From the NCBI GenBank assembly GCA_937871435.1, contig CALMQM010000101.1, positions 62,001-126,000 of the forward strand: 64,000 bases of DNA, written 5' to 3'. A program made the translations under genes and the position numbers. Source of the DNA: an uncultured Bacteroidota bacterium (GTDB lineage Bacteria; Bacteroidota; Bacteroidia; AKYH767-A; 2013-40CM-41-45). The notes beneath the pieces are model-generated. The model ran no database searches. It was not told the origin of the DNA and saw only the letters and a list, made by a program, of their open reading frames with translations. Positions 1 through 64,000 of the stretch are shown in pieces. Positions within the stretch are counted from its first letter, which is position 1, and every line of letters begins with the position of its first letter.

Positions 1-3000
1 AACAATTTGTCCTCCTTACGAGGCAACTTTTACAGATACCTCTTTGAATGCAGTATCATGGTTATGGGATTTCGGTGATGGAACAACATCGACTGATCAG
101 AACCCGAGCCATGTTTTCGCTGTTCCGGGATATCATAGTGTATCGTTGTCGATAACTACAGCTGATGGTTGTACTTATTCTACCATGCAAAGTAACAGTG
201 TTTACTTTGTTCCGTTTGGTGCACACTTCTATGGAGTTCCTCAAGGATTAACTTTCCCTATGCCAGTGCAGTTTTATGCAAACTCTGTAGGAGCTACTTC
301 ATGGTTGTGGGATTTTGGTGACAGCACAACTTCTTCACTGGAAAATCCATTTCATATTTATCAAACAAACGGTAATTATAATGTGACACTGACTATTTCA
401 AACGGACTGTGTACATTATTCTATGATCCGCCTCCGTTTAATTTTGGTACTCCGGATACAACACCTGTGAATACAGGAAATCCGGGTGTTCCGGAAGTTC
501 AACAAGGATGTGCGCCGCTCACCGTGAATTTCACGAATGTAATTCCGGGTTCAGTTGTCTGGCATTGGGATTTTGGTGATGGCGATACCTCATCGTTACA
601 ATTCCCAAATCATACCTATGAAAATGCAGGTATCTATACTGTCAGTCTGACAACTACAGATACACTCGGAATTGTGCAGATCTATCAAATGGACAGCATA
701 GTTCGGGTGGCCGGACCGCGAGCCGGCTTCATTGTGAGTCAGTCGGCGAGCTGTACATCGACACAAGTATCATTCATTGATACATCACAGAATGCGACTT
801 CATGGGAATGGGATTTCGGAGACGGAAATACATCCACTTTGTCAAGCCCATCACATGTGTACAGCAGCGGAATGCCGAATTATATCATTACCCAGACTGT
901 AAGTGATACAATGGGTTGTACAAGTGCAATATCAACCAGTATCTATTCCAATTTTGTAAGTCCGCTGCTTGCCAGTGAAACAGAAATTTGCGGTCTGGAT
1001 ACCGTAGATTTTTATACGAGTCTGCAAAATTACGCTTCCTATCTCTGGGATTTTGGTGACAGCACGACATCGACGCAGGTTTCTCCGAAACATGTGTATG
1101 CACACGAAGGAGTTTATACAACGACTCTCACGGTAACTGACCAGGCAGGTTGTTCACAGACTTTCCAGGTAAATCCTCCTATCACAGTAAGTTTACCTGA
1201 AGTGGCATTTACGACAACAACCGGTCGTCAAGGTTGTAATACGATTAACATTCAATTTGTCAATCAATCTTCCAACGCGGATTCGTACTTGTGGAATTTC
1301 GGAGATGGAACAATTTCTTCTCTTGAAAACCCAATGCACTCCTATCTGGATCCGGGACATTATGACGTGTCTCTCACTATCTTCAGGGGAAACTGTGCAA
1401 GTACTTTGAACTATCCCGAATACATTCGTGTAGATACGGCTCATGCTGATTTCACTATGACAGGCAACAGCATCTGTATGCCTTATGATATTCAATTCAC
1501 AGACCTGAGTGCAAATGCCGTTAGCTGGGCATGGAACTTCGGTACCGGTGATTCATCAAACGTGCAAAACCCCTTGTATACTTTCTCGGACTATACAGGA
1601 TTGGTGATGTCACTTGCTATTGTGGACGTAAACGGATGCCGTGACACAGCCTTCAGTCCGCCACCGTCTCCTCTTTTAGCCGACTTCAAAGCATCTCTTG
1701 ATACCGGATGTATTCCGATGGTTGTTCACTTCGATAACAGCTCATTGAATGCGGTACATTATTTCTGGGATTTCGGTGATGGAACTACCTCGACTGATGT
1801 TTCTCCGGATCATACCTATACACAAGCTGGTGATTACAACGTAAAACTGATTGTACAGTCGACACCATTCTATGGAAGTTGTACTGATACACTTGATATG
1901 CAGGCGTTGATTCATGCACGCGAACCGATTGCAGGATTTTCTACTCCGGATCGTTATGCATGCGCACCTTCACTGGTGAATTTTACAGATCTTTCACTTG
2001 ATGCTGATTCCTACCTGTGGGATTTCGGGGACAGCACAACATCAACGAACAGCAATCCATCACACATTTACAATAATCCCGGATTGTATTCTGTATCACT
2101 GATTGTTTCCAGCAATGCCGGATGTCAGGATACATTGAATATGCCGGATTACATTCGTGTGTTGGGACCATTGACAAATTTCACTGCAGATGTATTCGAA
2201 GGATGTGTTCCTTTCCAGGTACAGTTCACGGATCACAGTCATGATGCGGTAGAATGGAACTGGAGTTTTGGCGATGGTTATGCAGAATATGCCATGAGTC
2301 CGGGACACTTGTTCCAGGATACCGGAAGCTTTACTGTTTCATTGGTCACAAAAGATACTGCCGGTTGCAGTTCATATTATGAATTGCCGCAACGAATAAT
2401 TGTACATCCGTCACCAACCGCGGCTTATACAACGAGCAATATCAGTGGATGTCAGCCTTTCACAGCAACGTTTGTCAACACTTCATCAGGTTATACTTCT
2501 TCCTTGTGGAATTTCGGTGACGGAGGAACATCTACGGATAACGATCCAAATCATTTATATCTGGATGATGGTATTTATGCAGTACAGCTTATTGCTTCCA
2601 ATAATTTTGGATGTGCCGATACTTTCACGGCTGTCCAACCGTTGCGGGTTCTTCCTTCTCCCAATGCTTCCTTCACTGCCGGAGCAACACAAGGTTGCGC
2701 ACCGTTCCACGTCAATTTCTTTAACGCGACGACCAACGTAAACGGATCAACATACTTATGGGATTTCGGTGACGGGCAAACATCTACGAGTATGCATCCT
2801 TCCATTACATATCAAACTCCGGGATTCTATACTGTGAGTTTGTATGTGACAAATACGAATGGTTGCAGCGACTCTGTTTCATTCCCGGCGATGATTCATG
2901 TATTGGATACACTTCCTCCGAATGAAACAAAGATTTACAGTGTATCTGTGAGTTCAAATTCTACCGTAGAAATTAAATGGGAAAACAACCCGGCAATTGA

Positions 3001-3946
3001 TCTGGCATCGTATGTCTTGTACAGACTCAATCAGAATACACATTACTACGAATCAATTTATACGGAAACAAATATCCAAAACACCGGATTCTCTACCGAG
3101 AATACTTTTGTTGATTCCGGCTTGAATACTCTGCGAAATACTTATACATATAAAATCCAGGCATTGGATATTTGTGGAAATACAATTCCATTGGATCAAC
3201 TAACGGCCCACACTACGATCAATGTTTCTTCACAGCGACAGGGTCAGGATATACATGTGTCATGGACACCTTATTCCGGTTGCCCTGTGAGCAGCTATGA
3301 AATTTACCGTTGTGAACCGGGAGAAACTCCGCAGTATCTCACCACTGTTCCACCGGATACTCTCGATTATACAGATACCACGTTTGAATGTCCGCATCCG
3401 TATTCTTACAGGATCAAGGCAACTGATCTTTGTGGAACGAGTTATATTTCATACAGTGATACATCAGTAACAATTCCATTAAACACATTGGCCAATCAGA
3501 TTGTAGATGTAGTACGATCTACAGTGGTAGACAATCAATTTGTACTTACTGAATGGAAAGAACCAGTTGTTCATCCGGAGAAAGTCGCTCAGTTTGATAT
3601 TTACCGGTCTACCGACAATGTGAATTTCTCTTACGTTGCTACGGTACCTTCATTACAAACTGATTATCCTGACTATTCAGTGGATGTACAAAACAATCAT
3701 TACTACTACAAGATCCTTGTTGTGAATACTTGTGATATCACTGAAGATCTGAGTCCGATTACATCTACAATTCTCCTGCGCGGAGAAATGAATGAAGGAC
3801 GTCAGGTACATCTTGAATGGACACCATACAAAGGCTGGGAACCGGGAGTGGAATATTATATCCTGGAGAAGCTGGATGAAAATGGTCATTGGCAGGTCCT
3901 GAAGCAGGTGAATGGAAATCAATTGCAGTACGATTATCAGGAATAA
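1..3946 (+). CDS. Giant PKD-repeat surface protein, 5' end outside window
   Basis: The frame is open from base 2 and runs to TAA at 3944-3946, so at least 1314 codons are present and the true start lies upstream. Twelve PKD domains are visible up to about base 2900. Each has a W/Y-x-W-[DNS]-F-G core (mostly WDFGD[GS]), a TSTxxNPxHxY turn and a GCxD strand, and the first is cut by the window edge. From about 2930 the chain becomes fibronectin-III-like (IYR, YSYRIKATD, WTPYKGW motifs), four partial or complete units. PKD and Fn3 modules are extracellular adhesive or spacer domains, and in Bacteroidota such proteins are normally T9SS cargo. This one stops in the middle of the last Fn3 unit and has no sorting domain, so it looks truncated. 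The family assignment is firm; ligand and function are unknown. Confidence 0.9.
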   Translation, partial: TICPPYEATFTDTSLNAVSWLWDFGDGTTSTDQNPSHVFAVPGYHSVSLSITTADGCTYSTMQSNSVYFVPFGAHFYGVPQGLTFPMPVQFYANSVGATSWLWDFGDSTTSSLENPFHIYQTNGNYNVTLTISNGLCTLFYDPPPFNFGTPDTTPVNTGNPGVPEVQQGCAPLTVNFTNVIPGSVVWHWDFGDGDTSSLQFPNHTYENAGIYTVSLTTTDTLGIVQIYQMDSIVRVAGPRAGFIVSQSASCTSTQVSFIDTSQNATSWEWDFGDGNTSTLSSPSHVYSSGMPNYIITQTVSDTMGCTSAISTSIYSNFVSPLLASETEICGLDTVDFYTSLQNYASYLWDFGDSTTSTQVSPKHVYAHEGVYTTTLTVTDQAGCSQTFQVNPPITVSLPEVAFTTTTGRQGCNTINIQFVNQSSNADSYLWNFGDGTISSLENPMHSYLDPGHYDVSLTIFRGNCASTLNYPEYIRVDTAHADFTMTGNSICMPYDIQFTDLSANAVSWAWNFGTGDSSNVQNPLYTFSDYTGLVMSLAIVDVNGCRDTAFSPPPSPLLADFKASLDTGCIPMVVHFDNSSLNAVHYFWDFGDGTTSTDVSPDHTYTQAGDYNVKLIVQSTPFYGSCTDTLDMQALIHAREPIAGFSTPDRYACAPSLVNFTDLSLDADSYLWDFGDSTTSTNSNPSHIYNNPGLYSVSLIVSSNAGCQDTLNMPDYIRVLGPLTNFTADVFEGCVPFQVQFTDHSHDAVEWNWSFGDGYAEYAMSPGHLFQDTGSFTVSLVTKDTAGCSSYYELPQRIIVHPSPTAAYTTSNISGCQPFTATFVNTSSGYTSSLWNFGDGGTSTDNDPNHLYLDDGIYAVQLIASNNFGCADTFTAVQPLRVLPSPNASFTAGATQGCAPFHVNFFNATTNVNGSTYLWDFGDGQTSTSMHPSITYQTPGFYTVSLYVTNTNGCSDSVSFPAMIHVLDTLPPNETKIYSVSVSSNSTVEIKWENNPAIDLASYVLYRLNQNTHYYESIYTETNIQNTGFSTENTFVDSGLNTLRNTYTYKIQALDICGNTIPLDQLTAHTTINVSSQRQGQDIHVSWTPYSGCPVSSYEIYRCEPGETPQYLTTVPPDTLDYTDTTFECPHPYSYRIKATDLCGTSYISYSDTSVTIPLNTLANQIVDVVRSTVVDNQFVLTEWKEPVVHPEKVAQFDIYRSTDNVNFSYVATVPSLQTDYPDYSVDVQNNHYYYKILVVNTCDITEDLSPITSTILLRGEMNEGRQVHLEWTPYKGWEPGVEYYILEKLDENGHWQVLKQVNGNQLQYDYQE

Positions 3947-4034
3947 GCACGAGAATATGACATTGATTGTACTGACTTCGTACATCTACCGGACATTTTT
4001 TAAATACCGACACTTTAAGGTCTTGAAAGCAACC

Positions 4035-4382
4035 ATGAAAAAAATCATGATGAATGCTGAAGGAAAGGCAGTGGTATATCAAATTCAGGTGGAAACCAAA
4101 AAGTCTTCTGACGAACTGATTTTTGAGGAAGTATGGATCGACGAGAAGAGATTTAAAATAAAATTACGTGATCAGGAAAGGGAGATCGTATCGACTTTTC
4201 AGGACAAGCAGGTTGTAAATCTGGATATCGCTGAAGAAGCTGTACAGGATGAGACTAGCTCTCGTCCGAAAGAAATCCTGAAAAGCAAAGTCCTCGTAGG
4301 ATACAGTATCGGGAACAAAAGGAAATTTCTCTCGATCAGTAAATTTGATGAAAACGACGAGAACTACTTTCAGGAAGAATAG
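4035..4382 (+). CDS. Small acidic hypothetical protein
   Basis: This is an unrecognised 115-residue protein. I start it at ATG 4035 (MKKIMMNAEG). An in-frame ATG at 3957 would add a hydrophobic stretch (MTLIVLTSYIY) of doubtful value. The chain is charged, with alternating short strands and no signal peptide or membrane segment, so it is probably cytoplasmic. It ends in an acidic tail (FDENDENYFQEE). It begins 88 bases after the PKD gene and is followed by a strong hairpin terminator, so it may be the last gene of that transcript. No function can be assigned. Confidence 0.6.
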   Translation: MKKIMMNAEGKAVVYQIQVETKKSSDELIFEEVWIDEKRFKIKLRDQEREIVSTFQDKQVVNLDIAEEAVQDETSSRPKEILKSKVLVGYSIGNKRKFLSISKFDENDENYFQEE

Positions 4383-4410
4383 TAAATCGTGAATAGAAAA
4401 ATCTTACTTT

Positions 4411-4436
4411 AGGGCTGCAAATGCGGCCCTTTTTTA
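4411..4436 (+). terminator. Rho-independent terminator overlapping the next start codon
   Basis: An 8-bp stem (AGGGCTGC / GCGGCCCT, one G-T pair) closes an AAAT loop at 4411-4430 and is followed by TTTTTT. It lies 29 bases after the 4035-4382 gene and would end its transcript. The ATG of the sensor kinase (4421) begins in the loop, so the hairpin also covers that start. Confidence 0.8.
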
Positions 4437-5398
4437 TTCTTACCATACTTGCTTTTTATGTACTCATCCAGTTTTGCTGGTGGGCTTACCTTCTTGTTGA
4501 TCTGAACAATGAAGTATACGAGCACAGGATTGAGAACGTTCAATTGAAAGCTGATACGCCGGAATCTTCAAAAGAAGCAATCCTGGATCTTGAGAAAAAA
4601 AACACACAGCGATTATGGATGGTCATTGGTGAAGGCAGTGTATTCCTGGCATTACTCACATGGGGAAGCATTCTTACTGCAAGAGCAATCCGAAAAGAGG
4701 TCGCTCTGGCACGGCAACAAAAAAACTTCCTGTTGTCAATTACACATGAATTCAAATCACCACTGGCATCCATCAAATTGTATCTTCAAACTATACTCCG
4801 TCACGATCTTGAAAAAGAAAAAGAGAAATCGTTTATCAATAGTGCCATCAACGATACAGAACGACTTAACAATCTCGTGGAAAATGCCCTTCTTGCAAAT
4901 CTAATTGATCACAAAGGATATTCTTTCGCGATAGAAGAAGTAAATCTTTCAGCACTAGTTCGATTACAGGTGCAAAAGTTACAAGCCGTCCCTGATCCGA
5001 ATAAATTTGAAACACATATTGAAGAAGGAATGTATATTCAGGGAGATAAGAACGCTCTCATCCTGCTGATATCAAATCTTGTGGAGAATGCATTGAAATA
5101 TGCTCCCAAAGATTCCGCTCTTGGTGTTACACTTCAGATGGAAGATAAAAAGGTACTCCTGTGCATCAGTGATCATGGTCCGGGCATTCCTGATTCAGAG
5201 AAACAAAAAATATTTGACAAATTTTACCGTCTGGGAAACGAAGAAACCCGGAAAACAAAAGGTACAGGTCTGGGACTCTTCATTGTGAAATATATCGTGA
5301 AGGGTCACAATGGACAAATCATTGTGAAGGACAATGTACCCAACGGTACAATTTTCTGCATCCAGTTCCCTCCTTCGACTGAACCACACAAAAAATAA
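4421..5398 (+). CDS. Orphan sensor histidine kinase
   Basis: This is a 325-aa membrane sensor kinase. Two transmembrane helices (about residues 3-27 and 66-88) enclose a short roughly 38-residue extracytoplasmic loop. The H-box ITHEFKSPLASIK has phospho-acceptor His109. It is followed by an N-box (NLVENALKYAP), a G1 box (DHGPGIP), an F-box (IFDKFYR) and a G2 box (GTGLGLFIVK). These are the HisKA plus HATPase_c modules of EnvZ/PhoR-type kinases, but there is no HAMP or PAS domain. Start: upstream in-frame stop TAG is at 4394 and there is no other in-frame Met before residue 67, so ATG 4421 inside the hairpin is the best choice. No response regulator is adjacent; the next gene is gpmI. The sensed signal is unknown. 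Confidence 0.88.
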   Translation: MRPFFILTILAFYVLIQFCWWAYLLVDLNNEVYEHRIENVQLKADTPESSKEAILDLEKKNTQRLWMVIGEGSVFLALLTWGSILTARAIRKEVALARQQKNFLLSITHEFKSPLASIKLYLQTILRHDLEKEKEKSFINSAINDTERLNNLVENALLANLIDHKGYSFAIEEVNLSALVRLQVQKLQAVPDPNKFETHIEEGMYIQGDKNALILLISNLVENALKYAPKDSALGVTLQMEDKKVLLCISDHGPGIPDSEKQKIFDKFYRLGNEETRKTKGTGLGLFIVKYIVKGHNGQIIVKDNVPNGTIFCIQFPPSTEPHKK

Positions 5399-5479
5399 AG
5401 CGGCTTTTGTAAACCCTGACTATTCAGTGTTTTGAGACGAGCTAAATGCATTTTCGGATACTAAACCTGTGATATTTGT

Positions 5480-5492
5480 CCGGTTAAACCGG
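5480..5492. repeat. Short perfect inverted repeat
   Basis: CCGGTT-A-AACCGG forms a 6-bp palindrome with a single central base in the 233-bp gap before gpmI. It has no T-run, so it is not a terminator. A protein-binding site is possible but unsupported. Confidence 0.3.
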
Positions 5493-5546
5493 CCGAATCC
5501 CATGCATTTTAATCTTCCATTTCCACAAACATCGTCCCTGATTTCG

Positions 5547-5554
5547 TAAATTTG
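5547..5554 (+). promoter_or_regulatory. Candidate -7 box upstream of gpmI
   Basis: TAAATTTG fits the Bacteroidota sigma-A -7 consensus TAnnTTTG and would give a leader of about 70 nt before gpmI. No convincing -33 TTTG was found at the usual spacing. Confidence 0.4.
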
Positions 5555-5631
5555 CACACCTTGTAAGAATGGCAACTGTATTTCAGTCTTTGTCCAAGCT
5601 TACATGATTTCATCCTTCAAAAATTCAGTCA

Positions 5632-7152
5632 ATGCATAAAAAAGTTGTGTTGATCATCATGGATGGTTGGGGCAAAGGACCACAAACATCCGCGAATGCA
5701 ATTTACAAATCGAAGACTCCATTCATCGATTCACTTTTCTCATCCCGCCCGAATTCCGAACTTCTTACTTCCGGTGAAAATGTTGGTTTGCCTGAGGGAC
5801 AAATGGGGAATTCCGAAGTTGGACATTTAAATATCGGAGCCGGAAGAGTTGTATACCAGGATCTGGTGAAGGTGAATCTTGCCATCAAAGACGGATCAAT
5901 GCACAAACATCCGGTAATCCTTCAAATGATGGAGTATGCAAAAAAAGGGAATCACAAACTTCACTTTATGGGATTGTTATCTGATGGTGGAGTTCATTCT
6001 CATATTAATCATCTGAAAGCTCTTTGTGATATTGCAAAAGAAAATGGTGTAAGTAATACATTCATTCATGCTTTTATGGATGGAAGGGACACAGATCCCA
6101 AAGCCGGTATTTCCTATCTCGAAGAGTTGAATGAACATCTTCAGCATTCAGCCGGAAAGATTGCCAGTGTCGTTGGAAGATATTATGCCATGGACCGTGA
6201 TAAACGCTGGGAGCGAATCCAGCTTGCCTATGATTTACTTGTGAATGGGAAAGGATTACACTCGGAAAATGCTGTTCAGTCTGTAAAAGAATCTTATGCT
6301 GAAGGTGTCACAGATGAATTCATCAAACCAATTGTGATTGTGGATGAACACAATCACGCCATTGCAAAAATTGAACCCGGCGACGCGGTGTTGTGCTTTA
6401 ATTTCCGTACAGACAGATGCAGGGAAATTACGATGGCACTCACACAAAAAGATTTTCATGAACAGAATATGCATCGAATGGATCTGCATTATGTAACCAT
6501 GACAAATTACGACGATTCATTCCGGGGTGTGAAGGTTATTTATGAAAAAGACAATCTTGAGAATACGTTAGGGGAAATTATTTCCAAAGCCGGGTTAAAA
6601 CAATTGCGTATAGCCGAGACAGAAAAATATCCGCATGTCACTTTTTTCTTTTCCGGAGGAAGAGAAGAACCATTTGCACAGGAAAACAGGATTATGATTC
6701 CATCTCCGAAAGTGGCGACTTACGATCTTCAGCCTGAAATGAGCGCCTATGGAGTGACTGATGCTGTTTGTGCTGAATTGCAAAAAGCTGAAGTGGATTT
6801 TGTGTGCCTGAATTTTGCAAATACCGATATGGTTGGTCACACTGGAGTGTTTCCTGCTGTGGTGAGAGCAGTAGAAACTGTTGACTCTTGCGTGAAGCGT
6901 GTTGTAGAAACCGGTCTGGCGAATGGATATTCATTTTTGATAACTGCCGATCATGGAAATGCCGACTTCATGATTAATGAGGACGGAACTCCCAATACTG
7001 CTCATACTACGAACCCGGTTCCATTGTTTCTAATTGATCCGGAATACAAATCAATTCGCAATGGCAGACTGGCTGATCTTGCTCCGACAATTCTCAGGAT
7101 GATGAAACTTGACATTCCAAAAGAAATGACCGGCAAATGTCTTGTAGAATAA
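5632..7152 (+). CDS. gpmI: 2,3-bisphosphoglycerate-independent phosphoglycerate mutase
   Basis: This enzyme interconverts 3- and 2-phosphoglycerate in glycolysis and gluconeogenesis, using two Mn ions and a phosphoserine intermediate, in the cytosol. At 506 aa it has the normal family length. The alkaline-phosphatase-fold start LIIMDGWG holds the first metal Asp (D11). GQMGNSEVGHLNIGAGR contains the nucleophile Ser61. A DGRDTDP motif lies near residue 150, and the C-terminal metal motifs NTDMVGHTG and TADHGNAD are intact. It stands alone, 233 bases after the kinase and 73 bases before the peptidase. Together with fbp in this window it supports a complete lower glycolytic/gluconeogenic route. 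Confidence 0.97.
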   Translation: MHKKVVLIIMDGWGKGPQTSANAIYKSKTPFIDSLFSSRPNSELLTSGENVGLPEGQMGNSEVGHLNIGAGRVVYQDLVKVNLAIKDGSMHKHPVILQMMEYAKKGNHKLHFMGLLSDGGVHSHINHLKALCDIAKENGVSNTFIHAFMDGRDTDPKAGISYLEELNEHLQHSAGKIASVVGRYYAMDRDKRWERIQLAYDLLVNGKGLHSENAVQSVKESYAEGVTDEFIKPIVIVDEHNHAIAKIEPGDAVLCFNFRTDRCREITMALTQKDFHEQNMHRMDLHYVTMTNYDDSFRGVKVIYEKDNLENTLGEIISKAGLKQLRIAETEKYPHVTFFFSGGREEPFAQENRIMIPSPKVATYDLQPEMSAYGVTDAVCAELQKAEVDFVCLNFANTDMVGHTGVFPAVVRAVETVDSCVKRVVETGLANGYSFLITADHGNADFMINEDGTPNTAHTTNPVPLFLIDPEYKSIRNGRLADLAPTILRMMKLDIPKEMTGKCLVE

Positions 7153-7225
7153 TCGAATTTCTATCTATTTCTGATCTTCAATCATTTTATCCAAATAACT
7201 CTTCCTGCATTTAAACTTCCACATT

Positions 7226-8593
7226 ATGACAATCAAAGAATATATCAACACCAACGAAAAAAGATTTCTTGATGAACTTTTTGAATTACTGAGAATACCA
7301 TCCGTAAGTGCAGACAGTAAGTATGCAAAGGATGTAACGCGGGCTGCAGAATTTATTAAAACTAAATTGCTTGATGCCGGTGCGGATATGGCAGAAGTCT
7401 GTCCTACAAAAGGACATCCGATTGTTTACGGAGAAAAAATCATAGACCCAAAACTTCCAACGATAGTAGTTTATGGTCATTATGATGTACAACCTGCTGA
7501 TCCTGTTTCTTTATGGCAAACTCCGCCTTTTGAACCTGAAATCCGTGACGGTAAAATTTACGCACGTGGTTCCTGCGATGACAAAGGCCAGGTATATATG
7601 CATATCAAAGCATTCGAATGGATGATGAAGAGCAAGACTCTTCCATGCAATGTTCGCTTTATGATTGAAGGAGAAGAAGAAGTTGGCTCAAGCAATCTTG
7701 GAATTTGGGTAAAAGAAAATAAACACAGATTAAAAGGTGATGTGATTTTGATTTCCGATACTTCCATTCTTGCAAATGACTTGCCTTCCATCGAATCAGG
7801 CTTACGCGGATTGAGCTATGTTGAAGTCGAAGTAACCGGACCGAACCGTGATTTGCATTCCGGAGTGTATGGAGGAGCAGTTGCGAATCCAATTACCATT
7901 CTGTGTGAAATGATCGCTTCCATGAAAGACAAGAATAATCACGTTACTATTCCGGGATTTTATGATGCGGTATTGGAATTGTCAGCACAGGATAGAGCTG
8001 AATTAAACAAAACACCGTTTGATCTGGAGGCTTACAAGAAGGATTTGGGTATCGGCGATATTCATGGTGAAGCCGGTTATACCACGCTGGAAAGAACAGG
8101 CATTCGACCTACACTGGAATTGAATGGCATTTGGGGAGGTTATACCGGTGAAGGATCCAAAACAGTATTGCCTTCCAAAGCATTTGCAAAAATCAGTATG
8201 CGTCTTGTTCCAAATCAATCGGCCGATAAAATCACGGAATTGTTCAGTAAACATTTTAAAAGTATTGCTCCGAAATCTGTACAGGTGGAAGTTCGTCCGC
8301 ACCATGGAGGAGAACCTGTGGTCACTCCGACAGATGGTATCGCCTTCAAAGCGGCGAGTATGGCGATGGAAACAACATTCGGGAAAAAACCAATTCCAAC
8401 GCGTGGTGGAGGAAGTATTCCTATTGTCGCATTGTTCGAGAAAGAACTTGGTCTGAAATCGGTATTGATGGGCTTTGGTCTCGACAGCGATTTGATTCAT
8501 TCACCAAACGAACATTATGGTGTCTTCAATTTCCTGAAAGGAATTGAAACCATTCCATTGTTCTTTGAAAATTTTACGAAGCTTAGCAAATAG
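7226..8593 (+). CDS. M20 family dipeptidase
   Basis: This is a 455-aa zinc dipeptidase of the M20 family, carnosinase/CNDP-like branch. The first metal site is seen in VVYGHYDVQPADP (His85, Asp87). The bridging Asp lies in ARGSCDDKGQ and the catalytic Glu pair in EGEEEVGS near residue 150. The lid (dimerisation) domain occupies about residues 200-330 and includes NGIWGGYTGEG. A final metal His is in SDLIHSPNEH. No signal peptide is present, so it probably acts on imported dipeptides in the cytosol. The gene follows gpmI and ends in a strong terminator. Substrate specificity cannot be read from sequence. Confidence 0.93.
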   Translation: MTIKEYINTNEKRFLDELFELLRIPSVSADSKYAKDVTRAAEFIKTKLLDAGADMAEVCPTKGHPIVYGEKIIDPKLPTIVVYGHYDVQPADPVSLWQTPPFEPEIRDGKIYARGSCDDKGQVYMHIKAFEWMMKSKTLPCNVRFMIEGEEEVGSSNLGIWVKENKHRLKGDVILISDTSILANDLPSIESGLRGLSYVEVEVTGPNRDLHSGVYGGAVANPITILCEMIASMKDKNNHVTIPGFYDAVLELSAQDRAELNKTPFDLEAYKKDLGIGDIHGEAGYTTLERTGIRPTLELNGIWGGYTGEGSKTVLPSKAFAKISMRLVPNQSADKITELFSKHFKSIAPKSVQVEVRPHHGGEPVVTPTDGIAFKAASMAMETTFGKKPIPTRGGGSIPIVALFEKELGLKSVLMGFGLDSDLIHSPNEHYGVFNFLKGIETIPLFFENFTKLSK

Positions 8594-8604
8594 CAAACAC
8601 AAAA

Positions 8605-8635
8605 GTCCCGAACACAGTTTCGGGATTTTTTTTTT
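8605..8635 (+). terminator. Rho-independent terminator after the M20 dipeptidase
   Basis: A 7-bp stem TCCCGAA / TTCGGGA with a 6-nt loop at 8606-8625 is followed by ten T. The convergent DMT gene ends 11 bases further on. The other strand has only a short T tract, so the main direction is plus. Confidence 0.85.
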
Positions 8636-8645
8636 GAAAATTAAA

Positions 8646-9524
8646 TCAGTTCTTTTTGTTGATCAGGTATACTCCGCCGAGAATTCCGCCGAGACCTGCA
8701 AGATGCCAATAACTCAGCGTTTCATGATCAAACAATCCCCAGATCGTAGCAACTATAGGAATAAGATAGGTAACAGATGATGCCACCAATGCTCCGGAGA
8801 TTTTGATGAGTTGATTAAATAAAACTGTCGACAAAGCAGTACTGAGTAATCCCAATAACACGATACACATCAGGCTGAATCCGGCACCATCAACGGTTTG
8901 TGTGCGATGAATAAAATCTGTACTGAAAAGAAAGATTCCCATTGGTATCCCAACGATAAACAAAGCAAACCCTGTATTGTGAACAGAGCCGGTTGTACTC
9001 AGGAAACTTCTGAGAATATTTACACTCAATGCATAACACCCAGTCGCGAGAACGATATACCAGACATAAACAGGATTTCCCTGCACTTCTCCCCCGGTTC
9101 TTCCAAATATCAATAGTAAAGCACCCACCAATCCAACCACGAGTCCTGTAATGCGGTTTCGTCCTGATTTCATACCGAAGAACAACATACCCGCAATGAG
9201 AGTGAAGATCGGAGTGAGAGCATTGACCATTCCTGCAACCGCACTGCTGATATTTGTTTCAGCCAAAGGAAAAAGAATGGCCGGAATCGCGTTGCCAAAC
9301 AATCCTGTCCCGGCAAGGTATTTCCATTTTGATTTCTCAATCTTTCCAAAGGAGCGGGCAATGAATGGGAAGAGGGCAAGAGCTGAAACAAAAATTCTTA
9401 AAGCTCCCACCTGATAAGGTGTGTACACTTCAATTCCTCGTTTCATCAGGATAAATGAACTGCCCCAGATCACTGATAGAATTGCCAAAAGAAAGTATGC
9501 TCTCTTTTTAGGTGAATCAGTCAT
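8646..9524 (-). CDS. EamA/DMT-family membrane exporter
   Basis: This is a 292-aa inner-membrane protein with about ten hydrophobic helices arranged as two EamA repeats (roughly residues 8-140 and 150-290). Characteristic segments are the first-helix motif SVIWGSSFILMKRG, the loop PYQVGALRIFVSALAL and the second repeat's SGALVASSVTYLIPIVATIWG. DMT proteins of this type usually export amino acids or other small metabolites, but the substrate cannot be predicted. It starts 6 bases after the stop of the helicase gene, so the two are very likely co-transcribed. Confidence 0.9.
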   Translation of the reverse strand: MTDSPKKRAYFLLAILSVIWGSSFILMKRGIEVYTPYQVGALRIFVSALALFPFIARSFGKIEKSKWKYLAGTGLFGNAIPAILFPLAETNISSAVAGMVNALTPIFTLIAGMLFFGMKSGRNRITGLVVGLVGALLLIFGRTGGEVQGNPVYVWYIVLATGCYALSVNILRSFLSTTGSVHNTGFALFIVGIPMGIFLFSTDFIHRTQTVDGAGFSLMCIVLLGLLSTALSTVLFNQLIKISGALVASSVTYLIPIVATIWGLFDHETLSYWHLAGLGGILGGVYLINKKN

Positions 9525-9530
9525 TGAAAA

Positions 9531-10793
9531 TTATTTTTTTGCTCTTTTCTTTTCGTGAAACGCTCCCTGGTAATCAGGATTTTCTTTTCTCCGTTGCATA
9601 TCTATTTCACGAAGAATGGTTTGATTTTCTTCGTAGGGAGTTTCAGTAATCTCTATTTCTTCAGGCATTTTCTGAACGGGAATTTTTTGTCCGATCAGCT
9701 TCTGAATCTTTTTTAAATGGTATTCATCATTCGGAGAGCAGAATGTAATTGAATCACCTGTTTTAAATGCGCGACCTGTGCGACCGATCCGATGGATATA
9801 ATCTTCATACACCAGAGGTACATCAAAATTGACAACATGACTCACCTCATCAATATCAATTCCTCTTGCAGCAACATCGGTTGTAACCAGAAAACGCACA
9901 TCCCCTTCTCTGAATGCCTGAATAGCATTGAGTCGCGTATTCTGATCTTTATTTCCATGCACGACACGAACAAATTCTTCCCCGTATTTTCTTGTCAGAT
10001 ATCTGGAGAGATTGGTCGCGGTATTTTTTGTTTTGCAAAAAACAATCACTTTACGAAATGCGGTATCGCTGATAAGAAATTCCAGCAGATTGATTTTAGT
10101 CCGGAGATTGGGAACAAAATAAACAACCTGCGAAACGGTTTTGGCAGTCTTAATTTCAGGAGCAATCCGGATTTCAACTGGCGCTACCAGAAAATCCTGT
10201 GAGATCTTCTTAATTTTTTCATTCCACGTTGCAGTGAATAACAGATTTTGTCTTTTGCGCGGCACTACTTCCAGTATCCGGTCGATTTGTCTTTTAAATC
10301 CCATATCGAGCAATCTTTCCGCTTCATCCATCACAAATGTGCGGATGTCTTTTAATACAAGATTCCCCGGCAAATACAAATCCATCAATCTGCCGGGAGT
10401 CGCAACAAGAATATCAATACCTTTTTCAATAGCTTCAATCTGCGGTTTAATTCCAACACCACCGTACACAGCAAGAAACCTCAAATCTGTATGTGTGGCA
10501 AACTGACGAATATGTTCATTCACCTGCATCGCCAATTCACGTGTTGGGACAAGTATTAATGCACGCGGAGACATCCCCTGAGCGAATTTCACCTTCATCA
10601 GGAGAGGCAATAAATACGCGGCAGTTTTGCCTGTACCGGTTTGTGCTATCCCCAAAACATCACTTCCTCCAAGGATCAATGGAATCGCTTTGCGTTGAAT
10701 AGCTGTTGGTCTGGTAAATCCTGCTTCCGCCACTGCGGAGAGAATTTGTTTATTCAATTTGAAATCAGAAAAAGAAAATTCAGTGCTTTGCAT
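9531..10793 (-). CDS. DEAD-box-family RNA helicase, RhlE-like, with DEAE motif
   Basis: This is an ATP-dependent RNA helicase of about 420 aa. I start it at Met 10793 (MQSTEFSFSDFKL), which matches the family Q-motif leader; in-frame upstream Mets (10823, 10841) would only add a non-conserved extension. In order: the Q motif (FTRPTAIQ), motif I AQTGTGKT, Ia PTRELAMQV, Ib TPGRLMDL, motif II as DEAE (residues 156-159) instead of DEAD, motif III as TAT instead of SAT, then TTDVAARGIDID and HRIGRTGRA. A short basic tail (HEKKRAKK) may bind RNA. Such helicases act in ribosome assembly or mRNA turnover. All other motifs are intact, so activity is likely. It precedes the DMT gene by 6 bases. Confidence 0.92.
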   Translation of the reverse strand: MQSTEFSFSDFKLNKQILSAVAEAGFTRPTAIQRKAIPLILGGSDVLGIAQTGTGKTAAYLLPLLMKVKFAQGMSPRALILVPTRELAMQVNEHIRQFATHTDLRFLAVYGGVGIKPQIEAIEKGIDILVATPGRLMDLYLPGNLVLKDIRTFVMDEAERLLDMGFKRQIDRILEVVPRKRQNLLFTATWNEKIKKISQDFLVAPVEIRIAPEIKTAKTVSQVVYFVPNLRTKINLLEFLISDTAFRKVIVFCKTKNTATNLSRYLTRKYGEEFVRVVHGNKDQNTRLNAIQAFREGDVRFLVTTDVAARGIDIDEVSHVVNFDVPLVYEDYIHRIGRTGRAFKTGDSITFCSPNDEYHLKKIQKLIGQKIPVQKMPEEIEITETPYEENQTILREIDMQRRKENPDYQGAFHEKKRAKK

Positions 10794-10866
10794 TACGGCA
10801 TCAAAGCTACATGGTTCTATCATTAATAAGTTGCAGAACAAAAAAAATTATCTCAGTCATTTGTGC

Positions 10867-10900
10867 AAAAAAAAAGCCCTGTTTTTCGACAGGGCTTTTT
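10867..10900 (-). terminator. Rho-independent terminator after the M13 peptidase
   Basis: A 12-bp perfect stem AAAAAGCCCTGT / ACAGGGCTTTTT with a 6-nt loop is followed on the minus strand by a run of nine T. It sits 20 bases past the M13 gene stop. The T-run on that strand shows the direction. Confidence 0.9.
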
Positions 10901-10920
10901 GATAGATCATAAAATGTGGA

Positions 10921-12966
10921 TTACCAGATTTTGGCACGGATGGAATCCGGACGGAACAAACCATCGCCTTCTTTCACACCGAATGCTTTATAGAATTGTT
11001 CAATATTACTCAATGGCCCGTTTACACGGTATTGTGCAGGAGAATGCGGATCTGTTACAATTCTGCGCGCAGCTGCTTCCGGACGGATATTTCCTGCCCA
11101 AATGGTAGCAAAACCAAGGAAGAATCTTTGCTCCGGAGTCAAACCATCAATCTTTTCATTGCCTTGTCCTTGTTTTGTACGCTTGAATGCTTCAAAAGAA
11201 ATGGTGATACCACCAAGGTCAGCGATATTTTCACCGAGAGTAAGGTGACCATTTACAGGAAGAGTATCAAGAACTTTATAGTTGTTGAACTGATCAACAA
11301 TAAGCTGTGCTTTTGCAACAAACTTTGCTGAATCTTCCGGGAGCCACCAACTGTTCAGATTACCCTTCGCGTCAAAATTTCTTCCTTCATCATCGAAACC
11401 GTGTGTGATTTCATGACCGATAACTGCACCGATTCCTCCATAGTTAACTGCGTCATCAGCATCTTTGTTGAAGAACGGAGGCTGAAGAATTCCTGCAGGG
11501 AATACGATTTCATTGTTGGAAGGATTGTAATATGCATTCACAGTTGGAGGTGTCATGCCCCAACGTGATTTGTCTACTGGCAAACCAACCTGCTTGATCA
11601 TGAAATCATAATTCCATTTTGTGGCATTCATCAGGTTTTGGAAGAAATTATCGCGGGAAATTTCCAGACCTGCATAATCTTTCCATTTATCAGGATAACC
11701 GATTTTGCGTGTAATAGAATGCAATTTTTCCAGCGCCTTCTTTTTCGTCACATCACTCATCCAGTCCAGTTTCTGAATACGTTCATCGTATACAGCAATA
11801 AGGTTAGCTACCAACTCATCCGCTTTCTTTTTGGCATCCGGTGGAAAATATTTAGCAACGTATAATTGTCCGAGTGCGTCACCGATCAAACCATCGCTCA
11901 GAGAAGTCATTCTTTTCCAACGAGGCTGAATTTCTTTTTGACCATTCAGAATCTGATTGTTGAAATGGAAATCTTCCATCACTAAATCATTGGTAAGAAC
12001 ATTTCCTGCCAGATTGAGGAGATTCCATTTGAGATAAATTTTCCAATTATCAATAGAATTGGATTTGATCTGCGTGTTCAGTTCTTTCAGGAAATCAGGC
12101 TGACCAAGAACGAGGTAATCGTATTTTCCATGAACTTCCAGCTTATCCATCATATCAGCCCACTTCAATTCTGGTGTCAGTGCGTCCAGATCAGCGATGG
12201 TTACTTTGTTGTATGTTTTGAATGGGTCACGGAGCTCTGTACGGGTCATTGAAGCTGAGGCAAGCTTTGTTTCAATACCCATTACTACATCCGCGTATTT
12301 TTTAGATGTTGAAGCATCGAGACCATAGAGCTCGAACATTTTAGAAACGTGGTGAACGAATTCTTCACGAATCTTTTTGGATTCATCATCAGTCTTTAAA
12401 TAGTAATCTCTGTCGGGCAATGACAAACCACCTTGCACAACCTGAGGCACTGTCACTTCACTGTTTTTAGGATCTTGTCCCGCATAGAAACCAAACATCG
12501 GACTGGCACCCCATTTCTGAAGTTTTGCAGTGTATTCAAGAATGCCTTTCATGTCAGTAAGCTTATCAATGCTTTCCATTTCTGCTTTGATCGGCTGCAC
12601 ACCCTGACTTTCAATTTTCGCGGTATCCATGGCGCTGGCCCAAAAATCACCAACCAGTTGCTCAGGACTTCCTTTTGCCGCACCTTGTTTTGATGCCGCA
12701 GCTTCCTGAATTTCCTTCAGGTTTTTTCTGTTGTTATCACCGAGAATACTGAAAGTTCCCCAACGTACCTGGTCAGCAGGAATAGGATTAGATTTGATCC
12801 AATTTCCATTGGCATAGTGGAAGAAGTCATTGCTCGGACTCACAGTTGTATCGAAATTGGCCAGGTCGATACCCACTCCTTTTTTCGCTTCACTTTGAGT
12901 ACAAGCGCTGAAGATTGCTGAAGCAGCAAACGCAGTTGCCGCTGCGGCAAGAATTGAATTTTTCAT
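10921..12966 (-). CDS. M13 (neprilysin/PepO-type) metallopeptidase lipoprotein
   Basis: This is a 681-aa zinc endopeptidase. The N-terminus has a lipoprotein-type signal ending IFSAC (Cys22), so it is probably anchored to the outer or inner membrane facing the periplasm or cell surface. The M13 N-terminal lobe runs from about 35 to 410. The catalytic lobe carries NAYYNPSNNEIVFPAG, the zinc motif HEITH (518-522) and the third ligand in GENIADLGG (Glu579). The C-terminus has the usual RVNGPLSN and a short end (FRPDSIRAKIW, family form CxIW). The family cleaves small peptides; in Bacteroidota it may serve peptide scavenging. It is monocistronic, with a candidate -7 box 32 bases upstream and a strong terminator. 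Confidence 0.95.
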   Translation of the reverse strand: MKNSILAAAATAFAASAIFSACTQSEAKKGVGIDLANFDTTVSPSNDFFHYANGNWIKSNPIPADQVRWGTFSILGDNNRKNLKEIQEAAASKQGAAKGSPEQLVGDFWASAMDTAKIESQGVQPIKAEMESIDKLTDMKGILEYTAKLQKWGASPMFGFYAGQDPKNSEVTVPQVVQGGLSLPDRDYYLKTDDESKKIREEFVHHVSKMFELYGLDASTSKKYADVVMGIETKLASASMTRTELRDPFKTYNKVTIADLDALTPELKWADMMDKLEVHGKYDYLVLGQPDFLKELNTQIKSNSIDNWKIYLKWNLLNLAGNVLTNDLVMEDFHFNNQILNGQKEIQPRWKRMTSLSDGLIGDALGQLYVAKYFPPDAKKKADELVANLIAVYDERIQKLDWMSDVTKKKALEKLHSITRKIGYPDKWKDYAGLEISRDNFFQNLMNATKWNYDFMIKQVGLPVDKSRWGMTPPTVNAYYNPSNNEIVFPAGILQPPFFNKDADDAVNYGGIGAVIGHEITHGFDDEGRNFDAKGNLNSWWLPEDSAKFVAKAQLIVDQFNNYKVLDTLPVNGHLTLGENIADLGGITISFEAFKRTKQGQGNEKIDGLTPEQRFFLGFATIWAGNIRPEAAARRIVTDPHSPAQYRVNGPLSNIEQFYKAFGVKEGDGLFRPDSIRAKIW

Positions 12967-12997
12967 TGATCTTTTTAGATTGATTTTTTTGGAACCA

Positions 12998-13005
12998 CAA
13001 AAGTA
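12998..13005 (-). promoter_or_regulatory. Candidate -7 box of the M13 peptidase gene
   Basis: Read on the minus strand this is TACTTTTG, matching TAnnTTTG, 31 bases from the ATG. The -33 element is not clear. Confidence 0.45.
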
Positions 13006-13168
13006 AAAGAAAAGCCTTGCGGTTAAAGGGGATTAACCTTTCATTAACAAGGTTTATGTGACTGAAGTTCAGAATAACACCATGTGGAATAAAGTGAAAA
13101 GAACCGGAACGGCCAGGTTCGATGCAATTGAACTAATCCATTTTTTACAAAATTTATCCCATTCATAT

Positions 13169-13199
13169 CTTGACCTTTTTGAAGGAATGATTAGGTTTG
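13169..13199 (+). promoter_or_regulatory. Promoter of lptC, abutting the start codon
   Basis: CTTG (13169-13172), a 19-nt spacer and TAGGTTTG (13192-13199) fit the Bacteroidota -33/-7 pattern. Only four bases separate the -7 box from ATG 13204, so the transcript is predicted to start at or within a few bases of the ATG. Confidence 0.6.
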
Positions 13200-13203
13200 T
13201 ATA

Positions 13204-13767
13204 ATGAAAATGAAGGGTGTTCTTTATTTCTTCCCCGTATTGATTTTGTTCATGGTATCCTGTGAAAATGATCTTGACAAGGTCAAATTGTATGGGAAAG
13301 GTGAAAAGGCGCCGACAGAAACCGCGAAAAACATTAAAATTCTATATAGTGATTCCGCGAAGGTTCAGGTAGAAGTAACTGCACCTGTGCTCGACAGATA
13401 TGAAACAGAAAATCCGTATATTGAAATGCCAAACGGATTACAGGCGATCTTCTATGACCGACAATTAAATGTAAAAAGTAAGCTGAACGCAGACTATGGA
13501 ATTCGTTCAGAGCGTGAGCAAAAAATGGAAGCGCGAAAAAATGTTGTCGTAGTGAATCAGAATGGCGACAGACTGAATACAGAGCATCTGATTTGGGACG
13601 AAAAAAAACAGAAATTACTTAGTGACGAATTTGTAAAAATCACCACCAAAGATCAAATCATTTATGGTGATGGTTTTGAAGCAAACGAAGATTTTACCAA
13701 ATATAAAATTTTCAAAACAAGAGGAACAATTCCTATCAACACAAACACACATGTTAAGGATTCTTGA
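13204..13767 (+). CDS. lptC: LPS export protein LptC, lipoprotein form
   Basis: This is a 187-aa LptC-family protein, the membrane-anchored periplasmic component that passes LPS from the LptB2FG transporter to LptA. The N-terminus is a lipoprotein signal (LILFMVSC), as is common for Bacteroidota LptC, rather than the single uncleaved helix of E. coli. The beta-jellyroll follows, with repeating short strands such as MEARKNVVVVNQNGDRLNTEHLIWD, then IIYGDGFEANEDFTKYKIFKTRG; the latter are LptA/OstA-like signatures. The end overlaps the next small gene by 17 bases. Downstream CorC and PpiD-type genes make this an envelope-biogenesis group. Confidence 0.87.
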   Translation: MKMKGVLYFFPVLILFMVSCENDLDKVKLYGKGEKAPTETAKNIKILYSDSAKVQVEVTAPVLDRYETENPYIEMPNGLQAIFYDRQLNVKSKLNADYGIRSEREQKMEARKNVVVVNQNGDRLNTEHLIWDEKKQKLLSDEFVKITTKDQIIYGDGFEANEDFTKYKIFKTRGTIPINTNTHVKDS

Positions 13768-13960
13768 AATATCCTGGCTGATCATTGCCCTTGCCACCGG
13801 CTCTATTTCTGTGTACCAGTTTTTCACCGATGGCTGGCAAGCTGCCATCTGGATGCTGGCAATAACCGGTATCGCATTGCTCATGTATACAGTCAGAAAA
13901 AAACAAAGGATACGAATGGATCAGCATCAGCAGGAACAGGATGTGTCAAAGTATCATTGA
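13751..13960 (+). CDS. Small two-helix membrane protein
   Basis: This is a 69-aa protein starting at ATG 13751 inside the last 17 bases of lptC in another frame, so translation is probably coupled. Two hydrophobic helices (about residues 4-22 and 29-46) are separated by FFTDGW and followed by a basic, then polar tail (RKKQRIRMDQHQQEQD). No family is recognised with certainty. The tight overlap with lptC and its place before the CorC and PpiD genes suggest an envelope role, but this is inference. Confidence 0.72.
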   Translation: MLRILEISWLIIALATGSISVYQFFTDGWQAAIWMLAITGIALLMYTVRKKQRIRMDQHQQEQDVSKYH

Positions 13961-14148
13961 GTTTCGGGTATCGGGTTTTAAAATTTTAATTTTAATTTTA
14001 GAAAAGCAGCCAGAATTTTTCATCTTCGCACAACAAATTGTGTTTTTTTAATTGATCTTTTACAATCAGATAATCACGCAATAAGTATTCTCAGAGCTTT
14101 AATTTATCCTCTTCGATTCAGACTGACTTACCTTTCCTTTTTCCTTCG

Positions 14149-14156
14149 TATATTCG
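14149..14156 (+). promoter_or_regulatory. Candidate -7 box upstream of the CorC-type gene
   Basis: TATATTCG fits the TAnnTTCG variant and lies 18 bases before ATG 14175. The same octamer followed by CCC recurs at 15620 before the PpiD-type gene. Confidence 0.4.
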
Positions 14157-14174
14157 CCCGGATAATTTTTTTGA

Positions 14175-15452
14175 ATGTCAAACTGGAGTATTATTCTTCT
14201 CACACTTTTATGCTCGGCTTTTGCTGCCGGTAGTGAGATCGCTTTTATTTCTGTCAATAAATTAAGGATAGAACTCGACCGGAGTCAGGGTAGTTTTGCT
14301 GCGCGCATCATCTGGAATTTCATCAAATCACCTTCCAATTTCATCGCCACCATGCTCATCGCGAATAATATCGCGCTGGTTATTTACGGTACAGTGATGG
14401 CAGAAGAGATTTTGTCCTTTGATATACTCCGTTCTTATTTGCCCAAACAACTGCATGGTGAAGCATCCTTGCTTATCATTCAGACACTGACGAGTACATT
14501 GATCATTCTTGTTGCCGCTGAGTTTATTCCCAAAGCTTTGTTTCGTATCAACCCGAATGGAATTCTTAGAATTCTTGCGGTGCCACTTCAGGTGATGTAT
14601 TATTTGCTTTATCCTGTTATGTGGGTAATTATGGGAATCTCACGTTTTTTTATGCGCGTGATTTTCAGAATTGATTTTGTGGAAGAACGTCCTGTGTTCG
14701 GGCGCGTGGATCTTGACTTTTATATTCGCGAACTAACGAGTAAAAATAGTCAGGTTGAAGAAATGGATACCGAAATCAGGATTTTTCAAAATGCTCTTGA
14801 TTTCAAGGAAGTGAAAGTGCGGGAATGTATGATTCCGCGAAAAGAAATTGTTGCTCTCGATGTTTCAGAATCCATTGATTCGCTGAATAAATTATTTATC
14901 GAAACAAAACTTTCGAAAATTCTCATCTACCGTGATTCAATTGACAACATCATTGGCTTTGTGCACTCTCTCGAAATGTTCAAGAAACCTGCCGAAATTA
15001 TCCAGGTACTTCTTCCTGTGAGTATCGTACCTGAAGTGATGAGCGCGAATGAATTGTTGAAGCAATTCACCAATCAGCACCGGAGTGTTGCCGTTGTAGT
15101 TGATGAATTCGGCGGTACCGCGGGAATGGTCACCATCGAGGATGTGATAGAAGAAATTTTCGGTGAGATCCAGGATGAACATGATGTTCCGGAAGAAATA
15201 GAAAAGAAAATCAATGATAAAGAATACTTGTTTTCAGGTCGGCTGGAAATTGATTACCTGAATAACAAATATGAATTGGGAATTCCTGAACATGAATCCT
15301 ATGAAACGCTCAGCGGATTCATTTTTCACAATCACGAAAATATTCCGATAGCCGGAGAAGAAATTGTGATTCCTCCGTTCACATTCACAGCAGTGAAAAT
15401 GAACAACAACAGAATTGAGCAGGTACGCATGAAAGTGAATCCTGAATCCTGA
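14175..15452 (+). CDS. CNNM/CorC (HlyC)-type membrane protein with CBS pair
   Basis: At 425 aa it has the usual three parts. An N-terminal CNNM (DUF21) membrane domain of about 190 residues starts with SAFAAGSEIAFISVNKLR. A CBS pair spans about 205-330 (VRECMIPRKEIVALDV ... FGGTAGMVTIEDVIEEIFGEI). A CorC_HlyC C-terminal domain (about 345-420) contains GRLEIDYLN. CNNM proteins are linked to Mg2+/Co2+ handling; some Bacteroidota members (GldE) belong to gliding machinery. I cannot distinguish these from sequence alone. It lies between lptC with its small partner and the PpiD-type gene. Confidence 0.9.
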   Translation: MSNWSIILLTLLCSAFAAGSEIAFISVNKLRIELDRSQGSFAARIIWNFIKSPSNFIATMLIANNIALVIYGTVMAEEILSFDILRSYLPKQLHGEASLLIIQTLTSTLIILVAAEFIPKALFRINPNGILRILAVPLQVMYYLLYPVMWVIMGISRFFMRVIFRIDFVEERPVFGRVDLDFYIRELTSKNSQVEEMDTEIRIFQNALDFKEVKVRECMIPRKEIVALDVSESIDSLNKLFIETKLSKILIYRDSIDNIIGFVHSLEMFKKPAEIIQVLLPVSIVPEVMSANELLKQFTNQHRSVAVVVDEFGGTAGMVTIEDVIEEIFGEIQDEHDVPEEIEKKINDKEYLFSGRLEIDYLNNKYELGIPEHESYETLSGFIFHNHENIPIAGEEIVIPPFTFTAVKMNNNRIEQVRMKVNPES

Positions 15453-15595
15453 GAACGGATCTCCAGCCGCATTCCTGTTCTTCCATTTTTTTTAATTAAA
15501 AAACCAACGTTTTTATTCGCTCTGCGTATGCCTCCTTTCCCTGTGAAAAAGAAGAAAATAGATGCATTTTTCATTCTTAATCCGCAGTAGTAGAA

Positions 15596-15627
15596 CTTGG
15601 CTAATTCCTCTCGTTATTGTATATTCG
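15596..15627 (+). promoter_or_regulatory. Candidate promoter of the PpiD-type gene
   Basis: CTTG at 15596-15599, a 20-nt spacer and TATATTCG at 15620-15627 fit the Bacteroidota -33/-7 arrangement, giving a leader of roughly 110 nt before ATG 15745. Confidence 0.45.
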
Positions 15628-15744
15628 CCCCTCATTTTGAGGAAAATAATCATTTATTTTAAATCAATCTATTGATTGTCAGATAAATGCATTGTTATCC
15701 CCAAAGTGGCATACAGATATTTAAACTTCAAACACAATTAATTT

Positions 15745-17832
15745 ATGGCAGTTATTGGCAGAATCCGTAAGCGCGTTGGTTTATTGATCGCGTTTGTCGG
15801 TATTTCGATGCTCCTCTTCATCCTTGGAGACCTGGTGACATCCAACACCGGTTTATTGCATCGCAACAGTGATGTTGTGGGTGTAATCGGTGGTGAGAAA
15901 GTACGTTATTCAGAATTTGAAAAACGTGTGGAGCAAATGACCGAAAATTACAAACTGAACACACGGTCGGAAAATATTGATCAGAACACTCAGGACATGT
16001 TGCGTGAGCAGGCATGGGGAATGTTCGTGAACGAAAACACTCTCGGCAAAGAATACAAAAAGCTTGGCCTTTCCTGCAGTCCGGAAGAATTGTATGAAAT
16101 GTGTACCGGCCCGAATGCGCACCAGCAGGTGAAGCAGGCTTTCACTGATCCAAAGACAAATGTTTTTGATCCGAATGCTGTGATCAAATTTTTAAAAGAT
16201 CTTCCAAACCGTGAAGAGAGCGTTCAGCGTCAATGGAAACAATTTGAAGATGCGATCCGTGATGAGCGTATTGCGAACAAATACAAGGACCTGATCAAAG
16301 CAGGATTGTTTGTGACTTCTGATGAAGCGAAACGCGCTTACGAAGAAGCACAGCGAACTGCAAGCATCCGATTCGTGCGTCTGGATTACAATACCATCCC
16401 TGACAGTACAGTAAAACTGGAAGATTCTGATCTGCGCAATTATTACAACGCGAATCAGAATAAATACAAGCAAGCTGAGACGATGCGTAAAATTGAGTAT
16501 GTTGCTTTCGATGTTCAGCCATCCGCTGAAGACCGTCAGAAGGTGAACGAGTGGGTGATGAAAAAGAAAGAAGAATTTGCTCAAAGTGCAAACCCTGCAT
16601 CTTTCGTTGCTGCCAACAGTGACTCTCCTTTTGATTCAACTTACCATGCAAAAGGAACAAAACCGAATCTGGATACACTTTTCAATTCTCCAATTGGAAC
16701 ATTGATTGGTCCGTATGATGAAATGGGAGTTCTGAAACTTTCTAAATCAGTTGCAGAAAAATTTGTTTCAGATTCCGTAAAGGCTCGTCACATTCTCATT
16801 AAGATTGAAAATAATGACACCACCAAAGCAATGGCCTTGGCAGATAGTCTGAAAGGTGCGCTGAAGAAAGGTGCTAAATTCGCTGATCTTGCTACTCGAT
16901 TTTCAACTGACCAGGGTTCTGCCGCAAAAGGTGGTGACCTCGGATGGTTCAAGCAGGGCACAATGGTGAAACCTTTCAATGATGCATGTTTTGATGGTAA
17001 GAAAGGTGATATGCCAATTGTTATTTCTCAGTTCGGAGTTCACCTGATTGAAGTGATGGAAAAAGGTGCAGCATCACGTCAGATTCAAATCGCAACTGTA
17101 GATCGCAAAGTTGAGCCTTCACAGAAGACTTATGATGAGATCTTCAACAAAGCAAATCAATTCGCTGCTACAAATAATACTGCCGAATTATTCGACAGTG
17201 CTGTGGTGAAAGAAGGTTTAAACAAACGTATTGCTGACAACATCCGCGAAACCGACAAGAATGTTCCGGGTCTGGAATCACCACGTGAATTGGTTCGTTG
17301 GGCCTACTCAGCTAAGAAAGGTGACGTTTCCAAAGCATTCACTTTCGGGGATAAATATGTAGTTGCCCACCTCACCGATATCAAGGAAAAAGGTATTCTT
17401 CCAATGGAGGAAGTAATTGATCAAGTTACTTCTGAAGCAAGAAAAGCCAAGAAAGCAGAAATGCTGATTGAAAAAATCAATGCTGCTGGTGCAGCAAATG
17501 TTGATGCGCTTGCGAACAAATTGAATGTAACTGCCGGTGATGCAGACAACATCAGTTTTGTGAATCCATACATTCCGGGTATCGGAAATGAAATGAATGT
17601 GGTTGGAACCATTTTCGGAATGAAGGCTGCTCAGATGTCTAAACCTCTCAAAGGCGACAACGGAGTAACAGTAGTTTTTGTGAAGTCCTTCAAAGAGCCG
17701 GCACCTACTACAGATTACTCTGCTAACATTAAGCAGGTTTCTGATCAGCGTAAATCACGCAGTGATTATGAATTGCAAAACGCGCTGAAAGAAAAAGCGA
17801 ACGTAGAAGACAATCGCGGAAAATTCTATTGA
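15745..17832 (+). CDS. PpiD/SurA-type membrane peptidyl-prolyl isomerase
   Basis: This is a 695-aa envelope folding factor. One transmembrane helix at residues 12-32 (LLIAFVGISMLLFILGDL) anchors a periplasmic chain. A SurA_N-like chaperone region follows (about 40-330, helical and charged). A parvulin rotamase domain occupies about 345-445 (VKARHILIKI, FSTDQGSAAKGGDLGWF, ISQFGVHLIEV). A long helical C-terminal part contains a second, degenerate parvulin-like segment. This SurA_N / parvulin order is that of PpiD, which helps outer-membrane proteins fold near the Sec translocon. Its position after lptC and the CorC gene fits an envelope role. A terminator follows. Confidence 0.92.
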   Translation: MAVIGRIRKRVGLLIAFVGISMLLFILGDLVTSNTGLLHRNSDVVGVIGGEKVRYSEFEKRVEQMTENYKLNTRSENIDQNTQDMLREQAWGMFVNENTLGKEYKKLGLSCSPEELYEMCTGPNAHQQVKQAFTDPKTNVFDPNAVIKFLKDLPNREESVQRQWKQFEDAIRDERIANKYKDLIKAGLFVTSDEAKRAYEEAQRTASIRFVRLDYNTIPDSTVKLEDSDLRNYYNANQNKYKQAETMRKIEYVAFDVQPSAEDRQKVNEWVMKKKEEFAQSANPASFVAANSDSPFDSTYHAKGTKPNLDTLFNSPIGTLIGPYDEMGVLKLSKSVAEKFVSDSVKARHILIKIENNDTTKAMALADSLKGALKKGAKFADLATRFSTDQGSAAKGGDLGWFKQGTMVKPFNDACFDGKKGDMPIVISQFGVHLIEVMEKGAASRQIQIATVDRKVEPSQKTYDEIFNKANQFAATNNTAELFDSAVVKEGLNKRIADNIRETDKNVPGLESPRELVRWAYSAKKGDVSKAFTFGDKYVVAHLTDIKEKGILPMEEVIDQVTSEARKAKKAEMLIEKINAAGAANVDALANKLNVTAGDADNISFVNPYIPGIGNEMNVVGTIFGMKAAQMSKPLKGDNGVTVVFVKSFKEPAPTTDYSANIKQVSDQRKSRSDYELQNALKEKANVEDNRGKFY

Positions 17833-17854
17833 GACATTCTTTTTATAACTTAAA

Positions 17855-17885
17855 AAAATCCCGGCACCTGTCCGGGATTTTTTTT
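17855..17885 (+). terminator. Rho-independent terminator after the PpiD-type gene
   Basis: A stem AATCCCGG / CCGGGATT around a 7-nt loop, extendable by the flanking A and T runs, ends in a T tract to 17885. It lies 23 bases after the stop codon. Confidence 0.88.
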
Positions 17886-18058
17886 GACCTGTTTATACCT
17901 GAAGAAATAATATTGTAATGGTAAAATCTTCTGTGATTGCAGACTACTTGCATTCCGCATCAGATTATTTCACAATCAGGTTTATGAATCGAAGCGACTC
18001 TGTAAAGAACTGAATCTCCGGCTAAATTTATTTTCATATTCAAAGGACAGCTTCAAAC

Positions 18059-18088
18059 AAAAAAGGCTCCGGAAAATTCCGGAGCCTT
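18059..18088 (-). terminator. Rho-independent terminator after the P460-like gene
   Basis: A 12-bp perfect inverted repeat (AAGGCTCCGGAA / TTCCGGAGCCTT) is followed on the minus strand by TTTTTT. It lies 21 bases past the lipoprotein stop. Confidence 0.88.
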
Positions 18089-18109
18089 AGTATGTAGAGC
18101 GATCTGTTC

Positions 18110-18583
18110 TTACTTCAATACTTTGTCAGTTCCCTCAGCATGACAACTGTTGCAAGAGTTGGCACGACGGGCAGAACTGTATGTGTTATTGCCATTTGCA
18201 TCATAAGAAGCCCAAAGCCAGCCACCTTCAGAACGTGAATCAACAGGAGCTTTATACATCACATCACTTGCAGTTACTGCACCGGAAGGATCAAGATACT
18301 CTTTCACTAAAATAGAGTTCGCTGGAAAAACCGCGGGTAGTGTATGAAAGGAACCATTGCAGGCAGTCGCAGCAATGTGATTCATACGTAAACGAAATGT
18401 CGGATTTTGTTGCTGACGAGCTGAACTGTTATTTGCTTCCACAGTGACAAGATCTGAGGAATGAACCATGCTGATAAGTGCGTCGTCTGATACACCGGCT
18501 GAGTCGTCTTTTTCACGAGAGCAGGATGCAACTACGAGAACAAAAGCAATGGCTGAAAGAGTGAAGAGTAGTTTGTTTTTCAT
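18110..18583 (-). CDS. P460-like c-type cytochrome lipoprotein
   Basis: This is a 157-aa exported protein. The signal peptide ends in a lipobox (VVASC), so the mature protein is lipid-anchored in the periplasm or outer membrane. Near the C-terminus CNSCH is a CxxCH haem-attachment motif followed by AEGTDKV. The preceding GGWLWASYDANGN resembles the strand before the haem in cytochrome P460-like proteins. A central part with LVKEYLDPSGAVTASDVMYK also fits that fold. The role could be electron transfer or oxidation of small N- or S-compounds; neither is proven. No partner oxidase or cytochrome is nearby; it is a single-gene unit with its own terminator. Confidence 0.75.
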   Translation of the reverse strand: MKNKLLFTLSAIAFVLVVASCSREKDDSAGVSDDALISMVHSSDLVTVEANNSSARQQQNPTFRLRMNHIAATACNGSFHTLPAVFPANSILVKEYLDPSGAVTASDVMYKAPVDSRSEGGWLWASYDANGNNTYSSARRANSCNSCHAEGTDKVLK

Positions 18584-18651
18584 GATCCTTAGGTTTTATG
18601 TTAACGAAAGATAGAAGGGCAGGCCTGCATAATTGTCTTAAAATTGTCATG

Positions 18652-18670
18652 CTTCATCTTGAAGATGAAG
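18652..18670. repeat. Perfect short hairpin in intergenic space
   Basis: CTTCATCTT-G-AAGATGAAG is a 9-bp inverted repeat around one base, in the 257-bp gap between the P460-like gene (start 18583) and the rodA stop (18841). No T-run follows. It could be an operator or mRNA structure in the leader of the P460-like gene; nothing else was seen in the gap. Confidence 0.35.
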
Positions 18671-18840
18671 TTGTTACAAGATACCTTTGTTTTTAGAAAA
18701 AATTCAATGTTTTTCTCAGCCTTCTGTGGGATAAGTCCTTAAGTTAATTAGAAAAAACATAGGAGCATATTGAAGCAGATTTCTCTCTTATATAATAACA
18801 GTATCGGAAGAAAAATGTACCGTTTTGAAGGAATACTCTA

Positions 18841-20103
18841 CTACCTTAAGATCTGCAGTCGGTAAGCGTCCAGCTTGATAAAAATGAAAAGCAAAATGGT
18901 AAAGGACCAGAGTGAAGATCCGCCATAGCTGAAGAATGGCAAAGGAATCCCGATTACAGGAGCTAAACCAATAGTCATCCCGATATTAATCATCAGGTGA
19001 AAAAAGAGAATTGAAGCGACACCATATCCATAGATACGGGAATACTGCGAACGTTGTCGTTCCGCCACGTAGATAATTCGTGCGAACAAAGCCATGAACA
19101 AACCGATGACTACAAAGCTTCCTATGAATCCCCACTCCTCTCCTACTGTGCAAAAAATAAAATCGGTGCTTTGTTCGGGCACAAAATCATATTTGGTTTG
19201 AGTTCCCTGTAAAAATCCTTTGCCCCAGAATTCTCCTGAACCAATGGCAATTTTACTCTGATTCACATTGTAACCAGCACCTTTCAGATCAGTTTGTTTA
19301 CCAAGCAATACATCAATACGAGTGCGCTGGTGTTGTTGCAATACCTTGTTGTACACATAATCAACACTGAACACCACAGAAGAAGCCAACAAAGCTCCAA
19401 CTACAATGACAATGATATTTTTTCTTGTTTTCCGGATAAGGAAAAAAAACAGTATCGCAATACCCCAGATAATTCCGAACAACAAGCTTTTGTATAATAA
19501 CAATGTGAGTACAAATAGTACGATGGTGAGAAATCCGAGCAATAATATATTTCCTGAAAGTCCTTCACGGTATAATACAAAAATGAATGCTCCGAAGACA
19601 AGCGCTGACCCTGTATCATTTTGTAAAAGAATAATTCCCATGGGAACAGCGAGAAGAATCAAAGAAGTGATTTTGGTTCGCAGATCCTGCATCCGTATAT
19701 CCAGTGTACTGAGGTATTTTGCCAACGCCATATTGGTTGCAAACTTTGCAAATTCAGCAGGCTGTAGTTTGAAGGACCCAATATCAATCCATCCGTATGA
19801 TCCTTTCACATCACGGGCAAATGCAAATGTGGACAAGAGCAATAAGAGCATTGCTCCATAGATTGGATAAGAAAAAGCAGCATAGAATTTTCCATCTATC
19901 ACCAGGATCATTAACGCAAGTATGAGAGCACCACCTATCCAGATAGTTTGCTTTCCGTAACTCTGTGATAAATCGAAAATACTTTGGTGATCTTCATTGT
20001 ACACTGCAGCATATATATTAAGCCAGCCCATGATGACCATGAGCAGGAACATTCCCACCATCATCCAGTCGAGGTTTTGTAATATGCTCTTCTCGTTTCT
20101 CAC
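18841..20103 (-). CDS. rodA: Rod-shape SEDS glycosyltransferase RodA
   Basis: This is a 420-aa inner-membrane SEDS protein, the peptidoglycan polymerase of the elongasome that works with PBP2. About ten membrane helices are visible. Signature segments are GSYGWIDIGSFKLQPAEFAK (the SEDS loop), LLQNDTGSALVFG with the catalytic-type Asp, QSKIAIGSGEFWGKGFLQGTQ, and the C-terminal GIPLPFFSYGGSS. Its start overlaps the PBP2 stop by 4 bases, so the pair is translationally coupled. It is the last gene of the purH-mre-mrdA-rodA run. Confidence 0.96.
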   Translation of the reverse strand: MRNEKSILQNLDWMMVGMFLLMVIMGWLNIYAAVYNEDHQSIFDLSQSYGKQTIWIGGALILALMILVIDGKFYAAFSYPIYGAMLLLLLSTFAFARDVKGSYGWIDIGSFKLQPAEFAKFATNMALAKYLSTLDIRMQDLRTKITSLILLAVPMGIILLQNDTGSALVFGAFIFVLYREGLSGNILLLGFLTIVLFVLTLLLYKSLLFGIIWGIAILFFFLIRKTRKNIIVIVVGALLASSVVFSVDYVYNKVLQQHQRTRIDVLLGKQTDLKGAGYNVNQSKIAIGSGEFWGKGFLQGTQTKYDFVPEQSTDFIFCTVGEEWGFIGSFVVIGLFMALFARIIYVAERQRSQYSRIYGYGVASILFFHLMINIGMTIGLAPVIGIPLPFFSYGGSSLWSFTILLFIFIKLDAYRLQILR

Positions 20104-22025
20104 CGTACACTTTTGTTTTTTACCGTAGCATTTAATTTTGCCACGATCACTGCTTTATCTTTTGTAGTCGTGCTGTCCTTCTTTTGTTCCGGCGCTTTTT
20201 TCTCCATGTAAATTTTCGGTTGAACAACACCTTCCAACATACGTTTTTCCAACTCAGGACGTGAAATGGAATCCGTGAGATATTTTTCAATCATTAAACT
20301 GGCAATCGGAGCTCCCCAGTCGGATCCCCATCCTCCGTTTTCCACCATGATGCCGATTGCAATCTTAGGATTTTCTCTCGGTGCATACCCTACAAAAAGT
20401 GAATGGTCTTTTCCGTGCGGATTTTGTGCTGTACCGGTTTTACCACACACTGTTATGCCTTTAATTTTAGAACCGGCAGCAGTACCTGATTCTACCACAC
20501 TTTCCATTCCTTGCTGAACAATCGCGTAATACTTGGGGTCTATATCTGTGTAATTTTTCTCTGTAAAGCGTTTGTCAGGATTCAATGTATTATCAATCTT
20601 TTTGACAATGTGCGGGATGTAAAAATATCCATTGTTCGCAATGATGCACATTGTATTGGCCATCTGGAGAGGCGTAATTCCTAACTCACCTTGTCCGATT
20701 GAGAGAGACACTACTGTGGAAGACTTCCATCTTCCTTTTCCGAAATATTTATCGTAGTACTGAACAGTAGGAACGTTTCCTTTTAACTCCTGGGGCAAAT
20801 CTGAAAAAAGGCGTTTCCCGATTCCAAATGTGAGCACATGATTTCTCCAAACTTCATAACCTTCCTCAGTTGATCTGAACTTTTTCTGATCCACAATACT
20901 CCTGAACACATAACAGTGATAGGTATTACACGAGTGCGCGATAGCTGATTCAAGCGCCAGTGATCCGTGTCGTGCATCGCATTTCACTGTCTGACTTCCC
21001 ATGTGATATCCTCCGTCACAGTAGTAGCTGGTCTGAGCATTCAATACTCCTTCCTGTTCACCTATCAAATCATTAATCAATTTGAAAGTCGATCCGGGTG
21101 GATAATAAGCCATCAATGCACGGTTGAACAAAGGTTTCGTCGGATCTTTGAGTAACAAAGCATAATTTTTGGTACGTGTTCTTCCTACCAGCAAATTCGG
21201 ATCATAAGACGGGTTACTTACACATGCAAGGATTTCTCCGGTAGATGGCTCTATCGCCACAACTGCTCCTACTTTATTCGCGAACAACCGTTCTCCATAT
21301 TCCTGCAAATCACGATCGAGGGAAAGGGTAAGATTGTTACCTGCAACCGATGCAGTATCATATTTACCACCCATGTAACTTCCCTTTTCCCGGTTGAAAA
21401 CATCCACCATCACACGACGACTTCCTCTTTGTCCTCTCAACTTTGATTCATAAGCCTGTTCAATTCCACTTTTCCCGATATAATCACCATCCCTGTAATA
21501 TGGATTTTTTCTGGTGATTGAACTGTCTACCTCACCAATGTATCCGAATAAATGCGCTGCAATAGGAGTAGGATATTTGCGAAGCGTACGCGGCAAAACA
21601 AAAAAGCCCGAGAACTTGTATAATTTCTCCTGTAAGGTTGCATAGGTTTCAACCGATAATTGTTTTTCGAAAAGCGAAGGTTTCACCGGAGAATACAATT
21701 TTGCTTTTCTGTATTTCTCAGTGTAGTCTTCCGGAGTAATTCCGATCAATCGACAGAGCTCGAGTGAATCAGCCATATTCTTCGCCTGCTTGGGAATGAT
21801 CATCAAATCATACACCGGCTCATTGTATACCAACAGTTCACCGTTGCGGTCGTAGATCAGTCCGCGGGAAGGATATTCCACCACTAAGCGCTGTACGTTG
21901 TTATCCGCCGAAGATTTATAACTGTCGTCGATCACCTGGATATAAAAAAGGCGCATCAGGTAAATCAACCCGACAGAAAAAAAAATGAAATAGATGACAG
22001 TCTGCCTACCCGATGATACGTTCAT
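20100..22025 (-). CDS. mrdA: Penicillin-binding protein 2 (elongasome transpeptidase)
   Basis: This is a 641-aa class B PBP. One N-terminal membrane helix (about 10-30) is followed by the PBP dimerisation/pedestal region (50-235), with YPSRGLIYDRNGE typical of PBP2. The transpeptidase domain has SxxK at Ser312-Lys315 (PPGSTFK), SxN at 365-367 (SCN) and KTG at 529-531 (CGKTGTAQ). It cross-links new peptidoglycan strands made by RodA. It overlaps mreD by 20 bases and rodA by 4. The C-terminal 45 residues are charged and Lys-rich (EKKAPEQKKDSTTTKDK), likely disordered. Confidence 0.96.
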   Translation of the reverse strand: MNVSSGRQTVIYFIFFSVGLIYLMRLFYIQVIDDSYKSSADNNVQRLVVEYPSRGLIYDRNGELLVYNEPVYDLMIIPKQAKNMADSLELCRLIGITPEDYTEKYRKAKLYSPVKPSLFEKQLSVETYATLQEKLYKFSGFFVLPRTLRKYPTPIAAHLFGYIGEVDSSITRKNPYYRDGDYIGKSGIEQAYESKLRGQRGSRRVMVDVFNREKGSYMGGKYDTASVAGNNLTLSLDRDLQEYGERLFANKVGAVVAIEPSTGEILACVSNPSYDPNLLVGRTRTKNYALLLKDPTKPLFNRALMAYYPPGSTFKLINDLIGEQEGVLNAQTSYYCDGGYHMGSQTVKCDARHGSLALESAIAHSCNTYHCYVFRSIVDQKKFRSTEEGYEVWRNHVLTFGIGKRLFSDLPQELKGNVPTVQYYDKYFGKGRWKSSTVVSLSIGQGELGITPLQMANTMCIIANNGYFYIPHIVKKIDNTLNPDKRFTEKNYTDIDPKYYAIVQQGMESVVESGTAAGSKIKGITVCGKTGTAQNPHGKDHSLFVGYAPRENPKIAIGIMVENGGWGSDWGAPIASLMIEKYLTDSISRPELEKRMLEGVVQPKIYMEKKAPEQKKDSTTTKDKAVIVAKLNATVKNKSVR

Positions 22026-22539
22026 TTCTTTTTGAGGATCTTCCGAAGAGGTATTGTCCGAGCAGAATAATGATTACTGTGATCGCGGAATTGAATACCG
22101 CTTTCAGCAATGTGATCCAAAACTCGCTGAACCGGAATACTTCCACGTAAAAATAAACAAGGTGGTGTAATAAAACGAGGATGGACACATAGGTTATAAA
22201 CCAGTTAATCCCCATTACCTGAGGAGTCAAACTCGTTTCCGCTTCATATCCGTCGCGTGGAGCAATGAGCCGGAGAATTCCCGGTCGGGCAAAGGCCACA
22301 AACACAGAAGCTGCAGCATGCATCCCACTGGTGTTTCCAAACATGTCGATGGTAAGTCCGATAATCAATCCCAGAACAAGTAACAACCACCTTGGAGTTT
22401 CCATGGGAAGTAGCAGAATGAATAACACATACACATAGGGATTAAAATATCCACTCCATTGAATGTGATTCAACACCAGGACCTGAATAGCCACCAGGAA
22501 CAGAAAGCGGGAAAAGTTTTTCAGGATTTTAATGATCAT
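22006..22539 (-). CDS. mreD: Rod-shape-determining protein MreD
   Basis: This is a 177-aa integral membrane protein with five to six helices and almost no soluble part, as is normal for MreD. The position between mreC and mrdA, with overlaps of 11 and 20 bases, is the main support because MreD sequence is poorly conserved. Recognisable pieces are NPYVYVLFILLLPMETPRW and LIIGLTIDMFGNTSGMHAAAS, common in Bacteroidota members. It bridges MreC and the cytoplasmic MreB filament to the PBP2-RodA synthase. Confidence 0.88.
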   Translation of the reverse strand: MIIKILKNFSRFLFLVAIQVLVLNHIQWSGYFNPYVYVLFILLLPMETPRWLLLVLGLIIGLTIDMFGNTSGMHAAASVFVAFARPGILRLIAPRDGYEAETSLTPQVMGINWFITYVSILVLLHHLVYFYVEVFRFSEFWITLLKAVFNSAITVIIILLGQYLFGRSSKRNERIIG

Positions 22540-23362
22540 TCTGTTGTGTTGCTTCTAAAGCCTGTTTTTCTTTTTTATGCAAATCGTCGACTATGTAAAC
22601 GTAGGAAACATTGGAGAAATTGGTAGACAATTTCACTTTGATCACCTGAAAATTGTCTCCAGAATTGGGATCTACTTTATCTACTGTTCCAACCATGACT
22701 CCTTCCGGGAACATGTCGGAAAATGAAGTGGTGACAATGGTATCGCCAATATTCACTTTCACATGCTTTGCAATTTCAAGGAAGGAACCGTGAACGGGAT
22801 CAAATCCATCCCATACCATTGAGCCATAGTACCCATTGCGCAGAAATCGCGCGCTAACTTTCATGTCTTTGTGAAGGAAAGACATCACAGAACAATAGTG
22901 TTCTGATACATCCTTGACAATTCCCACGATTCCCTCCGCGCTTGTTACTCCCATTTCCGAATGAATACCCTGCAATGAACCCTTGTTCAGTGTGAGGTAG
23001 TTATTTCTCCGGTTAACAGAGTTGTTCACCACTTTGGCTGTAACGAAAGTATACTGTTGTTGAAATACTGTGTCAACTACCTGTTGTTTCAAAGCGCTGT
23101 CGATGTAATAAACATCACGCACTAAAGTTCTTAATGCTGCATTCTGTCGTGACAAAGCATCATTCGCTGCACGGAGATTGATGTATTCGGTAACAGCACT
23201 TACCATGGTGTTGACTTCGGCGGCAACAGTATTGGTAGAATTGATAAAGCTTGCTCTCTGAAAATTATTGTTCTGAACAATCAAATAGCCGCTGAATGCT
23301 TCGAGCACCAGGAAAAATATGAAGAAATTATACTTCCAAAGAAAAAGAAACAGGGTACGCAT
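22529..23362 (-). CDS. mreC: Rod-shape-determining protein MreC
   Basis: This is a 277-aa bitopic protein. One N-terminal helix (about 10-28, FLWKYNFFIFFLVLEAFSGYL) is followed by a coiled-coil segment (roughly 55-85) and the two-lobed beta-barrel domain (TAKVVNNSVNRRNNYLTLNKG, GVTSAEGIVGIVKDV, GDTIVTTSFSDMFPEGVMVG). MreC activates PBP2 in the periplasm. It overlaps mreD by 11 bases and lies 158 bases after mreB. Confidence 0.93.
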   Translation of the reverse strand: MRTLFLFLWKYNFFIFFLVLEAFSGYLIVQNNNFQRASFINSTNTVAAEVNTMVSAVTEYINLRAANDALSRQNAALRTLVRDVYYIDSALKQQVVDTVFQQQYTFVTAKVVNNSVNRRNNYLTLNKGSLQGIHSEMGVTSAEGIVGIVKDVSEHYCSVMSFLHKDMKVSARFLRNGYYGSMVWDGFDPVHGSFLEIAKHVKVNIGDTIVTTSFSDMFPEGVMVGTVDKVDPNSGDNFQVIKVKLSTNFSNVSYVYIVDDLHKKEKQALEATQQNDH

Positions 23363-23520
23363 CGTTTACGATAGAAGGCTTGCTGACAAATCAACGAATG
23401 AATTCCGGGTATGAATGCTGAATAGACTTCCTGAGCGCTTGGATCAAAATTTGAATCAGAGCATTTCGATCCGTGTCGATTTCTCTGGTTGTGAAATCGA
23501 GGAGTATGCGAACCGTCGGA

Positions 23521-24543
23521 TTAAGGGATAAGAAACTTAAACCTGCCTATATTTTTCAGCGCGATTCCTGTTCCTCTTACAACTGCACGAAGCGGATCCT
23601 CCGCAACGTGAACCGGCAATTTGGTTTTCATCGCGATACGCTGATCGAGTCCTCTGAGCAAAGCTCCGCCACCGGTCAGATAAATTCCGGTGCGGTAAAT
23701 ATCCGCTGACAATTCAGGTGGCGTCATTTCAAGTGCTTTCAGAATTGCTTCTTCCACTTTAGAAATCGACTTATCCAACGCATGCGCTATTTCAGAATAA
23801 CTAACAGTAATTTCTTTTGGGATACCTGTCATAAGGTCACGGCCATGCACTGCGAAATCCGGTGGAGGATTTTCAAGTTCCGGCAGAGCTGAACCAACTT
23901 CGATTTTAATTCGCTCCGCAGATCTCTCTCCGATCAGGATATTGTGTTGACGACGCATGTAATCCCAGATATCATTTGTGAAACCATCACCCGCAACACG
24001 GATTGACTGGTCACACACAATTCCACCAAGAGCGATTACAGCGATTTCACTGGTACCACCACCGATATCAATGATCATATTTCCCATTGGCTCTTCCACA
24101 TCAATCCCTATACCGATAGCAGCGGCCATTGGTTCGTGGATAAGATACACCTCTTTCGCACCGGCATGTTCCGCGGAATCGCGGACAGCACGTTTTTCCA
24201 CTTCAGTAATACCTGATGGAATACAAATAACCATTTTCAGTGACGGAGTAAACAAAGCACCTTTCGGACTGATCATTTTGATCATTCCACGGATCATGTG
24301 TTCAGCCGCATCGAAATCGGCAATCACACCGTCTTTGAGAGGGCGGATCGTCTTGATATTTTCGTGGGTTTTTCCATGCATCATCATGGCCTGTTTGCCA
24401 ACCGCAATCACTTTGCCGGTCATTCGGTCTATCGCGACAATAGACGGTTCATCCACCACGACTTTATCGTTGTGAATAATAAGGGTATTTGCCGTACCGA
24501 GATCGATGGCAATTTCCTGCGTTAAAAAATCGAACACTCCCAT
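23521..24543 (-). CDS. mreB: Actin-like rod-shape protein MreB
   Basis: This is a 340-aa bacterial actin that forms membrane-bound filaments directing lateral wall synthesis. Actin-fold motifs are all present: phosphate 1 IAIDLGTANTLI, connect 1 and phosphate 2 (NMIIDIGGGTSEIAVIALGG), adenosine loop YLTGGGALLRGLDQRI. HEPMAAAIG is also typical. It lies 73 bases after purH and 158 before mreC, so it is probably in the same unit, though an internal promoter is possible. Confidence 0.97.
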   Translation of the reverse strand: MGVFDFLTQEIAIDLGTANTLIIHNDKVVVDEPSIVAIDRMTGKVIAVGKQAMMMHGKTHENIKTIRPLKDGVIADFDAAEHMIRGMIKMISPKGALFTPSLKMVICIPSGITEVEKRAVRDSAEHAGAKEVYLIHEPMAAAIGIGIDVEEPMGNMIIDIGGGTSEIAVIALGGIVCDQSIRVAGDGFTNDIWDYMRRQHNILIGERSAERIKIEVGSALPELENPPPDFAVHGRDLMTGIPKEITVSYSEIAHALDKSISKVEEAILKALEMTPPELSADIYRTGIYLTGGGALLRGLDQRIAMKTKLPVHVAEDPLRAVVRGTGIALKNIGRFKFLIP

Positions 24544-24616
24544 GAATCTTATTTAGGATCGTTGATGATGGATTATTTATTCTTATTTTCTTTTCAGTTG
24601 AATTTCTGAAAAAATA

Positions 24617-26143
24617 TCAATGTTTAAAATGTCGGATACCTGTGATAACCATCGCCATGCCATGTCGATCACAGTAATCAATTGATTCCTGATCTTTAAT
24701 TGAGCCTCCGGGTTGAATCACTGCATGAATGCCTGCCTTATCTGCAATTTCCACACAATCCGGAAATGGAAAGAAAGCATCGCTTGCCATCACAGCACCT
24801 CTGAGATCGAAACCGAAATGCCTGGCTTTGGCAATAGCTTGTTGCAATGCATCGACCCGGGAAGTTTGGCCGGTACCACTGGCAAGCAACTGTTGGTTTT
24901 TTGCAAGAACGATAGTATTGGATTTGGTATGCTTCACCAGTTTATTCGCAAATTCCAAATCAGCTACTTCTACGGCAGAAGGGGCTACTTTAGTTACTGT
25001 TTTCATGTCACCCGGACCTTCAATTTTCAGGTCCCTGTCTTGTTCAACGACACCGTTCAGCAGGGTTCTGTATTGTTTATTTGGAAGAACGACCTTCTTT
25101 TGAGCCAAAAGAATGCGGTTTTTCTTCTGTTTCAACACTTCCAAAGCATCAGGAGTGAAAGAAGGAGCAATCAATACTTCAAAAAAGAGCTGATTCATTG
25201 CTTCCGCAACGCTGCCATCAACTGTCCTGTTAACACAAATTATTCCTCCGAAAGCGGAAACCGGATCGGCTGCCAGCGCGTCCGTCCAGGCTTCGAAAAG
25301 ATTTTTTCTTGAAGCGAAACCGCATGCATTGTTATGTTTCAGAATCGCTACAGATGGTTCCGAAAAATCCGCCATCAGGTTGACAGCAGAATCGATATCG
25401 AGTAGATTATTGTAGGAAATCTCTTTGCCGTGTAATTGCTCAAAGATTTCATCAAAATTTCCGTAAAACCTGGCTTGCTGATGCGGATTTTCTCCATAAC
25501 GCAAGGACCGGGAAGTGCGAATGCTTTTTCTAAAAACCTGTACTGACTGATCAGCATTGAAATAGGAAAAAATCGCCGAGTCGTAATGAGATGTAACTTC
25601 AAACGCGTGAACAGCCAGTCGTTTTCTGTCTTCAAGGGAAGTTTCACCATTTTGATTCTCGAGAATTTCGGAAAGTATCGAATACTGGTCTCTCGAAGGA
25701 ATGATGACAACATCCTTGAAATTCTTTGCAGCTGCACGAATCAGGGAAATTCCTCCAATGTCTATTTTCTCTATAATACTTTGTTCATCTGCTCCGGAGG
25801 CGAGTGTATCTTCAAAAGGATAAAGGTCAACGATTACTAAATCAATACCCGGAATCTGGTATTCTTCCATTTCTGTGACATCCCCGGCATTTTCACGCCG
25901 ACTTAGAATACCTCCAAAAATTTTCGGATGAAGAGTCTTCACGCGTCCGCCCAGAATAGAAGGATAATCGGTTACATCTTCCACCGGAATGACAGGTAAT
26001 TTCAACTGCTCAATAAAATCCTGTGTACCACCGGTAGCGTAGAGCGTCACCCCCAACTCGTGCAGGCGAAGAACAATGGATTCAAGATGGTCTTTGTGGT
26101 AAACAGAAATCAGCGCGCTGCTGATCTTTTTTTGTGATTTCAT
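24617..26143 (-). CDS. purH: Bifunctional AICAR transformylase / IMP cyclohydrolase
   Basis: This 508-aa enzyme performs the last two steps of IMP synthesis: formylation of AICAR from 10-formyl-THF, then ring closure. The N-terminal MGS-like cyclohydrolase domain (1 to about 195) has ISVYHKDHLESIV, ATGGTQDFIEQ and GGRVKTLHPKIFGG. The transformylase domain (200-508) has RYGENPHQQARFYG, AILKHNNACGFA and MASDAFFPFPDCVE. Length and both active-site regions are normal. It is the first gene of the minus-strand unit that continues into mreB, and its leader can fold into a composite stem-loop. Confidence 0.97.
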   Translation of the reverse strand: MKSQKKISSALISVYHKDHLESIVLRLHELGVTLYATGGTQDFIEQLKLPVIPVEDVTDYPSILGGRVKTLHPKIFGGILSRRENAGDVTEMEEYQIPGIDLVIVDLYPFEDTLASGADEQSIIEKIDIGGISLIRAAAKNFKDVVIIPSRDQYSILSEILENQNGETSLEDRKRLAVHAFEVTSHYDSAIFSYFNADQSVQVFRKSIRTSRSLRYGENPHQQARFYGNFDEIFEQLHGKEISYNNLLDIDSAVNLMADFSEPSVAILKHNNACGFASRKNLFEAWTDALAADPVSAFGGIICVNRTVDGSVAEAMNQLFFEVLIAPSFTPDALEVLKQKKNRILLAQKKVVLPNKQYRTLLNGVVEQDRDLKIEGPGDMKTVTKVAPSAVEVADLEFANKLVKHTKSNTIVLAKNQQLLASGTGQTSRVDALQQAIAKARHFGFDLRGAVMASDAFFPFPDCVEIADKAGIHAVIQPGGSIKDQESIDYCDRHGMAMVITGIRHFKH

Positions 26144-26171
26144 CCCTCAAAATTCAAGTGCAATTTTAGGA

Positions 26172-26209
26172 AAATTAATCGGGGAATTGCCAAGGCAAGA
26201 AATTAATTT
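26172..26209 (-). promoter_or_regulatory. Composite stem-loop in the purH leader
   Basis: An outer 8-bp stem (AAATTAAT 26172-26179 with ATTAATTT 26202-26209) encloses an inner TTGCC-AA-GGCAA hairpin (26187-26198). It is 28-66 bases upstream of the purH ATG and lacks a strong T-run. It could be a leader structure or a protein site; it does not match the purine riboswitch, which I looked for. Confidence 0.35.
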
Positions 26210-26452
26210 CAGAGAAAAAAATTGTGTTTGCTGACAAGATTTTTTTTCAACAAGACACTCTGAATTTGTCAATAAGATTGGGGAATTTTTGCCCCAAATA
26301 TTCCGGATGCTTCAGACTTGAAACGCCTCGATTTGCAGGGAGACAACATACCGGATAACATGATGAATGGTTGGTTACTTTCAAAGCTTCCGATTCAGGT
26401 TAAAATATTCAGTTAATTAACGTTAAACGAAACCTGCAATTCATCCAATTAG

Positions 26453-26460
26453 TACATTTG
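26453..26460 (+). promoter_or_regulatory. Candidate -7 box just before the permease start
   Basis: TACATTTG matches TAnnTTTG and ends 8 bases before ATG 26469, which predicts a leader of only a few bases. No -33 TTTG is evident. Confidence 0.45.
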
Positions 26461-26468
26461 TTCCGGTT

Positions 26469-27740
26469 ATGATAACAAATTTCTGGCTGTTCATTCGTTT
26501 ATTCCGCGAGAGTTTCCTTTTCGCTTTTGAAGCTTTACGGGTAAACCTGTTGCGGACCATTCTTTCCTTGCTTGGAATTACCATTGGAATTTTTGCCATC
26601 ATTTCCATTTTTACAGCTATTGATGCATTGGAAACAAAAATTCGTTCCGATGTCGCTTCGCTCGGGAATAATGTGATTTATATACAAAAATGGCCATGGG
26701 TCCCGGAAGATGGAGGGGATGAATATCCCTGGTGGAAGTATATGAACAGACCATTACCGGCAATCAAAGAAATGACTGAAATGCAGCGGAAGGCTGAAAC
26801 TGCTGAAGCATTCTCCTATGTTGCTACAATCGGTAACCAGACAATTAAATCAGGAAGCAGTTCTATTGAGAATGCACTGGTGCTTTGCGTATCTCATCAA
26901 TACAACCGAATCAAAACACTTGATCTGAAAGACGGAAGATATTTTACTGAAAATGAAAGTAACAGCGGGAAAGCGCTGGCCCTCATCGGTGCCGATGTTG
27001 AAAGCGGGCTCTTTCCAAAGGGTGATGCTGTTGGGAAAACAGTTACCATCAGGGGTTTTAAAATCAATATCATCGGCGTAGTAAAAAAAGAAGGAAGTAG
27101 TATGGTTGGCAATTCCAGCGACAATCAGATTATCGTTCCGGTAAATTTTGCCCGAAACCTTGTAAATCTCCGGAGCGACAACGTTGATCCATATTTCATG
27201 GTAAAAGCATCGCCCGGAATCAGTACTGTAGAACTGCGCGACGATATTCGCGGCGATATGCGATCTATTCGAAAATTGAAGCCAAGAGAGGAAGATGACT
27301 TTGCATTAAACGAAACAAGTCTTCTTAGCAATAGCCTCAAAGACATGTTCCATGTTCTTACCATTGTTGGCTGGATTCTGGGCGGACTGTCAATCCTTGT
27401 TGGTGGCTTCAGTATAGCCAACATTATGTTCGTTTCTGTCAGGGAAAGGACAAGCATCATCGGAGTACAAAAATCACTGGGTTCAAAAAATTATTTTATC
27501 CTCCTTCAATTCCTTGTTGAAGCAGTTGTGCTTTGCATTTTCGGAGGAATGATCGGACTTTTTCTCGTATGGTTACTTGCTCAGGCTGCCAGCGCTATTG
27601 CTGATTTCGATTTCGCGCTGACTTTTGGAAACATCACCATGGGATTGATGATCTCCGCCGCGATTGGAATTATCAGCGGAATCATTCCTGCCCTGAGAGC
27701 CGCTCAGATGAATCCGGTAGATGCGATCCGTGCTACCTGA
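26469..27740 (+). CDS. MacB/FtsX-type ABC transporter permease
   Basis: This is a 423-aa permease. An N-terminal helix (about 30-50, RTILSLLGITIGIFAIISIF) is followed by a large periplasmic MacB core domain (about 55-275, with GRYFTENESNSGKALALIGADV). Three more helices lie at the C-terminus (about 295-315, 345-370, 390-410), the last with the typical GIIPALRAAQMNPVDAIR. This is the four-helix type VII ABC topology (MacB, LolCE relatives) used for mechanotransmission, for example lipoprotein release or efflux. No ATP-binding subunit or membrane-fusion protein is adjacent, so partner and substrate are unknown. Confidence 0.9.
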   Translation: MITNFWLFIRLFRESFLFAFEALRVNLLRTILSLLGITIGIFAIISIFTAIDALETKIRSDVASLGNNVIYIQKWPWVPEDGGDEYPWWKYMNRPLPAIKEMTEMQRKAETAEAFSYVATIGNQTIKSGSSSIENALVLCVSHQYNRIKTLDLKDGRYFTENESNSGKALALIGADVESGLFPKGDAVGKTVTIRGFKINIIGVVKKEGSSMVGNSSDNQIIVPVNFARNLVNLRSDNVDPYFMVKASPGISTVELRDDIRGDMRSIRKLKPREEDDFALNETSLLSNSLKDMFHVLTIVGWILGGLSILVGGFSIANIMFVSVRERTSIIGVQKSLGSKNYFILLQFLVEAVVLCIFGGMIGLFLVWLLAQAASAIADFDFALTFGNITMGLMISAAIGIISGIIPALRAAQMNPVDAIRAT

Positions 27741-27876
27741 TTTGTTCACACGGTCATCAACAGATTCTCCGAGCACTATTACAATCTATTCATTTTCAAT
27801 AGATCCATATTTTTTTCTGTAAACAATATGGTGTAAACTTATGTTGCTGAAGCCACGCATTCAATTCATTTTTTTT

Positions 27877-27884
27877 TAAGTTTG
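27877..27884 (+). promoter_or_regulatory. Candidate -7 box of the deacetylase-like lipoprotein gene
   Basis: TAAGTTTG follows a T-tract and lies 36 bases before ATG 27921. It argues that the in-frame TTG at 27882 is promoter, not start codon. Confidence 0.45.
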
Positions 27885-27920
27885 CCAGTATTCAATCCTC
27901 CTAAAATTCAGGCGCAACCG

Positions 27921-29846
27921 ATGTTTGAGCGTAGTCGATTATTCCCTTCACATTTCCGTGTTCTCTTCCTTTTTGGAATCATCTTGATTTCTGCCTGTAG
28001 TTCTGACCGGCAGGGTGATGAGATCGGTGCTATGCAAAACACCACATACCCGGAAGTTTATGAAGTCAGGAAAAATGAAATTTTCGTTTCCCCTTCTGTT
28101 CGCGGACCAGAAGACAAGTCTGTTTTCCAGGCAAGAGTCGCAACACCCTGGGAAAAATATTCCTTAGGAGCTCCAAGCAGGATGGCAATTCTCGTGACTG
28201 ATACAACTGCTTCATGGCTTGGTGTGGCTCATGGTTTAAAATCAATCGGAATTCCGTTCATTATCACCACCGATTACAAAAAAGCCCTGGAACATAAAGT
28301 AGTGATGGTGTATCCGGTAATTTCAGGTGCAGCTCTTTCTCCTGATGCTTTGCAGGCACTTGCAGCATTTCCCCGCAATGGAGGAACGCTGATCGGTATT
28401 CAGGTTCTCGGCGCCTTGAATGAAGTGTTTGGTTTTGATGAAGCGATGCCGTCTAAACAGCATTTCGAAATCCTGATCAAACCGGATTCCAACAATGTAC
28501 TCACCAGTGAATTCACGGATGCTAAAGAACAACGCATTTCACTTGGCAACAAAGAACGATTTAAAGAAACGATCGGAACTTACAGCTATTCAAAGACACA
28601 ACTTCCGGCGATTGCAACTTATGAAGACAAATCCACTGCCATTTCTCAGAGATTTTATGAGAGTGGTAAAGCCTATGCATTCGGATTTGATATCGGCTTC
28701 CTCATTCTGAAAGCACACAACAACCGTCACGAAGACTTCAACAGATCTCCGATCAATGATTTTGAACCGACGATTGATGTTATTCTTCGCTTGCTGAAAA
28801 ATATATACCGTGATAGCGACAAGGACGCCAGTACAATTTGTACTGTTCCTTATAACAAGGACCTCTCAGTTTGCATCACACACAATATCAATTTCAAGAA
28901 AGCGATGGACGAGGCGGTTGGTTTCGCGAAAGAAGAGAAGAAAATGGGAATTCATTCCACCTACTTCATCCAGACGAAATACATCCGTGACCGAAGCTCA
29001 GCTATTTTCAGCAGCAACGATGATTTCAAAAAGTTACGGGATCTGTTTGCTTTAGGAATGGATCTGCAAAGTAACTCAGTTTCCGGCTCTCCTTTGTTTG
29101 ATCAGTTTGAACAGGGAACGGGTGATGAAGTTTATCCGGACTACCGACCCTATGTCATGGCTTGGGACAAAACTTACAAAGGCAGCATCTACGGAGAAAT
29201 GCGCGTGAGCAGGTTTCTGATTGACCATTTTGTTCCAGTAAACAACAGCATGTGTTTCCGTTCAACACATCTGTATACACCATTTACTTATCCTCAAAGT
29301 CTGCTTGCAACCGGTTATCGCTTTAGCAGTTCTGTTTCCGCCAATGCTTCTCTGACGCATTTGCCTTTCCAGATGAATTACAACCGTGAATACGATACGG
29401 AAGTGGAAGCTTTCGAATTCCCAATCACTGACGACGACGAAATTCCACCCTACACTCTGAATCGTGCAGCATCTGCCATCCGACTGGCAAAGAAAATTGC
29501 ACGGTATGGCGGATGTTTTATCGGACAGGTTCACCCGAACAGTATGGGACTCCAGGTAGAAAAGGCATTCATTGATAAAATAGGAGAAAGTGCCTGGTAC
29601 GGAACAATCCGTGATTTCGGTTTATGGTGGGCTGCCCGCAATGAGGTTACTCTCGATATTACCCGTGAAGGCGGAAGACGAGTTGTGACAGTCAATGTGC
29701 CGAAAAGAATGGAGGGACTTGCGATTATGTTACCACTGCGTTCAACTCCTGTTGCTGTTGAAGGCGGCGGGAAATATTCTGTCGATGGTAAACTGATCAT
29801 TTTTGAACTCGCTGAAGGTCCGATCAAAATTACACTGGACAACTAA
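27921..29846 (+). CDS. Lipoprotein with degenerate polysaccharide-deacetylase-like domain
   Basis: This is a 641-aa protein from ATG 27921. The frame is open to a TTG 39 bases earlier, but the ATG directly precedes the signal MFERSRLF and a lipobox LISAC (Cys26). An N-terminal Rossmann or glutamine-amidotransferase-like region spans about residues 85-190 (RMAILVTDTTASWLGVAHGL, GGTLIGIQVLG). From about 305 a beta/alpha deacetylase-like region follows (LSVCITHNIN, STYFIQTKY, CFRSTHLYTPFTYP, GYRFSSS, GCFIGQVHPN). In active relatives the first motif usually reads THDVD; here the acids are Asn, and the zinc His segment reads LQSNSVSG. The C-terminus is a small beta domain. It probably binds or once cleaved surface glycans. 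Confidence 0.62.
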   Translation: MFERSRLFPSHFRVLFLFGIILISACSSDRQGDEIGAMQNTTYPEVYEVRKNEIFVSPSVRGPEDKSVFQARVATPWEKYSLGAPSRMAILVTDTTASWLGVAHGLKSIGIPFIITTDYKKALEHKVVMVYPVISGAALSPDALQALAAFPRNGGTLIGIQVLGALNEVFGFDEAMPSKQHFEILIKPDSNNVLTSEFTDAKEQRISLGNKERFKETIGTYSYSKTQLPAIATYEDKSTAISQRFYESGKAYAFGFDIGFLILKAHNNRHEDFNRSPINDFEPTIDVILRLLKNIYRDSDKDASTICTVPYNKDLSVCITHNINFKKAMDEAVGFAKEEKKMGIHSTYFIQTKYIRDRSSAIFSSNDDFKKLRDLFALGMDLQSNSVSGSPLFDQFEQGTGDEVYPDYRPYVMAWDKTYKGSIYGEMRVSRFLIDHFVPVNNSMCFRSTHLYTPFTYPQSLLATGYRFSSSVSANASLTHLPFQMNYNREYDTEVEAFEFPITDDDEIPPYTLNRAASAIRLAKKIARYGGCFIGQVHPNSMGLQVEKAFIDKIGESAWYGTIRDFGLWWAARNEVTLDITREGGRRVVTVNVPKRMEGLAIMLPLRSTPVAVEGGGKYSVDGKLIIFELAEGPIKITLDN

Positions 29847-29860
29847 TAGAAAGCCTGTCC

Positions 29861-32800
29861 TTATTCTTCCTCACCAATAATTTTTCTGAGTACAGCATTG
29901 GCCTGATCAACATTTTCGATGTCTTTCATGGTGAGCGACAGCCTGGATTTTTCTTCTTTCAAACGAGAACGATGTGAATTTGTCTGCACAAATTTGAGCA
30001 CTGATGTAAACGCTTCCGATTGATAAAAAGGAGAAGTCTGGTTACTCACAAAATATCCGATGAATCGTTTATTCTTCAGCAGGATTTTTTCAAAACCCAG
30101 TTTTTCAGCCAACCATCTGAGTCGGATTGTATTCAACAACTCCTTTGCAGGGGCAGGCAATGGTCCAAATCTGTCGCGCAATTTACTTTCATATTCAGTG
30201 AGTTGTTCTTCTGATTGCAAACTGTCAAGGTCTTTATACAGCACCAAACGCTCCGCTACACTATTCACGAAATCAGAAGGCAATAAGATTTCAAGGTCGG
30301 TATCAATCTGACAATCGGTAACAAATTTTCTTGCTTTTACTTCCTCCTGATACAATTCAGAAAATTCATTTTCCTTGAGTTCCTGCAGTGCCTCATCCAG
30401 AATTTTGTGATACATCTCAAACCCGATTTCAGAAATGAAACCACTTTGTTCTCCACCCAATAAATTTCCAGCACCACGTATGTCCAGGTCGCGCATTGCA
30501 ACATGAAATCCACTTCCCAAATCAGAGAATTCTTCTATCGCACGCAACCGTTGTCTGGCTTCATTGGTGAGCACAGTCGGCGGAGGAGCCAGAAGATAAC
30601 AAAACGCCTTTTTGTTCGATCTTCCTACCCTTCCTCTCATCTGATGCAAATCACTCAATCCGAAATTTTGAGCCTGATTGATGATGATAGTATTCGCATT
30701 TGCAATATCCAAACCGGATTCAATAATGGTTGTTGCAACGAGAACGTCATATTGTCCGGCAACAAAATCCATCAACACTTCTTCCAGTTTGTCTCCATCC
30801 ATTTGACCATGACCAACTGCTATTCTTGTTCCAGGCAACAATTTCTGAATCATTGCCGCGATATCATGAATATCCTGTACACGGTTGTGTACAAAGAAAA
30901 CCTGTCCACCGCGACTCAATTCGTAATCAATCGCATCACGAATCACTTTTTCATCGAAGGTGTGTAACTCTGTTGTTACAGGGTATCGGTTAGGAGGTGG
31001 AGTGGTGATAATACTGAGATCTCTTGCTCCCATCAGAGAAAACTGAAGCGTACGAGGAATAGGTGTCGCGGTGAGAGTCAATGTATCCACATTAACTCGC
31101 AGCGATTTCAGTTTCTCTTTCGCTGCAACACCAAACTTCTGTTCCTCATCAATAATCATCAAACCGAGATCTTTAAACTTCACATCTTTGCCAAGAAGTC
31201 GATGCGTACCGATAATAATATCAATTTTACCCTGTGAAAGCCGCTCCAGTGTATCTTTTTGCTTTGCTGAACTTTTAAATCTGTTGATATAATCTACAGT
31301 GCAGGGAAAATCTTTCAGGCGGTCTCTGAATGTGTTGTAATGTTGTAAAGCCAGAATGGTGGTCGGAACCAACACCGCCGCCTGTTTTCCATCTGTAACA
31401 GCTTTGAACGCGGCACGAATCGCGACTTCCGTTTTACCAAATCCAACGTCACCACAAACAAGGCGATCCATCGGATACTCTTTTTCCATGTCACGCTTCA
31501 CATCACGGGTAGATTTCACCTGATCAGGAGTGTCTTCGTAAATAAAACTGGCTTCCAATTCATTTTGCAAATAAGTATCCGGTGAAAATGCAAAACCTCT
31601 TGTCGCTTTGCGCTTTGCATACAACGCGATCAAATCCTTCGCGATATCCTTGACTTTCTTCTTTGTCTTTTGCTTAAGAGTAGTCCATGCATTGGAGCCC
31701 AGTTTATGCAGTGATGGAACATCACCATCTTTTCCGGAATATTTCGCGATACGATGCAATGAATGAATACTCACATAGAGAATATCATTGTCTTTATAAA
31801 CAAGGCGCACAGCTTCCTGTGGTTTGCCATTTACATCTATCATTTCCAGTCCGGCAAATCTTCCAACACCGTGATCTATATGGGTCACATAATCGCCGGG
31901 CTTCAATCCGGACAATTCTTTAATGGTGAGCGCTTCGCTTCGGCTATAATTTTTCTTGAGACGGAAGCGATGATAACGATCAAAAATCTGATGATCTGTG
32001 TAACAGGCTAATTTCATTTCCTGGTCTACAAATCCTTCATGCAAGGATAAATGCAGTGTTGTGAATTCCACCTTATTCTGAAGGCGATTTTTTTTCTCCA
32101 GGTCTTCGAAGATGGCATACAATCGTTCTATCTGTCGGGGAGAATCCGCGAACAAAATATTTTTTATTCCCTGCTCCTGATTCTTCTGTAAATTCTCAAT
32201 CAACAAATTAAAATTCTTATTGAAGCTGGGCTGAGGAGTAATGTTAAATGAAAAAGATTCTCCATTGGGATAATAAAATCTTCTGCCAAATTCGACTACA
32301 GGAAATTTCTCCAGCCTTGAAACAAGTTCTTCATTCGTATCAAAAACCAGATTCAGATCTTCTGGTGAATGAGTTTTTGTTTGCAGAATTTGCTCCTTCG
32401 TTTTATTAAATTGCTGTTCCAGATAACTCAGTGCGGCACTCATATCTTTGAACCAAACAACGGCGGACGGAGGGATGAAATCAAAGAAAGAGGAACGACT
32501 TTCTTCCAGTAACTTTTTCTGCACGTTCGGCATTATGGTAATGTGATTCATCGACTGCACCGAAAGCTGGGAGCCGGGATCAAAAGTCCGGATGCTCTCC
32601 ACATCATCACCAAAAAATTCTATGCGATAGGGAAGTTCAAAAGCGAATGAATAGATGTCCACTATTCCGCCACGAACAGAAAATTCTCCTGCCTGAGCAA
32701 CGAAATCCACATTCTCAAAATCGTGATGAAGCAGAAACTCTGTGATAAATTCCACGGATATCTTCTCTCCCACCCGCATTTCAATGGAATTTTTCTCGAG

Positions 32801-33211
32801 GTTATGTCGAGTAACCACTTTTTCGCAAATGGCATCCGGATACGTAACAACCAAAGTGGAAGCTCCACGGTTGAGACGGCCCAAAACTTCCGCGCGCATC
32901 AACACATTGGCATTATCCAGTTCATCAATCTGAAAAGATTTTTTGTATGAAGAAGGAAAATACAATGGAGGATTGTCAGCCTTTAGATTCTCCATATTGT
33001 TGAGAAAATAAGCAGCTTCCTCCCGGTCATTCAGAACAAACACATGTGTTCGTGGTGCATTATCCGCAACAGCTGCAGCAATCAATGCGTCTGATGATCC
33101 GGCTAATCCCTCCAATCGAAGACGATGTGCGAAAGGTTCCTTCAACCTTGATTGAACTGAAATGACGATAGGCCGGGAAGTATAATACCCCAGCAATTCT
33201 GTTGAATTCAT
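29861..33211 (-). CDS. mfd: Transcription-repair coupling factor Mfd
   Basis: This is a 1116-aa DNA translocase that removes stalled RNA polymerase and recruits UvrA. The N-terminal UvrB-homology region (1 to about 300) has GEFSVRGGIVDIYSF. The RNA-polymerase-interacting CarD-like domain is at about 430-500 (GLKPGDYVTHIDHGVGRF). The RecG-like motor has Walker A GDVGFGKTE (587-595), DEEQ, TATPIPRTL, the TRG segment with IIESGLDIANANT and QMRGRVGRS. The C-terminal TRCF domain (about 970-1100) is complete. Length is normal for Bacteroidota. It converges on the lipoprotein gene with 14 bases between the stops. Confidence 0.97.
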   Translation of the reverse strand: MNSTELLGYYTSRPIVISVQSRLKEPFAHRLRLEGLAGSSDALIAAAVADNAPRTHVFVLNDREEAAYFLNNMENLKADNPPLYFPSSYKKSFQIDELDNANVLMRAEVLGRLNRGASTLVVTYPDAICEKVVTRHNLEKNSIEMRVGEKISVEFITEFLLHHDFENVDFVAQAGEFSVRGGIVDIYSFAFELPYRIEFFGDDVESIRTFDPGSQLSVQSMNHITIMPNVQKKLLEESRSSFFDFIPPSAVVWFKDMSAALSYLEQQFNKTKEQILQTKTHSPEDLNLVFDTNEELVSRLEKFPVVEFGRRFYYPNGESFSFNITPQPSFNKNFNLLIENLQKNQEQGIKNILFADSPRQIERLYAIFEDLEKKNRLQNKVEFTTLHLSLHEGFVDQEMKLACYTDHQIFDRYHRFRLKKNYSRSEALTIKELSGLKPGDYVTHIDHGVGRFAGLEMIDVNGKPQEAVRLVYKDNDILYVSIHSLHRIAKYSGKDGDVPSLHKLGSNAWTTLKQKTKKKVKDIAKDLIALYAKRKATRGFAFSPDTYLQNELEASFIYEDTPDQVKSTRDVKRDMEKEYPMDRLVCGDVGFGKTEVAIRAAFKAVTDGKQAAVLVPTTILALQHYNTFRDRLKDFPCTVDYINRFKSSAKQKDTLERLSQGKIDIIIGTHRLLGKDVKFKDLGLMIIDEEQKFGVAAKEKLKSLRVNVDTLTLTATPIPRTLQFSLMGARDLSIITTPPPNRYPVTTELHTFDEKVIRDAIDYELSRGGQVFFVHNRVQDIHDIAAMIQKLLPGTRIAVGHGQMDGDKLEEVLMDFVAGQYDVLVATTIIESGLDIANANTIIINQAQNFGLSDLHQMRGRVGRSNKKAFCYLLAPPPTVLTNEARQRLRAIEEFSDLGSGFHVAMRDLDIRGAGNLLGGEQSGFISEIGFEMYHKILDEALQELKENEFSELYQEEVKARKFVTDCQIDTDLEILLPSDFVNSVAERLVLYKDLDSLQSEEQLTEYESKLRDRFGPLPAPAKELLNTIRLRWLAEKLGFEKILLKNKRFIGYFVSNQTSPFYQSEAFTSVLKFVQTNSHRSRLKEEKSRLSLTMKDIENVDQANAVLRKIIGEEE

Positions 33212-33352
33212 AAAAATCGGGCGATAACCCGGTCTAAAGGTCGGAAGATTTCATCAAATTACCCATTGATTTCCGGTAATTCAAATTGAAATTTACTCCT
33301 TCAATCATTGGAAAAAAGAAATCCATTCTGTTCATTTGTATGTCTACATATT

Positions 33353-34234
33353 ATGAGAATACTCGTCATTCTTTTCGTACTCATATGCTCTTGTTTTAAC
33401 CGGGTAATCAGGCAACCATTTTTTGATGTGCTGTCAGTTTCTCATCTGACAGGACTCCCACTAACTTCATCCAGTCCTGAAAATCAATCTGTAAAATCTG
33501 CAGTAGAAGGCGTCGACCTTTCACTGCCAATTGAACTAAAAAAGGATGTGCTGGTATTGGGAGCCGGATATGAAAATCAGTATATCACTTTTGACAATTC
33601 TGATTTTCATGCAAGCGTCCAGTCATTCAAATTCCCCGTTGCTTACTTTCATCAGTGGAAAGACAGCTTATGGAAAACAACATTTGTAGGAATTGGCCGA
33701 CATAATTCATTGGTAGATAACAAATGGAATTCCACTTCACTTCAATATGGAGGCGCTATTGTTTTTGCCCGTGAAAAGAAAAAAAATCTCATCTATAAAT
33801 TCGGCTTGTATTATAACAGCGAATTTTTCGGACCATTCTTTGTTCCGTTGCTTGGTTTAGAATTTCGTGTCAACAAGCGTTTGAATATTCATGGACTTTT
33901 GCCGGGAAACATGAATGTTGAATACAAACTTAATACGTGGCTACGAACCGGACTCGCATTTCGATCTTTTACCAGCAGTTTTCGTGTAAAAGAAAAATCA
34001 TTCCTCAGAGTGAATGACAATCAGTTGCGTCTTTTTCTTGATTTTTATCTCAGTAAAATAAATGTAATCAGCATTGAATGTGGTCATAGTATTCTTCGGG
34101 AATACAAACCGGGTATTCGGATCAACCACGAATCGATTTATTCTGATCAGGACTCAAGAGATGGCCTGCTCCTGCGGGTTGCTTATCAATTAAGGTTCAG
34201 GCTTGACGAAGAAAAATCGACAAAGCAAAAATAA
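33353..34234 (+). CDS. DUF6268-like outer-membrane beta-barrel protein
   Basis: The mature start is probably ATG 33353 (MRILVILFVLICS), giving 293 aa. The frame extends to TTG 33308, but that adds residues before an otherwise good signal peptide. The chain is rich in alternating aromatic and polar strands (LVLGAGYENQYITF, WKTTFVGIGRH, LIYKFGLYYNSEFFGPFFVPLLGLEFRVN, LLRVAYQLRFRL), which fits a small outer-membrane barrel of the DUF6268 kind. The function of that family is unknown. It sits between mfd (divergent) and fbp (convergent). Confidence 0.7.
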   Translation: MRILVILFVLICSCFNRVIRQPFFDVLSVSHLTGLPLTSSSPENQSVKSAVEGVDLSLPIELKKDVLVLGAGYENQYITFDNSDFHASVQSFKFPVAYFHQWKDSLWKTTFVGIGRHNSLVDNKWNSTSLQYGGAIVFAREKKKNLIYKFGLYYNSEFFGPFFVPLLGLEFRVNKRLNIHGLLPGNMNVEYKLNTWLRTGLAFRSFTSSFRVKEKSFLRVNDNQLRLFLDFYLSKINVISIECGHSILREYKPGIRINHESIYSDQDSRDGLLLRVAYQLRFRLDEEKSTKQK

Positions 34235-34252
34235 ACCGGTTACACAAAAATA

Positions 34253-35272
34253 TTATTGAGCCATCACAGAAGAGTACTTTGCCATAAATTCTTCTGCCAT
34301 GGTAACCATTTCCGCTGAACCGATAAAAAGAGGAGTTCGTTGATGCAAAGAAGATGGCTGAATATCAAGAATTCTTCTGAAACCGTCTGACGCTTTTCCT
34401 CCGGCCTGTTCGATAATAAATGCAAGCGGATTGCATTCATACAAAATGCGAAGTTTTCCTTTTGGAGATTTTAAAGTAGATGGATAAATAAATATTCCAC
34501 CCTTCAGGAGGTTTCGGTGAAAGTCGGCAACAAGTGATCCTATGTACCGGGAAGAATACGGGCGATTTGTAGCACTATCTTCTACCTGAACATATTTGAT
34601 AAACTGCTTCACACCATCCGGAAAGTGTACATAATTCCCTTCATTGATACTGTAGATAAGTCCGTTTTTTGGACAACTCATATCCGGATGTGACAAACAA
34701 AATTCTCCGATACTTGGATCCAGAGTAAATCCATTCACACCTTTTCCAGTAGTATATACAAGCATTGTTGATGAGCCGTAAATAACGTACCCGGCAGCAA
34801 CCTGCTCTGTACCTCGTTGCAGATAATCGCTGTCTTCAACTTTTCCACTAAACGAAGTTCTTCTGTAAATACTGAAAATTGTTCCAATGGAAACATTGAC
34901 ATCAATATTTGAGGAGCCGTCTAATGGATCAACACAAACTACATACTTTGCATTCTTTGAAATTTCTGAATCAATATGAACCAATCCTTCGTTTTCTTCT
35001 GAAGCAACAGCGCAGGTTTCTCCACCTGCACTCAGCGCGGCGATGAATTGCTCATTGGCATACACGTCCAGCTTTTTTACTTTTTCACCCTGGACATTAA
35101 TGGTCCCGAATTCCCCGAGAATATCCACCAGTCCGGCTTTGTTCACTTCACGGTTTACGATTTTGGCTGCGATACCTATGTCCCGCAATAACCTCGACAA
35201 TTCCCCTTTAGCATAAGGGAAATCTGTCTGACGTTCAATGATAAATTGTCCGAGTGTGATTACTTTGTTCAT
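34253..35272 (-). CDS. fbp: Fructose-1,6-bisphosphatase, class I
   Basis: This 339-aa cytosolic Mg2+-dependent phosphatase catalyses the committed step of gluconeogenesis. The metal/phosphate site [19 protein letters not shown] is intact near residues 115-133. [21 protein letters not shown] near 275-295 is the class I substrate-binding signature. The Tyr/Arg-containing [19 protein letters not shown] is also conserved. Length is normal. It has its own candidate -7 box and is divergent from serA, so the two may share the 216-bp intergenic region. Confidence 0.97.
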
Positions 35273-35294
35273 ATTATTGTGGCAATGAGTAGGG

Positions 35295-35302
35295 CAAAGC
35301 TA
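35295..35302 (-). promoter_or_regulatory. Candidate -7 box of fbp
   Basis: On the minus strand this reads TAGCTTTG, matching TAnnTTTG, 22 bases from the fbp ATG. The -33 region is unclear. Confidence 0.45.
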
Positions 35303-35401
35303 AGAATTGATCGGACATTTAGACTCTCCGAATGAGGAAAATCAGCACAAATTGTTGATTTCTAACCGGAAGATGATAAAATTTAAGCCGATGAAATCAA
35401 T

Positions 35402-35409
35402 TATCTTCG
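35402..35409 (+). promoter_or_regulatory. Candidate -7 box of serA
   Basis: TATCTTCG fits TAnnTTCG and would give a leader of about 75 nt before ATG 35489. Confidence 0.35.
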
Positions 35410-35488
35410 CAACCGGTATAAAATATCATCATTCATCTGATATTCATCAGCGCTCCGCCCGAATTTCGGCCTGCTAACATTTCTGTTT

Positions 35489-36721
35489 ATGAGTAAATCA
35501 ACATCATTTCCCAAAGAGAAAATAAAAATTTTACTGCTGGAAGGAGTTCATCCTGCTTCTTTAAAATTGCTAAAGGAGCATGGATATACTGATATTGAAA
35601 CAATTTCCGGATCACTTTCAGAATCTGATCTTCGAAAAAAAATCAGTCAGGTACACCTTCTCGGAATTCGCTCCAAGACACAACTCACAAAAGAAGTTAT
35701 CCAGGCCGGTAGCCGGCTCCTTGGCATCGGAGCATTTTGCATTGGAACAAATCAAATTGATATGAATGCGGCGATTGAAAATGGAATCGCTGTTTTCAAT
35801 TCTCCATTTTCAAACACAAGATCAGTTGCAGAACTTGTGATCGCTCATTGTATCAATCTGATGAGAAGAGTAGTTGAAAAAAATGAAGCGGCTCATCGTG
35901 GTGAATGGTTGAAAGAAGCTTCCGGAAGTTTTGAAATTCGCGGAAAAACTTTGGGTATTATCGGCTATGGACATATTGGTTCCCAGGTTTCGGTGCTTGC
36001 AGAAAACATGGGAATGAAAGTGATTTTTTATGACGTTGAACCAAAATTATCATTGGGAAATGCCAGTTCAGTAAAGAGTCTGGAAGAACTACTGAAACGT
36101 TCTGATATTGTTACATTGCATGTACCCGGATTGTCTACAACAAAAAACATGATCAATGAGCAACGTCTCGCGAAAATGAAAAACGGAGCCTGTCTGATCA
36201 ATTACAGTCGCGGTGATGTTGTGGATATTCCTGCCGTGAAAAAAGCGATCACCTCCAAACGCCTCGGCGGTTTTGCAGTTGATGTATTTCCTTCCGAACC
36301 AAAAAGCAATACCGAACCTTTTATCACACCCTTGCAAGGATTGAAAAATGTGATTCTCACTCCGCACATCGGCGGATCTACAGCGGAAGCTCAGGAAAAT
36401 ATTGGTATTGATGTAGCAGGAAAACTTATCAACTTTCTGGAGACAGGATCTACTACCGGTTCACTTTCTGTTCCCGCTTTGAGTTTACCCGTTCAGTATG
36501 ATGCACACCGGTTATTGCACATTCACAAAAATGTCCCGGGTGTTCTTGGTGAAATCAATGGAAAATTATCCAATCTGAACGTGAACATTCTGGGACAATA
36601 CCTCAAAACAAATAATCAGATTGGTTACGTTGTTCTCGATGCGGATAAAAAGACATCTGCCAAAGCAATGGAAGAATTAAAAAAAGTGAAACACACTATC
36701 CGCGTAAGAGAATTATATTAA
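35489..36721 (+). CDS. serA: D-3-phosphoglycerate dehydrogenase with ACT domain
   Basis: This 410-aa NAD-dependent enzyme makes 3-phosphohydroxypyruvate, the first step of serine synthesis. The Rossmann motif GYGHIG is at 159-164. Catalytic residues are Arg241 (NYSRGD), Glu270 (FPSEP) and His293 (TPHIGG). A C-terminal ACT domain (about 335-410, VPGVLGEINGKLSNLNVNI) gives the E. coli SerA-type architecture, so serine feedback is likely. It is followed at 16 bases by the GNAT gene and then by aspartate kinase, all on the plus strand. Confidence 0.94.
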   Translation: MSKSTSFPKEKIKILLLEGVHPASLKLLKEHGYTDIETISGSLSESDLRKKISQVHLLGIRSKTQLTKEVIQAGSRLLGIGAFCIGTNQIDMNAAIENGIAVFNSPFSNTRSVAELVIAHCINLMRRVVEKNEAAHRGEWLKEASGSFEIRGKTLGIIGYGHIGSQVSVLAENMGMKVIFYDVEPKLSLGNASSVKSLEELLKRSDIVTLHVPGLSTTKNMINEQRLAKMKNGACLINYSRGDVVDIPAVKKAITSKRLGGFAVDVFPSEPKSNTEPFITPLQGLKNVILTPHIGGSTAEAQENIGIDVAGKLINFLETGSTTGSLSVPALSLPVQYDAHRLLHIHKNVPGVLGEINGKLSNLNVNILGQYLKTNNQIGYVVLDADKKTSAKAMEELKKVKHTIRVRELY

Positions 36722-36737
36722 AACAAGATTTAATTTC

Positions 36738-37223
36738 ATGAGTAGAATGGAAATTGAAATCAGAAAAGGTACACGTGAAGATTTGCCTGCTGTCCTCGCC
36801 CTGGTACATGAACTGGCTGATTTTGAAAAAGCGCCGGATGCAGTAACCAATACCATTGCAGATATGGAAGAAGATGGCTTCGGACCAAATTCTGTTTTCC
36901 AATTTTATGTCGCAGTAGTGGATGGAAAAATACGCGGTGTCGCTTTGTATTTCACCAAATATTCCACCTGGAAAGGAAAAGGATTGTATCTCGACGACCT
37001 GATAGTAACTGAAAAATTTCGCGGTAAAGGAATCGGAAAAAAATTATTGGACGCGTTCATGATGGAAGCTATCCGGAGCAAAGCAAAACAAGTGCACTGG
37101 CAAGTGCTTGACTGGAATACTCCTGCAAGTGATTTCTACAAAAAAGTCGGCGCCCGCATTGAACCGGAATGGTACGATTGTAAGATGGATGAGATTGAAA
37201 TTTCTTCCTACACTTTTGGATAA
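36738..37223 (+). CDS. GNAT N-acetyltransferase, SSAT-like
   Basis: This is a 161-aa acetyltransferase. The acetyl-CoA pyrophosphate loop FRGKGIGKKLL lies at about 96-106. YFTKYSTWKGKGLYLDDLIV and the C-terminal QVLDWNTPASDFYKKVGA closely follow the spermidine/spermine and thialysine acetyltransferase group. The substrate is therefore probably a small amine or lysine analogue, but this is inference. ATG 36738 or the Met three codons later could be the start. It lies 16 bases after serA. Confidence 0.88.
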   Translation: MSRMEIEIRKGTREDLPAVLALVHELADFEKAPDAVTNTIADMEEDGFGPNSVFQFYVAVVDGKIRGVALYFTKYSTWKGKGLYLDDLIVTEKFRGKGIGKKLLDAFMMEAIRSKAKQVHWQVLDWNTPASDFYKKVGARIEPEWYDCKMDEIEISSYTFG

Positions 37224-37288
37224 TACAGCCGAAACCGGCTTAATGTCTGTTTACATATTGCCAGGTTTCAATCCTAATTAATATTCAA

Positions 37289-38563
37289 ATGAAAGTTTTC
37301 AAATTCGGTGGAGCATCGGTGAAGGATGCAGAATCTGTGAAGAATGTTTCTGAAATACTGTCGATGTACAGGAAGGAACAACTTGTGGTTGTGATTTCTG
37401 CCATGGGCAAAATGACCAATGCACTGGAAAAAGTTGTGCATGCATACCATAATCAGGATCCGCAACTGCAGGATTACATACAGGAAATCCGCAATTTTCA
37501 TTTTTCTATTGTCGATCATCTTGGATTCGCCGCTGACCATCCGTTGAGAAATGATCTTGAAAATTGTTTTGTAGAAATTGAATGGGTTATCGAAACTCCG
37601 CCTTCGAGAGGTTATGGATTCTCCTATGATCAGATTGTGTCTCAGGGTGAATTGATGAGTACAAAAATCGTCAGTGCTTACCTTAATCAAAACGGAATCG
37701 CGAATGTGTGGCTGGATGTAAGAGATGTGCTTCAAACAGACAATACTTACCGTGAAGCCAGAGTAAATTGGGAGTTGAGTGAACAATTAATCAAATCCCG
37801 GATTCCGGCTTTGCACGAAAAAAACAATATCATTCTCACACAAGGTTTCATCGGAGGAACTTCTGAAAATTTCACTACTACACTTGGTAGAGAAGGATCA
37901 GATTATACTGCCGCTATCTTTTCTTATTGTCTGGATGCAAAAGAAATGATTGTTTGGAAAGATGTCCCGGGAGTTCTTAGTGCCGATCCTCGTTATTCGC
38001 AGGATTCAGTGAAGCTTGAACAGGTCAGCTATCACGATGCAATCGAGCTCACTTATTACGGCGCTACAGTCATTCATCCTAAAACAATCAAACCTCTCGA
38101 GAATAAACACATCCCGCTTCGTGTGTGTTCGTTTAAATCACCAAAGGAAAAAGGTACGAGTGTTGGAAATTTTCAGGCGACAAAACCTCTTGTTCCATGT
38201 TTCATATACAAACCATCACAACTCCTCATCTCCATCTCCGCTAAAGATTTTTCTTTTATCGCTGAGGCCAGTCTGCATAAAATCTTCGGCCTCTTTGCTG
38301 ATCTGAAAATTAAAATTAACCTGATGCAAAATTCTGCAATCAGTTTTTCAGTTTGTGTCGATAATGATCCTTTCAAAATTCCAGAACTTCTCGAAGAATT
38401 AAAAAAACATTTCAGGGTTCTTTACAACGAAGACCTCATGCTCGTAACAGTTCGTCACTATTATCCTTCTACAATCGAACAGTTGTCAAAAGGAAAAAAG
38501 GTGTTGCTGGAACAGCGGAGCAGACAAACAGCACAACTCGTGCTGAAAGATGTAAATACCTGA
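37289..38563 (+). CDS. Aspartate kinase
   Basis: This 424-aa enzyme phosphorylates aspartate to open the lysine, threonine and methionine pathways. The N-terminal kinase motif KVFKFGGASVKDAESV, the Asp-binding TTLGREGSDYTAA and the VWKDVPGVLSADPR segment are all intact. The C-terminal roughly 130 residues form a diverged tandem ACT region that would carry feedback inhibition. There is no fused homoserine dehydrogenase. It lies 65 bases after the GNAT gene and converges on the repeat protein with 4 bases between stops. Isozyme type (lysC, thrA-like) cannot be decided. Confidence 0.93.
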   Translation: MKVFKFGGASVKDAESVKNVSEILSMYRKEQLVVVISAMGKMTNALEKVVHAYHNQDPQLQDYIQEIRNFHFSIVDHLGFAADHPLRNDLENCFVEIEWVIETPPSRGYGFSYDQIVSQGELMSTKIVSAYLNQNGIANVWLDVRDVLQTDNTYREARVNWELSEQLIKSRIPALHEKNNIILTQGFIGGTSENFTTTLGREGSDYTAAIFSYCLDAKEMIVWKDVPGVLSADPRYSQDSVKLEQVSYHDAIELTYYGATVIHPKTIKPLENKHIPLRVCSFKSPKEKGTSVGNFQATKPLVPCFIYKPSQLLISISAKDFSFIAEASLHKIFGLFADLKIKINLMQNSAISFSVCVDNDPFKIPELLEELKKHFRVLYNEDLMLVTVRHYYPSTIEQLSKGKKVLLEQRSRQTAQLVLKDVNT

Positions 38564-38567
38564 GAAA

Positions 38568-41500
38568 TTATTGGCGAATAAAAGGAATTTGTGTTTTCAG
38601 TTGAGCACCGGTCAATTCAATAAAATAAATTCCGGGTGCACAATTCTCCAGATTCAATTCGACATTTTCTCCTGTGAAATTTTCCACTGAATAAATAATT
38701 TTTCCAGTGATGTCATGAATAAGGAGGGATTGAACTGCTCCTGCTCCATTCCAGCTTAGCTGACACCGACCATTCACAGGATTCGGGAACAAGCGAATGG
38801 AATAATCCGAAAGATAATCCGGTACTCCAACCGGACCAATATTTACATACAAAGTATCTGTATAATCACATTGAGAATCGGATTCATTCACCACAATAAT
38901 TCCTGTTCCCATTCCCTGCCATGCAACCGCGATACTGTCAGTACCATTTCCAAAAACAATATTGCCTCCTGTAACTGTCCATGTGTAAACATGACCGGGA
39001 ACATCATTTACGGAATAACCAGTAGTATGAAATGCATTCACAGCCGTAGAACCGGTAATATCCGGCGCGGTAAATCCATGGAATGTCGCGAAAGTAAATA
39101 TCAAACTGTCACATCCATTTACATCACTCAATGTACTGATGTACGTTCCGGAAACAGTGACCGGTGTGCCATCAGGCAAAAGGTAAGTTTCACCCTGACA
39201 TAAATCTACATTGAATGAAAATGTCGGCGGTGGAGTCACTGTAAGCACCAATGAATATGAACTGTCACATCCGTTGATAGTCTGAAACGAGGTAACATAC
39301 GTACCGGGAGTGCTTACCTCCTGTCCATCCGGAAGAATAACTGTTTTACCCTGACAAATAGTTTCGGTTGTATTACTTCTGAATGTCGGATACACAGTCA
39401 GATTTGTAGTAACTACAGAATCACATCCGCCTTGTGCTGCCAGTGTAACAACATAAGTACCGGTAGCGTTCACATCCTGACCATCAGGAAGTGTGAAAAC
39501 TTCTCCCTGACAAATAAATCCGTTTTGAGACTGAGAATAATTCGGATAGACAGACAGCACTGTCAACACAGTGGAATCACATCCTGAAGGTGTCTGGTAA
39601 GTAATTGGATAGTTTCCTGACTGAGTTACAGTTTGTCCATTCGGCAAAACATACGATTCACCCTGACAAATGGAAGCAGGAATGGTATTGATGATCGACG
39701 AACCGACAGTCAATACCGTTGTTACAAGAGAATCACAACCTTGAGTTGTATGCAATAGCACCGGATAAGAGCCTGCAGTACTCACCACCTGATTGTTCGG
39801 CAAGGTGTAGGAACTACCCTGACAGATCGAAACATTGTTGGTAACTGTGAACACAGGATTCACACTCAGGTTTGTTGTGATAACAGAATCACATCCATGA
39901 AATGTCTGAAAACTTACAGGGTAACTTCCAGGCGAAGTTACAACGGTTCCTCCCGGCAAAGTATAACTGCTCCCCTGGCAAATTGATGCATTGCGGGTGA
40001 TGTAATAAGCTGCGTTGATAGACAGGTTTGTCGTGATCACAGAGTCACAACCAAATGTAGTGAACAATACTACAGGGTAACTTCCGGCCGTACTTACAAT
40101 CTGTCCATTTGGTAAAACAAAACTCTCACCCTGACAAATAGCCTCATTTCGTACAATGGAATAACTTGGTTTTACAACAAGAGTTGTGGTAATTACAGAA
40201 TCACAATTCTGTAAGGTTTGTAATGTCACAGGATACGTTCCTGAGGTGCTGACCGATTGACCATTTGGTAAAACAAAGGTTGCCCCCTGACAAATCACCG
40301 CATTCCTGGAGATGGAATAAGTTGGATTCACTGTGAGCGTTGTGGAAACTACAGAATCACATCCATGTATGGATGAAAGTGTGACAGCATAGACACCTGA
40401 AGTACTCACACTTTGTCCGTTTGGCAATGTAAAGCTTGCACCCTGGCAAATCGAAGCTGTTCTTGTCACATTGTAAACCGGATAAACAATCAACGTAGTT
40501 GTGATTACTGAATCACATCCGCTTGTTGTATGCAAAGTGATAGGGTAAACTCCGGCAGAAGAAACCACGGTTCCTCCGGGAAGAGTATAGGATTGACCAA
40601 TGCAAATCGACGCATTTCTGGATATGGAATACGTTGGATTCACTGTCAGCACGGTTGTAATAATTGAATCACAATTTCCAACGGTCTGTAAAGTTACCGG
40701 ATAAGTACCGGATGTATTCACAGAAACATTATTCGGCAACAAATACGATTGCCCCTGGCAAATCGATGCATTCACAGTTGACGAATAAGTTGGTTTCACA
40801 GTGAGCACAGTTGTGATCAATGAATCACAATTATTCATCGTATTCAATGTAACCGGATATGTTCCGGCTGTACTCACCGATTGTCCGTTCGGCAAGGAAT
40901 AGGTAGCTCCCTGACAAATGGAGGCATTTACATTGCTGCTATATACAGGGTTTACCACAAGGTTTGTTGTGATAGTGCTGTCACAATTTCCGATTGACTG
41001 GAGTGTTACCGGATAGGAACCGGAAGTACTTACAATACTTCCATCCGGTAAAGTAAATGTAGCTCCCTGACATATGCTTTCATTCCTTGTAATACTATAA
41101 GTAGGTCGTAAACTCAATACTGTGGTAATTGTTGAATCACAACCCAGACTCGACACCAATGTTACCGGATAAGTTCCCGCTGAAGTTTCCACTTGTCCGT
41201 TAGGTAAAGTGTATCCATCACCCTGACAAACCGATGCCTGTACCTGATAATCATATGTCGGAGAAACTGAAATCTGAACTGCATCTGTGCAGGTGCTTAC
41301 TCCGTCATCTACTGTTACAGTGTAAACAGTAAGGGCAGAAGGACTAACCTGAATACTACTTGTTGTCTCGGTGGTTGACCATGTATAAGAAACAAAAGAA
41401 CCACTTACACTTAAAACCAGTTGCGTTCCGTTGCAAACTGTTGTATCCACCTGATTGATGGTTACTGTACATCCACCTCTGTGAACAGAGGAATTTTGTG

Positions 41501-41603
41501 CATTGGAATTAGTGGAGCTACATGCAAAAGCTAAAATAAGAATACCGAAAATCAGGTAGGCTGAAGAAAAACTTTTGGATATCTTAGGTAAAAATGAAAT
41601 CAT
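38568..41603 (-). CDS. T9SS-sorted surface protein with fourteen 52-aa repeats
   Basis: This is a 1011-aa exported protein. The N-terminal signal could be cut after SNA (before QNSS) or at the lipobox-like LAFAC. Residues 45-114 form an Ig-like unit (VCNGTQLVLSVSG). Residues 115-842 are fourteen gapless 52-residue repeats with consensus ICQGxSYxLPNG, VSTSGxYPVTL and GCDSxITT; two Cys per repeat are almost invariant. A PKD-like unit follows (about 845-915). The last 85 residues are a T9SS type A sorting domain (RLFPNPVNG, DITGKIIYS, LENCAPGIYFIEL). It is therefore predicted to be secreted and attached to the surface. Its role is unknown; adhesion or a surface layer is plausible. Confidence 0.88.
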   Translation of the reverse strand: MISFLPKISKSFSSAYLIFGILILAFACSSTNSNAQNSSVHRGGCTVTINQVDTTVCNGTQLVLSVSGSFVSYTWSTTETTSSIQVSPSALTVYTVTVDDGVSTCTDAVQISVSPTYDYQVQASVCQGDGYTLPNGQVETSAGTYPVTLVSSLGCDSTITTVLSLRPTYSITRNESICQGATFTLPDGSIVSTSGSYPVTLQSIGNCDSTITTNLVVNPVYSSNVNASICQGATYSLPNGQSVSTAGTYPVTLNTMNNCDSLITTVLTVKPTYSSTVNASICQGQSYLLPNNVSVNTSGTYPVTLQTVGNCDSIITTVLTVNPTYSISRNASICIGQSYTLPGGTVVSSAGVYPITLHTTSGCDSVITTTLIVYPVYNVTRTASICQGASFTLPNGQSVSTSGVYAVTLSSIHGCDSVVSTTLTVNPTYSISRNAVICQGATFVLPNGQSVSTSGTYPVTLQTLQNCDSVITTTLVVKPSYSIVRNEAICQGESFVLPNGQIVSTAGSYPVVLFTTFGCDSVITTNLSINAAYYITRNASICQGSSYTLPGGTVVTSPGSYPVSFQTFHGCDSVITTNLSVNPVFTVTNNVSICQGSSYTLPNNQVVSTAGSYPVLLHTTQGCDSLVTTVLTVGSSIINTIPASICQGESYVLPNGQTVTQSGNYPITYQTPSGCDSTVLTVLSVYPNYSQSQNGFICQGEVFTLPDGQDVNATGTYVVTLAAQGGCDSVVTTNLTVYPTFRSNTTETICQGKTVILPDGQEVSTPGTYVTSFQTINGCDSSYSLVLTVTPPPTFSFNVDLCQGETYLLPDGTPVTVSGTYISTLSDVNGCDSLIFTFATFHGFTAPDITGSTAVNAFHTTGYSVNDVPGHVYTWTVTGGNIVFGNGTDSIAVAWQGMGTGIIVVNESDSQCDYTDTLYVNIGPVGVPDYLSDYSIRLFPNPVNGRCQLSWNGAGAVQSLLIHDITGKIIYSVENFTGENVELNLENCAPGIYFIELTGAQLKTQIPFIRQ
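39078..41261 (-). repeat. Fourteen tandem 156-bp coding repeats
   Basis: The repeat array inside the surface protein has a constant 156-bp period with no insertion or deletion over 14 units. At protein level the Cys, GxY and CDS positions are fixed, while DNA copies have diverged, so this is an old, selected array rather than a fresh expansion. Confidence 0.9.
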
Positions 41604-41874
41604 GAAAATTGGGTAGATTAGGAGGATTTGTTGTAATTGAAGGAATTTTAAATGTATATTCTCTGTTAAAAATTAACTTCTTAATCGCATGCAAAATACA
41701 AAAAAATGAAAATTGTATAGATAGAAACACAGGAAATTCGTTCGCATGTTTCAAACAATTTCGGGTGAAAAACCTATATAGAAAGCAACAAAAACAATTT
41801 CAAAGAAAGAAATGAAGGTTGAATACAAAAGCCGGAGCGTTTTCTACTCATTTAATTTAACACCAGTCAGGCAT

Positions 41875-42822
41875 TCATTGGCATTTCATGATCTTTTCAA
41901 ATAGTATTTTGGATATTTTCTCATGCGATTCATAGGTCCAGCCTCCTATATGTGGTGAGAGCTGAACTCTATCCGAATGAATGAGGTAATGCCAGGTCTC
42001 CGACTGCTCGAATTGAGCATTTCGAATTCTGAATTTCTCAAAAGATGTGTCTTCATATTCCAATACATCAAGACAAGCACCTAAAACTTTACCCTCTTTT
42101 ATACACTGAACCAAATCATCTGTTTTCAAACATTTTCCTCTGGCAGTATTAAGTAAATAAATGTTTTTTTTGAATGAAGAAATAAACTTATAATCTATCC
42201 AGCCATCTGTTTCAGCGGTTAGAGGAATATGTAAGCTTAAAATATCCGAATGTGCTTGCAAAGTTTCGAGTGAAACCTCCTCTACTCCATCACCGCCAAA
42301 TCCTGACTTGTATTTATCATAAGCAAGCACACGACAGGAAAAGCCTTTGAGTTTTGAAGCAAACGCTGTCCCCATATTCCCATAGCCTATAATTCCGACT
42401 GTTTTTCCTCCTAATTCATGTCCACGATTGCCCTCACGTTCCCAGGAGCCATTCCGCACTTCCCGGTCGGCTTTATTCAGGTTATTCATTAATGACAGTA
42501 ACATCCCGACTGCATGCTCACCCACTGCATCACGATTGCCTTCCGGGGAGTTCAGGCATGCAATGTTTTTTGATTGAGCACACTCCACATCAATAGATTC
42601 CATACCTGCTCCGGCCCTTGCAATAAAACGAAGTCTGTGAGCAGCAGAAAGGATTTCCTTGTCAAGCTGAATCCGACTGCGAATAACAAGTCCATCATAA
42701 AATGAAACCTGTTGCATTAATTCATCCCTTGACAACGTATATCCTTCTACACATTCATGTCCGGCTTCCTGTAATGAATTCCATAAATAGGGATGTACAG
42801 TATCAATGAATAATATTTTCAT
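41875..42822 (-). CDS. D-isomer 2-hydroxyacid dehydrogenase, phosphoglycerate dehydrogenase-like
   Basis: This is a 315-aa NAD-dependent dehydrogenase from Met 42822 (MKILFIDTVHPYLW). An in-frame Met at 42858 would add 12 residues of poor character. The Rossmann motif GYGNMG is at 146-151, catalytic Arg228 in TARG, Glu255 in LEYED and His291 in SPHIGGW. Unlike the serA at 35489 it has no ACT domain. It may be a second phosphoglycerate dehydrogenase, a glyoxylate/hydroxypyruvate reductase or an erythronate-type enzyme. It follows ksgA by 57 bases on the same strand. Confidence 0.88.
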   Translation of the reverse strand: MKILFIDTVHPYLWNSLQEAGHECVEGYTLSRDELMQQVSFYDGLVIRSRIQLDKEILSAAHRLRFIARAGAGMESIDVECAQSKNIACLNSPEGNRDAVGEHAVGMLLSLMNNLNKADREVRNGSWEREGNRGHELGGKTVGIIGYGNMGTAFASKLKGFSCRVLAYDKYKSGFGGDGVEEVSLETLQAHSDILSLHIPLTAETDGWIDYKFISSFKKNIYLLNTARGKCLKTDDLVQCIKEGKVLGACLDVLEYEDTSFEKFRIRNAQFEQSETWHYLIHSDRVQLSPHIGGWTYESHEKISKILFEKIMKCQ

Positions 42823-42879
42823 AGTCAAATTCGCCTTTGTAAAATTTTTTTTGTTCAATTGAATGAACGTTAAAGCGGA

Positions 42880-43653
42880 TCAGATAATTTTTGCAATTGC
42901 ATTTGTCAACACTACAAAATCCTGCCAGCTCAATCGCTCTGCCCGTAAATCGAGGAATGGAAGGTCCGTCATCGTTGATTTATCCGTCATGGCAGAGAGT
43001 GCATTACGTAAGGTTTTTCTGCGCTGGTTAAACGCCACTTTTACAACACGCCTGAATAGTTTTTCATCACAGTCCGGAACAAATCCCGGTTTGAGAGTAA
43101 AGCGCAATACCGCGGATTTAACTTTCGGGGGCGGGTTAAAATCTTTTTGGTCGAGCACAAACAACAATTCAACATCATAATACATCTGCATGAACACACT
43201 CAGGATCCCATAATCCCTGTTTCCGGGACCAGAAGCAATTCTTTCCGCTACTTCCTTTTGAAACATGCCGACGACCTCAGGAATAAAATCCTTGTTGTCG
43301 AGTACTTTGAATAATATTTGTGATGAAATATTGTAAGGGAAATTCCCGATGATAGCTACAGGAGCATTAAACTTTTTCTGTAATTCAAATTGAAGAAAAT
43401 CTCCTTCAATAATTCTGTCCTGGCGGAACGGAAATTCACCTCTCAAAAAGTGGATGGATTCCTGATCAATATCTATTAGAAAAGTCTCGTATTCTTTATG
43501 TTCAAACAGGAAGTGAGAAAGGATTCCCATACCCGGCCCTATCTCCAATACGTACTTGTATTTTCCCTGCAATGAATCTACAATTCGTTTTCCGATTTGC
43601 GGATCCTTAAGGAAATGTTGTCCGAGGTGTTTTTTAGCCCTTACCTGCTGCAT
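42880..43653 (-). CDS. rsmA: 16S rRNA dimethyladenosine transferase KsgA/RsmA
   Basis: This 257-aa SAM-dependent enzyme dimethylates two adjacent adenines near the 3' end of 16S rRNA as a late ribosome-assembly checkpoint. Motif KKHLGQHFLKD at the start, SAM loop LEIGPGMGILS, and the catalytic IGNFPYNISSQILFK are diagnostic. FNPPPKVKSAVLRF is the usual C-terminal signature. Length is normal. It begins 40 bases after the stop of the DUF1571-LysM gene. Confidence 0.96.
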   Translation of the reverse strand: MQQVRAKKHLGQHFLKDPQIGKRIVDSLQGKYKYVLEIGPGMGILSHFLFEHKEYETFLIDIDQESIHFLRGEFPFRQDRIIEGDFLQFELQKKFNAPVAIIGNFPYNISSQILFKVLDNKDFIPEVVGMFQKEVAERIASGPGNRDYGILSVFMQMYYDVELLFVLDQKDFNPPPKVKSAVLRFTLKPGFVPDCDEKLFRRVVKVAFNQRRKTLRNALSAMTDKSTMTDLPFLDLRAERLSWQDFVVLTNAIAKII

Positions 43654-43693
43654 GGTGTGAATGTAATGATTCCTCTAAGACAAGAAAGCGAAA

Positions 43694-44542
43694 TCAAAAT
43701 TTATACTTGGGATAATCAGGACTAAATTCATCGGGTGATAAAGGCGGATTTTGAAGATAACTTCTGAATTCATATTTCTCATACAATCCGGATCCATCAT
43801 AAACCTCCTGCACTAAAGGCAACCAGGAGCTGCGATCAACATACAATACAATCTTCTTACAATACAGATTCGGAACCCGGATCACCTGTCCGGGCTTCAC
43901 TGCATCATACGATTTGACGTTGGGATTCAAAAGTAATAGTGAAAAATCATTCAGATGCAATGTCGCCGCTATGGAACTAATCGTCTCACCAATTCTGACA
44001 GTGTAAGTTTCATAATTGTACAGAGGATAGTCAAATGACATCACAATACAAGATCTTTTTTCCCATACAATTGTATCTGTAACAGAAATATATTTGTAAA
44101 AATCAGGTCCAATTTTTTTTTCGTAGTATTCTACCAGATCAATCAGGTAATCAAACCCAAGCTCTAATATACTGTGATGACTTTCCTTCCTTAATAATGG
44201 ATGCGAAGGACTCAACTTCAACGTGATGTAGGGAAATCCGTTCGGATTGATCAACAACCTTTCTCCGATTGTCTTCTCCCGCCACAATGCTTCCGCTCCC
44301 GGACTGGGATTTATGCAATAGACATAATAATTCAACGGATGATTTTGAATTTTCACCAGCATTTCGCTTTCACGCAGCTGACCATTTCTCATTCGTTCTG
44401 TGGAATGTAAAATAAATTTGCTTGAATGCAGACTTAGACCAGCCGCAGTCATTTTGTTCAGGATCTTTCTACCGGATGTATCCTGAGCAGAAGCAGTCAT
44501 CATTCCACTGAACAAAATGAGCGTGAGAAAAAAACGAATCAT
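43694..44542 (-). CDS. Exported DUF1571 protein with inserted LysM domain
   Basis: This is a 282-aa secreted protein with a signal peptide ending TASAQ. The first 165 residues match the DUF1571 layout (VKIQNHPLNYYVYCI, GERLLINPNG, HHSILELGFDYLIDLVEYY). Residues about 180-223 form a LysM module (YTVRIGETISSIAATLHL, LNPNV, VKPGQVIRVP). After it the DUF1571-type end resumes (LYVDRSSWLPLVQEVYDGSGLYEKYEF). LysM binds peptidoglycan or chitin-like glycans, so the protein is probably held at the wall in the periplasm. The DUF1571 function is unknown. It overlaps the DUF4286 gene by 4 bases. Confidence 0.8.
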   Translation of the reverse strand: MIRFFLTLILFSGMMTASAQDTSGRKILNKMTAAGLSLHSSKFILHSTERMRNGQLRESEMLVKIQNHPLNYYVYCINPSPGAEALWREKTIGERLLINPNGFPYITLKLSPSHPLLRKESHHSILELGFDYLIDLVEYYEKKIGPDFYKYISVTDTIVWEKRSCIVMSFDYPLYNYETYTVRIGETISSIAATLHLNDFSLLLLNPNVKSYDAVKPGQVIRVPNLYCKKIVLYVDRSSWLPLVQEVYDGSGLYEKYEFRSYLQNPPLSPDEFSPDYPKYKF

Positions 44543-44844
44543 TGAATCACCTCAAGCAAGGTACGGAAAGCGACAAACTGGTCTTTGTATCTGAAGTTAA
44601 ATTTATCCCTCAATGCAGGCGCATATTCCTTTTCGTAGCGTTCAAAATCTTTCATGTTCTCACAGAAATATTGCACAGAATAGGTATGTCCACCGGATTC
44701 TTCATCACCAAGTACTTTCAACATGGAATTCTTTACAAACATTCCCGTCTTTAATACCTCCGGGATATGCGTCGATTGCATCCACTTCAACCATTCATCG
44801 TGAACAGCACTATCGATATTAATCGTAACGTTATAAACTATCAT
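44539..44844 (-). CDS. DUF4286 family protein
   Basis: This is a 101-aa cytosolic protein with ferredoxin-like/ABM-type alternation (MIVYNVTINIDSAVHDEWLKWM, HTYSVQYFCENMKDFERYE, FVAFRTLLEV). This matches DUF4286, a Bacteroidota family with no assigned function. The stop overlaps the DUF1571-LysM start by 4 bases, indicating translational coupling. Confidence 0.82.
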   Translation of the reverse strand: MIVYNVTINIDSAVHDEWLKWMQSTHIPEVLKTGMFVKNSMLKVLGDEESGGHTYSVQYFCENMKDFERYEKEYAPALRDKFNFRYKDQFVAFRTLLEVIQ

Positions 44845-44873
44845 ACATTTAATGAATAAATATTGAACTCAAC

Positions 44874-46745
44874 TTAGTTCAGAACATCCCCACGCAGGGC
44901 ACGGTATCTTTTTCTCGCTTCGACTACAAATAAACTCCCGAGATATTTGGTCAACAGATCCTGATACAACTCCATCGCTTTGGCCGGATCTTTAAATTTG
45001 TTCTCATACAACTCAGCCCGGTGGTACAATGCATCGTCAGCAAGAATATCCTCGCTGTACGCTTCTACAATTTTTTTATACAAACTGTCTTCCGCCTGAT
45101 AATTGTGCTTCACATCCATGATCCGTGCTGCTTTATACCATGCTTCATCAGTGAGAGAATGATTTGGAAATTGATTCAATAAAGTATCAAGTGTCGCCAG
45201 CGCTTCATCATTCTTATTGCGATAACTCAATAAATCCGCTTTGGAATACAACATCAGTGCATCAGTAGCAGAATCCAATCCCATGTTGTCCATGATCAGG
45301 AGGGAAAGAAACAAAGCATCGTTTGCAATCAATTGCGAAGTTGCAGACTTCAACACATCCAGCTGAGCCTGCGCCCACAGAAAATCTCCTCGAAAATAGT
45401 CCAGTCTCGCGCTTCTGAATTTCGCTTCCTGCCCAAGCGCGTCATGCTTGAAATCCTTATCCACCTGGGCATACAACAAATCCGAGTCCCAAACATTCCC
45501 CTGGAATAACAGAATATCCCCAAGCTCCAGTTTGCATTCAGCTTGTGTTTGTCTGCTGATACCGGGAAAATCAATCGCCTGCTCAAGATCCGCAATGGCA
45601 GAATCTGTACGATCCAGATAAAAAGTACGAAGGTGTGCAAGTCCTCTGATGAGACCGGCTGTTTTTCCCGATCGACCCAATTCACTCAGAGTAGTTTCAT
45701 AATCTTTTTCCAGCTTTATAAGATCAGCGGAGGTGTATGAGTTTTCCTCTGTAATTTTTTTATTGTATGTATTCAACAACTCCATACGTGCAGGAATATA
45801 ATTGACATTGTCATTTCCTTTGTCAATCACATACTGATAACATTTCAATGCGGCATCATACACCTGATTGGAAGCAGCAAGGTTTCCTAACGACATCACT
45901 CTTGATCCGTCTTCTTTCAAACGCTTATCTAATGCTTTTGCCTGAAGAAAAGCTGACTCGAAATCTTTCTGCTGCACAAACAACCAAATCAGCATTTCCG
46001 AAAACATAGACTGCTCAGGATTCCTCTGTATTCTCCTGAGAAGTGATGTGCGAAGCAAATCTGCTTTGTTATTTTCAGGATCATAGCCTACCCGTGCCTG
46101 CAAAATATTCAATACCTGCTGCTGTGTCATTGGATTTTCTGCAACCGCATCCAGGTATTCATTAATCATTCCGGTGAAATCTCCTTTCTGATAATAGACT
46201 TCGGCTAACTCAAAATGAAAACCATATTCTTCTTTTATAAGACCCTTTCCCTGAAGATAAGTAGCCAAAGCATGATCCCAATCCTGACGCATGATGAATG
46301 CATTCGCAAGCATGATGATCATGCCCTGATCCGGCTTAAGCAGTTTGATTGTTTTATCGTATTGCTGATTGGCCTTCGCCTCATCTCCAGACGAGAAATA
46401 AACAAATCCAAGGTCAGCACCATAACTTAAATTATCAGGTTGTCTTTTGATAAATTTCTTTACGAGTTTCTCCGCTTTGTCGTATGCACGCATGGAAAGA
46501 AGACAACGCAGGTAATTTGGATAAGTACCAAATGGGTCTCTGTCAGATAATTTATCATACAGTTCCGCCGCTTTCTCGTACTCAGCGCTCTCAAGATACT
46601 GGTCCGCTAATTTTCTGTCGTTCCCGCTTTGAGCTGAAGATGGAAAAGAAACAAGGATAAATACTGCAAAAAAAAGTGAGGAAAGTATTTTCAAAAATGC
46701 ACCTGATTTAATTCCGGCTATTTCATTTTTGAAGATCTTTTTCAT
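44874..46745 (-). CDS. Exported TPR-repeat protein
   Basis: This is a 623-aa protein from Met 46745 (MKKIFKNEIAGIKSG), which is followed by a signal peptide ending SSAQ. A longer in-frame version starting at 46859 would run into serS and is not credible. From about residue 40 the chain is a tetratricopeptide solenoid of twelve or more helix pairs (ADQYLESAEYEKAAELYDKL, LRTFYLDRTDSAIADLEQAI, AWYKAARIMDVKHNYQAEDSLYKKIV). TPR solenoids scaffold protein complexes; in the periplasm they often support outer-membrane or gliding machinery. No catalytic domain is present. It starts 22 bases after the serS stop. Confidence 0.82.
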   Translation of the reverse strand: MKKIFKNEIAGIKSGAFLKILSSLFFAVFILVSFPSSAQSGNDRKLADQYLESAEYEKAAELYDKLSDRDPFGTYPNYLRCLLSMRAYDKAEKLVKKFIKRQPDNLSYGADLGFVYFSSGDEAKANQQYDKTIKLLKPDQGMIIMLANAFIMRQDWDHALATYLQGKGLIKEEYGFHFELAEVYYQKGDFTGMINEYLDAVAENPMTQQQVLNILQARVGYDPENNKADLLRTSLLRRIQRNPEQSMFSEMLIWLFVQQKDFESAFLQAKALDKRLKEDGSRVMSLGNLAASNQVYDAALKCYQYVIDKGNDNVNYIPARMELLNTYNKKITEENSYTSADLIKLEKDYETTLSELGRSGKTAGLIRGLAHLRTFYLDRTDSAIADLEQAIDFPGISRQTQAECKLELGDILLFQGNVWDSDLLYAQVDKDFKHDALGQEAKFRSARLDYFRGDFLWAQAQLDVLKSATSQLIANDALFLSLLIMDNMGLDSATDALMLYSKADLLSYRNKNDEALATLDTLLNQFPNHSLTDEAWYKAARIMDVKHNYQAEDSLYKKIVEAYSEDILADDALYHRAELYENKFKDPAKAMELYQDLLTKYLGSLFVVEARKRYRALRGDVLN

Positions 46746-46767
46746 TGTATGATTCTGTAATTTCAGA

Positions 46768-48039
46768 TTAGTTAATAATGTCGAATCCTGTATAGTACCG
46801 AATGGCATCAGGTATATGAACGCCATCCGGTGCCTGATTATTTTCCAGAATTGCGGCAACTATTCGTGGTAAAGCCAGTGCACTTCCATTCAGTGTGTGC
46901 GCCAATGCCGGTTTATCTGAACCTGAACGATAACGCAATTTCATCCGATTCGATTGAAAGGTTTCGAAATTAGAGACACTGCTTACCTCCAGCCATTTTT
47001 TCTGGGCGGCGGAAAACACTTCGAAATCATAGGTCAGCGCAGAGGCAAAACTCATGTCACCGCCGCACAAACGCAGAATACGGAAAGGCAGCTGCAAGGA
47101 ACGCAGCAAACCGGCTACATGTTCCACCATAGTATCCAGAGTTTCGTATGATTTATCCGGTGGCTGGATCTGGACAATTTCAACTTTGTCAAATTGATGC
47201 AGGCGATTCAATCCCCTTACATCTTTTCCGTAACTACCCGCTTCTCTTCTGAAACATGGAGTGTAAGCACACATTTTCACAGGCAGATCTTCCGCCTTTA
47301 CAATCACATCTCTGTAAATGTTGGTAACAGGAACTTCCGCAGTCGGGATCAGGTAAAACTCATCCAGCTGCACATGATACATCTGAGCATCTTTGTCCGG
47401 CAATTGCCCGGTTCCATAACCGGAATCTTTATTGACAAGAATCGGTGGCTGGAATTCTTTGTAACCTGCTTCAGTAGCCTTGTCCAAAAAGTAGTTAATC
47501 AACGCGCGTTGCAATCTTGCCCCTTTGCCTTTGTAAACAGGAAAACCTGCCCCCGTGAGTTTTACTCCCAGCTCAAAATCAATGATGTCGTATTTGGAAG
47601 TCAACTCCCAATGTGGTTTTGCATCGGCAGGAAGATTTGGTATCACTCCTTCCTGATGCACTACTTCATTGTCTTCTGGCGTCTTTCCGGCAGGAACGAG
47701 CTCTGACGGCATGTTGGGAAGCTTCACCAATTCCTGGTGTAATTGCTGCTCTGCGAGGTTCAGTTTATCATTTAACTCTTGTGAACTTGCCTTAAGTGCA
47801 GCACTTTTGTTCTTCAGATCATCCGCCTCAGCCTTTTTTCCACTCTTATATAAATCCCCTACCTGCTTGGCAAGTGTATTTTGCTGGTTGAGCAGTCCAT
47901 CCAGTTCGTTCTGAATTTTTCTCCTGTCTTCGTCCATCGATAAAATACGTGCGACAAGTTCTTTGGCATCAAAATTTTTAACGGCAAGTCTGGAAATGAC
48001 ATATTCCGGTTTTTCCCGGAGCACACTGATCTGAAGCAT
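46768..48039 (-). CDS. serS: Seryl-tRNA synthetase
   Basis: This 423-aa class II synthetase charges tRNA-Ser (and tRNA-Sec where present). The N-terminal tRNA-binding coiled coil spans about 28-105. The class II core has motif 2 FRREAGSYGKDVRGL and motif 3 GSALALPRIVAAILEN. A TAEVPVTN serine-site segment is also present. Length is normal. It has a candidate -7 box 22 bases upstream and lies before the TPR gene. Confidence 0.97.
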   Translation of the reverse strand: MLQISVLREKPEYVISRLAVKNFDAKELVARILSMDEDRRKIQNELDGLLNQQNTLAKQVGDLYKSGKKAEADDLKNKSAALKASSQELNDKLNLAEQQLHQELVKLPNMPSELVPAGKTPEDNEVVHQEGVIPNLPADAKPHWELTSKYDIIDFELGVKLTGAGFPVYKGKGARLQRALINYFLDKATEAGYKEFQPPILVNKDSGYGTGQLPDKDAQMYHVQLDEFYLIPTAEVPVTNIYRDVIVKAEDLPVKMCAYTPCFRREAGSYGKDVRGLNRLHQFDKVEIVQIQPPDKSYETLDTMVEHVAGLLRSLQLPFRILRLCGGDMSFASALTYDFEVFSAAQKKWLEVSSVSNFETFQSNRMKLRYRSGSDKPALAHTLNGSALALPRIVAAILENNQAPDGVHIPDAIRYYTGFDIIN

Positions 48040-48061
48040 AAATGAATGAATTGTATAAATG

Positions 48062-48069
48062 CAAAAATA
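48062..48069 (-). promoter_or_regulatory. Candidate -7 box of serS
   Basis: On the minus strand TATTTTTG fits TAnnTTTG, 22 bases before the serS ATG. No clear -33 element. Confidence 0.4.
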
Positions 48070-48109
48070 CGATTTTGCCTTCTCATTTTATGCCTTATAC
48101 TGCATGTTT

Positions 48110-50458
48110 TCAGCCTTGTTTCCAACCTTTTTTGAAGGCTCTTTCAAGTACTTTCAATCGCTTGTCGCCTTGTGTATACTTTAAGGCTGCTGATTTCCAG
48201 TCTTTCCCTCCTGTCAATGCCTTGTCTCGTATACCTAATTGTAGTCCCAGACGACTCAATTCATCCTTGTAAAAACCCGGTGCATACGAGCGGGAAAGCA
48301 GTTGACGGATTACCTCAAGAGACTTTTCCAACTCCTTCGCTGAGGTATATCGGTCTGCCAGGAAAATGAGAAAGTTGTTGTTCATTTTTGCAAAAGCGAA
48401 ATCTGTAAAACCGGCATGACGAAGTCCAAATCCGGCCAGGGTGGAACGATCGAAATAACTGCCCGCTTCTGAATATGCATCAACAGCCTCCTGATACCGC
48501 TTTTGATTTTGTAATTCAAACACGTGCTCAATCATGTGTTCATAGCTGATTGCCGGCCGGATACTGTCAAGTATAACCGATAATCCACCATCATTCAAAC
48601 TGCATTGTTCATTTTCAGAAAGAATTTTCTGTGCCTGTAGTATGATTGTTTCCGCTTTCAGATAATCCAAAGAAGATAGTGCATTTTTCAGTTCCTGCAT
48701 TTGTGTATCAAAAAGAAGCTGGGAATTCTGACATTCCTGAGAAAAAATTCCGGCCTGTACTTTTTTTAATGACTCTTGCACTTCTTTGTCTTCCTGCAAT
48801 CCATACTTATTTTGAAACTCCATGGATTCTCTGGTCAGTTTTCGGGCAGATGCCAGGTCATTTTTTCCGGTATATTCCTGCACTGTAGCGAACATTGACA
48901 TTAAAACCGGTTTGGCTGATAGCTTCAACAATGAATTGATATCCGGATCTGCAATTAAGCCGTACTGCTTTTGATAATCTGTCGCCGCTTCATATCGTTG
49001 AACAGCTAATTTATATTGCCGTTCCTGAAAAAGTGATTTCCCTTCCAATACTTTCCTCTCATATTTTTTCTGTCGTACCTGATTCAACATTTCAGTTGCT
49101 TCTGAGGTAAAATTGACATCCCTCGGGAATTGCTTTTGAAAACTGATTGCGCGCAAAACAATCTGTTCAGTTTGATCAAGATCTCCCTGCTGATAATATC
49201 GTTTTGAATCATCAATCATGGAAGTATAAATAGCCGTTCTCACTTTTTTATAACCGTCTTCCAGTCTGCGATCACAGACCAAAGCTCCCATTGAAAAACA
49301 GAGATGATTCGCTTTATTCAAAAAATCCAATGCTGATTCAAGATGCCTGGAATTAAATTGAACATCTGCCTGCCTGAGATAATAATCGTAAATGGAACCG
49401 GCAAGTTGTGTAGTATTTCTTCTTGTATCCGGATCCGGATTCATTTCTCCCAAAATTTCCAACAGTCTGCATTCGGATTCTCCGATATTTCCTTCCTCAT
49501 AATCCATCTCTGCAAGCTGATACGCGGCAGGAGCAAAACGAGGATTTTCCACTAAAGATCTTCGAAACGATTCTCTGGCGAAATTTCTTCTGCCATGACT
49601 CAACAAATCCATTCCTCGCTGAAAAAAGAATAAATACAAATTAGCTCTGGCTTCCAGCAATCTCTCTTTGATTTCATTTGCATGCTGCTTCGTATTTTGA
49701 TACCTGTCATTGAAATGGATTGGATCATGATTGAACAAATCCAACTTCTCAGAAAAATTATATAACTCCAGAGTCATCAACTGTTGCTCCACGGAACTTA
49801 GAATTCCTGTTTGTGCATCAAGATGTTCCATATCTACAGGTAAAATAGAACGTAGTTGCTGTTCCGCGCCTGTCAGAATCGCGTCAGATGAATAATAATT
49901 TTGAATGAGAGCCAGGCGATCCCGTATTTTCCCGGAAGTAAAGGGAGCAAACAAAAACTCCACTTCACTTACTTCAAGGTTCATCTGCTTTGCACCTGAA
50001 TCCTGGACCACTACATTCGCGTCGGAAGTATTGCCATTTTGAATAGCTAATTCTTTCTTGTATTCAGGAACAGGAAAACCGGGCTTGCCATTCAGAATCT
50101 TCATCGAAAAACGCACAGAAACAGGTTGGATCAGTTCATCCAATGCAAAGCCTTTGTTCACTATAGAACGACTGTTACGAACAGATGTAAAACGAACGCC
50201 GGCAAGATATTCCGTGCGACTGCGAGCCGAAATTTCCCGTAACAGATCAAACTCCAGAGGAATTTCAGCGAAGGAACCCGGTCGCATCCCTTGTGCCTGT
50301 GCAAGAAGCGCCATCATTTTATTCACTTCCGCATCTCCTTCCGGGGAATACTTAACGATATATGTCAAATGCCGTTGATCATGAAAGTTCTTACCCGACT
50401 GTGCTTTCAGACCAAGACATGCTAAGTTAAAGAGGAGTATTACTAAAATTTTCTTCAT
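48110..50458 (-). CDS. Large exported helical/TPR-like protein
   Basis: This is a 782-aa protein from Met 50458 (MKKILVILLFNLACLGLKAQ), a clean signal peptide ending KAQ. An in-frame Met at 50476 adds six residues. The N-terminal 160 residues are beta-rich and include an integrin-like arrangement of short strands. The rest is helical, with loosely TPR-like pairs (ARESFRRSLVENPRFAPAAYQLAEMDYEEG, YQQGDLDQTEQIVLRAISF, QNQKRYQEAVDAYSEAGSYF). No enzyme motif is visible. Like the exported TPR protein on the other side of serS it may scaffold an envelope complex. The family is not recognised with certainty. Confidence 0.75.
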   Translation of the reverse strand: MKKILVILLFNLACLGLKAQSGKNFHDQRHLTYIVKYSPEGDAEVNKMMALLAQAQGMRPGSFAEIPLEFDLLREISARSRTEYLAGVRFTSVRNSRSIVNKGFALDELIQPVSVRFSMKILNGKPGFPVPEYKKELAIQNGNTSDANVVVQDSGAKQMNLEVSEVEFLFAPFTSGKIRDRLALIQNYYSSDAILTGAEQQLRSILPVDMEHLDAQTGILSSVEQQLMTLELYNFSEKLDLFNHDPIHFNDRYQNTKQHANEIKERLLEARANLYLFFFQRGMDLLSHGRRNFARESFRRSLVENPRFAPAAYQLAEMDYEEGNIGESECRLLEILGEMNPDPDTRRNTTQLAGSIYDYYLRQADVQFNSRHLESALDFLNKANHLCFSMGALVCDRRLEDGYKKVRTAIYTSMIDDSKRYYQQGDLDQTEQIVLRAISFQKQFPRDVNFTSEATEMLNQVRQKKYERKVLEGKSLFQERQYKLAVQRYEAATDYQKQYGLIADPDINSLLKLSAKPVLMSMFATVQEYTGKNDLASARKLTRESMEFQNKYGLQEDKEVQESLKKVQAGIFSQECQNSQLLFDTQMQELKNALSSLDYLKAETIILQAQKILSENEQCSLNDGGLSVILDSIRPAISYEHMIEHVFELQNQKRYQEAVDAYSEAGSYFDRSTLAGFGLRHAGFTDFAFAKMNNNFLIFLADRYTSAKELEKSLEVIRQLLSRSYAPGFYKDELSRLGLQLGIRDKALTGGKDWKSAALKYTQGDKRLKVLERAFKKGWKQG

Positions 50459-50490
50459 ACAAATTTTCTTATTCATTAAAATAACCTGCG

Positions 50491-50498
50491 CAAAAGTA
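50491..50498 (-). promoter_or_regulatory. Candidate -7 box of the large helical-protein gene
   Basis: On the minus strand TACTTTTG matches TAnnTTTG, 14-32 bases before the two possible starts. It lies back to back with the DUF2461 promoter. Confidence 0.45.
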
Positions 50499-50524
50499 CA
50501 ATTCTCATTTCGAGATAATTTGTT

Positions 50525-50557
50525 CTTGAAACGGAATCATGCAATTTTGTATTTTCG
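50525..50557 (+). promoter_or_regulatory. Candidate promoter of the DUF2461 gene
   Basis: CTTG (50525-50528), a 21-nt spacer and TATTTTCG (50550-50557) fit the -33/-7 pattern. The ATG follows at 50582. Confidence 0.45.
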
Positions 50558-50581
50558 TTGTGAAAATAAAATATATAAAAC

Positions 50582-51241
50582 ATGCTAAATCCTTCCACCT
50601 TTCGTTTCCTGAAATCATTGAAATCAAACAACAACCGGGAATGGTTCGATAAAAACAAAGAAAGCTACCTGAAAGCCAAAGCCGACGTGGATTTACTGGT
50701 GAATGATGTAATCGGAGAACTGTTAAAATTCGATAAATCTCTTGCCGGACTTTCCGCGAAAGATTGTGTATTCAGAATTTACCGTGATGTGAGGTTCTCC
50801 AAAGATAAACGACCATACAAAACCAATATGGGAGCAAGTATCAATGCCGGAGGTAAAAAAGTGATGACTCCGGGTTTTTATTTACACCTTGAACCAGGAG
50901 GTTCCTTCCTTGCAGGTGGAATCTGGATGCCGCCCGGTGAAGAGCTAAGAAAGATCAGACAGGAAATTGATTACAATGGGAAAGCACTTCATAAAATTCT
51001 GAAAAATGCAGCTTTCAAAAAGTATTATACAGCTTTTGAATCTTCTTATGCCCTGAAAACAACACCAAAAGGCTATGCAAAAGATCACCCTGATATTGAA
51101 TTACTGAAGCTGACCAGTTTTATTGTATCCCATCCTTTCAAGGACAAGGAGGTTCTCGGTAAATCATTCGCGAAGGATGTGGCGAAAGCAGGAAAAATTA
51201 TGCAACCAATGCTGGATTTCCTCAAAGTTGCATTAAGCTGA
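50582..51241 (+). CDS. DUF2461 family protein
   Basis: This 219-aa cytosolic protein closely follows DUF2461: FRFLKSLKSNNNREWFDKNK near the N-terminus, FRIYRDVRFSKDKRPYKTNM and GFYLHLEP, GGIWMPPGEELRKIR. The conserved Arg/Lys/Asp cluster around RDVRFSKDKRPYK suggests binding of a phosphate-bearing ligand or nucleic acid, but no activity is established. It is monocistronic, with a divergent promoter and a convergent neighbour. Confidence 0.9.
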   Translation: MLNPSTFRFLKSLKSNNNREWFDKNKESYLKAKADVDLLVNDVIGELLKFDKSLAGLSAKDCVFRIYRDVRFSKDKRPYKTNMGASINAGGKKVMTPGFYLHLEPGGSFLAGGIWMPPGEELRKIRQEIDYNGKALHKILKNAAFKKYYTAFESSYALKTTPKGYAKDHPDIELLKLTSFIVSHPFKDKEVLGKSFAKDVAKAGKIMQPMLDFLKVALS

Positions 51242-51247
51242 TGCCTT

Positions 51248-51280
51248 AAAAAAAAGAACCCGCACCGTTTCCGGTGCGGG
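51248..51280 (-). terminator. Rho-independent terminator of the DUF2807 gene
   Basis: A perfect 9-bp stem CCCGCACCG / CGGTGCGGG with a 4-nt loop (51259-51280) is followed on the minus strand by TTC and eight T. There is no T-run on the plus strand, so it serves the minus-strand DUF2807 gene. Confidence 0.82.
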
Positions 51281-51318
51281 ACGAGGTTCACCTACCACAA
51301 TGAATCCTCTTTTTGCTT

Positions 51319-51368
51319 AACCAAAATAATCATGGGGGTCAACGGTGTTCAACAAACCAAAATAATCA
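51319..51368. repeat. 14-bp direct repeat pair
   Basis: AACCAAAATAATCA occurs at 51319-51332 and again at 51355-51368, next to the DUF2807 stop codon. No mobile element or gene explains it. Confidence 0.5.
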
Positions 51369-51369
51369 A

Positions 51370-51930
51370 TCAACTTTCTTTGTAAAGGATACTCAGATTG
51401 TGTAAGTCAAGTGAACCACAACCTTCGCAGTTACTGAATGAAGATCCTGTTGTTCCACGCAATTCTACTGAACCGCTACCAAGCACTGCTGATTTCACTT
51501 TTAATGCACGAACATCCAGATTTACAACAGCACCTTTGTCTACTTTAATGCTAAGTATGTCTGTGTTGATAAAACCATGCGCTTCAACACTTGTATTGCC
51601 ACGAACATCAAGCAAGGTCAGATTATCCACGTTAATTGTGATTTCAGTCCGTTCACCCTTCACATCATGATTGTTTGTCTGAAGAATATACAACGTATCA
51701 TTTTTCAGATAAGTAGTCATATTCATAATCTGGTCCTCAGTTCCGGTAACTGTAAGTCCGGGAGTTTCATCCTGAACCAGCGTAATCTTTGCATTACCTT
51801 CCACAACAATGGAATGATACGCTTCGGAAGTACGGGTTTCAGTTATTTTTTTTGTGGCGCCTGAAGCCTGACTAAATACAGGAACCAAAAATCCTGTTAA
51901 TACAGCGAGAATAAGTTTTACTTGTTTCAT
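51370..51930 (-). CDS. DUF2807 (head GIN) adhesin-like protein
   Basis: This 186-aa exported protein has a signal peptide ending FSQASG and a DUF2807 head GIN domain, a right-handed beta-helix of short repeating strands (YHSIVVEGNAKITLVQ, LTVTGTEDQI, VDNLTLLDVRGNTSVEA, VKSAVLGSGSVELRG). Such domains are periplasmic or surface-exposed in Bacteroidota and of unknown function. It is a single-gene unit with a candidate -7 box about 85 bases upstream and a strong terminator. Confidence 0.88.
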   Translation of the reverse strand: MKQVKLILAVLTGFLVPVFSQASGATKKITETRTSEAYHSIVVEGNAKITLVQDETPGLTVTGTEDQIMNMTTYLKNDTLYILQTNNHDVKGERTEITINVDNLTLLDVRGNTSVEAHGFINTDILSIKVDKGAVVNLDVRALKVKSAVLGSGSVELRGTTGSSFSNCEGCGSLDLHNLSILYKES

Positions 51931-52013
51931 TTTATTTTGTTTTGTGAAAAATGTTCTGTTTCAGAGAACGAGTTTTCGGAGTGAGAAATGGATTTTGTTT
52001 CTGAATGACTATG

Positions 52014-52021
52014 CAAATTTA
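52014..52021 (-). promoter_or_regulatory. Candidate -7 box of the DUF2807 gene
   Basis: On the minus strand TAAATTTG matches TAnnTTTG and predicts a leader of roughly 80 nt. Confidence 0.35.
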
Positions 52022-52152
52022 CACTGGACCGGGGGCTATTGTTTTTTTTAATTTATTACCCAACTGTAGATTTTGACGGATGAAGTGTTGAGATTACTAC
52101 AGCCTTAACATTTATTTAGCATATTTCTTCTCCATTTAACTCTTTTTAGCAA

Positions 52153-52842
52153 TCAGACACGAACTGTAACAACTTGATTCAAATTGTCGTGCAGTTGCTT
52201 GTATTCGTTTTCAGAGAGAATTTCTTCCGACATTTTTAATAATGCTGTAAATGCCGGAGCCGGAGCAGTACGTTGAATCTGAGACATCATCTGTATTCTT
52301 TCTGCAGGCTCAAGAGATGGAATCATATAACGTGCAATAAGTATGGAATCGTTCGGAGCCAGACTTGAAAGAATTGCAGCTGTCATTCCCTTCAACTCTT
52401 CATCATTACACAGCTCATAGAAAAGGTTTGTCATCACAATCTCTTCCATTTGCATATGCATGAGGTAACCGCTGATAAAACTGTTAATGCTGTAGTAAAA
52501 ATTCCAATAACAATCTTTTCGGGTTTCAGCTTCAGCATCCAACAAGGCATTCATTTGGCTTTTCAAACCTGACAATTCCAAATGAATCTGCTCATGTTCT
52601 TCTTCATTGTGTCTGGTGCAACCCGGACGTTTGGATTCCAGCAACGGTAAAGAATAAGTATCTTCTTTGTGCCCGTGCATGTCCAGTAAATACAAAAGTT
52701 CATCAAATTGTCTGGATAAAGCGCGAAGGGTTTCATTGCTTTCTATATCTACTCTTCCTGTAGCATAAGAAAAATCAAATAGTGCTTTGCGAAGTGCTTT
52801 GTGTATGTTCCGGTACACATCCGGACGATTTACATAGGTCAT
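52153..52842 (-). CDS. Hemerythrin-like HHE domain protein
   Basis: This is a 229-aa soluble protein. The first 145 residues carry a spaced His/Glu set suited to a four-helix di-iron site: His14, His56 and His58 with Glu60 (MHGHKED), His78, His83 and His87 (RHNEEEHEQIH), His129 and Glu133/134 (YLMHMQMEE). This resembles hemerythrin HHE proteins that bind O2 or NO or sense oxidation. The C-terminal 80 residues are a second helical segment without such ligands. Iron binding is inferred. No partner gene is close. Confidence 0.75.
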   Translation of the reverse strand: MTYVNRPDVYRNIHKALRKALFDFSYATGRVDIESNETLRALSRQFDELLYLLDMHGHKEDTYSLPLLESKRPGCTRHNEEEHEQIHLELSGLKSQMNALLDAEAETRKDCYWNFYYSINSFISGYLMHMQMEEIVMTNLFYELCNDEELKGMTAAILSSLAPNDSILIARYMIPSLEPAERIQMMSQIQRTAPAPAFTALLKMSEEILSENEYKQLHDNLNQVVTVRV

Positions 52843-53132
52843 GAGAATTGATTTTTATAGGATAAATTTTTCGCCACAAAAATCATTGATGCAAATCGAA
52901 TAAAAACAAAATTCAACCTGAAACGAAGAAATAAATCGCTGAAGTGCAGAAAAATTGAAAGGAAGTCTTAATCCAGAAATTTATACAAGCCAAATAATTA
53001 TCTCTTCCTTAAAAAAATGTTCAACGAGACAGGTTAAATTTTACTTAACAAATAAATTCAAATCAGAGCGCACTGAATTGTTCTCTGAGAAAAATCAACA
53101 ATCACATTTAAATTTTTCTAAACATCCGAATT
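52843..53132. other. AT-rich intergenic region without visible gene
   Basis: These 290 bases lie upstream of the hemerythrin-like gene and downstream of the LytTR regulator, both on the minus strand. I see no credible reading frame, terminator hairpin or complete promoter box. Confidence 0.5.
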
Positions 53133-53933
53133 TCATTCACCCAACCAGCTTTTGAAATCCCCTGCCCGTTCGCGACTGACAATAACCTCTTCTTCCGGCT
53201 TCGGCCTGACAGACACTTTTAGTTTTCCATTGAACCAGGTATGTATTTCATCAATACAAATAGTATTCAGAATGAACTGTCGGTTCGCTCTGAAAAAATA
53301 TTTAGGGTCCAACTGCTGCTCCAACTCGTCCAATGTATAGTCCATGGCAAACTTGTGATTGTCCTTTGTCCGCATGAACACAATTTTATCCTCTGTAAAA
53401 AAGTAACTGATAAATTCCGCAGCAATTGGCATCAATCGTTGCCCGGATTTTACAAGGAAACGATTTCGGTAACGCTCGCAATGTTGTTGAGCAACCAAAG
53501 TTTCTACCAGTTTCTCAATACTCTGTTGCTGCAAACCCGAGCCAATCCCTGCACCCTGACTTTGTGTCCGCAATGTTTTGAATTTATCCAGTGAAGCTTT
53601 TAACTCCTCCGGTTTTATCGGCTTCAACAAATAATCAATACTGTTTACTTTAAACGCCTTCAGTGCAAATTCATCGTATGCAGTAGTAAATATCACAGGG
53701 CATTTTACATCAATCCGGGAGAAAATCTCAAAGCTTTGTCCATCGGCAAGTTCGATATCCATAAAGATGAGATCCGGACACCCATTTTGTTTTAACCATT
53801 CAACGGAAGACTCAATACTATCTGTCATTCCGATGCAACACATATCAGGATCTATTTCAAATAACATTTTCTTGAGCTTCTTTGCTGCAAGATCTTCGTC
53901 TTCGACCAGAAGGAGATTGAGGTTGTTATGCAT
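53133..53933 (-). CDS. LytTR-type response regulator
   Basis: This is a 266-aa transcription regulator. The receiver domain (about 5-120) has the acidic pair VEDED, phospho-acceptor Asp59 (IFMDIEL) and the conserved Lys in LLKPIKPEE. A linker of about 40 residues leads to a LytTR DNA-binding domain (about 160-266: FLVKSGQRLMPI, DYTLDELEQQLDPKYFFRANRQFILN). It overlaps the kinase gene upstream by 8 bases, so the two are made together. It is the only regulator for the two LytS kinases of this unit. Targets probably include its own operon, but this is not shown by sequence. Confidence 0.94.
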   Translation of the reverse strand: MHNNLNLLLVEDEDLAAKKLKKMLFEIDPDMCCIGMTDSIESSVEWLKQNGCPDLIFMDIELADGQSFEIFSRIDVKCPVIFTTAYDEFALKAFKVNSIDYLLKPIKPEELKASLDKFKTLRTQSQGAGIGSGLQQQSIEKLVETLVAQQHCERYRNRFLVKSGQRLMPIAAEFISYFFTEDKIVFMRTKDNHKFAMDYTLDELEQQLDPKYFFRANRQFILNTICIDEIHTWFNGKLKVSVRPKPEEEVIVSRERAGDFKSWLGE

Positions 53934-55056
53934 TTTTCAGTTGTATTGGTGAATTAGGAATGATTGCAGGATCTTTCTTCAAAGAAAGACCGGTGCTAAA
54001 AGGATCATAAGGCATTTGTGGACTCATCAGCGGAAGTTTCACCTGAAAATTTTCTTTTGTAGTTTGTATTATGACTTCCGATTGATTCAACAATTTATAT
54101 TTAGATGTAATATTCGCCAATCCCATTCCACTGGAGGGTACCGATTGAGCTTTTTTCTGAAGATTGTTGTCGACCATCAGATTACCCAATGCGTCTGTAT
54201 GAATCCGGATAATCAAAGGACGTGTAGAAGATACCACGTTGTGCTTTACTGCATTCTCCACAAGAATTTGTAACGTCAAAGGAGGAATCAGAAACTCCCG
54301 AAAACTCGGGAGTACTTCTACTACCAGTTTTACTCCATTTCCAAATCTTGTTTGCAAGAGAAAATAATATGCCTGAATAAATTCCAGTTCTGCATTGAGT
54401 GTGGTCAGTTCCTTTTCATTAGTTTGTAATAAATATCTGTATACCCTGCTCAATTCAGCAATAAAATGTACGGCTTTATCTTTATCTTCTTCAACGAGTG
54501 AACTCAGTGTGTTCAGGCTATTGAATAAAAAGTGAGGATTCACCTGGTTCTTAAGCGATTCAAACTGGCTTTGCAAATTTGCCTTTCTCAACTGCTCCAT
54601 TTCAGAAAATGATTTTTTCCACTGATGGAAAAAATACAGCGACTCATAGATTCCGGTAATGATGAGAGCATAAAACATATTCATTCCGAAACTGTACAGG
54701 TATTCAAATATGACAGGATGATCAGAAGGAGTTTCACCCATGTTGTAGAAATCAACTCCCGAAATAAATTCAACTTTCAATAGTGATATGGCAAGTGTTG
54801 CAGCAGTAACATAAATGCCGAGGTTGATGATCCGCTTGCGTGTATTTTGAATCCCGGGAAATTTTTTCCGAACCAGTAAAATAATAAATCGTGTTACCTC
54901 CCAGGATATAATCACATATGCAGTACTGAGCAAAAACACCTTCAAAAATGGAATGTGCTTGATGTGAACCAAATCCAGGTAGAAGAAAATATTAAGAAAT
55001 AAATTCAGGACGGTAATTCCGCCTATTCTAAGCCATTTATCGTTCAATTTCTCCAT
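53926..55056 (-). CDS. LytS-type sensor histidine kinase, first paralogue
   Basis: This is a 376-aa kinase. Four membrane helices (about 12-32, 38-62, 76-95, 118-142) form a compact input domain without a sizeable extracellular loop. The His_kinase block has NPHFLFNSLNTL with His175, and the ATPase lobe has PPLTLQILVENAVKHN and SGMGLANI. It is very similar, without gaps over the kinase block, to the next gene upstream. It starts 2 bases after that gene's stop and overlaps the regulator by 8 bases. It has an extra C-terminal tail of about 25 residues (SLKKDPAIIPNSPIQ). The signal is unknown. Confidence 0.93.
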   Translation of the reverse strand: MEKLNDKWLRIGGITVLNLFLNIFFYLDLVHIKHIPFLKVFLLSTAYVIISWEVTRFIILLVRKKFPGIQNTRKRIINLGIYVTAATLAISLLKVEFISGVDFYNMGETPSDHPVIFEYLYSFGMNMFYALIITGIYESLYFFHQWKKSFSEMEQLRKANLQSQFESLKNQVNPHFLFNSLNTLSSLVEEDKDKAVHFIAELSRVYRYLLQTNEKELTTLNAELEFIQAYYFLLQTRFGNGVKLVVEVLPSFREFLIPPLTLQILVENAVKHNVVSSTRPLIIRIHTDALGNLMVDNNLQKKAQSVPSSGMGLANITSKYKLLNQSEVIIQTTKENFQVKLPLMSPQMPYDPFSTGLSLKKDPAIIPNSPIQLKNA

Positions 55057-55058
55057 CG

Positions 55059-56105
55059 TCAGTTTGCAATTAATGGAAGCACAACTTTGAAATGCTCCCG
55101 TGATTCATTGATAATCACCTCCGGTTGATTCAACAACCTGTATTTCGCGGCAATATTTGCCAATCCCATTTTACTCGATGGAACCGATTGAATTTTTTTC
55201 TGGAGATTATTCACCACACACAAATTGTTGGTTTCATCAGTATATACATGAATATGCAAAGGTGTCGACAAAGACACTTTGTTGTGCTTCACAGCGTTTT
55301 CAAGTAAGATCTGCAACGTAAGTGGCGGAATGTTCTGACAGAAGCAATCTTTGCTGATATTCATTTCCAGCTTCACGCCTTCTCCAAAACGTGTTTGAAG
55401 AAGATAAAAATATGCTTTTACAAATTGCACTTCGTTTTCAAGCGATGTAAGTTCACATTCATTGTTTTGCAACAAGTAACGGTACACCCTAGATAATTCA
55501 TCCACGAAGATCAACGCTTTTTTCTTGTCTTCTTCAATCAATGAAGAAAGTGTATTTAAGCTATTGAACAGAAAATGCGGATTCACCTGGTTCTTCAGAG
55601 AGTCGAGCTGACTTTGCAAATTGACTTTTTTCAATTCCTCCGCTTCCTGAAACGAAGATCTCCATTTTCTGAAAAAATAAATTGCTTCGTATGTTCCTCC
55701 CACCATTGTAACAAATATCATATCCAAAACGCAATCATGAACCATCTCCGCAACTGTAATGGAATGTTTCCAAACTCCTGCAGCATCCAGTATATAAGAA
55801 GTAGACATTGAAATGATTGTAGTGACGATGATAAATCCGATCACCGAAAACAAAATGCGTTTACCCGTTTGAGACACATCCGGAAATTTCCTGCGTACAC
55901 GGAATAAGACCTGGCGGTTAACTTCCCAGAGAATTATAGTCAGGATGAGGGAAATTAATAATGTCGTCCACACACTCACATGATACACCGCGCATTCCTC
56001 CCTATAATAGATGTAGTTTGCCAACACAGCCACCACAGGAATGCCAATCATCCTGAATAAGGAATCATTCATGTAATCTCTGTTATGTGCGGATGAATTT
56101 GTCAT
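55059..56105 (-). CDS. LytS-type sensor histidine kinase, second paralogue
   Basis: This kinase is 348 aa if started at Met 56105 (MTNSSAHN), one base after the stop of the membrane protein. A longer frame to 56153 would overlap that gene by 47 bases and is less likely; Met 56072 is another option. It has four membrane helices, then the same block as its neighbour: NPHFLFNSLNTL (His177), PPLTLQILLENAVKHN, KMGLANI. The ATPase region keeps the N-box Asn. Both copies look functional. It probably arose by tandem duplication. Confidence 0.92.
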   Translation of the reverse strand: MTNSSAHNRDYMNDSLFRMIGIPVVAVLANYIYYREECAVYHVSVWTTLLISLILTIILWEVNRQVLFRVRRKFPDVSQTGKRILFSVIGFIIVTTIISMSTSYILDAAGVWKHSITVAEMVHDCVLDMIFVTMVGGTYEAIYFFRKWRSSFQEAEELKKVNLQSQLDSLKNQVNPHFLFNSLNTLSSLIEEDKKKALIFVDELSRVYRYLLQNNECELTSLENEVQFVKAYFYLLQTRFGEGVKLEMNISKDCFCQNIPPLTLQILLENAVKHNKVSLSTPLHIHVYTDETNNLCVVNNLQKKIQSVPSSKMGLANIAAKYRLLNQPEVIINESREHFKVVLPLIAN

Positions 56106-56106
56106 C

Positions 56107-56829
56107 TCAGGCTGAAAGAACTGTTTTACGAATTGAAAATACGTGCATAGCAAATGCTACAGGTACAACAAACGACGGTAACCACACAAAAGGAAAATAT
56201 GCAATCATACTGTTTGGCGGACCATCTGTAAATACACGGAAAGGCAATGGTGTTGACAAGATCGCCACTATTACTATGTTAAGCAATAAGATCAATCCTG
56301 CGACATTCCAGGCATACAACCAAAATTTGGATTTGAGTTTTCCACGTTTCACAGCAACGGCAAGTATTAACGCGCTGATACCAACAAGAACATCAAAATT
56401 TCTTCCTTCGAATGTCATTTGTTTTCCAATAATATCATTCAGAAATAATCCCCAGAGTATTAATTCCATCACAATTCGGAACGACTGAATGTTGATTAAC
56501 CAGTGAGCAGGCACGTGCAAAAGGAATTTACTGAAGTTTTTAGAAAAAGCCAGGAGCAAAATTCCTGCTACAGGAGGAACGATCAGAACAAGAAAATGAG
56601 GGGGCAATGCCGACCAATTATCCAGAAAATGCAATGAAGACAATTGTCTTGTTACAGCCAACCAGATTAACAAAACTGCACCAACCCGAAGCGCGTATTT
56701 TCTGCTCTTCAGATTATCATCTCCCATCTTTTGTCTTACAGATTTCACTGCAGCTACTATTAATGCAAACAACACAAAAGTTAGTACAACAAAAATAATT
56801 TCGAGAAATGTTGGGATCTGAGGTTGCAT
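56107..56829 (-). CDS. Seven-helix membrane protein of unknown function
   Basis: This is a 240-aa integral membrane protein with seven hydrophobic helices and short loops, and no motif I recognise. It lies 9 bases after the TonB receptor stop and 1 base before the first LytS kinase, so it is almost certainly in the same transcript. By context it may be a sensor partner or transport component. Function is not assignable from sequence. Confidence 0.7.
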   Translation of the reverse strand: MQPQIPTFLEIIFVVLTFVLFALIVAAVKSVRQKMGDDNLKSRKYALRVGAVLLIWLAVTRQLSSLHFLDNWSALPPHFLVLIVPPVAGILLLAFSKNFSKFLLHVPAHWLINIQSFRIVMELILWGLFLNDIIGKQMTFEGRNFDVLVGISALILAVAVKRGKLKSKFWLYAWNVAGLILLLNIVIVAILSTPLPFRVFTDGPPNSMIAYFPFVWLPSFVVPVAFAMHVFSIRKTVLSA

Positions 56830-56838
56830 GAGTTGAAA

Positions 56839-59226
56839 TTAAAAAGTTAATCTATACTGAGGAATCGGGAAGAAACCAATCTGGTATTCTGTGATTGTAC
56901 GGCCGGTTTTTACATCAAAATGTTCCTGCCAGATATTTTTAGTATTAAACACATTATCGAAATCAACAGAAAACTCATGTGTTGATTTCTTCTTATTTAT
57001 TGTATACCCAACTTTCAAATCCGTTCTGAAATAGTCCTTTCTTCTTTTTTCATACGCATGCGCTTCATCGTAGCGAGTCTCCCTGTATATCGCTGATTCC
57101 ACGAGATCAATAGGAAGATAGCGTTTCCCGCCGGCATAAGTGGTCTTGAGATTCAGCGCAAATACATTTTTCCCTTTTACTTTCCATTCTTTTCCTCCAA
57201 GTAGGTTTAAAGTAAAATTGCCATTGAAGGCTGTATTTCTTTCTTTGCCATCGCTGCCGGTGTATTTAGACTCGTACAAAGATCCGGTAAACAGATAATA
57301 ATAACCATGACTGTAAAATTTCTCTACAGTAATTTCAAATCCGTAATTTTTACCTGTGCCGGCATTCTGCAAACTATCAACTCGTCCGATTCCAAAATCA
57401 GCCCCTTCATTTAATATCGAATACCATGTCGGGCGACTTTCAACAGGAACATTGTACAAATCCTGAAAATACGTTTCAATTTTTAACCGCATATCTTTTC
57501 CAAACGACTGATCGAAAGCCAGTACAAACTGCTTACTCTTTGTCATCTCAAGGTTACGGTTTGTCTCAATATAGCTTCCATCCGGCAGATAGGTTCTGAC
57601 CAGATAAGCGTACATCGGTTGAAGCTGACTGTGCAAACCTGCTCCAGCACTGATGGTTTGGCCTTCTTTTATTTCCCATCGAATTCCTGCACGGGGTTCA
57701 ATCGCATAGGTTTTGTTCAACTCAAATTCCTGTGCATGAATTCCTGCAATCAACGCTAATCTGTCTGTAAATTTATGTTGTAGCTGAGCAAATGCCTGAA
57801 TTAAATAGCTCCCGCTTTTGAAATTACTGTATTCTTCCCAATGATCATATTCATAACCGCTGTCGAGATAGGTGTATTCATATCTGTTTACAGTGAAACC
57901 CATTTTTAAATAATCCCTGCTCGAAAATTTCTTATTCCAGCTGTAATCCAAAGTGTATTTCTGTTGATTAGAATTATTCCTATAATATGGAACTGGAGAA
58001 TTGTCAACAACAGAAATGGAATCTATCCGGTATTTTTCTCCGGCTGTCGACACAGAGAGATTCATTTTTGAATACGTCGAGGAATTGAAAAAGTAAGTAT
58101 GCTGCAAACCGATTACTCCCATGTTGTTTCCAAAATATCCGTCTTGTCTTCTTTCACCATCATATAAATTCGTCTGCGTTGTATCCTTTTCTTTGTCGAG
58201 TACTTCAACATAACTTTTCCCTCCAATGCCATAGACGGAAAACTTACCTGCCTTTTTAGTAGGAACATTTACTTTAAAAGAAATATCCTGATATTCCGGT
58301 ACAGCTGTTCCTGTTCCAAAATTAATTCCCAATGCTTTGAATACACCAAGTGTTGAGTAACGGTAATTGATCAGATAAGAAGCTCCTCCTTTTTTTCCAA
58401 TAGGACCTTCTGCTCCCAGTTCGAAACCATTGAATCCAACCTGACCGAGAAATTCCATTTTCTCATTATTTCCTGATCGCATCTGCAAATCAAAAACTCC
58501 GGCAAGCGCGTTTCCATATTCCGCAGGAAATGCTCCTGTAAGAAAATCAGATTTATCCAGTAAATTATTATTTAGCATACTCACCGGTCCGCCTGTTGTG
58601 CCGAGCGAACCAAAATGATTTGGATTCGGAATTTCCATTCCATTCAATCGCCACAACACACCCAAGGGAGAATTACCACGAATGATAATATCATTTCTTG
58701 CATCACTCGTACTACTCACACCTGCATAATTCGCAGCCATACGGGATGGATCATTCAATCCTCCCGCATAACGAGATGTTTCTTCCACTGTAAAGGATCG
58801 CGCGCTTACAGTAGTCATTTCGTTGTTGGTTTTATCTTTCGCTCTTTCCGCTACAATAGTAATTTCATTTCCCTGTACTACGGATTGCTCCAACTCCAGA
58901 TTTATAATCACTTCCTTTCCGGAAGTTACCACAACGGAAACTGTAATTTCTTTGTAACCCACCATACTTACTTTCAACATTTGTCTGCCCAGTGGAACAG
59001 ATTCAAGACGAAAATTACCATCTACATCACAGGCAGATCCTTTAAACTCTGTACTATCAATAAGCCGGACTGCAGCGCCAATCAATGGGTCATGACTTGC
59101 CTTATCTACAACACTTCCACGTATGGTTTGCGTTGGCACTTGAGCTTGAACGGAGAAATTAAAAAGCGATAAGCAGAAAATAATAGAGATGACTTGAAAT
59201 TGCTTCAAGGTACCGGAGACAACCAT
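56839..59226 (-). CDS. TonB-dependent receptor with carboxypeptidase-regulatory-like domain
   Basis: This is a 795-aa outer-membrane receptor from Met 59226 (MVVSGTLKQFQVISIIF), which gives a signal peptide ending SVQAQ; the frame extends to 59295 without a better start. The mature N-terminus is a CarboxypepD_reg-like fold (TIRGSVVDKASHDPLIGAAVRL ... SMVGYKEITVSV). The plug has IIIRGNSPLGVLWRLNGMEIPNP and FPAEYGNALAGVFDLQMRSG. The remainder is a 22-strand-type barrel ending IPQYRLTF. There is no STN signalling domain and no SusD partner. The ligand is unknown. It heads the unit with the 7-helix protein, two LytS kinases and LytTR regulator. Confidence 0.93.
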   Translation of the reverse strand: MVVSGTLKQFQVISIIFCLSLFNFSVQAQVPTQTIRGSVVDKASHDPLIGAAVRLIDSTEFKGSACDVDGNFRLESVPLGRQMLKVSMVGYKEITVSVVVTSGKEVIINLELEQSVVQGNEITIVAERAKDKTNNEMTTVSARSFTVEETSRYAGGLNDPSRMAANYAGVSSTSDARNDIIIRGNSPLGVLWRLNGMEIPNPNHFGSLGTTGGPVSMLNNNLLDKSDFLTGAFPAEYGNALAGVFDLQMRSGNNEKMEFLGQVGFNGFELGAEGPIGKKGGASYLINYRYSTLGVFKALGINFGTGTAVPEYQDISFKVNVPTKKAGKFSVYGIGGKSYVEVLDKEKDTTQTNLYDGERRQDGYFGNNMGVIGLQHTYFFNSSTYSKMNLSVSTAGEKYRIDSISVVDNSPVPYYRNNSNQQKYTLDYSWNKKFSSRDYLKMGFTVNRYEYTYLDSGYEYDHWEEYSNFKSGSYLIQAFAQLQHKFTDRLALIAGIHAQEFELNKTYAIEPRAGIRWEIKEGQTISAGAGLHSQLQPMYAYLVRTYLPDGSYIETNRNLEMTKSKQFVLAFDQSFGKDMRLKIETYFQDLYNVPVESRPTWYSILNEGADFGIGRVDSLQNAGTGKNYGFEITVEKFYSHGYYYLFTGSLYESKYTGSDGKERNTAFNGNFTLNLLGGKEWKVKGKNVFALNLKTTYAGGKRYLPIDLVESAIYRETRYDEAHAYEKRRKDYFRTDLKVGYTINKKKSTHEFSVDFDNVFNTKNIWQEHFDVKTGRTITEYQIGFFPIPQYRLTF

Positions 59227-59407
59227 AACATTGAATTTAAGGCAAATTACGATCAAAATACAATACTGAACTACCAATTTGCCCCGAAACGTCATAAAAG
59301 CAGGTTGAATCGTAGCGAGGCAAGGTCAAATGCTTAACAATGCATAAAACACTATTAAATCAGTTAAGTATTCAATATTATTGCTTTTGGATTAAGCATT
59401 CATTGTT

Positions 59408-60934
59408 TTGAAAATCATTGATTTCCCAAAGGTTCAAATTGGTTTTGGAACTGGAAAAACCACCTGGCAGGTATTTACATTTTGCCTGATATTAGGATTA
59501 AATATCAGCTTCAGTTTGCCGGTCCTTTCGCAGAACTTACCCAATTCAGATTTTGAACAATTATGTGACAGCTCTTCATCCGGGTTTTGTCATTGGAAAG
59601 TTTCATGGGGAAAAGATTCCACTTGCCGACCTGCTATATCAACATTCAATCATTGTCTTTCCATTAACGGAGCGAAAAAAACTTCAGTAGGTTTCGCGGA
59701 GAATCAGATTTCATTGGACACTTCTTCTGGTTTGCGCGTTGTCAAATTAAGCGGAAAAATAAAATCGCAGGAAGTCCAGGGCAAAGGAGCCGGATTAAAT
59801 CTTGCATTTTATGATCAGGAAGGAAATTTTTTATCGAATAAAAATATGGGCTACGGCTCTTTCGCGTATGTTAAAAACACAAATGATTGGAAGAACTACG
59901 AAATCGCGAGTGTTTGTCCGGATAAGACTGCAAGTCTCAAAATAGGCGCTATCCTCTATGGAAAAGGTACAGCATACTTTGATGATTTTTCACTCTCGGT
60001 GATGAAAGCTGATAATCAGACAACAGACAGTTCAGCCATTCGTTACATTCATTCTGCCTGTGATATCATTAAAAAAAATTCCATCGTACGTGATTCAATA
60101 GATTTTAATCTTTTGCAAAAGCAGGCACTGAAAATTTGTGGGAATCCTGCGACTGATCAGGAAAAACACCTTTCTGTTGAATATATGATTACCGCTCTCA
60201 GAAAGGCAGGAGATCCTCACTCCTTCCTGATCTACCCTGATGAATGGAAACTCTGGAAAAACGACAGCAGTGAAAATGCAAACATTGATTTTCCGAAATA
60301 CAAGCTTGTAAGTCATTGCGGATATATTCTCATTCCTCACTTTGATGGAGGAAATGAAAAACTAATCCGGGCATTTATTGATTCAATTCATCATGCATTG
60401 AACTATCTCCAGGATCAAAATATTGTTGGATGGATTATAGACTTAAGAGAAAACACCGGGGGAAATATGAAGCCAATGATCGCCGGCTTAGGTCCGCTTT
60501 TTACCGGTGAGAAACTGGGTTCACTTTACAATGTGGAAGGCAAAAAACAATCCTGGCATTTTTCAAATGATCGCTTTTTTTGGGATGACGATGATGAAAA
60601 TCTCATCGTTGCTCCATTACATTTACGCAAGCAAATTCCGATAGCTGTGCTCACAGGAAATAAAACCGGAAGTTCAGGAGAAATTGTTGCCATTTCATTT
60701 ATCGGAAATAAAAATACTCGAAGCTTCGGGCAACCCACCTGGGGATTAACAACAGGCAATGGTTCCTTTACTCTGGAAGATGGCGCAGTTCTGCAACTGG
60801 CTTCCACTTTCATGGCGGATCGAAACGGAAAAATATACAAAGGCCCCATTCCACCGGACGAATTGGTGGAAGCGAAAGCCGGAGCTGATTTTGAACTCCT
60901 CTCAGCAGTGAAATGGCTGGAAAATAAAAAATAA
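59408..60934 (+). CDS. Exported S41-family peptidase-like protein
   Basis: This is a 508-aa protein if it starts at TTG 59408; no ATG is available before the signal-like hydrophobic run (FTFCLILGLNISFSLPVLSQ). Residues 40-205 form a carbohydrate-binding-like beta sandwich (SNKNMGYGSFAYVKNTNDWKNYE ... GKGTAYFDDFSL). From about 215 a C-terminal-processing-type fold follows: GYILIPHFDGG, GWIIDLRENTGGN (about 340), and the Ser in TGSSGE (about 420). The position where CtpA-like enzymes have a Lys (TFGKG) reads PTWGLTTG, as in tricorn/IRBP-like members. It faces the TonB receptor divergently and precedes the sensor kinase by 59 bases. Substrate unknown. Confidence 0.82.
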   Translation: MKIIDFPKVQIGFGTGKTTWQVFTFCLILGLNISFSLPVLSQNLPNSDFEQLCDSSSSGFCHWKVSWGKDSTCRPAISTFNHCLSINGAKKTSVGFAENQISLDTSSGLRVVKLSGKIKSQEVQGKGAGLNLAFYDQEGNFLSNKNMGYGSFAYVKNTNDWKNYEIASVCPDKTASLKIGAILYGKGTAYFDDFSLSVMKADNQTTDSSAIRYIHSACDIIKKNSIVRDSIDFNLLQKQALKICGNPATDQEKHLSVEYMITALRKAGDPHSFLIYPDEWKLWKNDSSENANIDFPKYKLVSHCGYILIPHFDGGNEKLIRAFIDSIHHALNYLQDQNIVGWIIDLRENTGGNMKPMIAGLGPLFTGEKLGSLYNVEGKKQSWHFSNDRFFWDDDDENLIVAPLHLRKQIPIAVLTGNKTGSSGEIVAISFIGNKNTRSFGQPTWGLTTGNGSFTLEDGAVLQLASTFMADRNGKIYKGPIPPDELVEAKAGADFELLSAVKWLENKK

Positions 60935-60993
60935 GGAAAGTTTAAGCTTTCATAATTTCCCTTTCAGAAATAAAATAATCGCATCGTATTCAT

Positions 60994-62523
60994 ATGACAA
61001 AAAATTCCCGCATCTTAATCGTTATAGTGATTGTCGGAATTGCGCTGGCAGGAATTATCGGTGCTCAGATTTTTTGGTCAGTGCAGGCTTACAAACTCAA
61101 TGAAAAGCAATTTGCCAATGACGTGAACGAAGCAATGAAACGGACGGTGGAAGAAATCAACGACAAAATTACCTTCTTCGAAATCATTTCTAAAGTAAGA
61201 ATGAAACCGGGCGAAGGATTTTATCTGTTGAAACAGAAATGGAAAAACGAACAATTCCTTCCGAACTCTGAATCACCACCCGACACTATTCCTCTTTACT
61301 ACACGAAGCCTACGGATAAATGGCCGTTTGAATGGACGAATGTGATGTTCAGTAGGGCAACTAAAGTGAGTTGGCGCGTGCAAATTGAGTACATCTGGGA
61401 TACGGTAGGGCAAAAAAACTCCCACTCTTCTATGATTGATAAAATCACGCTCGACAACTACAAGGAGCTTTTCGCTGAAGGAGATTCTATCATACGACGG
61501 TATCCTCCGAGCAGAATGGATTCTGTACTGAGAAAACACTTACTGAATGCGGGAGTGAATGAAGGTTTTGGTTTTGGTTATTATAGTGAAGAAGGACACC
61601 GTGTCATGGGATCCAAAAATATCCGGGATACCGCTCTTATTGCACTGAGTCCTTTCAAAGTAAAAATTGAACCGACAAAATATTTCGCAAAACCATTTCA
61701 ACTCGTAGTTGTTTTTGATGATTACACGAAATTTATTTTCTCGAGGATACTGAAGTTGCTGATTACTTCCGCCATTATTATTTTTATACTTAGTATTTCC
61801 TTCTATGTATTTGTCCGGATCATCCTTCATCAAAGGAGATTGTCGATGCTGAAAAATGATTTCATCAATAACCTGACGCATGAATTTAAAACACCCCTCA
61901 CGAATATTTCTCTTGTAGTAGAAAATATGTCTGAGAACAGGAAGCTTCCGGAAGAAAAACAGGAAAAGCTTATACATATCATCGGTCAGGAAGCAGAACG
62001 ATTGAGTGAAAACATCGAACGTATTCTACAAATTGCACGTTATGAAAAAGATTCTTTCCATTTGCAAAAAGATAAAATTGATCTTCACCAATTGATTTCA
62101 AAAGCCATTTCAGCTTTTGATTCTATCCGGAACGAAAAAAATATTCAATTTGAATATCATCCGGAGGCGGTAAATCCGGTAGTATTGGCAGATGAAACAC
62201 ATGTATTCAATGTGCTCTACAATCTGATCGACAACGCTATTAAATATGCATCCGAAAATCCTAAAATTATTCTTAGTACAAAAGATGTAAAAGATGGACT
62301 GCAAATCAGTATCCGGGACAATGGAATTGGTATCGCATCCTCGGATCAGAAAAAAATATTTGAAAAATTTTACCGTGTCCCAACAGGAAATGTACATGAT
62401 GTAAAAGGATTTGGGTTAGGATTACATTATGTGAAACAGGTTATTGAAGCACACCATGGAAGTATTCGGGTGGTGAGCGAACAAGGTATTGGCAGTACAT
62501 TTGAATTTATTATCCCCAGATAA
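60994..62523 (+). CDS. Two-component sensor histidine kinase
   Basis: This is a 509-aa transmembrane kinase. Helices at about 7-29 and 251-278 enclose a 220-residue periplasmic sensor region with no recognised fold. The dimerisation/His domain has LTHEFKTPLTNISLV with His296. The ATPase has N-box NLIDNAIKYA, G1 DNGIGIAS, F-box IFEKFYR and G2 GFGLGLHYVK. No HAMP domain is seen. The stop is one base before the ATG of its response regulator, so they form an operon, probably with the S41 gene. Confidence 0.94.
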   Translation: MTKNSRILIVIVIVGIALAGIIGAQIFWSVQAYKLNEKQFANDVNEAMKRTVEEINDKITFFEIISKVRMKPGEGFYLLKQKWKNEQFLPNSESPPDTIPLYYTKPTDKWPFEWTNVMFSRATKVSWRVQIEYIWDTVGQKNSHSSMIDKITLDNYKELFAEGDSIIRRYPPSRMDSVLRKHLLNAGVNEGFGFGYYSEEGHRVMGSKNIRDTALIALSPFKVKIEPTKYFAKPFQLVVVFDDYTKFIFSRILKLLITSAIIIFILSISFYVFVRIILHQRRLSMLKNDFINNLTHEFKTPLTNISLVVENMSENRKLPEEKQEKLIHIIGQEAERLSENIERILQIARYEKDSFHLQKDKIDLHQLISKAISAFDSIRNEKNIQFEYHPEAVNPVVLADETHVFNVLYNLIDNAIKYASENPKIILSTKDVKDGLQISIRDNGIGIASSDQKKIFEKFYRVPTGNVHDVKGFGLGLHYVKQVIEAHHGSIRVVSEQGIGSTFEFIIPR

Positions 62524-62524
62524 A

Positions 62525-63229
62525 ATGAAAGAACCTGCAGGCATCCGGATTCTGCTCGTCGAGGACGATGGCAATATGCGTTACATCTTACAGGAAAATC
62601 TGGTCATGAAAGGCTATGCTCCTGTTCCGGCCGGAGATGGCGAGGAAGGACTTGCCCGTGCGAAAGCTGAAAAATTCGGGCTATATATTATTGATGTCAT
62701 GCTGCCAAAAATGGATGGCTTCCAGCTTGCAACTAAAATCCGGACTTTTGATGACAGTACACCGATCATATTTCTAACGTCTCGTTCATCTGAACCGGAT
62801 CGTTTGCAGGGTTTCAAAATAGGCTGCGATGATTACATCACCAAGCCATTCAGTCTGATGGAACTGGATTACAGAATTCAGGCGATTTTAAAGAGAACCT
62901 ATAAAACACCGGGCAATGAAGAACCTCCTGTTTTCCGAATCGGTATTTTTGAGTTCGATTACTCTCTTCGTATTCTCCGTGCGCCCGGACAAAGCGAAAA
63001 AAAACTGACAAGGAAAGAAGGAGAATTGTTACGCTTATTCTGTGAAAAGAAAAATGCGCTTATCAACAGAAATTTTATCATGAATCATGTGTGGGGTAAT
63101 GACGATTATTTTATTTCAAAGAGTATGGAAGTATATCTCACCAGAATTCGACATTTGCTGAAAGCAGACCCGAACCTGGAGATCGTCAATGTTTACGGTA
63201 CCGGTTACCAGCTTTTGGAAAAAAAATAA
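62525..63229 (+). CDS. OmpR-family response regulator
   Basis: This is a 234-aa DNA-binding regulator from ATG 62525 (MKEPAGIRILLVEDDG). The in-frame TTG at 62489 lies inside the kinase gene. The receiver domain (5-120) has the acidic pair EDD, phospho-acceptor Asp57 and Lys in YITKPF. A winged-helix Trans_reg_C domain (about 135-234) has LTRKEGELLRLFCEKKNALINR and SKSMEVYLTRIRHLLK, followed by VYGTGYQLL. It partners the kinase one base upstream. Confidence 0.96.
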   Translation: MKEPAGIRILLVEDDGNMRYILQENLVMKGYAPVPAGDGEEGLARAKAEKFGLYIIDVMLPKMDGFQLATKIRTFDDSTPIIFLTSRSSEPDRLQGFKIGCDDYITKPFSLMELDYRIQAILKRTYKTPGNEEPPVFRIGIFEFDYSLRILRAPGQSEKKLTRKEGELLRLFCEKKNALINRNFIMNHVWGNDDYFISKSMEVYLTRIRHLLKADPNLEIVNVYGTGYQLLEKK

Positions 63230-63287
63230 TAGAACATTTTACTCGCACAGAAGAATTTTTTACTTTCAGCTAACATTGATATGCCTG

Positions 63288-63316
63288 TTCAGAATTCCTT
63301 CCATGAATATTCTGAA
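63288..63316. repeat. 8-bp inverted repeat between regulator and SRPBCC gene
   Basis: TTCAGAAT and ATTCTGAA flank a 13-nt loop in the 135-bp gap. No T-run follows. It could be an operator for the adjacent response regulator, but this is only positional. Confidence 0.3.
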
Positions 63317-63364
63317 AGGTTCTTAACGCTGCTGATTATTCATTGAACATTTCATTAATATACT

Positions 63365-63766
63365 ATGTCTAAAATCATCACACAGTCAATTCAATTTAAA
63401 GATCAGAAAGCCGCCGCGCTTTATGAAATGTATTTGGATTCTAAAAAACATTCTCTGCTTACAGCAGGAGGAACTGCTAAAATTTCAGCAAAGGAAGGTT
63501 CGGCATTCAAGGTTTGGGGTGGATATATTCATGGCAAGAATTTACTGCTGATAAAACATAAACTAATTGTTCAGTCCTGGATTGCCGCTGATTGGCAGAA
63601 CTCGGAAACTCCCTCCATTTTGATTCTTGTATTTCGACAAGAAGGAGCGAATGCAATAATAGAAATGACTCATAGCGGAGTCCCCGCAGAACATTGGAAT
63701 GGAATCAAGCAAGGCTGGACAGATTTTTATTGGAAGCCCTGGAAGTCTTATTTAAAAATGAAATGA
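63365..63766 (+). CDS. SRPBCC (AHSA1-like) family protein
   Basis: This is a 133-aa cytosolic protein with the helix-grip/START-like pattern of AHSA1 proteins: N-terminal strand ITQSIQFKDQKAAALYEMYLD, then AFKVWGGYIHGKNLLLI, LIVQSWIAADW, and the C-terminal helix WNGIKQGWTDFYWKPWKSYL. These proteins bind hydrophobic ligands or act in stress responses. No specific ligand can be named. It lies alone after the two-component genes. Confidence 0.85.
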   Translation: MSKIITQSIQFKDQKAAALYEMYLDSKKHSLLTAGGTAKISAKEGSAFKVWGGYIHGKNLLLIKHKLIVQSWIAADWQNSETPSILILVFRQEGANAIIEMTHSGVPAEHWNGIKQGWTDFYWKPWKSYLKMK

Positions 63767-63887
63767 TTTAGGTTTTCCAAAAATTTTATCTGAGTCTCAT
63801 TTCAAGTCTTTTCATAGATGGATGGAAAGAATTGTACGCCGCATTCCGCATAGAAAGAGAAAAATAAAATACGGTGCAGTTCAAGTC

Positions 63888-63920
63888 AAAAAAAAACGCC
63901 TTCTCAATGAGAAGGCGTTT
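63888..63920 (-). terminator. Strong terminator of the minus-strand gene at the window end
   Basis: A 12-bp perfect stem AAACGCCTTCTC / GAGAAGGCGTTT with a 3-nt loop is followed on the minus strand by a run of nine T. The plus strand has only TTTT, so the main direction is minus. Confidence 0.88.
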
Positions 63921-63948
63921 TCAATATTAATATGTTGTATAATATTTC

Positions 63949-64000
63949 TTATGCTTCAGCTACTGTAGATGGCATTACAGAAACAAAACTCTTTGCATTG
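63949..64000 (-). CDS. 3' tip of an unidentified gene, cut by window end
   Basis: On the minus strand a frame open from the window edge reads NAKSFVSVMPSTVAEA and stops at 63949-63951 (TAA), 28 bases before the strong terminator. The stop-then-terminator arrangement supports a real gene, but 16 residues do not identify it. Confidence 0.45.
   Translation of the reverse strand, partial: NAKSFVSVMPSTVAEA

Follow-up and report, generated by a model that had tools for sequence, protein, structure and literature searches.

How are the two cysteines in each unit of a strictly repetitive surface protein paired, with each other or with those of neighboring units? The question is raised by a gene on the minus strand (38568..41603) of the window, a 64,000-nucleotide stretch of DNA from an uncultured Bacteroidota bacterium, whose open reading frame encodes a T9SS-type repeat protein of 1011 residues. 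A previous reading based on the DNA letters alone (the sequence-only reading) had described fourteen gapless 52-residue units with two cysteines each and had placed a disulfide inside every unit. Motif periodicity and alignment delimited the array to aa 117-844 (39072..41255, minus strand), and cutting this segment into 14 units of exactly 52 residues returned both cysteines (C1 at unit position 10, C2 at 39) in 14 of 14 units, as had been claimed. The CDS motif (Cys-Asp-Ser) was likewise present in all 14 copies, always 52 residues apart; 13 copies of the ICQG-type motif keep this spacing, with which the earliest copy, VCQG at aa 125, agrees too. Gly12, Leu17-Pro18, and Gly27 with Tyr29 are invariant as well (14/14 each). 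The reported "LPNG" turn did not hold strictly; it reads LP[N/D/G][G/N], with N in 8 and G in 12 of the 14 units.

Mean pairwise identity among the units was 51% at the protein level and 55% at the nucleotide level. The comparison of synonymous and nonsynonymous divergence that the sequence-only reading had proposed (NG86) gave a median dN of 0.50 and dS of 1.66 for 72 of 91 unit pairs, the remaining 19 having no usable dS. On the basis of this divergence, the units are old rather than recently duplicated. Unit alignment and nucleotide divergence together ruled out both chance periodicity and recent duplication.

The array is enclosed by domains with cysteines of their own. The signal peptide region (aa 1-36; 41496..41603, minus strand), assigned by eye, holds C28 and has a putative cleavage site near SNA-Q. 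It is followed by an N-terminal Ig-like cap domain (aa 45-116; 41256..41471, minus strand), also assigned by eye, with C45, C57, and C105; the extra N-terminal cysteines occur in both orthologues. Behind the array lies a beta-rich domain without a Pfam match (aa 845-925; 38829..39071, minus strand), whose single cysteine, C912, is kept in both orthologues. Neither the three-cysteine Ig-like domain nor the domain with C912 had been listed previously. The chain ends, as had been recognized, in a T9SS type A sorting domain (aa 938-1011; 38571..38792, minus strand; C947 and C988), which scored above the cut-offs of both Por_Secre_tail (PF18962; 45.5 bits versus 27) and TIGR04183 (28.1 versus 23). 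AF2 modeling of the C-terminal end, with three sequences only, was poor (mean pLDDT, 56.5). The same genome carries a gene for the SprA/Sov translocon (TIGR04189, 2698.8 bits versus a cut-off of 200). Sorting domain and translocon gene support the assignment of a T9SS-type protein, surface bound or secreted.

What fold do the units adopt? The AF2 model of four consecutive units (structure prediction of three had been suggested from the sequence) was well folded (pLDDT, 95.4), with minimal Ig-like domains lined up one after another and long strands at unit positions 2-10, 27-34, and 40-50; given a pTM of 0.66, the placement of the domains is less certain than the domains themselves. Its top PDB matches were to the Ig rod of GhpA (grappling hook protein A) from Aureispira sp. 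CCB-QB1 (9flp, 9fls, 9flu, 9flv, 9flw, 9flx, and 9g8b; Foldseek E, 7.7e-10), with 206-208 model residues aligned at an rmsd of 6.7-7.0 and VIA Z scores in a middling range (5.2-6.6). Single units fitted the Ig domains of 5f4e and 4jgj over 51 residues at 2.3 and 1.7 Å, and with Z scores of 5.1 and 4.7 these matches denote likeness of fold only. A solenoid was considered and rejected, as single units fit Ig domains on their own and four units follow approximately four GhpA domains. The units are thus predicted, with high confidence in the fold, to be tandem Ig-like beta sandwiches arranged head to tail. Couplings within the unit (3-43, 5-45, 6-46, 9-49, and 8-50) indicated parallel pairing of strands A (2-10) and G (40-50), which puts C1 at the exit pole, at the end of A, and C2 at the entry pole, just before G. 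This geometry separates the two cysteines of a unit by about ten strand residues, contrary to the disulfide proposed inside each unit.

In Bacteroidota, such units form a large repeat family, mostly with 51-52 residues per unit and with up to 48 copies per array, a count in relatives that had also been called for. A survey of the genome collection confirmed 333 stretches, and of 296 genomes sampled from the phylum, 27 carried the family. The strict phasing that had been claimed stood in part: the junction from C2 to the next C1 is the most constant part of the repeat (23 residues in 967 of 1045 cases), whereas the period was fully constant in just 42 of 93 family arrays of at least five units, and C1-C2 spacings of 24 to 41 occur. 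The repeats of the 1011-residue protein matched no Pfam or NCBIfam model above cut-off, the nearest being MOV-10_Ig-like (24.1 of the 27.4 bits needed); Big_4 scored 20.0 of 22.1. Big_4 (PF07532) and Ig_7 (PF19081, the CHU_C-associated Ig-like domain) are likewise short bacterial Ig-like domains; each matched 4 of 95 four-unit family members at E<=0.01, and the protein fails the cut-offs of both, Ig_7 being unlisted for it even at E<=1. Among the 95 members, no Pfam family matched more than 7 at E<=0.01 (DUF6799), an E-value count for which cut-offs are not shown, and the commonest NCBIfam matches were to two NuoB models (23 and 16 of 95), which are implausible. By these profile searches, this is a repeat family without a convincing Pfam or NCBIfam model.

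If two cysteines form a bond, they should tend to be lost together. We scored losses in 173 of 205 loci (828 frames, 796 after duplicate removal), excluding units with an i-Evalue of >=0.05, alignments of fewer than 23 positions, and arrays of fewer than three units, and tolerating ±3 residues in the cysteine calls. In 152 arrays with 1223 units, C1 of one unit and C2 of the next (C1(i)/C2(i+1)) were lost together five times (Fisher P = 3e-8; hypergeometric P = 5e-5 with the three L058 copies counted once). These P values are partly after the fact, since some of these data had themselves suggested the pairing, and the units of one array are related. The five double losses come from three arrays only (L058, L074, and L081). 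All five were in the first data set, and the 60 regions fetched later added none. By comparison, C1 and C2 of the same unit were never lost together in the 152 arrays, and neither were C2 and the C1 that follows it. Some units break the C1(i)-C2(i+1) rule: L084 unit 12 lost C2 while unit 11 kept C1, and L063 unit 1 and L197 unit 2 lost C1 while the following C2 was kept. Further single losses appeared by eye to be miscalled neighboring domains, truncated frames, or shifted cysteines. Left in the counts were five first-unit C1 "losses" in what are by eye other domain types (L114, L042, L185, L196, and L200), one truncated frame (L081|10133), and four C2 "losses" with a cysteine just beyond the positions accepted in the call (L190 twice, L184, and L199).

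The ends of the arrays point the same way. Of the 152 arrays, we excluded 23 that lie in 3'-open frames, 8 with tails of <75 aa, and 6 that precede another array, which left 8 arrays abutting a sorting domain and 107 others. The last unit lacked C1 in 6 of the 8 abutting arrays, with C2 kept in all 6, versus 2 of the 107 others (P = 2.7e-7). This loss fits a bond between C1(i) and C2(i+1), as C1 of such a last unit would have no partner. The two abutting arrays that keep the last C1 (L080 and L036) have a cysteine just behind that unit. Two of the eight (L148 and L159) were fetched after the idea had formed, and the last unit lacks C1 in both.

Couplings between adjacent units provided a third line of evidence. 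In 992 unit pairs ungapped at the cysteine columns, C1(i)-C2(i+1) was the strongest inter-unit coupling (rank 1, 10.5 sd), compared to 2.0-2.9 sd in three partner shuffles. It fell to rank 5 (6.8 sd) without L058 and to 4.2 sd without the five double losses. A second inter-unit contact, linking position 50 of one unit with position 37 of the one after it, reached 4.7 sd versus -0.4 to 0.2 when shuffled. Taken together, these patterns in the sequences suggest that the two conserved cysteines of a unit staple neighboring units and not each other.

Could the cysteines serve otherwise? They might link different chains as lateral or fiber cross-links, bind metal, or stay reduced; we consider this improbable, as the loss rule tracks neighbors in one chain, a pattern that bonds between chains would not produce. 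Still less probable, in our view, is the disulfide within each unit, C1(i)-C2(i), which would make the array a string of independent disulfide-stabilized beads. Both cysteines are indeed present in 1169 of 1204 scored units, as any pairing would give, yet 35 units had lost one and none had lost both, the last units abutting sorting domains lose C1 and keep C2, and the coupling reached 2.1-3.6 sd in four versions versus 10.5 sd for C1(i)-C2(i+1) in the ungapped version. The opposite neighbor link, C2(i)-C1(i+1) across the 23-residue joining segment, would suit the constant length of that segment but is the least likely of all, with 26 single losses and no double loss, a coupling of 2.3-3.1 sd over four versions, cysteines set apart by the full G-linker-A spine, and a predicted loss of the last C2 where six abutting units had lost C1 instead.

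We return to C1(i)-C2(i+1) and consider it quite likely that the protein is a surface stalk whose minimal Ig-like domains stand in a row, each junction between them stapled by a disulfide. In the 1011-residue protein, the rule would give 13 staples within the array, from C126-C207 to C750-C831. Extrapolated beyond it, C57 of the cap would bond C155, C802 (C1 of unit 14) would find its partner in C912, and C45-C105 would close the cap; the 16 predicted bonds would use up all 32 cysteines that follow the signal peptide and precede the sorting domain. From known biology, the chain would be exported by Sec and oxidized in the periplasm before it crosses the T9SS translocon; its type A sorting domain would direct surface attachment or release. 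A role as a stiff spacer or adhesive fiber seems likely, with a length of very roughly 50 nm if each of 14 domains spans ~3.5-4 nm, as estimated from strand lengths. Such a stalk would resist pulling and proteases because opening any junction would require a covalent bond to be broken.

How does this stalk compare with known rods? GhpA is also a Bacteroidota protein with a long rod of tandem Ig-like domains, about four of which (~330-340 residues) align with the four-unit model, and its domains carry C1-like (CEGD) and C2-like (NGC.S) cysteines. It differs in domain size (~82 versus 52 residues) and chain length (5898 versus 1011 residues) and is described as a heptamer (PMC13319060). A profile of the repeats matched none of the PDB sequences, GhpA included, at E<=1, so that no sequence homology to GhpA was found. 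In longer Ig-like domains, taken apart from the 52-residue units, none of 406 pairs had lost both C1(i) and C2(i+1), and the coupling was weak (rank 21 of 12165; three of the higher-ranked pairs also joined different domains). Before that separation, the set showed 15 same-domain double losses (P = 0.008), which we do not trust because the 52-residue units had shifted C1 to a wrong column. Intramolecular covalent cross-links (isopeptide, ester, or disulfide) also occur in the tandem Ig-like surface rods of Gram-positive adhesins and pilins. Their cross-links are described as lying inside a domain, as in the Mobiluncus mulieris adhesin (PMC10619420), whereas the bond proposed here would span two neighboring domains. 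SasG of Staphylococcus aureus (PMC4458895) resembles the proposed stalk in being a monomeric, extended chain of repeats with interfaces that are important for its extension, and differs in being described as built of G5/E domains without covalent cross-links. The best-ranked open-access titles and abstract openings contained nothing on these repeats or on junction disulfides in bacterial Ig rods.

More broadly, Bacteroidota may have a covalent route of their own to mechanically strong surface rods of tandem minimal Ig domains, in which every junction is closed by C1(i)-C2(i+1) and both ends are capped, making one continuous covalent ladder. In function, this would correspond to the isopeptide bonds that Gram-positive pili carry inside their domains, and the rule may extend to longer Ig-like domains, including those of GhpA; we regard the chances of this broader proposal as evenly balanced. 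With neither Pfam nor NCBIfam offering a fitting model, many large surface proteins are possibly annotated solely by the sorting domain at their end. A rule for junction bonds would show where an array starts and ends and how many of its units are held together, and it would explain how low identity is tolerated while the junction length stays. Stiff protein rods with covalently stapled junctions could then also be assembled from a 52-residue block.

The window repeat gene lies on the minus strand (38568-41603) and encodes a protein of 1011 aa. Two features judged by eye, a hydrophobic signal region at the N-terminus and an Ig-like domain bearing three cysteines (C45, C57 and C105), precede the repeat region, which covers aa 117-844 and consists of 14 units of exactly 52 aa. 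Behind it lie a further domain with one cysteine (C912) and a C-terminal T9SS type A sorting domain that exceeds the Pfam and NCBIfam cut-offs. These results confirm the gapless two-cysteine units and the sorting domain described in the sequence-only reading. The first conserved cysteine (C1, unit position 10) and the second (C2, position 39) were each found in 14/14 units; Gly12, Leu17, Pro18, Gly27, Tyr29 and the Cys-Asp-Ser motif are also invariant. The units share 51% mean pairwise identity. Comparison of synonymous and nonsynonymous divergence among them, as the sequence-only reading had suggested, gave a median dN of 0.50 and dS of 1.66 (72 of 91 pairs; the remaining 19 were without usable dS), as expected of old copies evolving under constraint.

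Which cysteines pair? The loss pattern was first seen in an initial set of loci, after which more loci were collected and losses were recounted over 152 arrays (1223 units, 145 reading frames). C1 and C2 of one unit were never lost together (0 double and 35 single losses), nor were C2 of one unit and C1 of the next (0 double, 26 single). Across the junction in the other sense, C1 of one unit and C2 of the next, C1(i)-C2(i+1), were lost together five times and singly 13 times (Fisher p=3e-8; p=5e-5 with locus L058 counted once), p-values that overstate the case because units within an array share ancestry and some of these data gave rise to the idea in the first place. L058 accounts for three of the five double losses, and L074 and L081 for one each; these three arrays belong to different Bacteroidota and were all among the initial loci. 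The later-collected loci held no further double loss. Three units break the proposed rule of a C1(i)-C2(i+1) bond (L084 unit 12, L063 unit 1 and L197 unit 2). By place in the array, C1 was lost from 7/143 first, 6/918 internal and 9/152 last units, and C2 from 3/152, 8/917 and 2/144, respectively. As a separate observation, L058 (frame at 1854, aa 663-1070) contains a super-repeat of three units, each copy of which lacks one C1(i)/C2(i+1) pair, as though every third staple had been taken out.

Mean-field coupling analysis of neighboring units (1017 pairs; Neff 732) recovered a plausible F-G hairpin (32-42, 33-41, 28-46), a small hairpin (16-22, 17-23) and a parallel pairing of strands A and G (3-43, 5-45, 6-46, 9-49, 8-50). 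Because A and G run parallel, C1, at the end of A, sits beside position 50, and C2 lies before position 40; the two cysteines are thus at opposite poles within a domain, yet adjacent across the junction. C1(i)-C2(i+1) was the strongest inter-unit coupling (rank 2 among all pairs). It ranked first, at 10.5 sd, with gapped pairs excluded and fifth, at 6.8 sd, without L058; three partner-shuffled controls gave 2.0-2.9 sd. After removal of the five double losses it stood at 4.2 sd, second of the inter-unit pairs. A cysteine-independent contact, from position 50 to position 37 of the next unit, reached 4.4-4.7 sd versus -0.4 to 0.2 in shuffled pairs.

The stretch between a C2 and the following C1 measures 23 residues in 967/1045 cases. 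For C1-C2, 28 or 29 residues account for 956 of at least 1173 lengths, and the listed values run from 24 to 41; the junction-spanning spine is thus the part that varies least in length. The step equals its own array's mode in 764/904 cases. The strict phasing proposed earlier is partly borne out: the period is constant throughout 42 of the 93 arrays of at least five units.

Array ends provide a separate test, because the C1 of the last unit has no partner when nothing follows. In eight arrays that abut the sorting domain (tail of 75-105 aa), the last unit lacked C1 but retained C2 in six (L058, L063, L079, L088, L148 and L159, the last two from later-collected loci); in the two that retained C1 (L080, L036), a cysteine sits immediately behind the unit. 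Among arrays with longer downstream sequence, last-unit C1 was absent in 2/107 (L048, L147; difference, p=2.7e-7). Locus L053 has, by eye, a diverged extra unit directly ahead of the sorting domain with C1 gone and C2 kept. Few first units lack C2: L158 shows no cysteine among the 185 upstream residues shown, and L022 and L039 have cysteines upstream, so that the N-terminal end proves little about pairing. The disulfide within each unit favored by the sequence-only reading is, given the absence of double losses, the opposite poles and the abutting last units without C1, very likely the wrong pairing. The same loci also contain longer Ig-like domains. There, C1(i)-C2(i+1) ranked 21 of 12165, with three inter-domain pairs ahead, and no double loss occurred across 406 pairs; for these domains the junction rule is only suggested.

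The structure prediction of consecutive repeats proposed earlier was run with four units. AlphaFold2, given 95 sequences with window units 5-8 placed first, returned a model with mean pLDDT 95.4 and pTM 0.66 and five strands per unit (2-10, 15-16, 22-23, 27-34, 40-50). The top two Foldseek matches in the PDB were parts of GhpA, the grappling hook protein A of Aureispira (E 7.7e-10 and 1.2e-8), and a closer structural aligner placed GhpA fragments at ranks 1-6 and 8. Each of these alignments takes in the four units (206-208 residues) against a GhpA stretch of about 330-340 residues, with Z 5.2-6.6 and rmsd 6.7-7.0 Å, which makes a 52-aa unit the counterpart of a single GhpA domain of ~82 aa; for this model, the Z range speaks for a likeness of fold and for that alone. 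Single units superposed on isolated Ig domains (5f4e and 4jgj; 51 residues at 2.3 and 1.7 Å). A sequence search against PDB chains found no relation to any. GhpA domains carry the same two cysteines, for which the same pairing may hold.

Six three-unit rows, used to scan a named genome collection, yielded 370 candidate stretches, of which 333 were confirmed. Titles of the best 80 confirmed stretches (79 loci) name Bacteroidota groups, save L029 (Solirubrobacterales) and L042 (uncultured bacterium); L029 (contig VRUE01000077.1) is a typical Bacteroidota-like array, possibly on a mis-binned contig. A close profile matched 27/296 genomes of a phylum sample, the window's own included, and a wider 95-row profile matched 42/42 genomes of its order, some weakly. 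The largest scored array has 48 units. At E<=0.01, no Pfam model was matched by more than 7 of the 95 four-unit members; the most frequent matches in NCBIfam were implausible. At L081 (contig CAJJDD010000008.1), many short unit-bearing frames follow one another, as if assembly frameshifts had split one long array. A second repeat protein in the window's genome also appears split by assembly within near-identical units (contigs C102, ending at 153337, and C25, ending at 96160; loci L104 and L103). Its N-terminal part is a 1112-aa frame in the stretch examined, ending on one contig, and its C-terminal part (760 aa) begins on the other and holds further Cys-rich Ig-like repeats.

The window repeat gene is an accessory gene. 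In the stretch bounded by the rsmA side and the aspartate kinase gene, three of nine judgeable family genomes carry it (its own, G001 and G010), and it is absent in G003, G004 (by coordinates alone), G005, G007, G008 and G009; G002 and G006, with the two markers on different contigs, are outside the count. In G001 and G010, the gene's start and end lie on two contigs, each breaking within the array. The stretch resembles an insertion spot, with relatives having no extra gene or unrelated ones (G003, G005, G007, G008, G009; loci L115-L117, L123, L124). Elsewhere in the window are another repeat protein near its edge (44-3946, plus strand; 1300 aa, 11 PKD_4 stretches) and proteins of 788 aa (48110-50476, minus) and 654 aa (27882-29846, plus) without a Pfam match at E<=1e-5.

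For the window protein, the junction rule predicts 13 bonds within the array, from C126-C207 to C750-C831. By extrapolation, the Ig-like domain would be tied on by C57-C155, the domain behind the array by C802-C912, and C45-C105 would form a cap, giving 16 predicted bonds, three of them extrapolated, that use all 32 cysteines lying between the signal peptide and the sorting domain. The extra N-terminal cysteine and the C912 equivalent are retained in both orthologues. Most likely, the protein folds and oxidizes in the periplasm and crosses the outer membrane by the T9SS; the genome encodes SprA. Disulfide chemistry is reported in the Bacteroidota envelope for other proteins, in one source for SprF-GldK and GldK-PorG (PMC12635249). 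The repeat, the domain fold, the polar placement of the cysteines and the couplings are calculated results, and the bond and the role are inferred. On the surface the protein most likely forms a stiff stalk, very roughly 50 nm long, with covalently closed junctions; its Ig-like domain, at the end away from the sorting domain, is the obvious candidate for a binding or cargo part. Bacterial Ig-like surface rods are already known as a kind, of which this protein would be a variant with predicted junction disulfides. Under the corrected pairing the beads would be joined into one covalent ladder, and the rule, simple and open to testing, would apply to a large repeat family that is still uncatalogued.

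Follow-up and report, generated by a model that had tools for sequence, protein, structure and literature searches.

Five adjacent genes on the minus strand of the window, the 64,000-nucleotide stretch of DNA from an uncultured Bacteroidota bacterium analysed here, probably form a self-regulated sensory import operon in which the regulator acts on its own genes and ligand import is sensed by the kinases. From receptor to regulator the genes are spaced by 9, 1 and 2 bases and then overlap by 8, exactly as a first-pass annotation of the sequence had given. The unit (gene calls were mechanical throughout) begins with a TonB-dependent receptor of 795 amino acids (56839..59226) that carries Pfam CarbopepD_reg_2 and Plug domains plus a barrel, and whose orthologues lie at 63-72% within the family. 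The receptor had been read as lacking an STN domain, and the Pfam scan agrees, with no STN (PF07660) match at E ≤ 0.1. An alternative ATG at 59295 could lengthen the receptor, but both the -7 element predicted at 59243-59249 and the distances in relatives speak for a start at 59226. A PDB search with the receptor matched the small carboxypeptidase-like domain only and so gave no clue to the ligand.

The receptor is followed by a 7-helix membrane protein of 240 amino acids with no Pfam match (56107..56829), two LytS-type sensor histidine kinases of 348 (kinase 1, 55059..56105) and 376 amino acids (kinase 2, 53926..55056), and a 266-residue response regulator with Pfam Response_reg and LytTR domains (53133..53933). 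Receptor, kinase and regulator genes thus share one cluster in which a PF06580 His_kinase protein adjoins a Response_reg-LytTR regulator. Kinase 2 is 50% identical to kinase 1, and both translations contain NPHFLFN, ENAVKHN and GLANI motifs with intact H, N and G boxes. Hydropathy places membrane segments in both kinases such that a periplasmic domain would not fit, and neither Pfam nor hydropathy revealed one; 5TM-LYT and GAF sensor domains are likewise absent, Pfam giving His_kinase alone. The kinases and regulator are separate proteins and not hybrids, the operon holds no SusD-like gene, and no ECF sigma or FecR genes occur among the genes read and scanned around it. On the plus strand, the translations at 60994-63229 read as another sensor kinase-response regulator pair, classical in appearance, that adjoins an S41 peptidase gene.

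The receptor-kinase-regulator core of this unit recurs. A class-wide search with kinase 1 covered 395 genomes, and in the 78 kinase loci that we read, taken as the top hits to kinase 1 rather than sampled at random, a receptor of the window family lies directly upstream in 33, followed in every one of the 33 by a LytTR regulator, with gaps of -41 to 190. Four further loci have one reading frame between receptor and kinase. Kinase-linked receptors occur in 15 family-level groups besides the window's own; with one or two receptors of the family in a genome of about 4000 genes, we estimate that chance adjacency would yield far less than one case. Receptor-kinase-regulator operons of the window kind are widespread in Bacteroidota, and the tie between receptor and kinases proposed in the first-pass annotation is strengthened both by this recurrence and by a predicted LytTR-type site before the window receptor. 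A survey for the exact five-gene order, as that annotation had suggested, found no second copy, the window being the sole intact example seen. An order confined to this contig had been named there as grounds for refutation; these grounds apply to the full order and fail for the receptor-kinase-regulator core. The annotation knew of no named system with this composition, and in the open-access literature searched we found no published description of a TonB receptor-LytS-LytTR unit, only passing co-mentions of LytTR proteins and TonB receptors.

Several of the loci carry additional genes. At L281 (1783-3945) and L289 (7750-10029), receptors with CarbopepD_reg and Plug domains stand upstream of a TPR protein and a kinase-regulator pair; these receptors are outside the window family, being unmatched by the window receptor query, and in L281 the receptor and the TPR gene are preceded by LytTR-type sites scoring 25.6 and 18 bits, respectively. 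In three receptor-kinase-regulator operons a flavodoxin-fold NAD(P)H oxidoreductase precedes or follows the receptor (L231:2933-3544, L260:5429-6007, L283:7129-7707), which hints at a redox link. In L243, L249 and L262 the kinase-regulator pair shares an operon with a small ABA4-like membrane protein and with a membrane protein of 264-294 amino acids, whose L249 member was scanned and has no Pfam match; sites of 22.2 bits in L243 and 19.9 bits in L262 precede this operon.

To place the pairing in an evolutionary setting we compared kinase and receptor trees. Both window kinases fall in a clade of 39 with 100% support whose remaining 37 members are not linked to a receptor, while all 40 receptor-linked kinases from other genomes lie on the opposite side of the kinase tree. 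The receptor tree puts the window receptor together with four receptors that have no kinase (L193, L195, L194 and L050), and the kinase-linked receptors come next. Since the clade of the window kinases is not otherwise paired with this receptor, a different LytS-LytTR cassette has become attached to the same receptor family. The receptor-kinase pairing thus arose again independently in the window, a recurrence that speaks for a functional tie between the two. There is also a second way in which this receptor family is wired. A paralogous receptor in the window's own genome (L205, G000:C25:82000-96160) lies behind an ECF sigma factor, a FecR anti-sigma factor and an STN-domain protein, and these three genes are also upstream of the receptor in L207, L209, L216 and L217. 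Thus, one receptor family is connected either to LytS-LytTR or to ECF sigma/FecR/STN, even within one genome. The STN protein at the ECF/FecR loci is a separate protein of about 600 amino acids, and a GIN-like protein is also present in L205, L207 and L217.

Upstream of the kinase-linked receptors we found direct repeats with a period of 21 in 18 of 40 cases, compared with 0-9 for other periods between 12 and 39. The repeat reads TACAAYTCAT and occurs twice at a 21-bp distance, roughly 90 bp upstream of the start. LytTR sites are usually 9-11 bases long and separated by 11-13, which the spacing of these repeats fits, and the LytTR regulator YpdB binds GGCATTTCAT direct repeats (PMC4847170), which the TACAAYTCAT repeats resemble. 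A matrix built from the repeats before kinase-linked receptors, with the window left out of training, scored at least 13 bits upstream of 28 of the 39 linked receptors, compared with 1 of the 26 that are unlinked (Fisher 2e-8). That single unlinked case, L266, has a kinase-regulator pair four genes further downstream. When whole families were left out, period 21 still ranked first of 29 in 27 of 39 cases (1.3 expected). Kinase loci lacking a receptor gave a weaker signal, with the motif before 9 of 87 leader genes and 8 of 328 others (p=0.003).

The three highest-scoring period-21 places on either strand of the 64-kb window, at 59314, 52089 and 52948, belong to the receptor, GIN and hemerythrin genes, respectively, each lying on the coding strand of its gene and no more than about 160 bp upstream. 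The best of them, TACGATTCAA-N11-GACGTTTCGG (59284..59314, minus strand), is a predicted LytTR site 88 bp before the receptor ATG; the candidate site TGCACTTCAG-N11-TTCGTTTCAG (52918..52948, minus strand) precedes the gene for a hemerythrin HHE-domain protein (Pfam; 52153..52842, minus strand), and AACACTTCAT-N11-TACAGTTGGG (52059..52089, minus strand) precedes that for a GIN-domain protein (Pfam DUF2807; 51370..51930, minus strand). Each of these predicted pairs consists of two direct repeats of 9-11 bases, 11-13 apart, upstream of its presumed target. Of the 29 periods compared, 21 comes out on top at each of the three sites, which it does not do at any of six control starts. A simulated 64-kb sequence contains 0.08, 0.15 and 0.5 places as strong as the three sites, and some other periods reach equally high scores elsewhere in the window, so that it is location, and not score alone, that carries weight. 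The receptor site reaches 17.3 bits, and most relatives' sites are stronger at 20-26 bits; the window regulator goes with another kinase clade and may for that reason prefer a site unlike the matrix. Across its own genome the motif pattern gave seven matches against two for a reversed control. Most of the other matches lie inside reading frames, and we therefore claim no wider regulon.

Promoter geometry, which played no part in finding the sites, is shared between the window and its relatives. In the relatives a TTTG begins at offset 66-69, counted from where the first repeat starts, with 28 occurrences in 28 rows compared with a mean of 3.2 in windows of the same width. The window receptor has a predicted -7 element, TAATTTG (59243..59249, minus strand), whose TTTG stands at offset 68, the commonest value in relatives; the corresponding offsets are 68 for hemerythrin and 72 for GIN, where TAAATTTG occupies offsets 68-75. 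Kinase operons of the window's own clade show 70 (L211), 68 (L213) and 68 (L220), and a wider set of receptor-less or leader-gene sites has TTTG at 66-70 in 8 of 17. Since the top three matrix places lie upstream of the receptor, hemerythrin and GIN genes, the regulator most likely activates its own operon together with these two neighbors, as judged from the DNA. The position of the repeats upstream of the -7 element suggests activation rather than repression, although repression could act through the same repeats.

Three genomes of the same family hold partial versions of the locus at the same chromosomal place, with neighbors in common with the window. G010 has receptor-GIN-DUF2461-SerS, G003 has receptor-DUF2461-SerS, and G006 has kinase-regulator-GIN-DUF2461-TPR-SerS with a split kinase frame. 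In G006 a GIN gene comes after the regulator, in G010 after the receptor; that of G006 has a TTTG at offset 69 with degenerate repeats. Neither G010 nor G003 has a regulator, and no LytTR-type site was found before their receptors. A search of five genomes from the family or the order returned no relative of the hemerythrin gene. In G006 the kinase is divided between two overlapping reading frames (L214:8943-10074) beside a regulator 73% identical to that of the window, possibly through decay or assembly error.

The 7-helix protein is modeled by AlphaFold2 as seven long helices with a mean pLDDT of 97. No Pfam or NCBIfam match was obtained for it or its family, and its sequence profile matched nothing in the PDB; Foldseek against the PDB returned nothing at E ≤ 0.001, and the best VIA-align Z of 7.8, to helical bundles, is in the range of unrelated helical models. 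As a single query against genome contigs the sequence found nothing, and an alignment-based query found relatives: within the order 12 of 42 genomes have the family, as do 37 of the 395 genomes sampled across the phylum, and the genome collection holds it at 584 or more places. Most of these places are in Bacteroidota, and Ignavibacteria, Acidobacteria and other groups contribute some. The relatives usually stand as lone genes, and nearly all lie outside any receptor/kinase operon. Among 74 codirectional upstream neighbors, 16 are AraC-type HTH, 10 cyclic-nucleotide-binding (Crp/Fnr type), 4 LytTR and 2 MarR proteins, a pattern that would be the usual look of regulated outputs. Conserved residues (loops 131-145 and 192-215; R118, E122 and H229) are predicted from loop charge, in sequence and model, to face the periplasm; such invariant residues, together with the frequent AraC or Crp-type neighbors, suggest that the protein works as an enzyme or transporter and is subject to stress or catabolite control.

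These observations bear on how a signal might cross between receptor and kinases. The first-pass annotation had information pass through either the imported ligand or the 7-helix protein. That the 7-helix protein must carry the signal is at odds with its mostly solitary relatives and with at least 33 receptor-kinase-regulator operons that have no such protein. The module can do without it, and the role of an output or accessory suits it better than that of a signal relay. A narrower proposal, that it is a direct sensor or inhibitor partner of the kinases relaying the presence of imported ligand, draws on the analogy with membrane proteins of LytTR regulatory systems and on the position of the gene between receptor and kinases. 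Three operon-linked members were found, in the window, in L050 of G004 (receptor-7TM) and in L051 of G037 (7TM-HK-RR), and they group together with weak support (90/6; 96/85 for window plus L050). Other polytopic proteins also directly precede kinases of the same family in L243, L249, L262 and L293, but a strong excess of polytopic membrane genes before kinases was not upheld: the excess is small (5 of 16 compared with 16 of 192) and comes partly from one clade. As most operons of this kind do without such a protein, and its family otherwise stands alone or behind AraC, Crp/Fnr and MarR regulators in the manner of outputs, we consider a direct partnership unlikely.

A different reading would make the kinases sensors of a general envelope or redox condition, with receptor, hemerythrin and GIN proteins as outputs and no feedback from transport. 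It would suit kinases that have no periplasmic domain, a predicted site shared with the hemerythrin gene, the flavodoxin-like oxidoreductases in relatives' operons and the kinase-regulator pairs of the window kinase clade that occur without any receptor. Independent, repeated pairing with one receptor family, and the pairing with other receptors in L281 and L289, are nevertheless more than a shared output needs, and we regard this reading as rather unlikely, if a serious one. That the five genes are neighbors by chance, or a unit in decay whose tight spacing is incidental, might be argued from an exact order found nowhere else and from relatives that hold parts of it at the same place; the recurrence of the core operon and the shared predicted sites and promoter geometry make this very improbable.

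We therefore return to the self-regulated import operon, for which we propose a ligand loop and a 7-helix role that reach beyond the gene order, recurrence, candidate sites and promoter geometry read from the DNA. The LytTR regulator would be phosphorylated by one or both LytS-type membrane kinases and would then bind the predicted direct-repeat pair upstream of the -7 element, activating the receptor, 7-helix, kinase and regulator genes as well as those for hemerythrin and GIN. The receptor would import its ligand, and the kinases would respond, in or at the cytoplasmic membrane, either to this ligand or to some effect of its entry, closing a positive loop like those of PfeS/PfeR-PfeA or YpdAB-YhjX. 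The 7-helix protein would be a regulated accessory with conserved residues facing the periplasm and not an obligatory relay.

Control of the Pseudomonas aeruginosa enterobactin receptor PfeA by the PfeS/PfeR two-component system involves no STN step. This dedicated pairing of a TonB-dependent receptor with a two-component system is precedent for the principle, in that PfeS is activated by ferri-enterobactin only after import through the receptor (PMC8001512). There, as proposed for the window, the imported periplasmic ligand activates the kinase and induces the receptor; the window differs in its LytS-type kinase without a periplasmic domain and its LytTR regulator, and in adding a second kinase and the 7-helix protein. 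In E. coli, the LytS/LytTR system BtsS/BtsR controls the transporter gene btsT, and YpdA and BtsS contain 5TM-LYT and GAF domains, which the window kinases lack. YpdA/YpdB is similarly a LytS-type kinase and LytTR regulator set over a transporter gene, yhjX, which it induces in response to extracellular pyruvate (PMC4847170). The predicted window target, unlike those of YpdAB and BtsSR, is an outer-membrane receptor in the same operon. LytTR Regulatory Systems, with 9-base repeats 12 bp apart and an autoregulated operon (PMC6193735), likewise unite a membrane protein and a LytTR regulator in one autoregulated unit (a prediction for the window), but the window regulator carries a receiver domain and is encoded with kinases, whereas those systems pair a LytTR regulator lacking that domain with a non-kinase membrane inhibitor. 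TonB-dependent cell-surface signaling also couples regulation to a receptor, yet the window operon has no STN domain, sigma factor or FecR; relative to SusCD loci under hybrid two-component control, it has neither a SusD partner nor a hybrid kinase-regulator.

Tentatively, and as a possibility on which we place less than even weight, receptor-LytS-LytTR operons may constitute an undescribed, widespread class of Bacteroidota sensory import systems, in which membrane-embedded kinases would monitor transport through one receptor family. That family would have been combined time and again with kinases of different lineages, and in some lineages with different membrane proteins as well, ECF sigma/FecR/STN being its other connection. 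We can now predict the binding site, promoter layout and regulon of a receptor-linked two-component system found in at least 16 family-level groups, the window's own included, and this recurrence, together with those predictions, makes the ligand and STN-free signaling across two membranes directly testable. One receptor family on two unrelated signaling machineries is a natural experiment in how import receptors acquire regulation.
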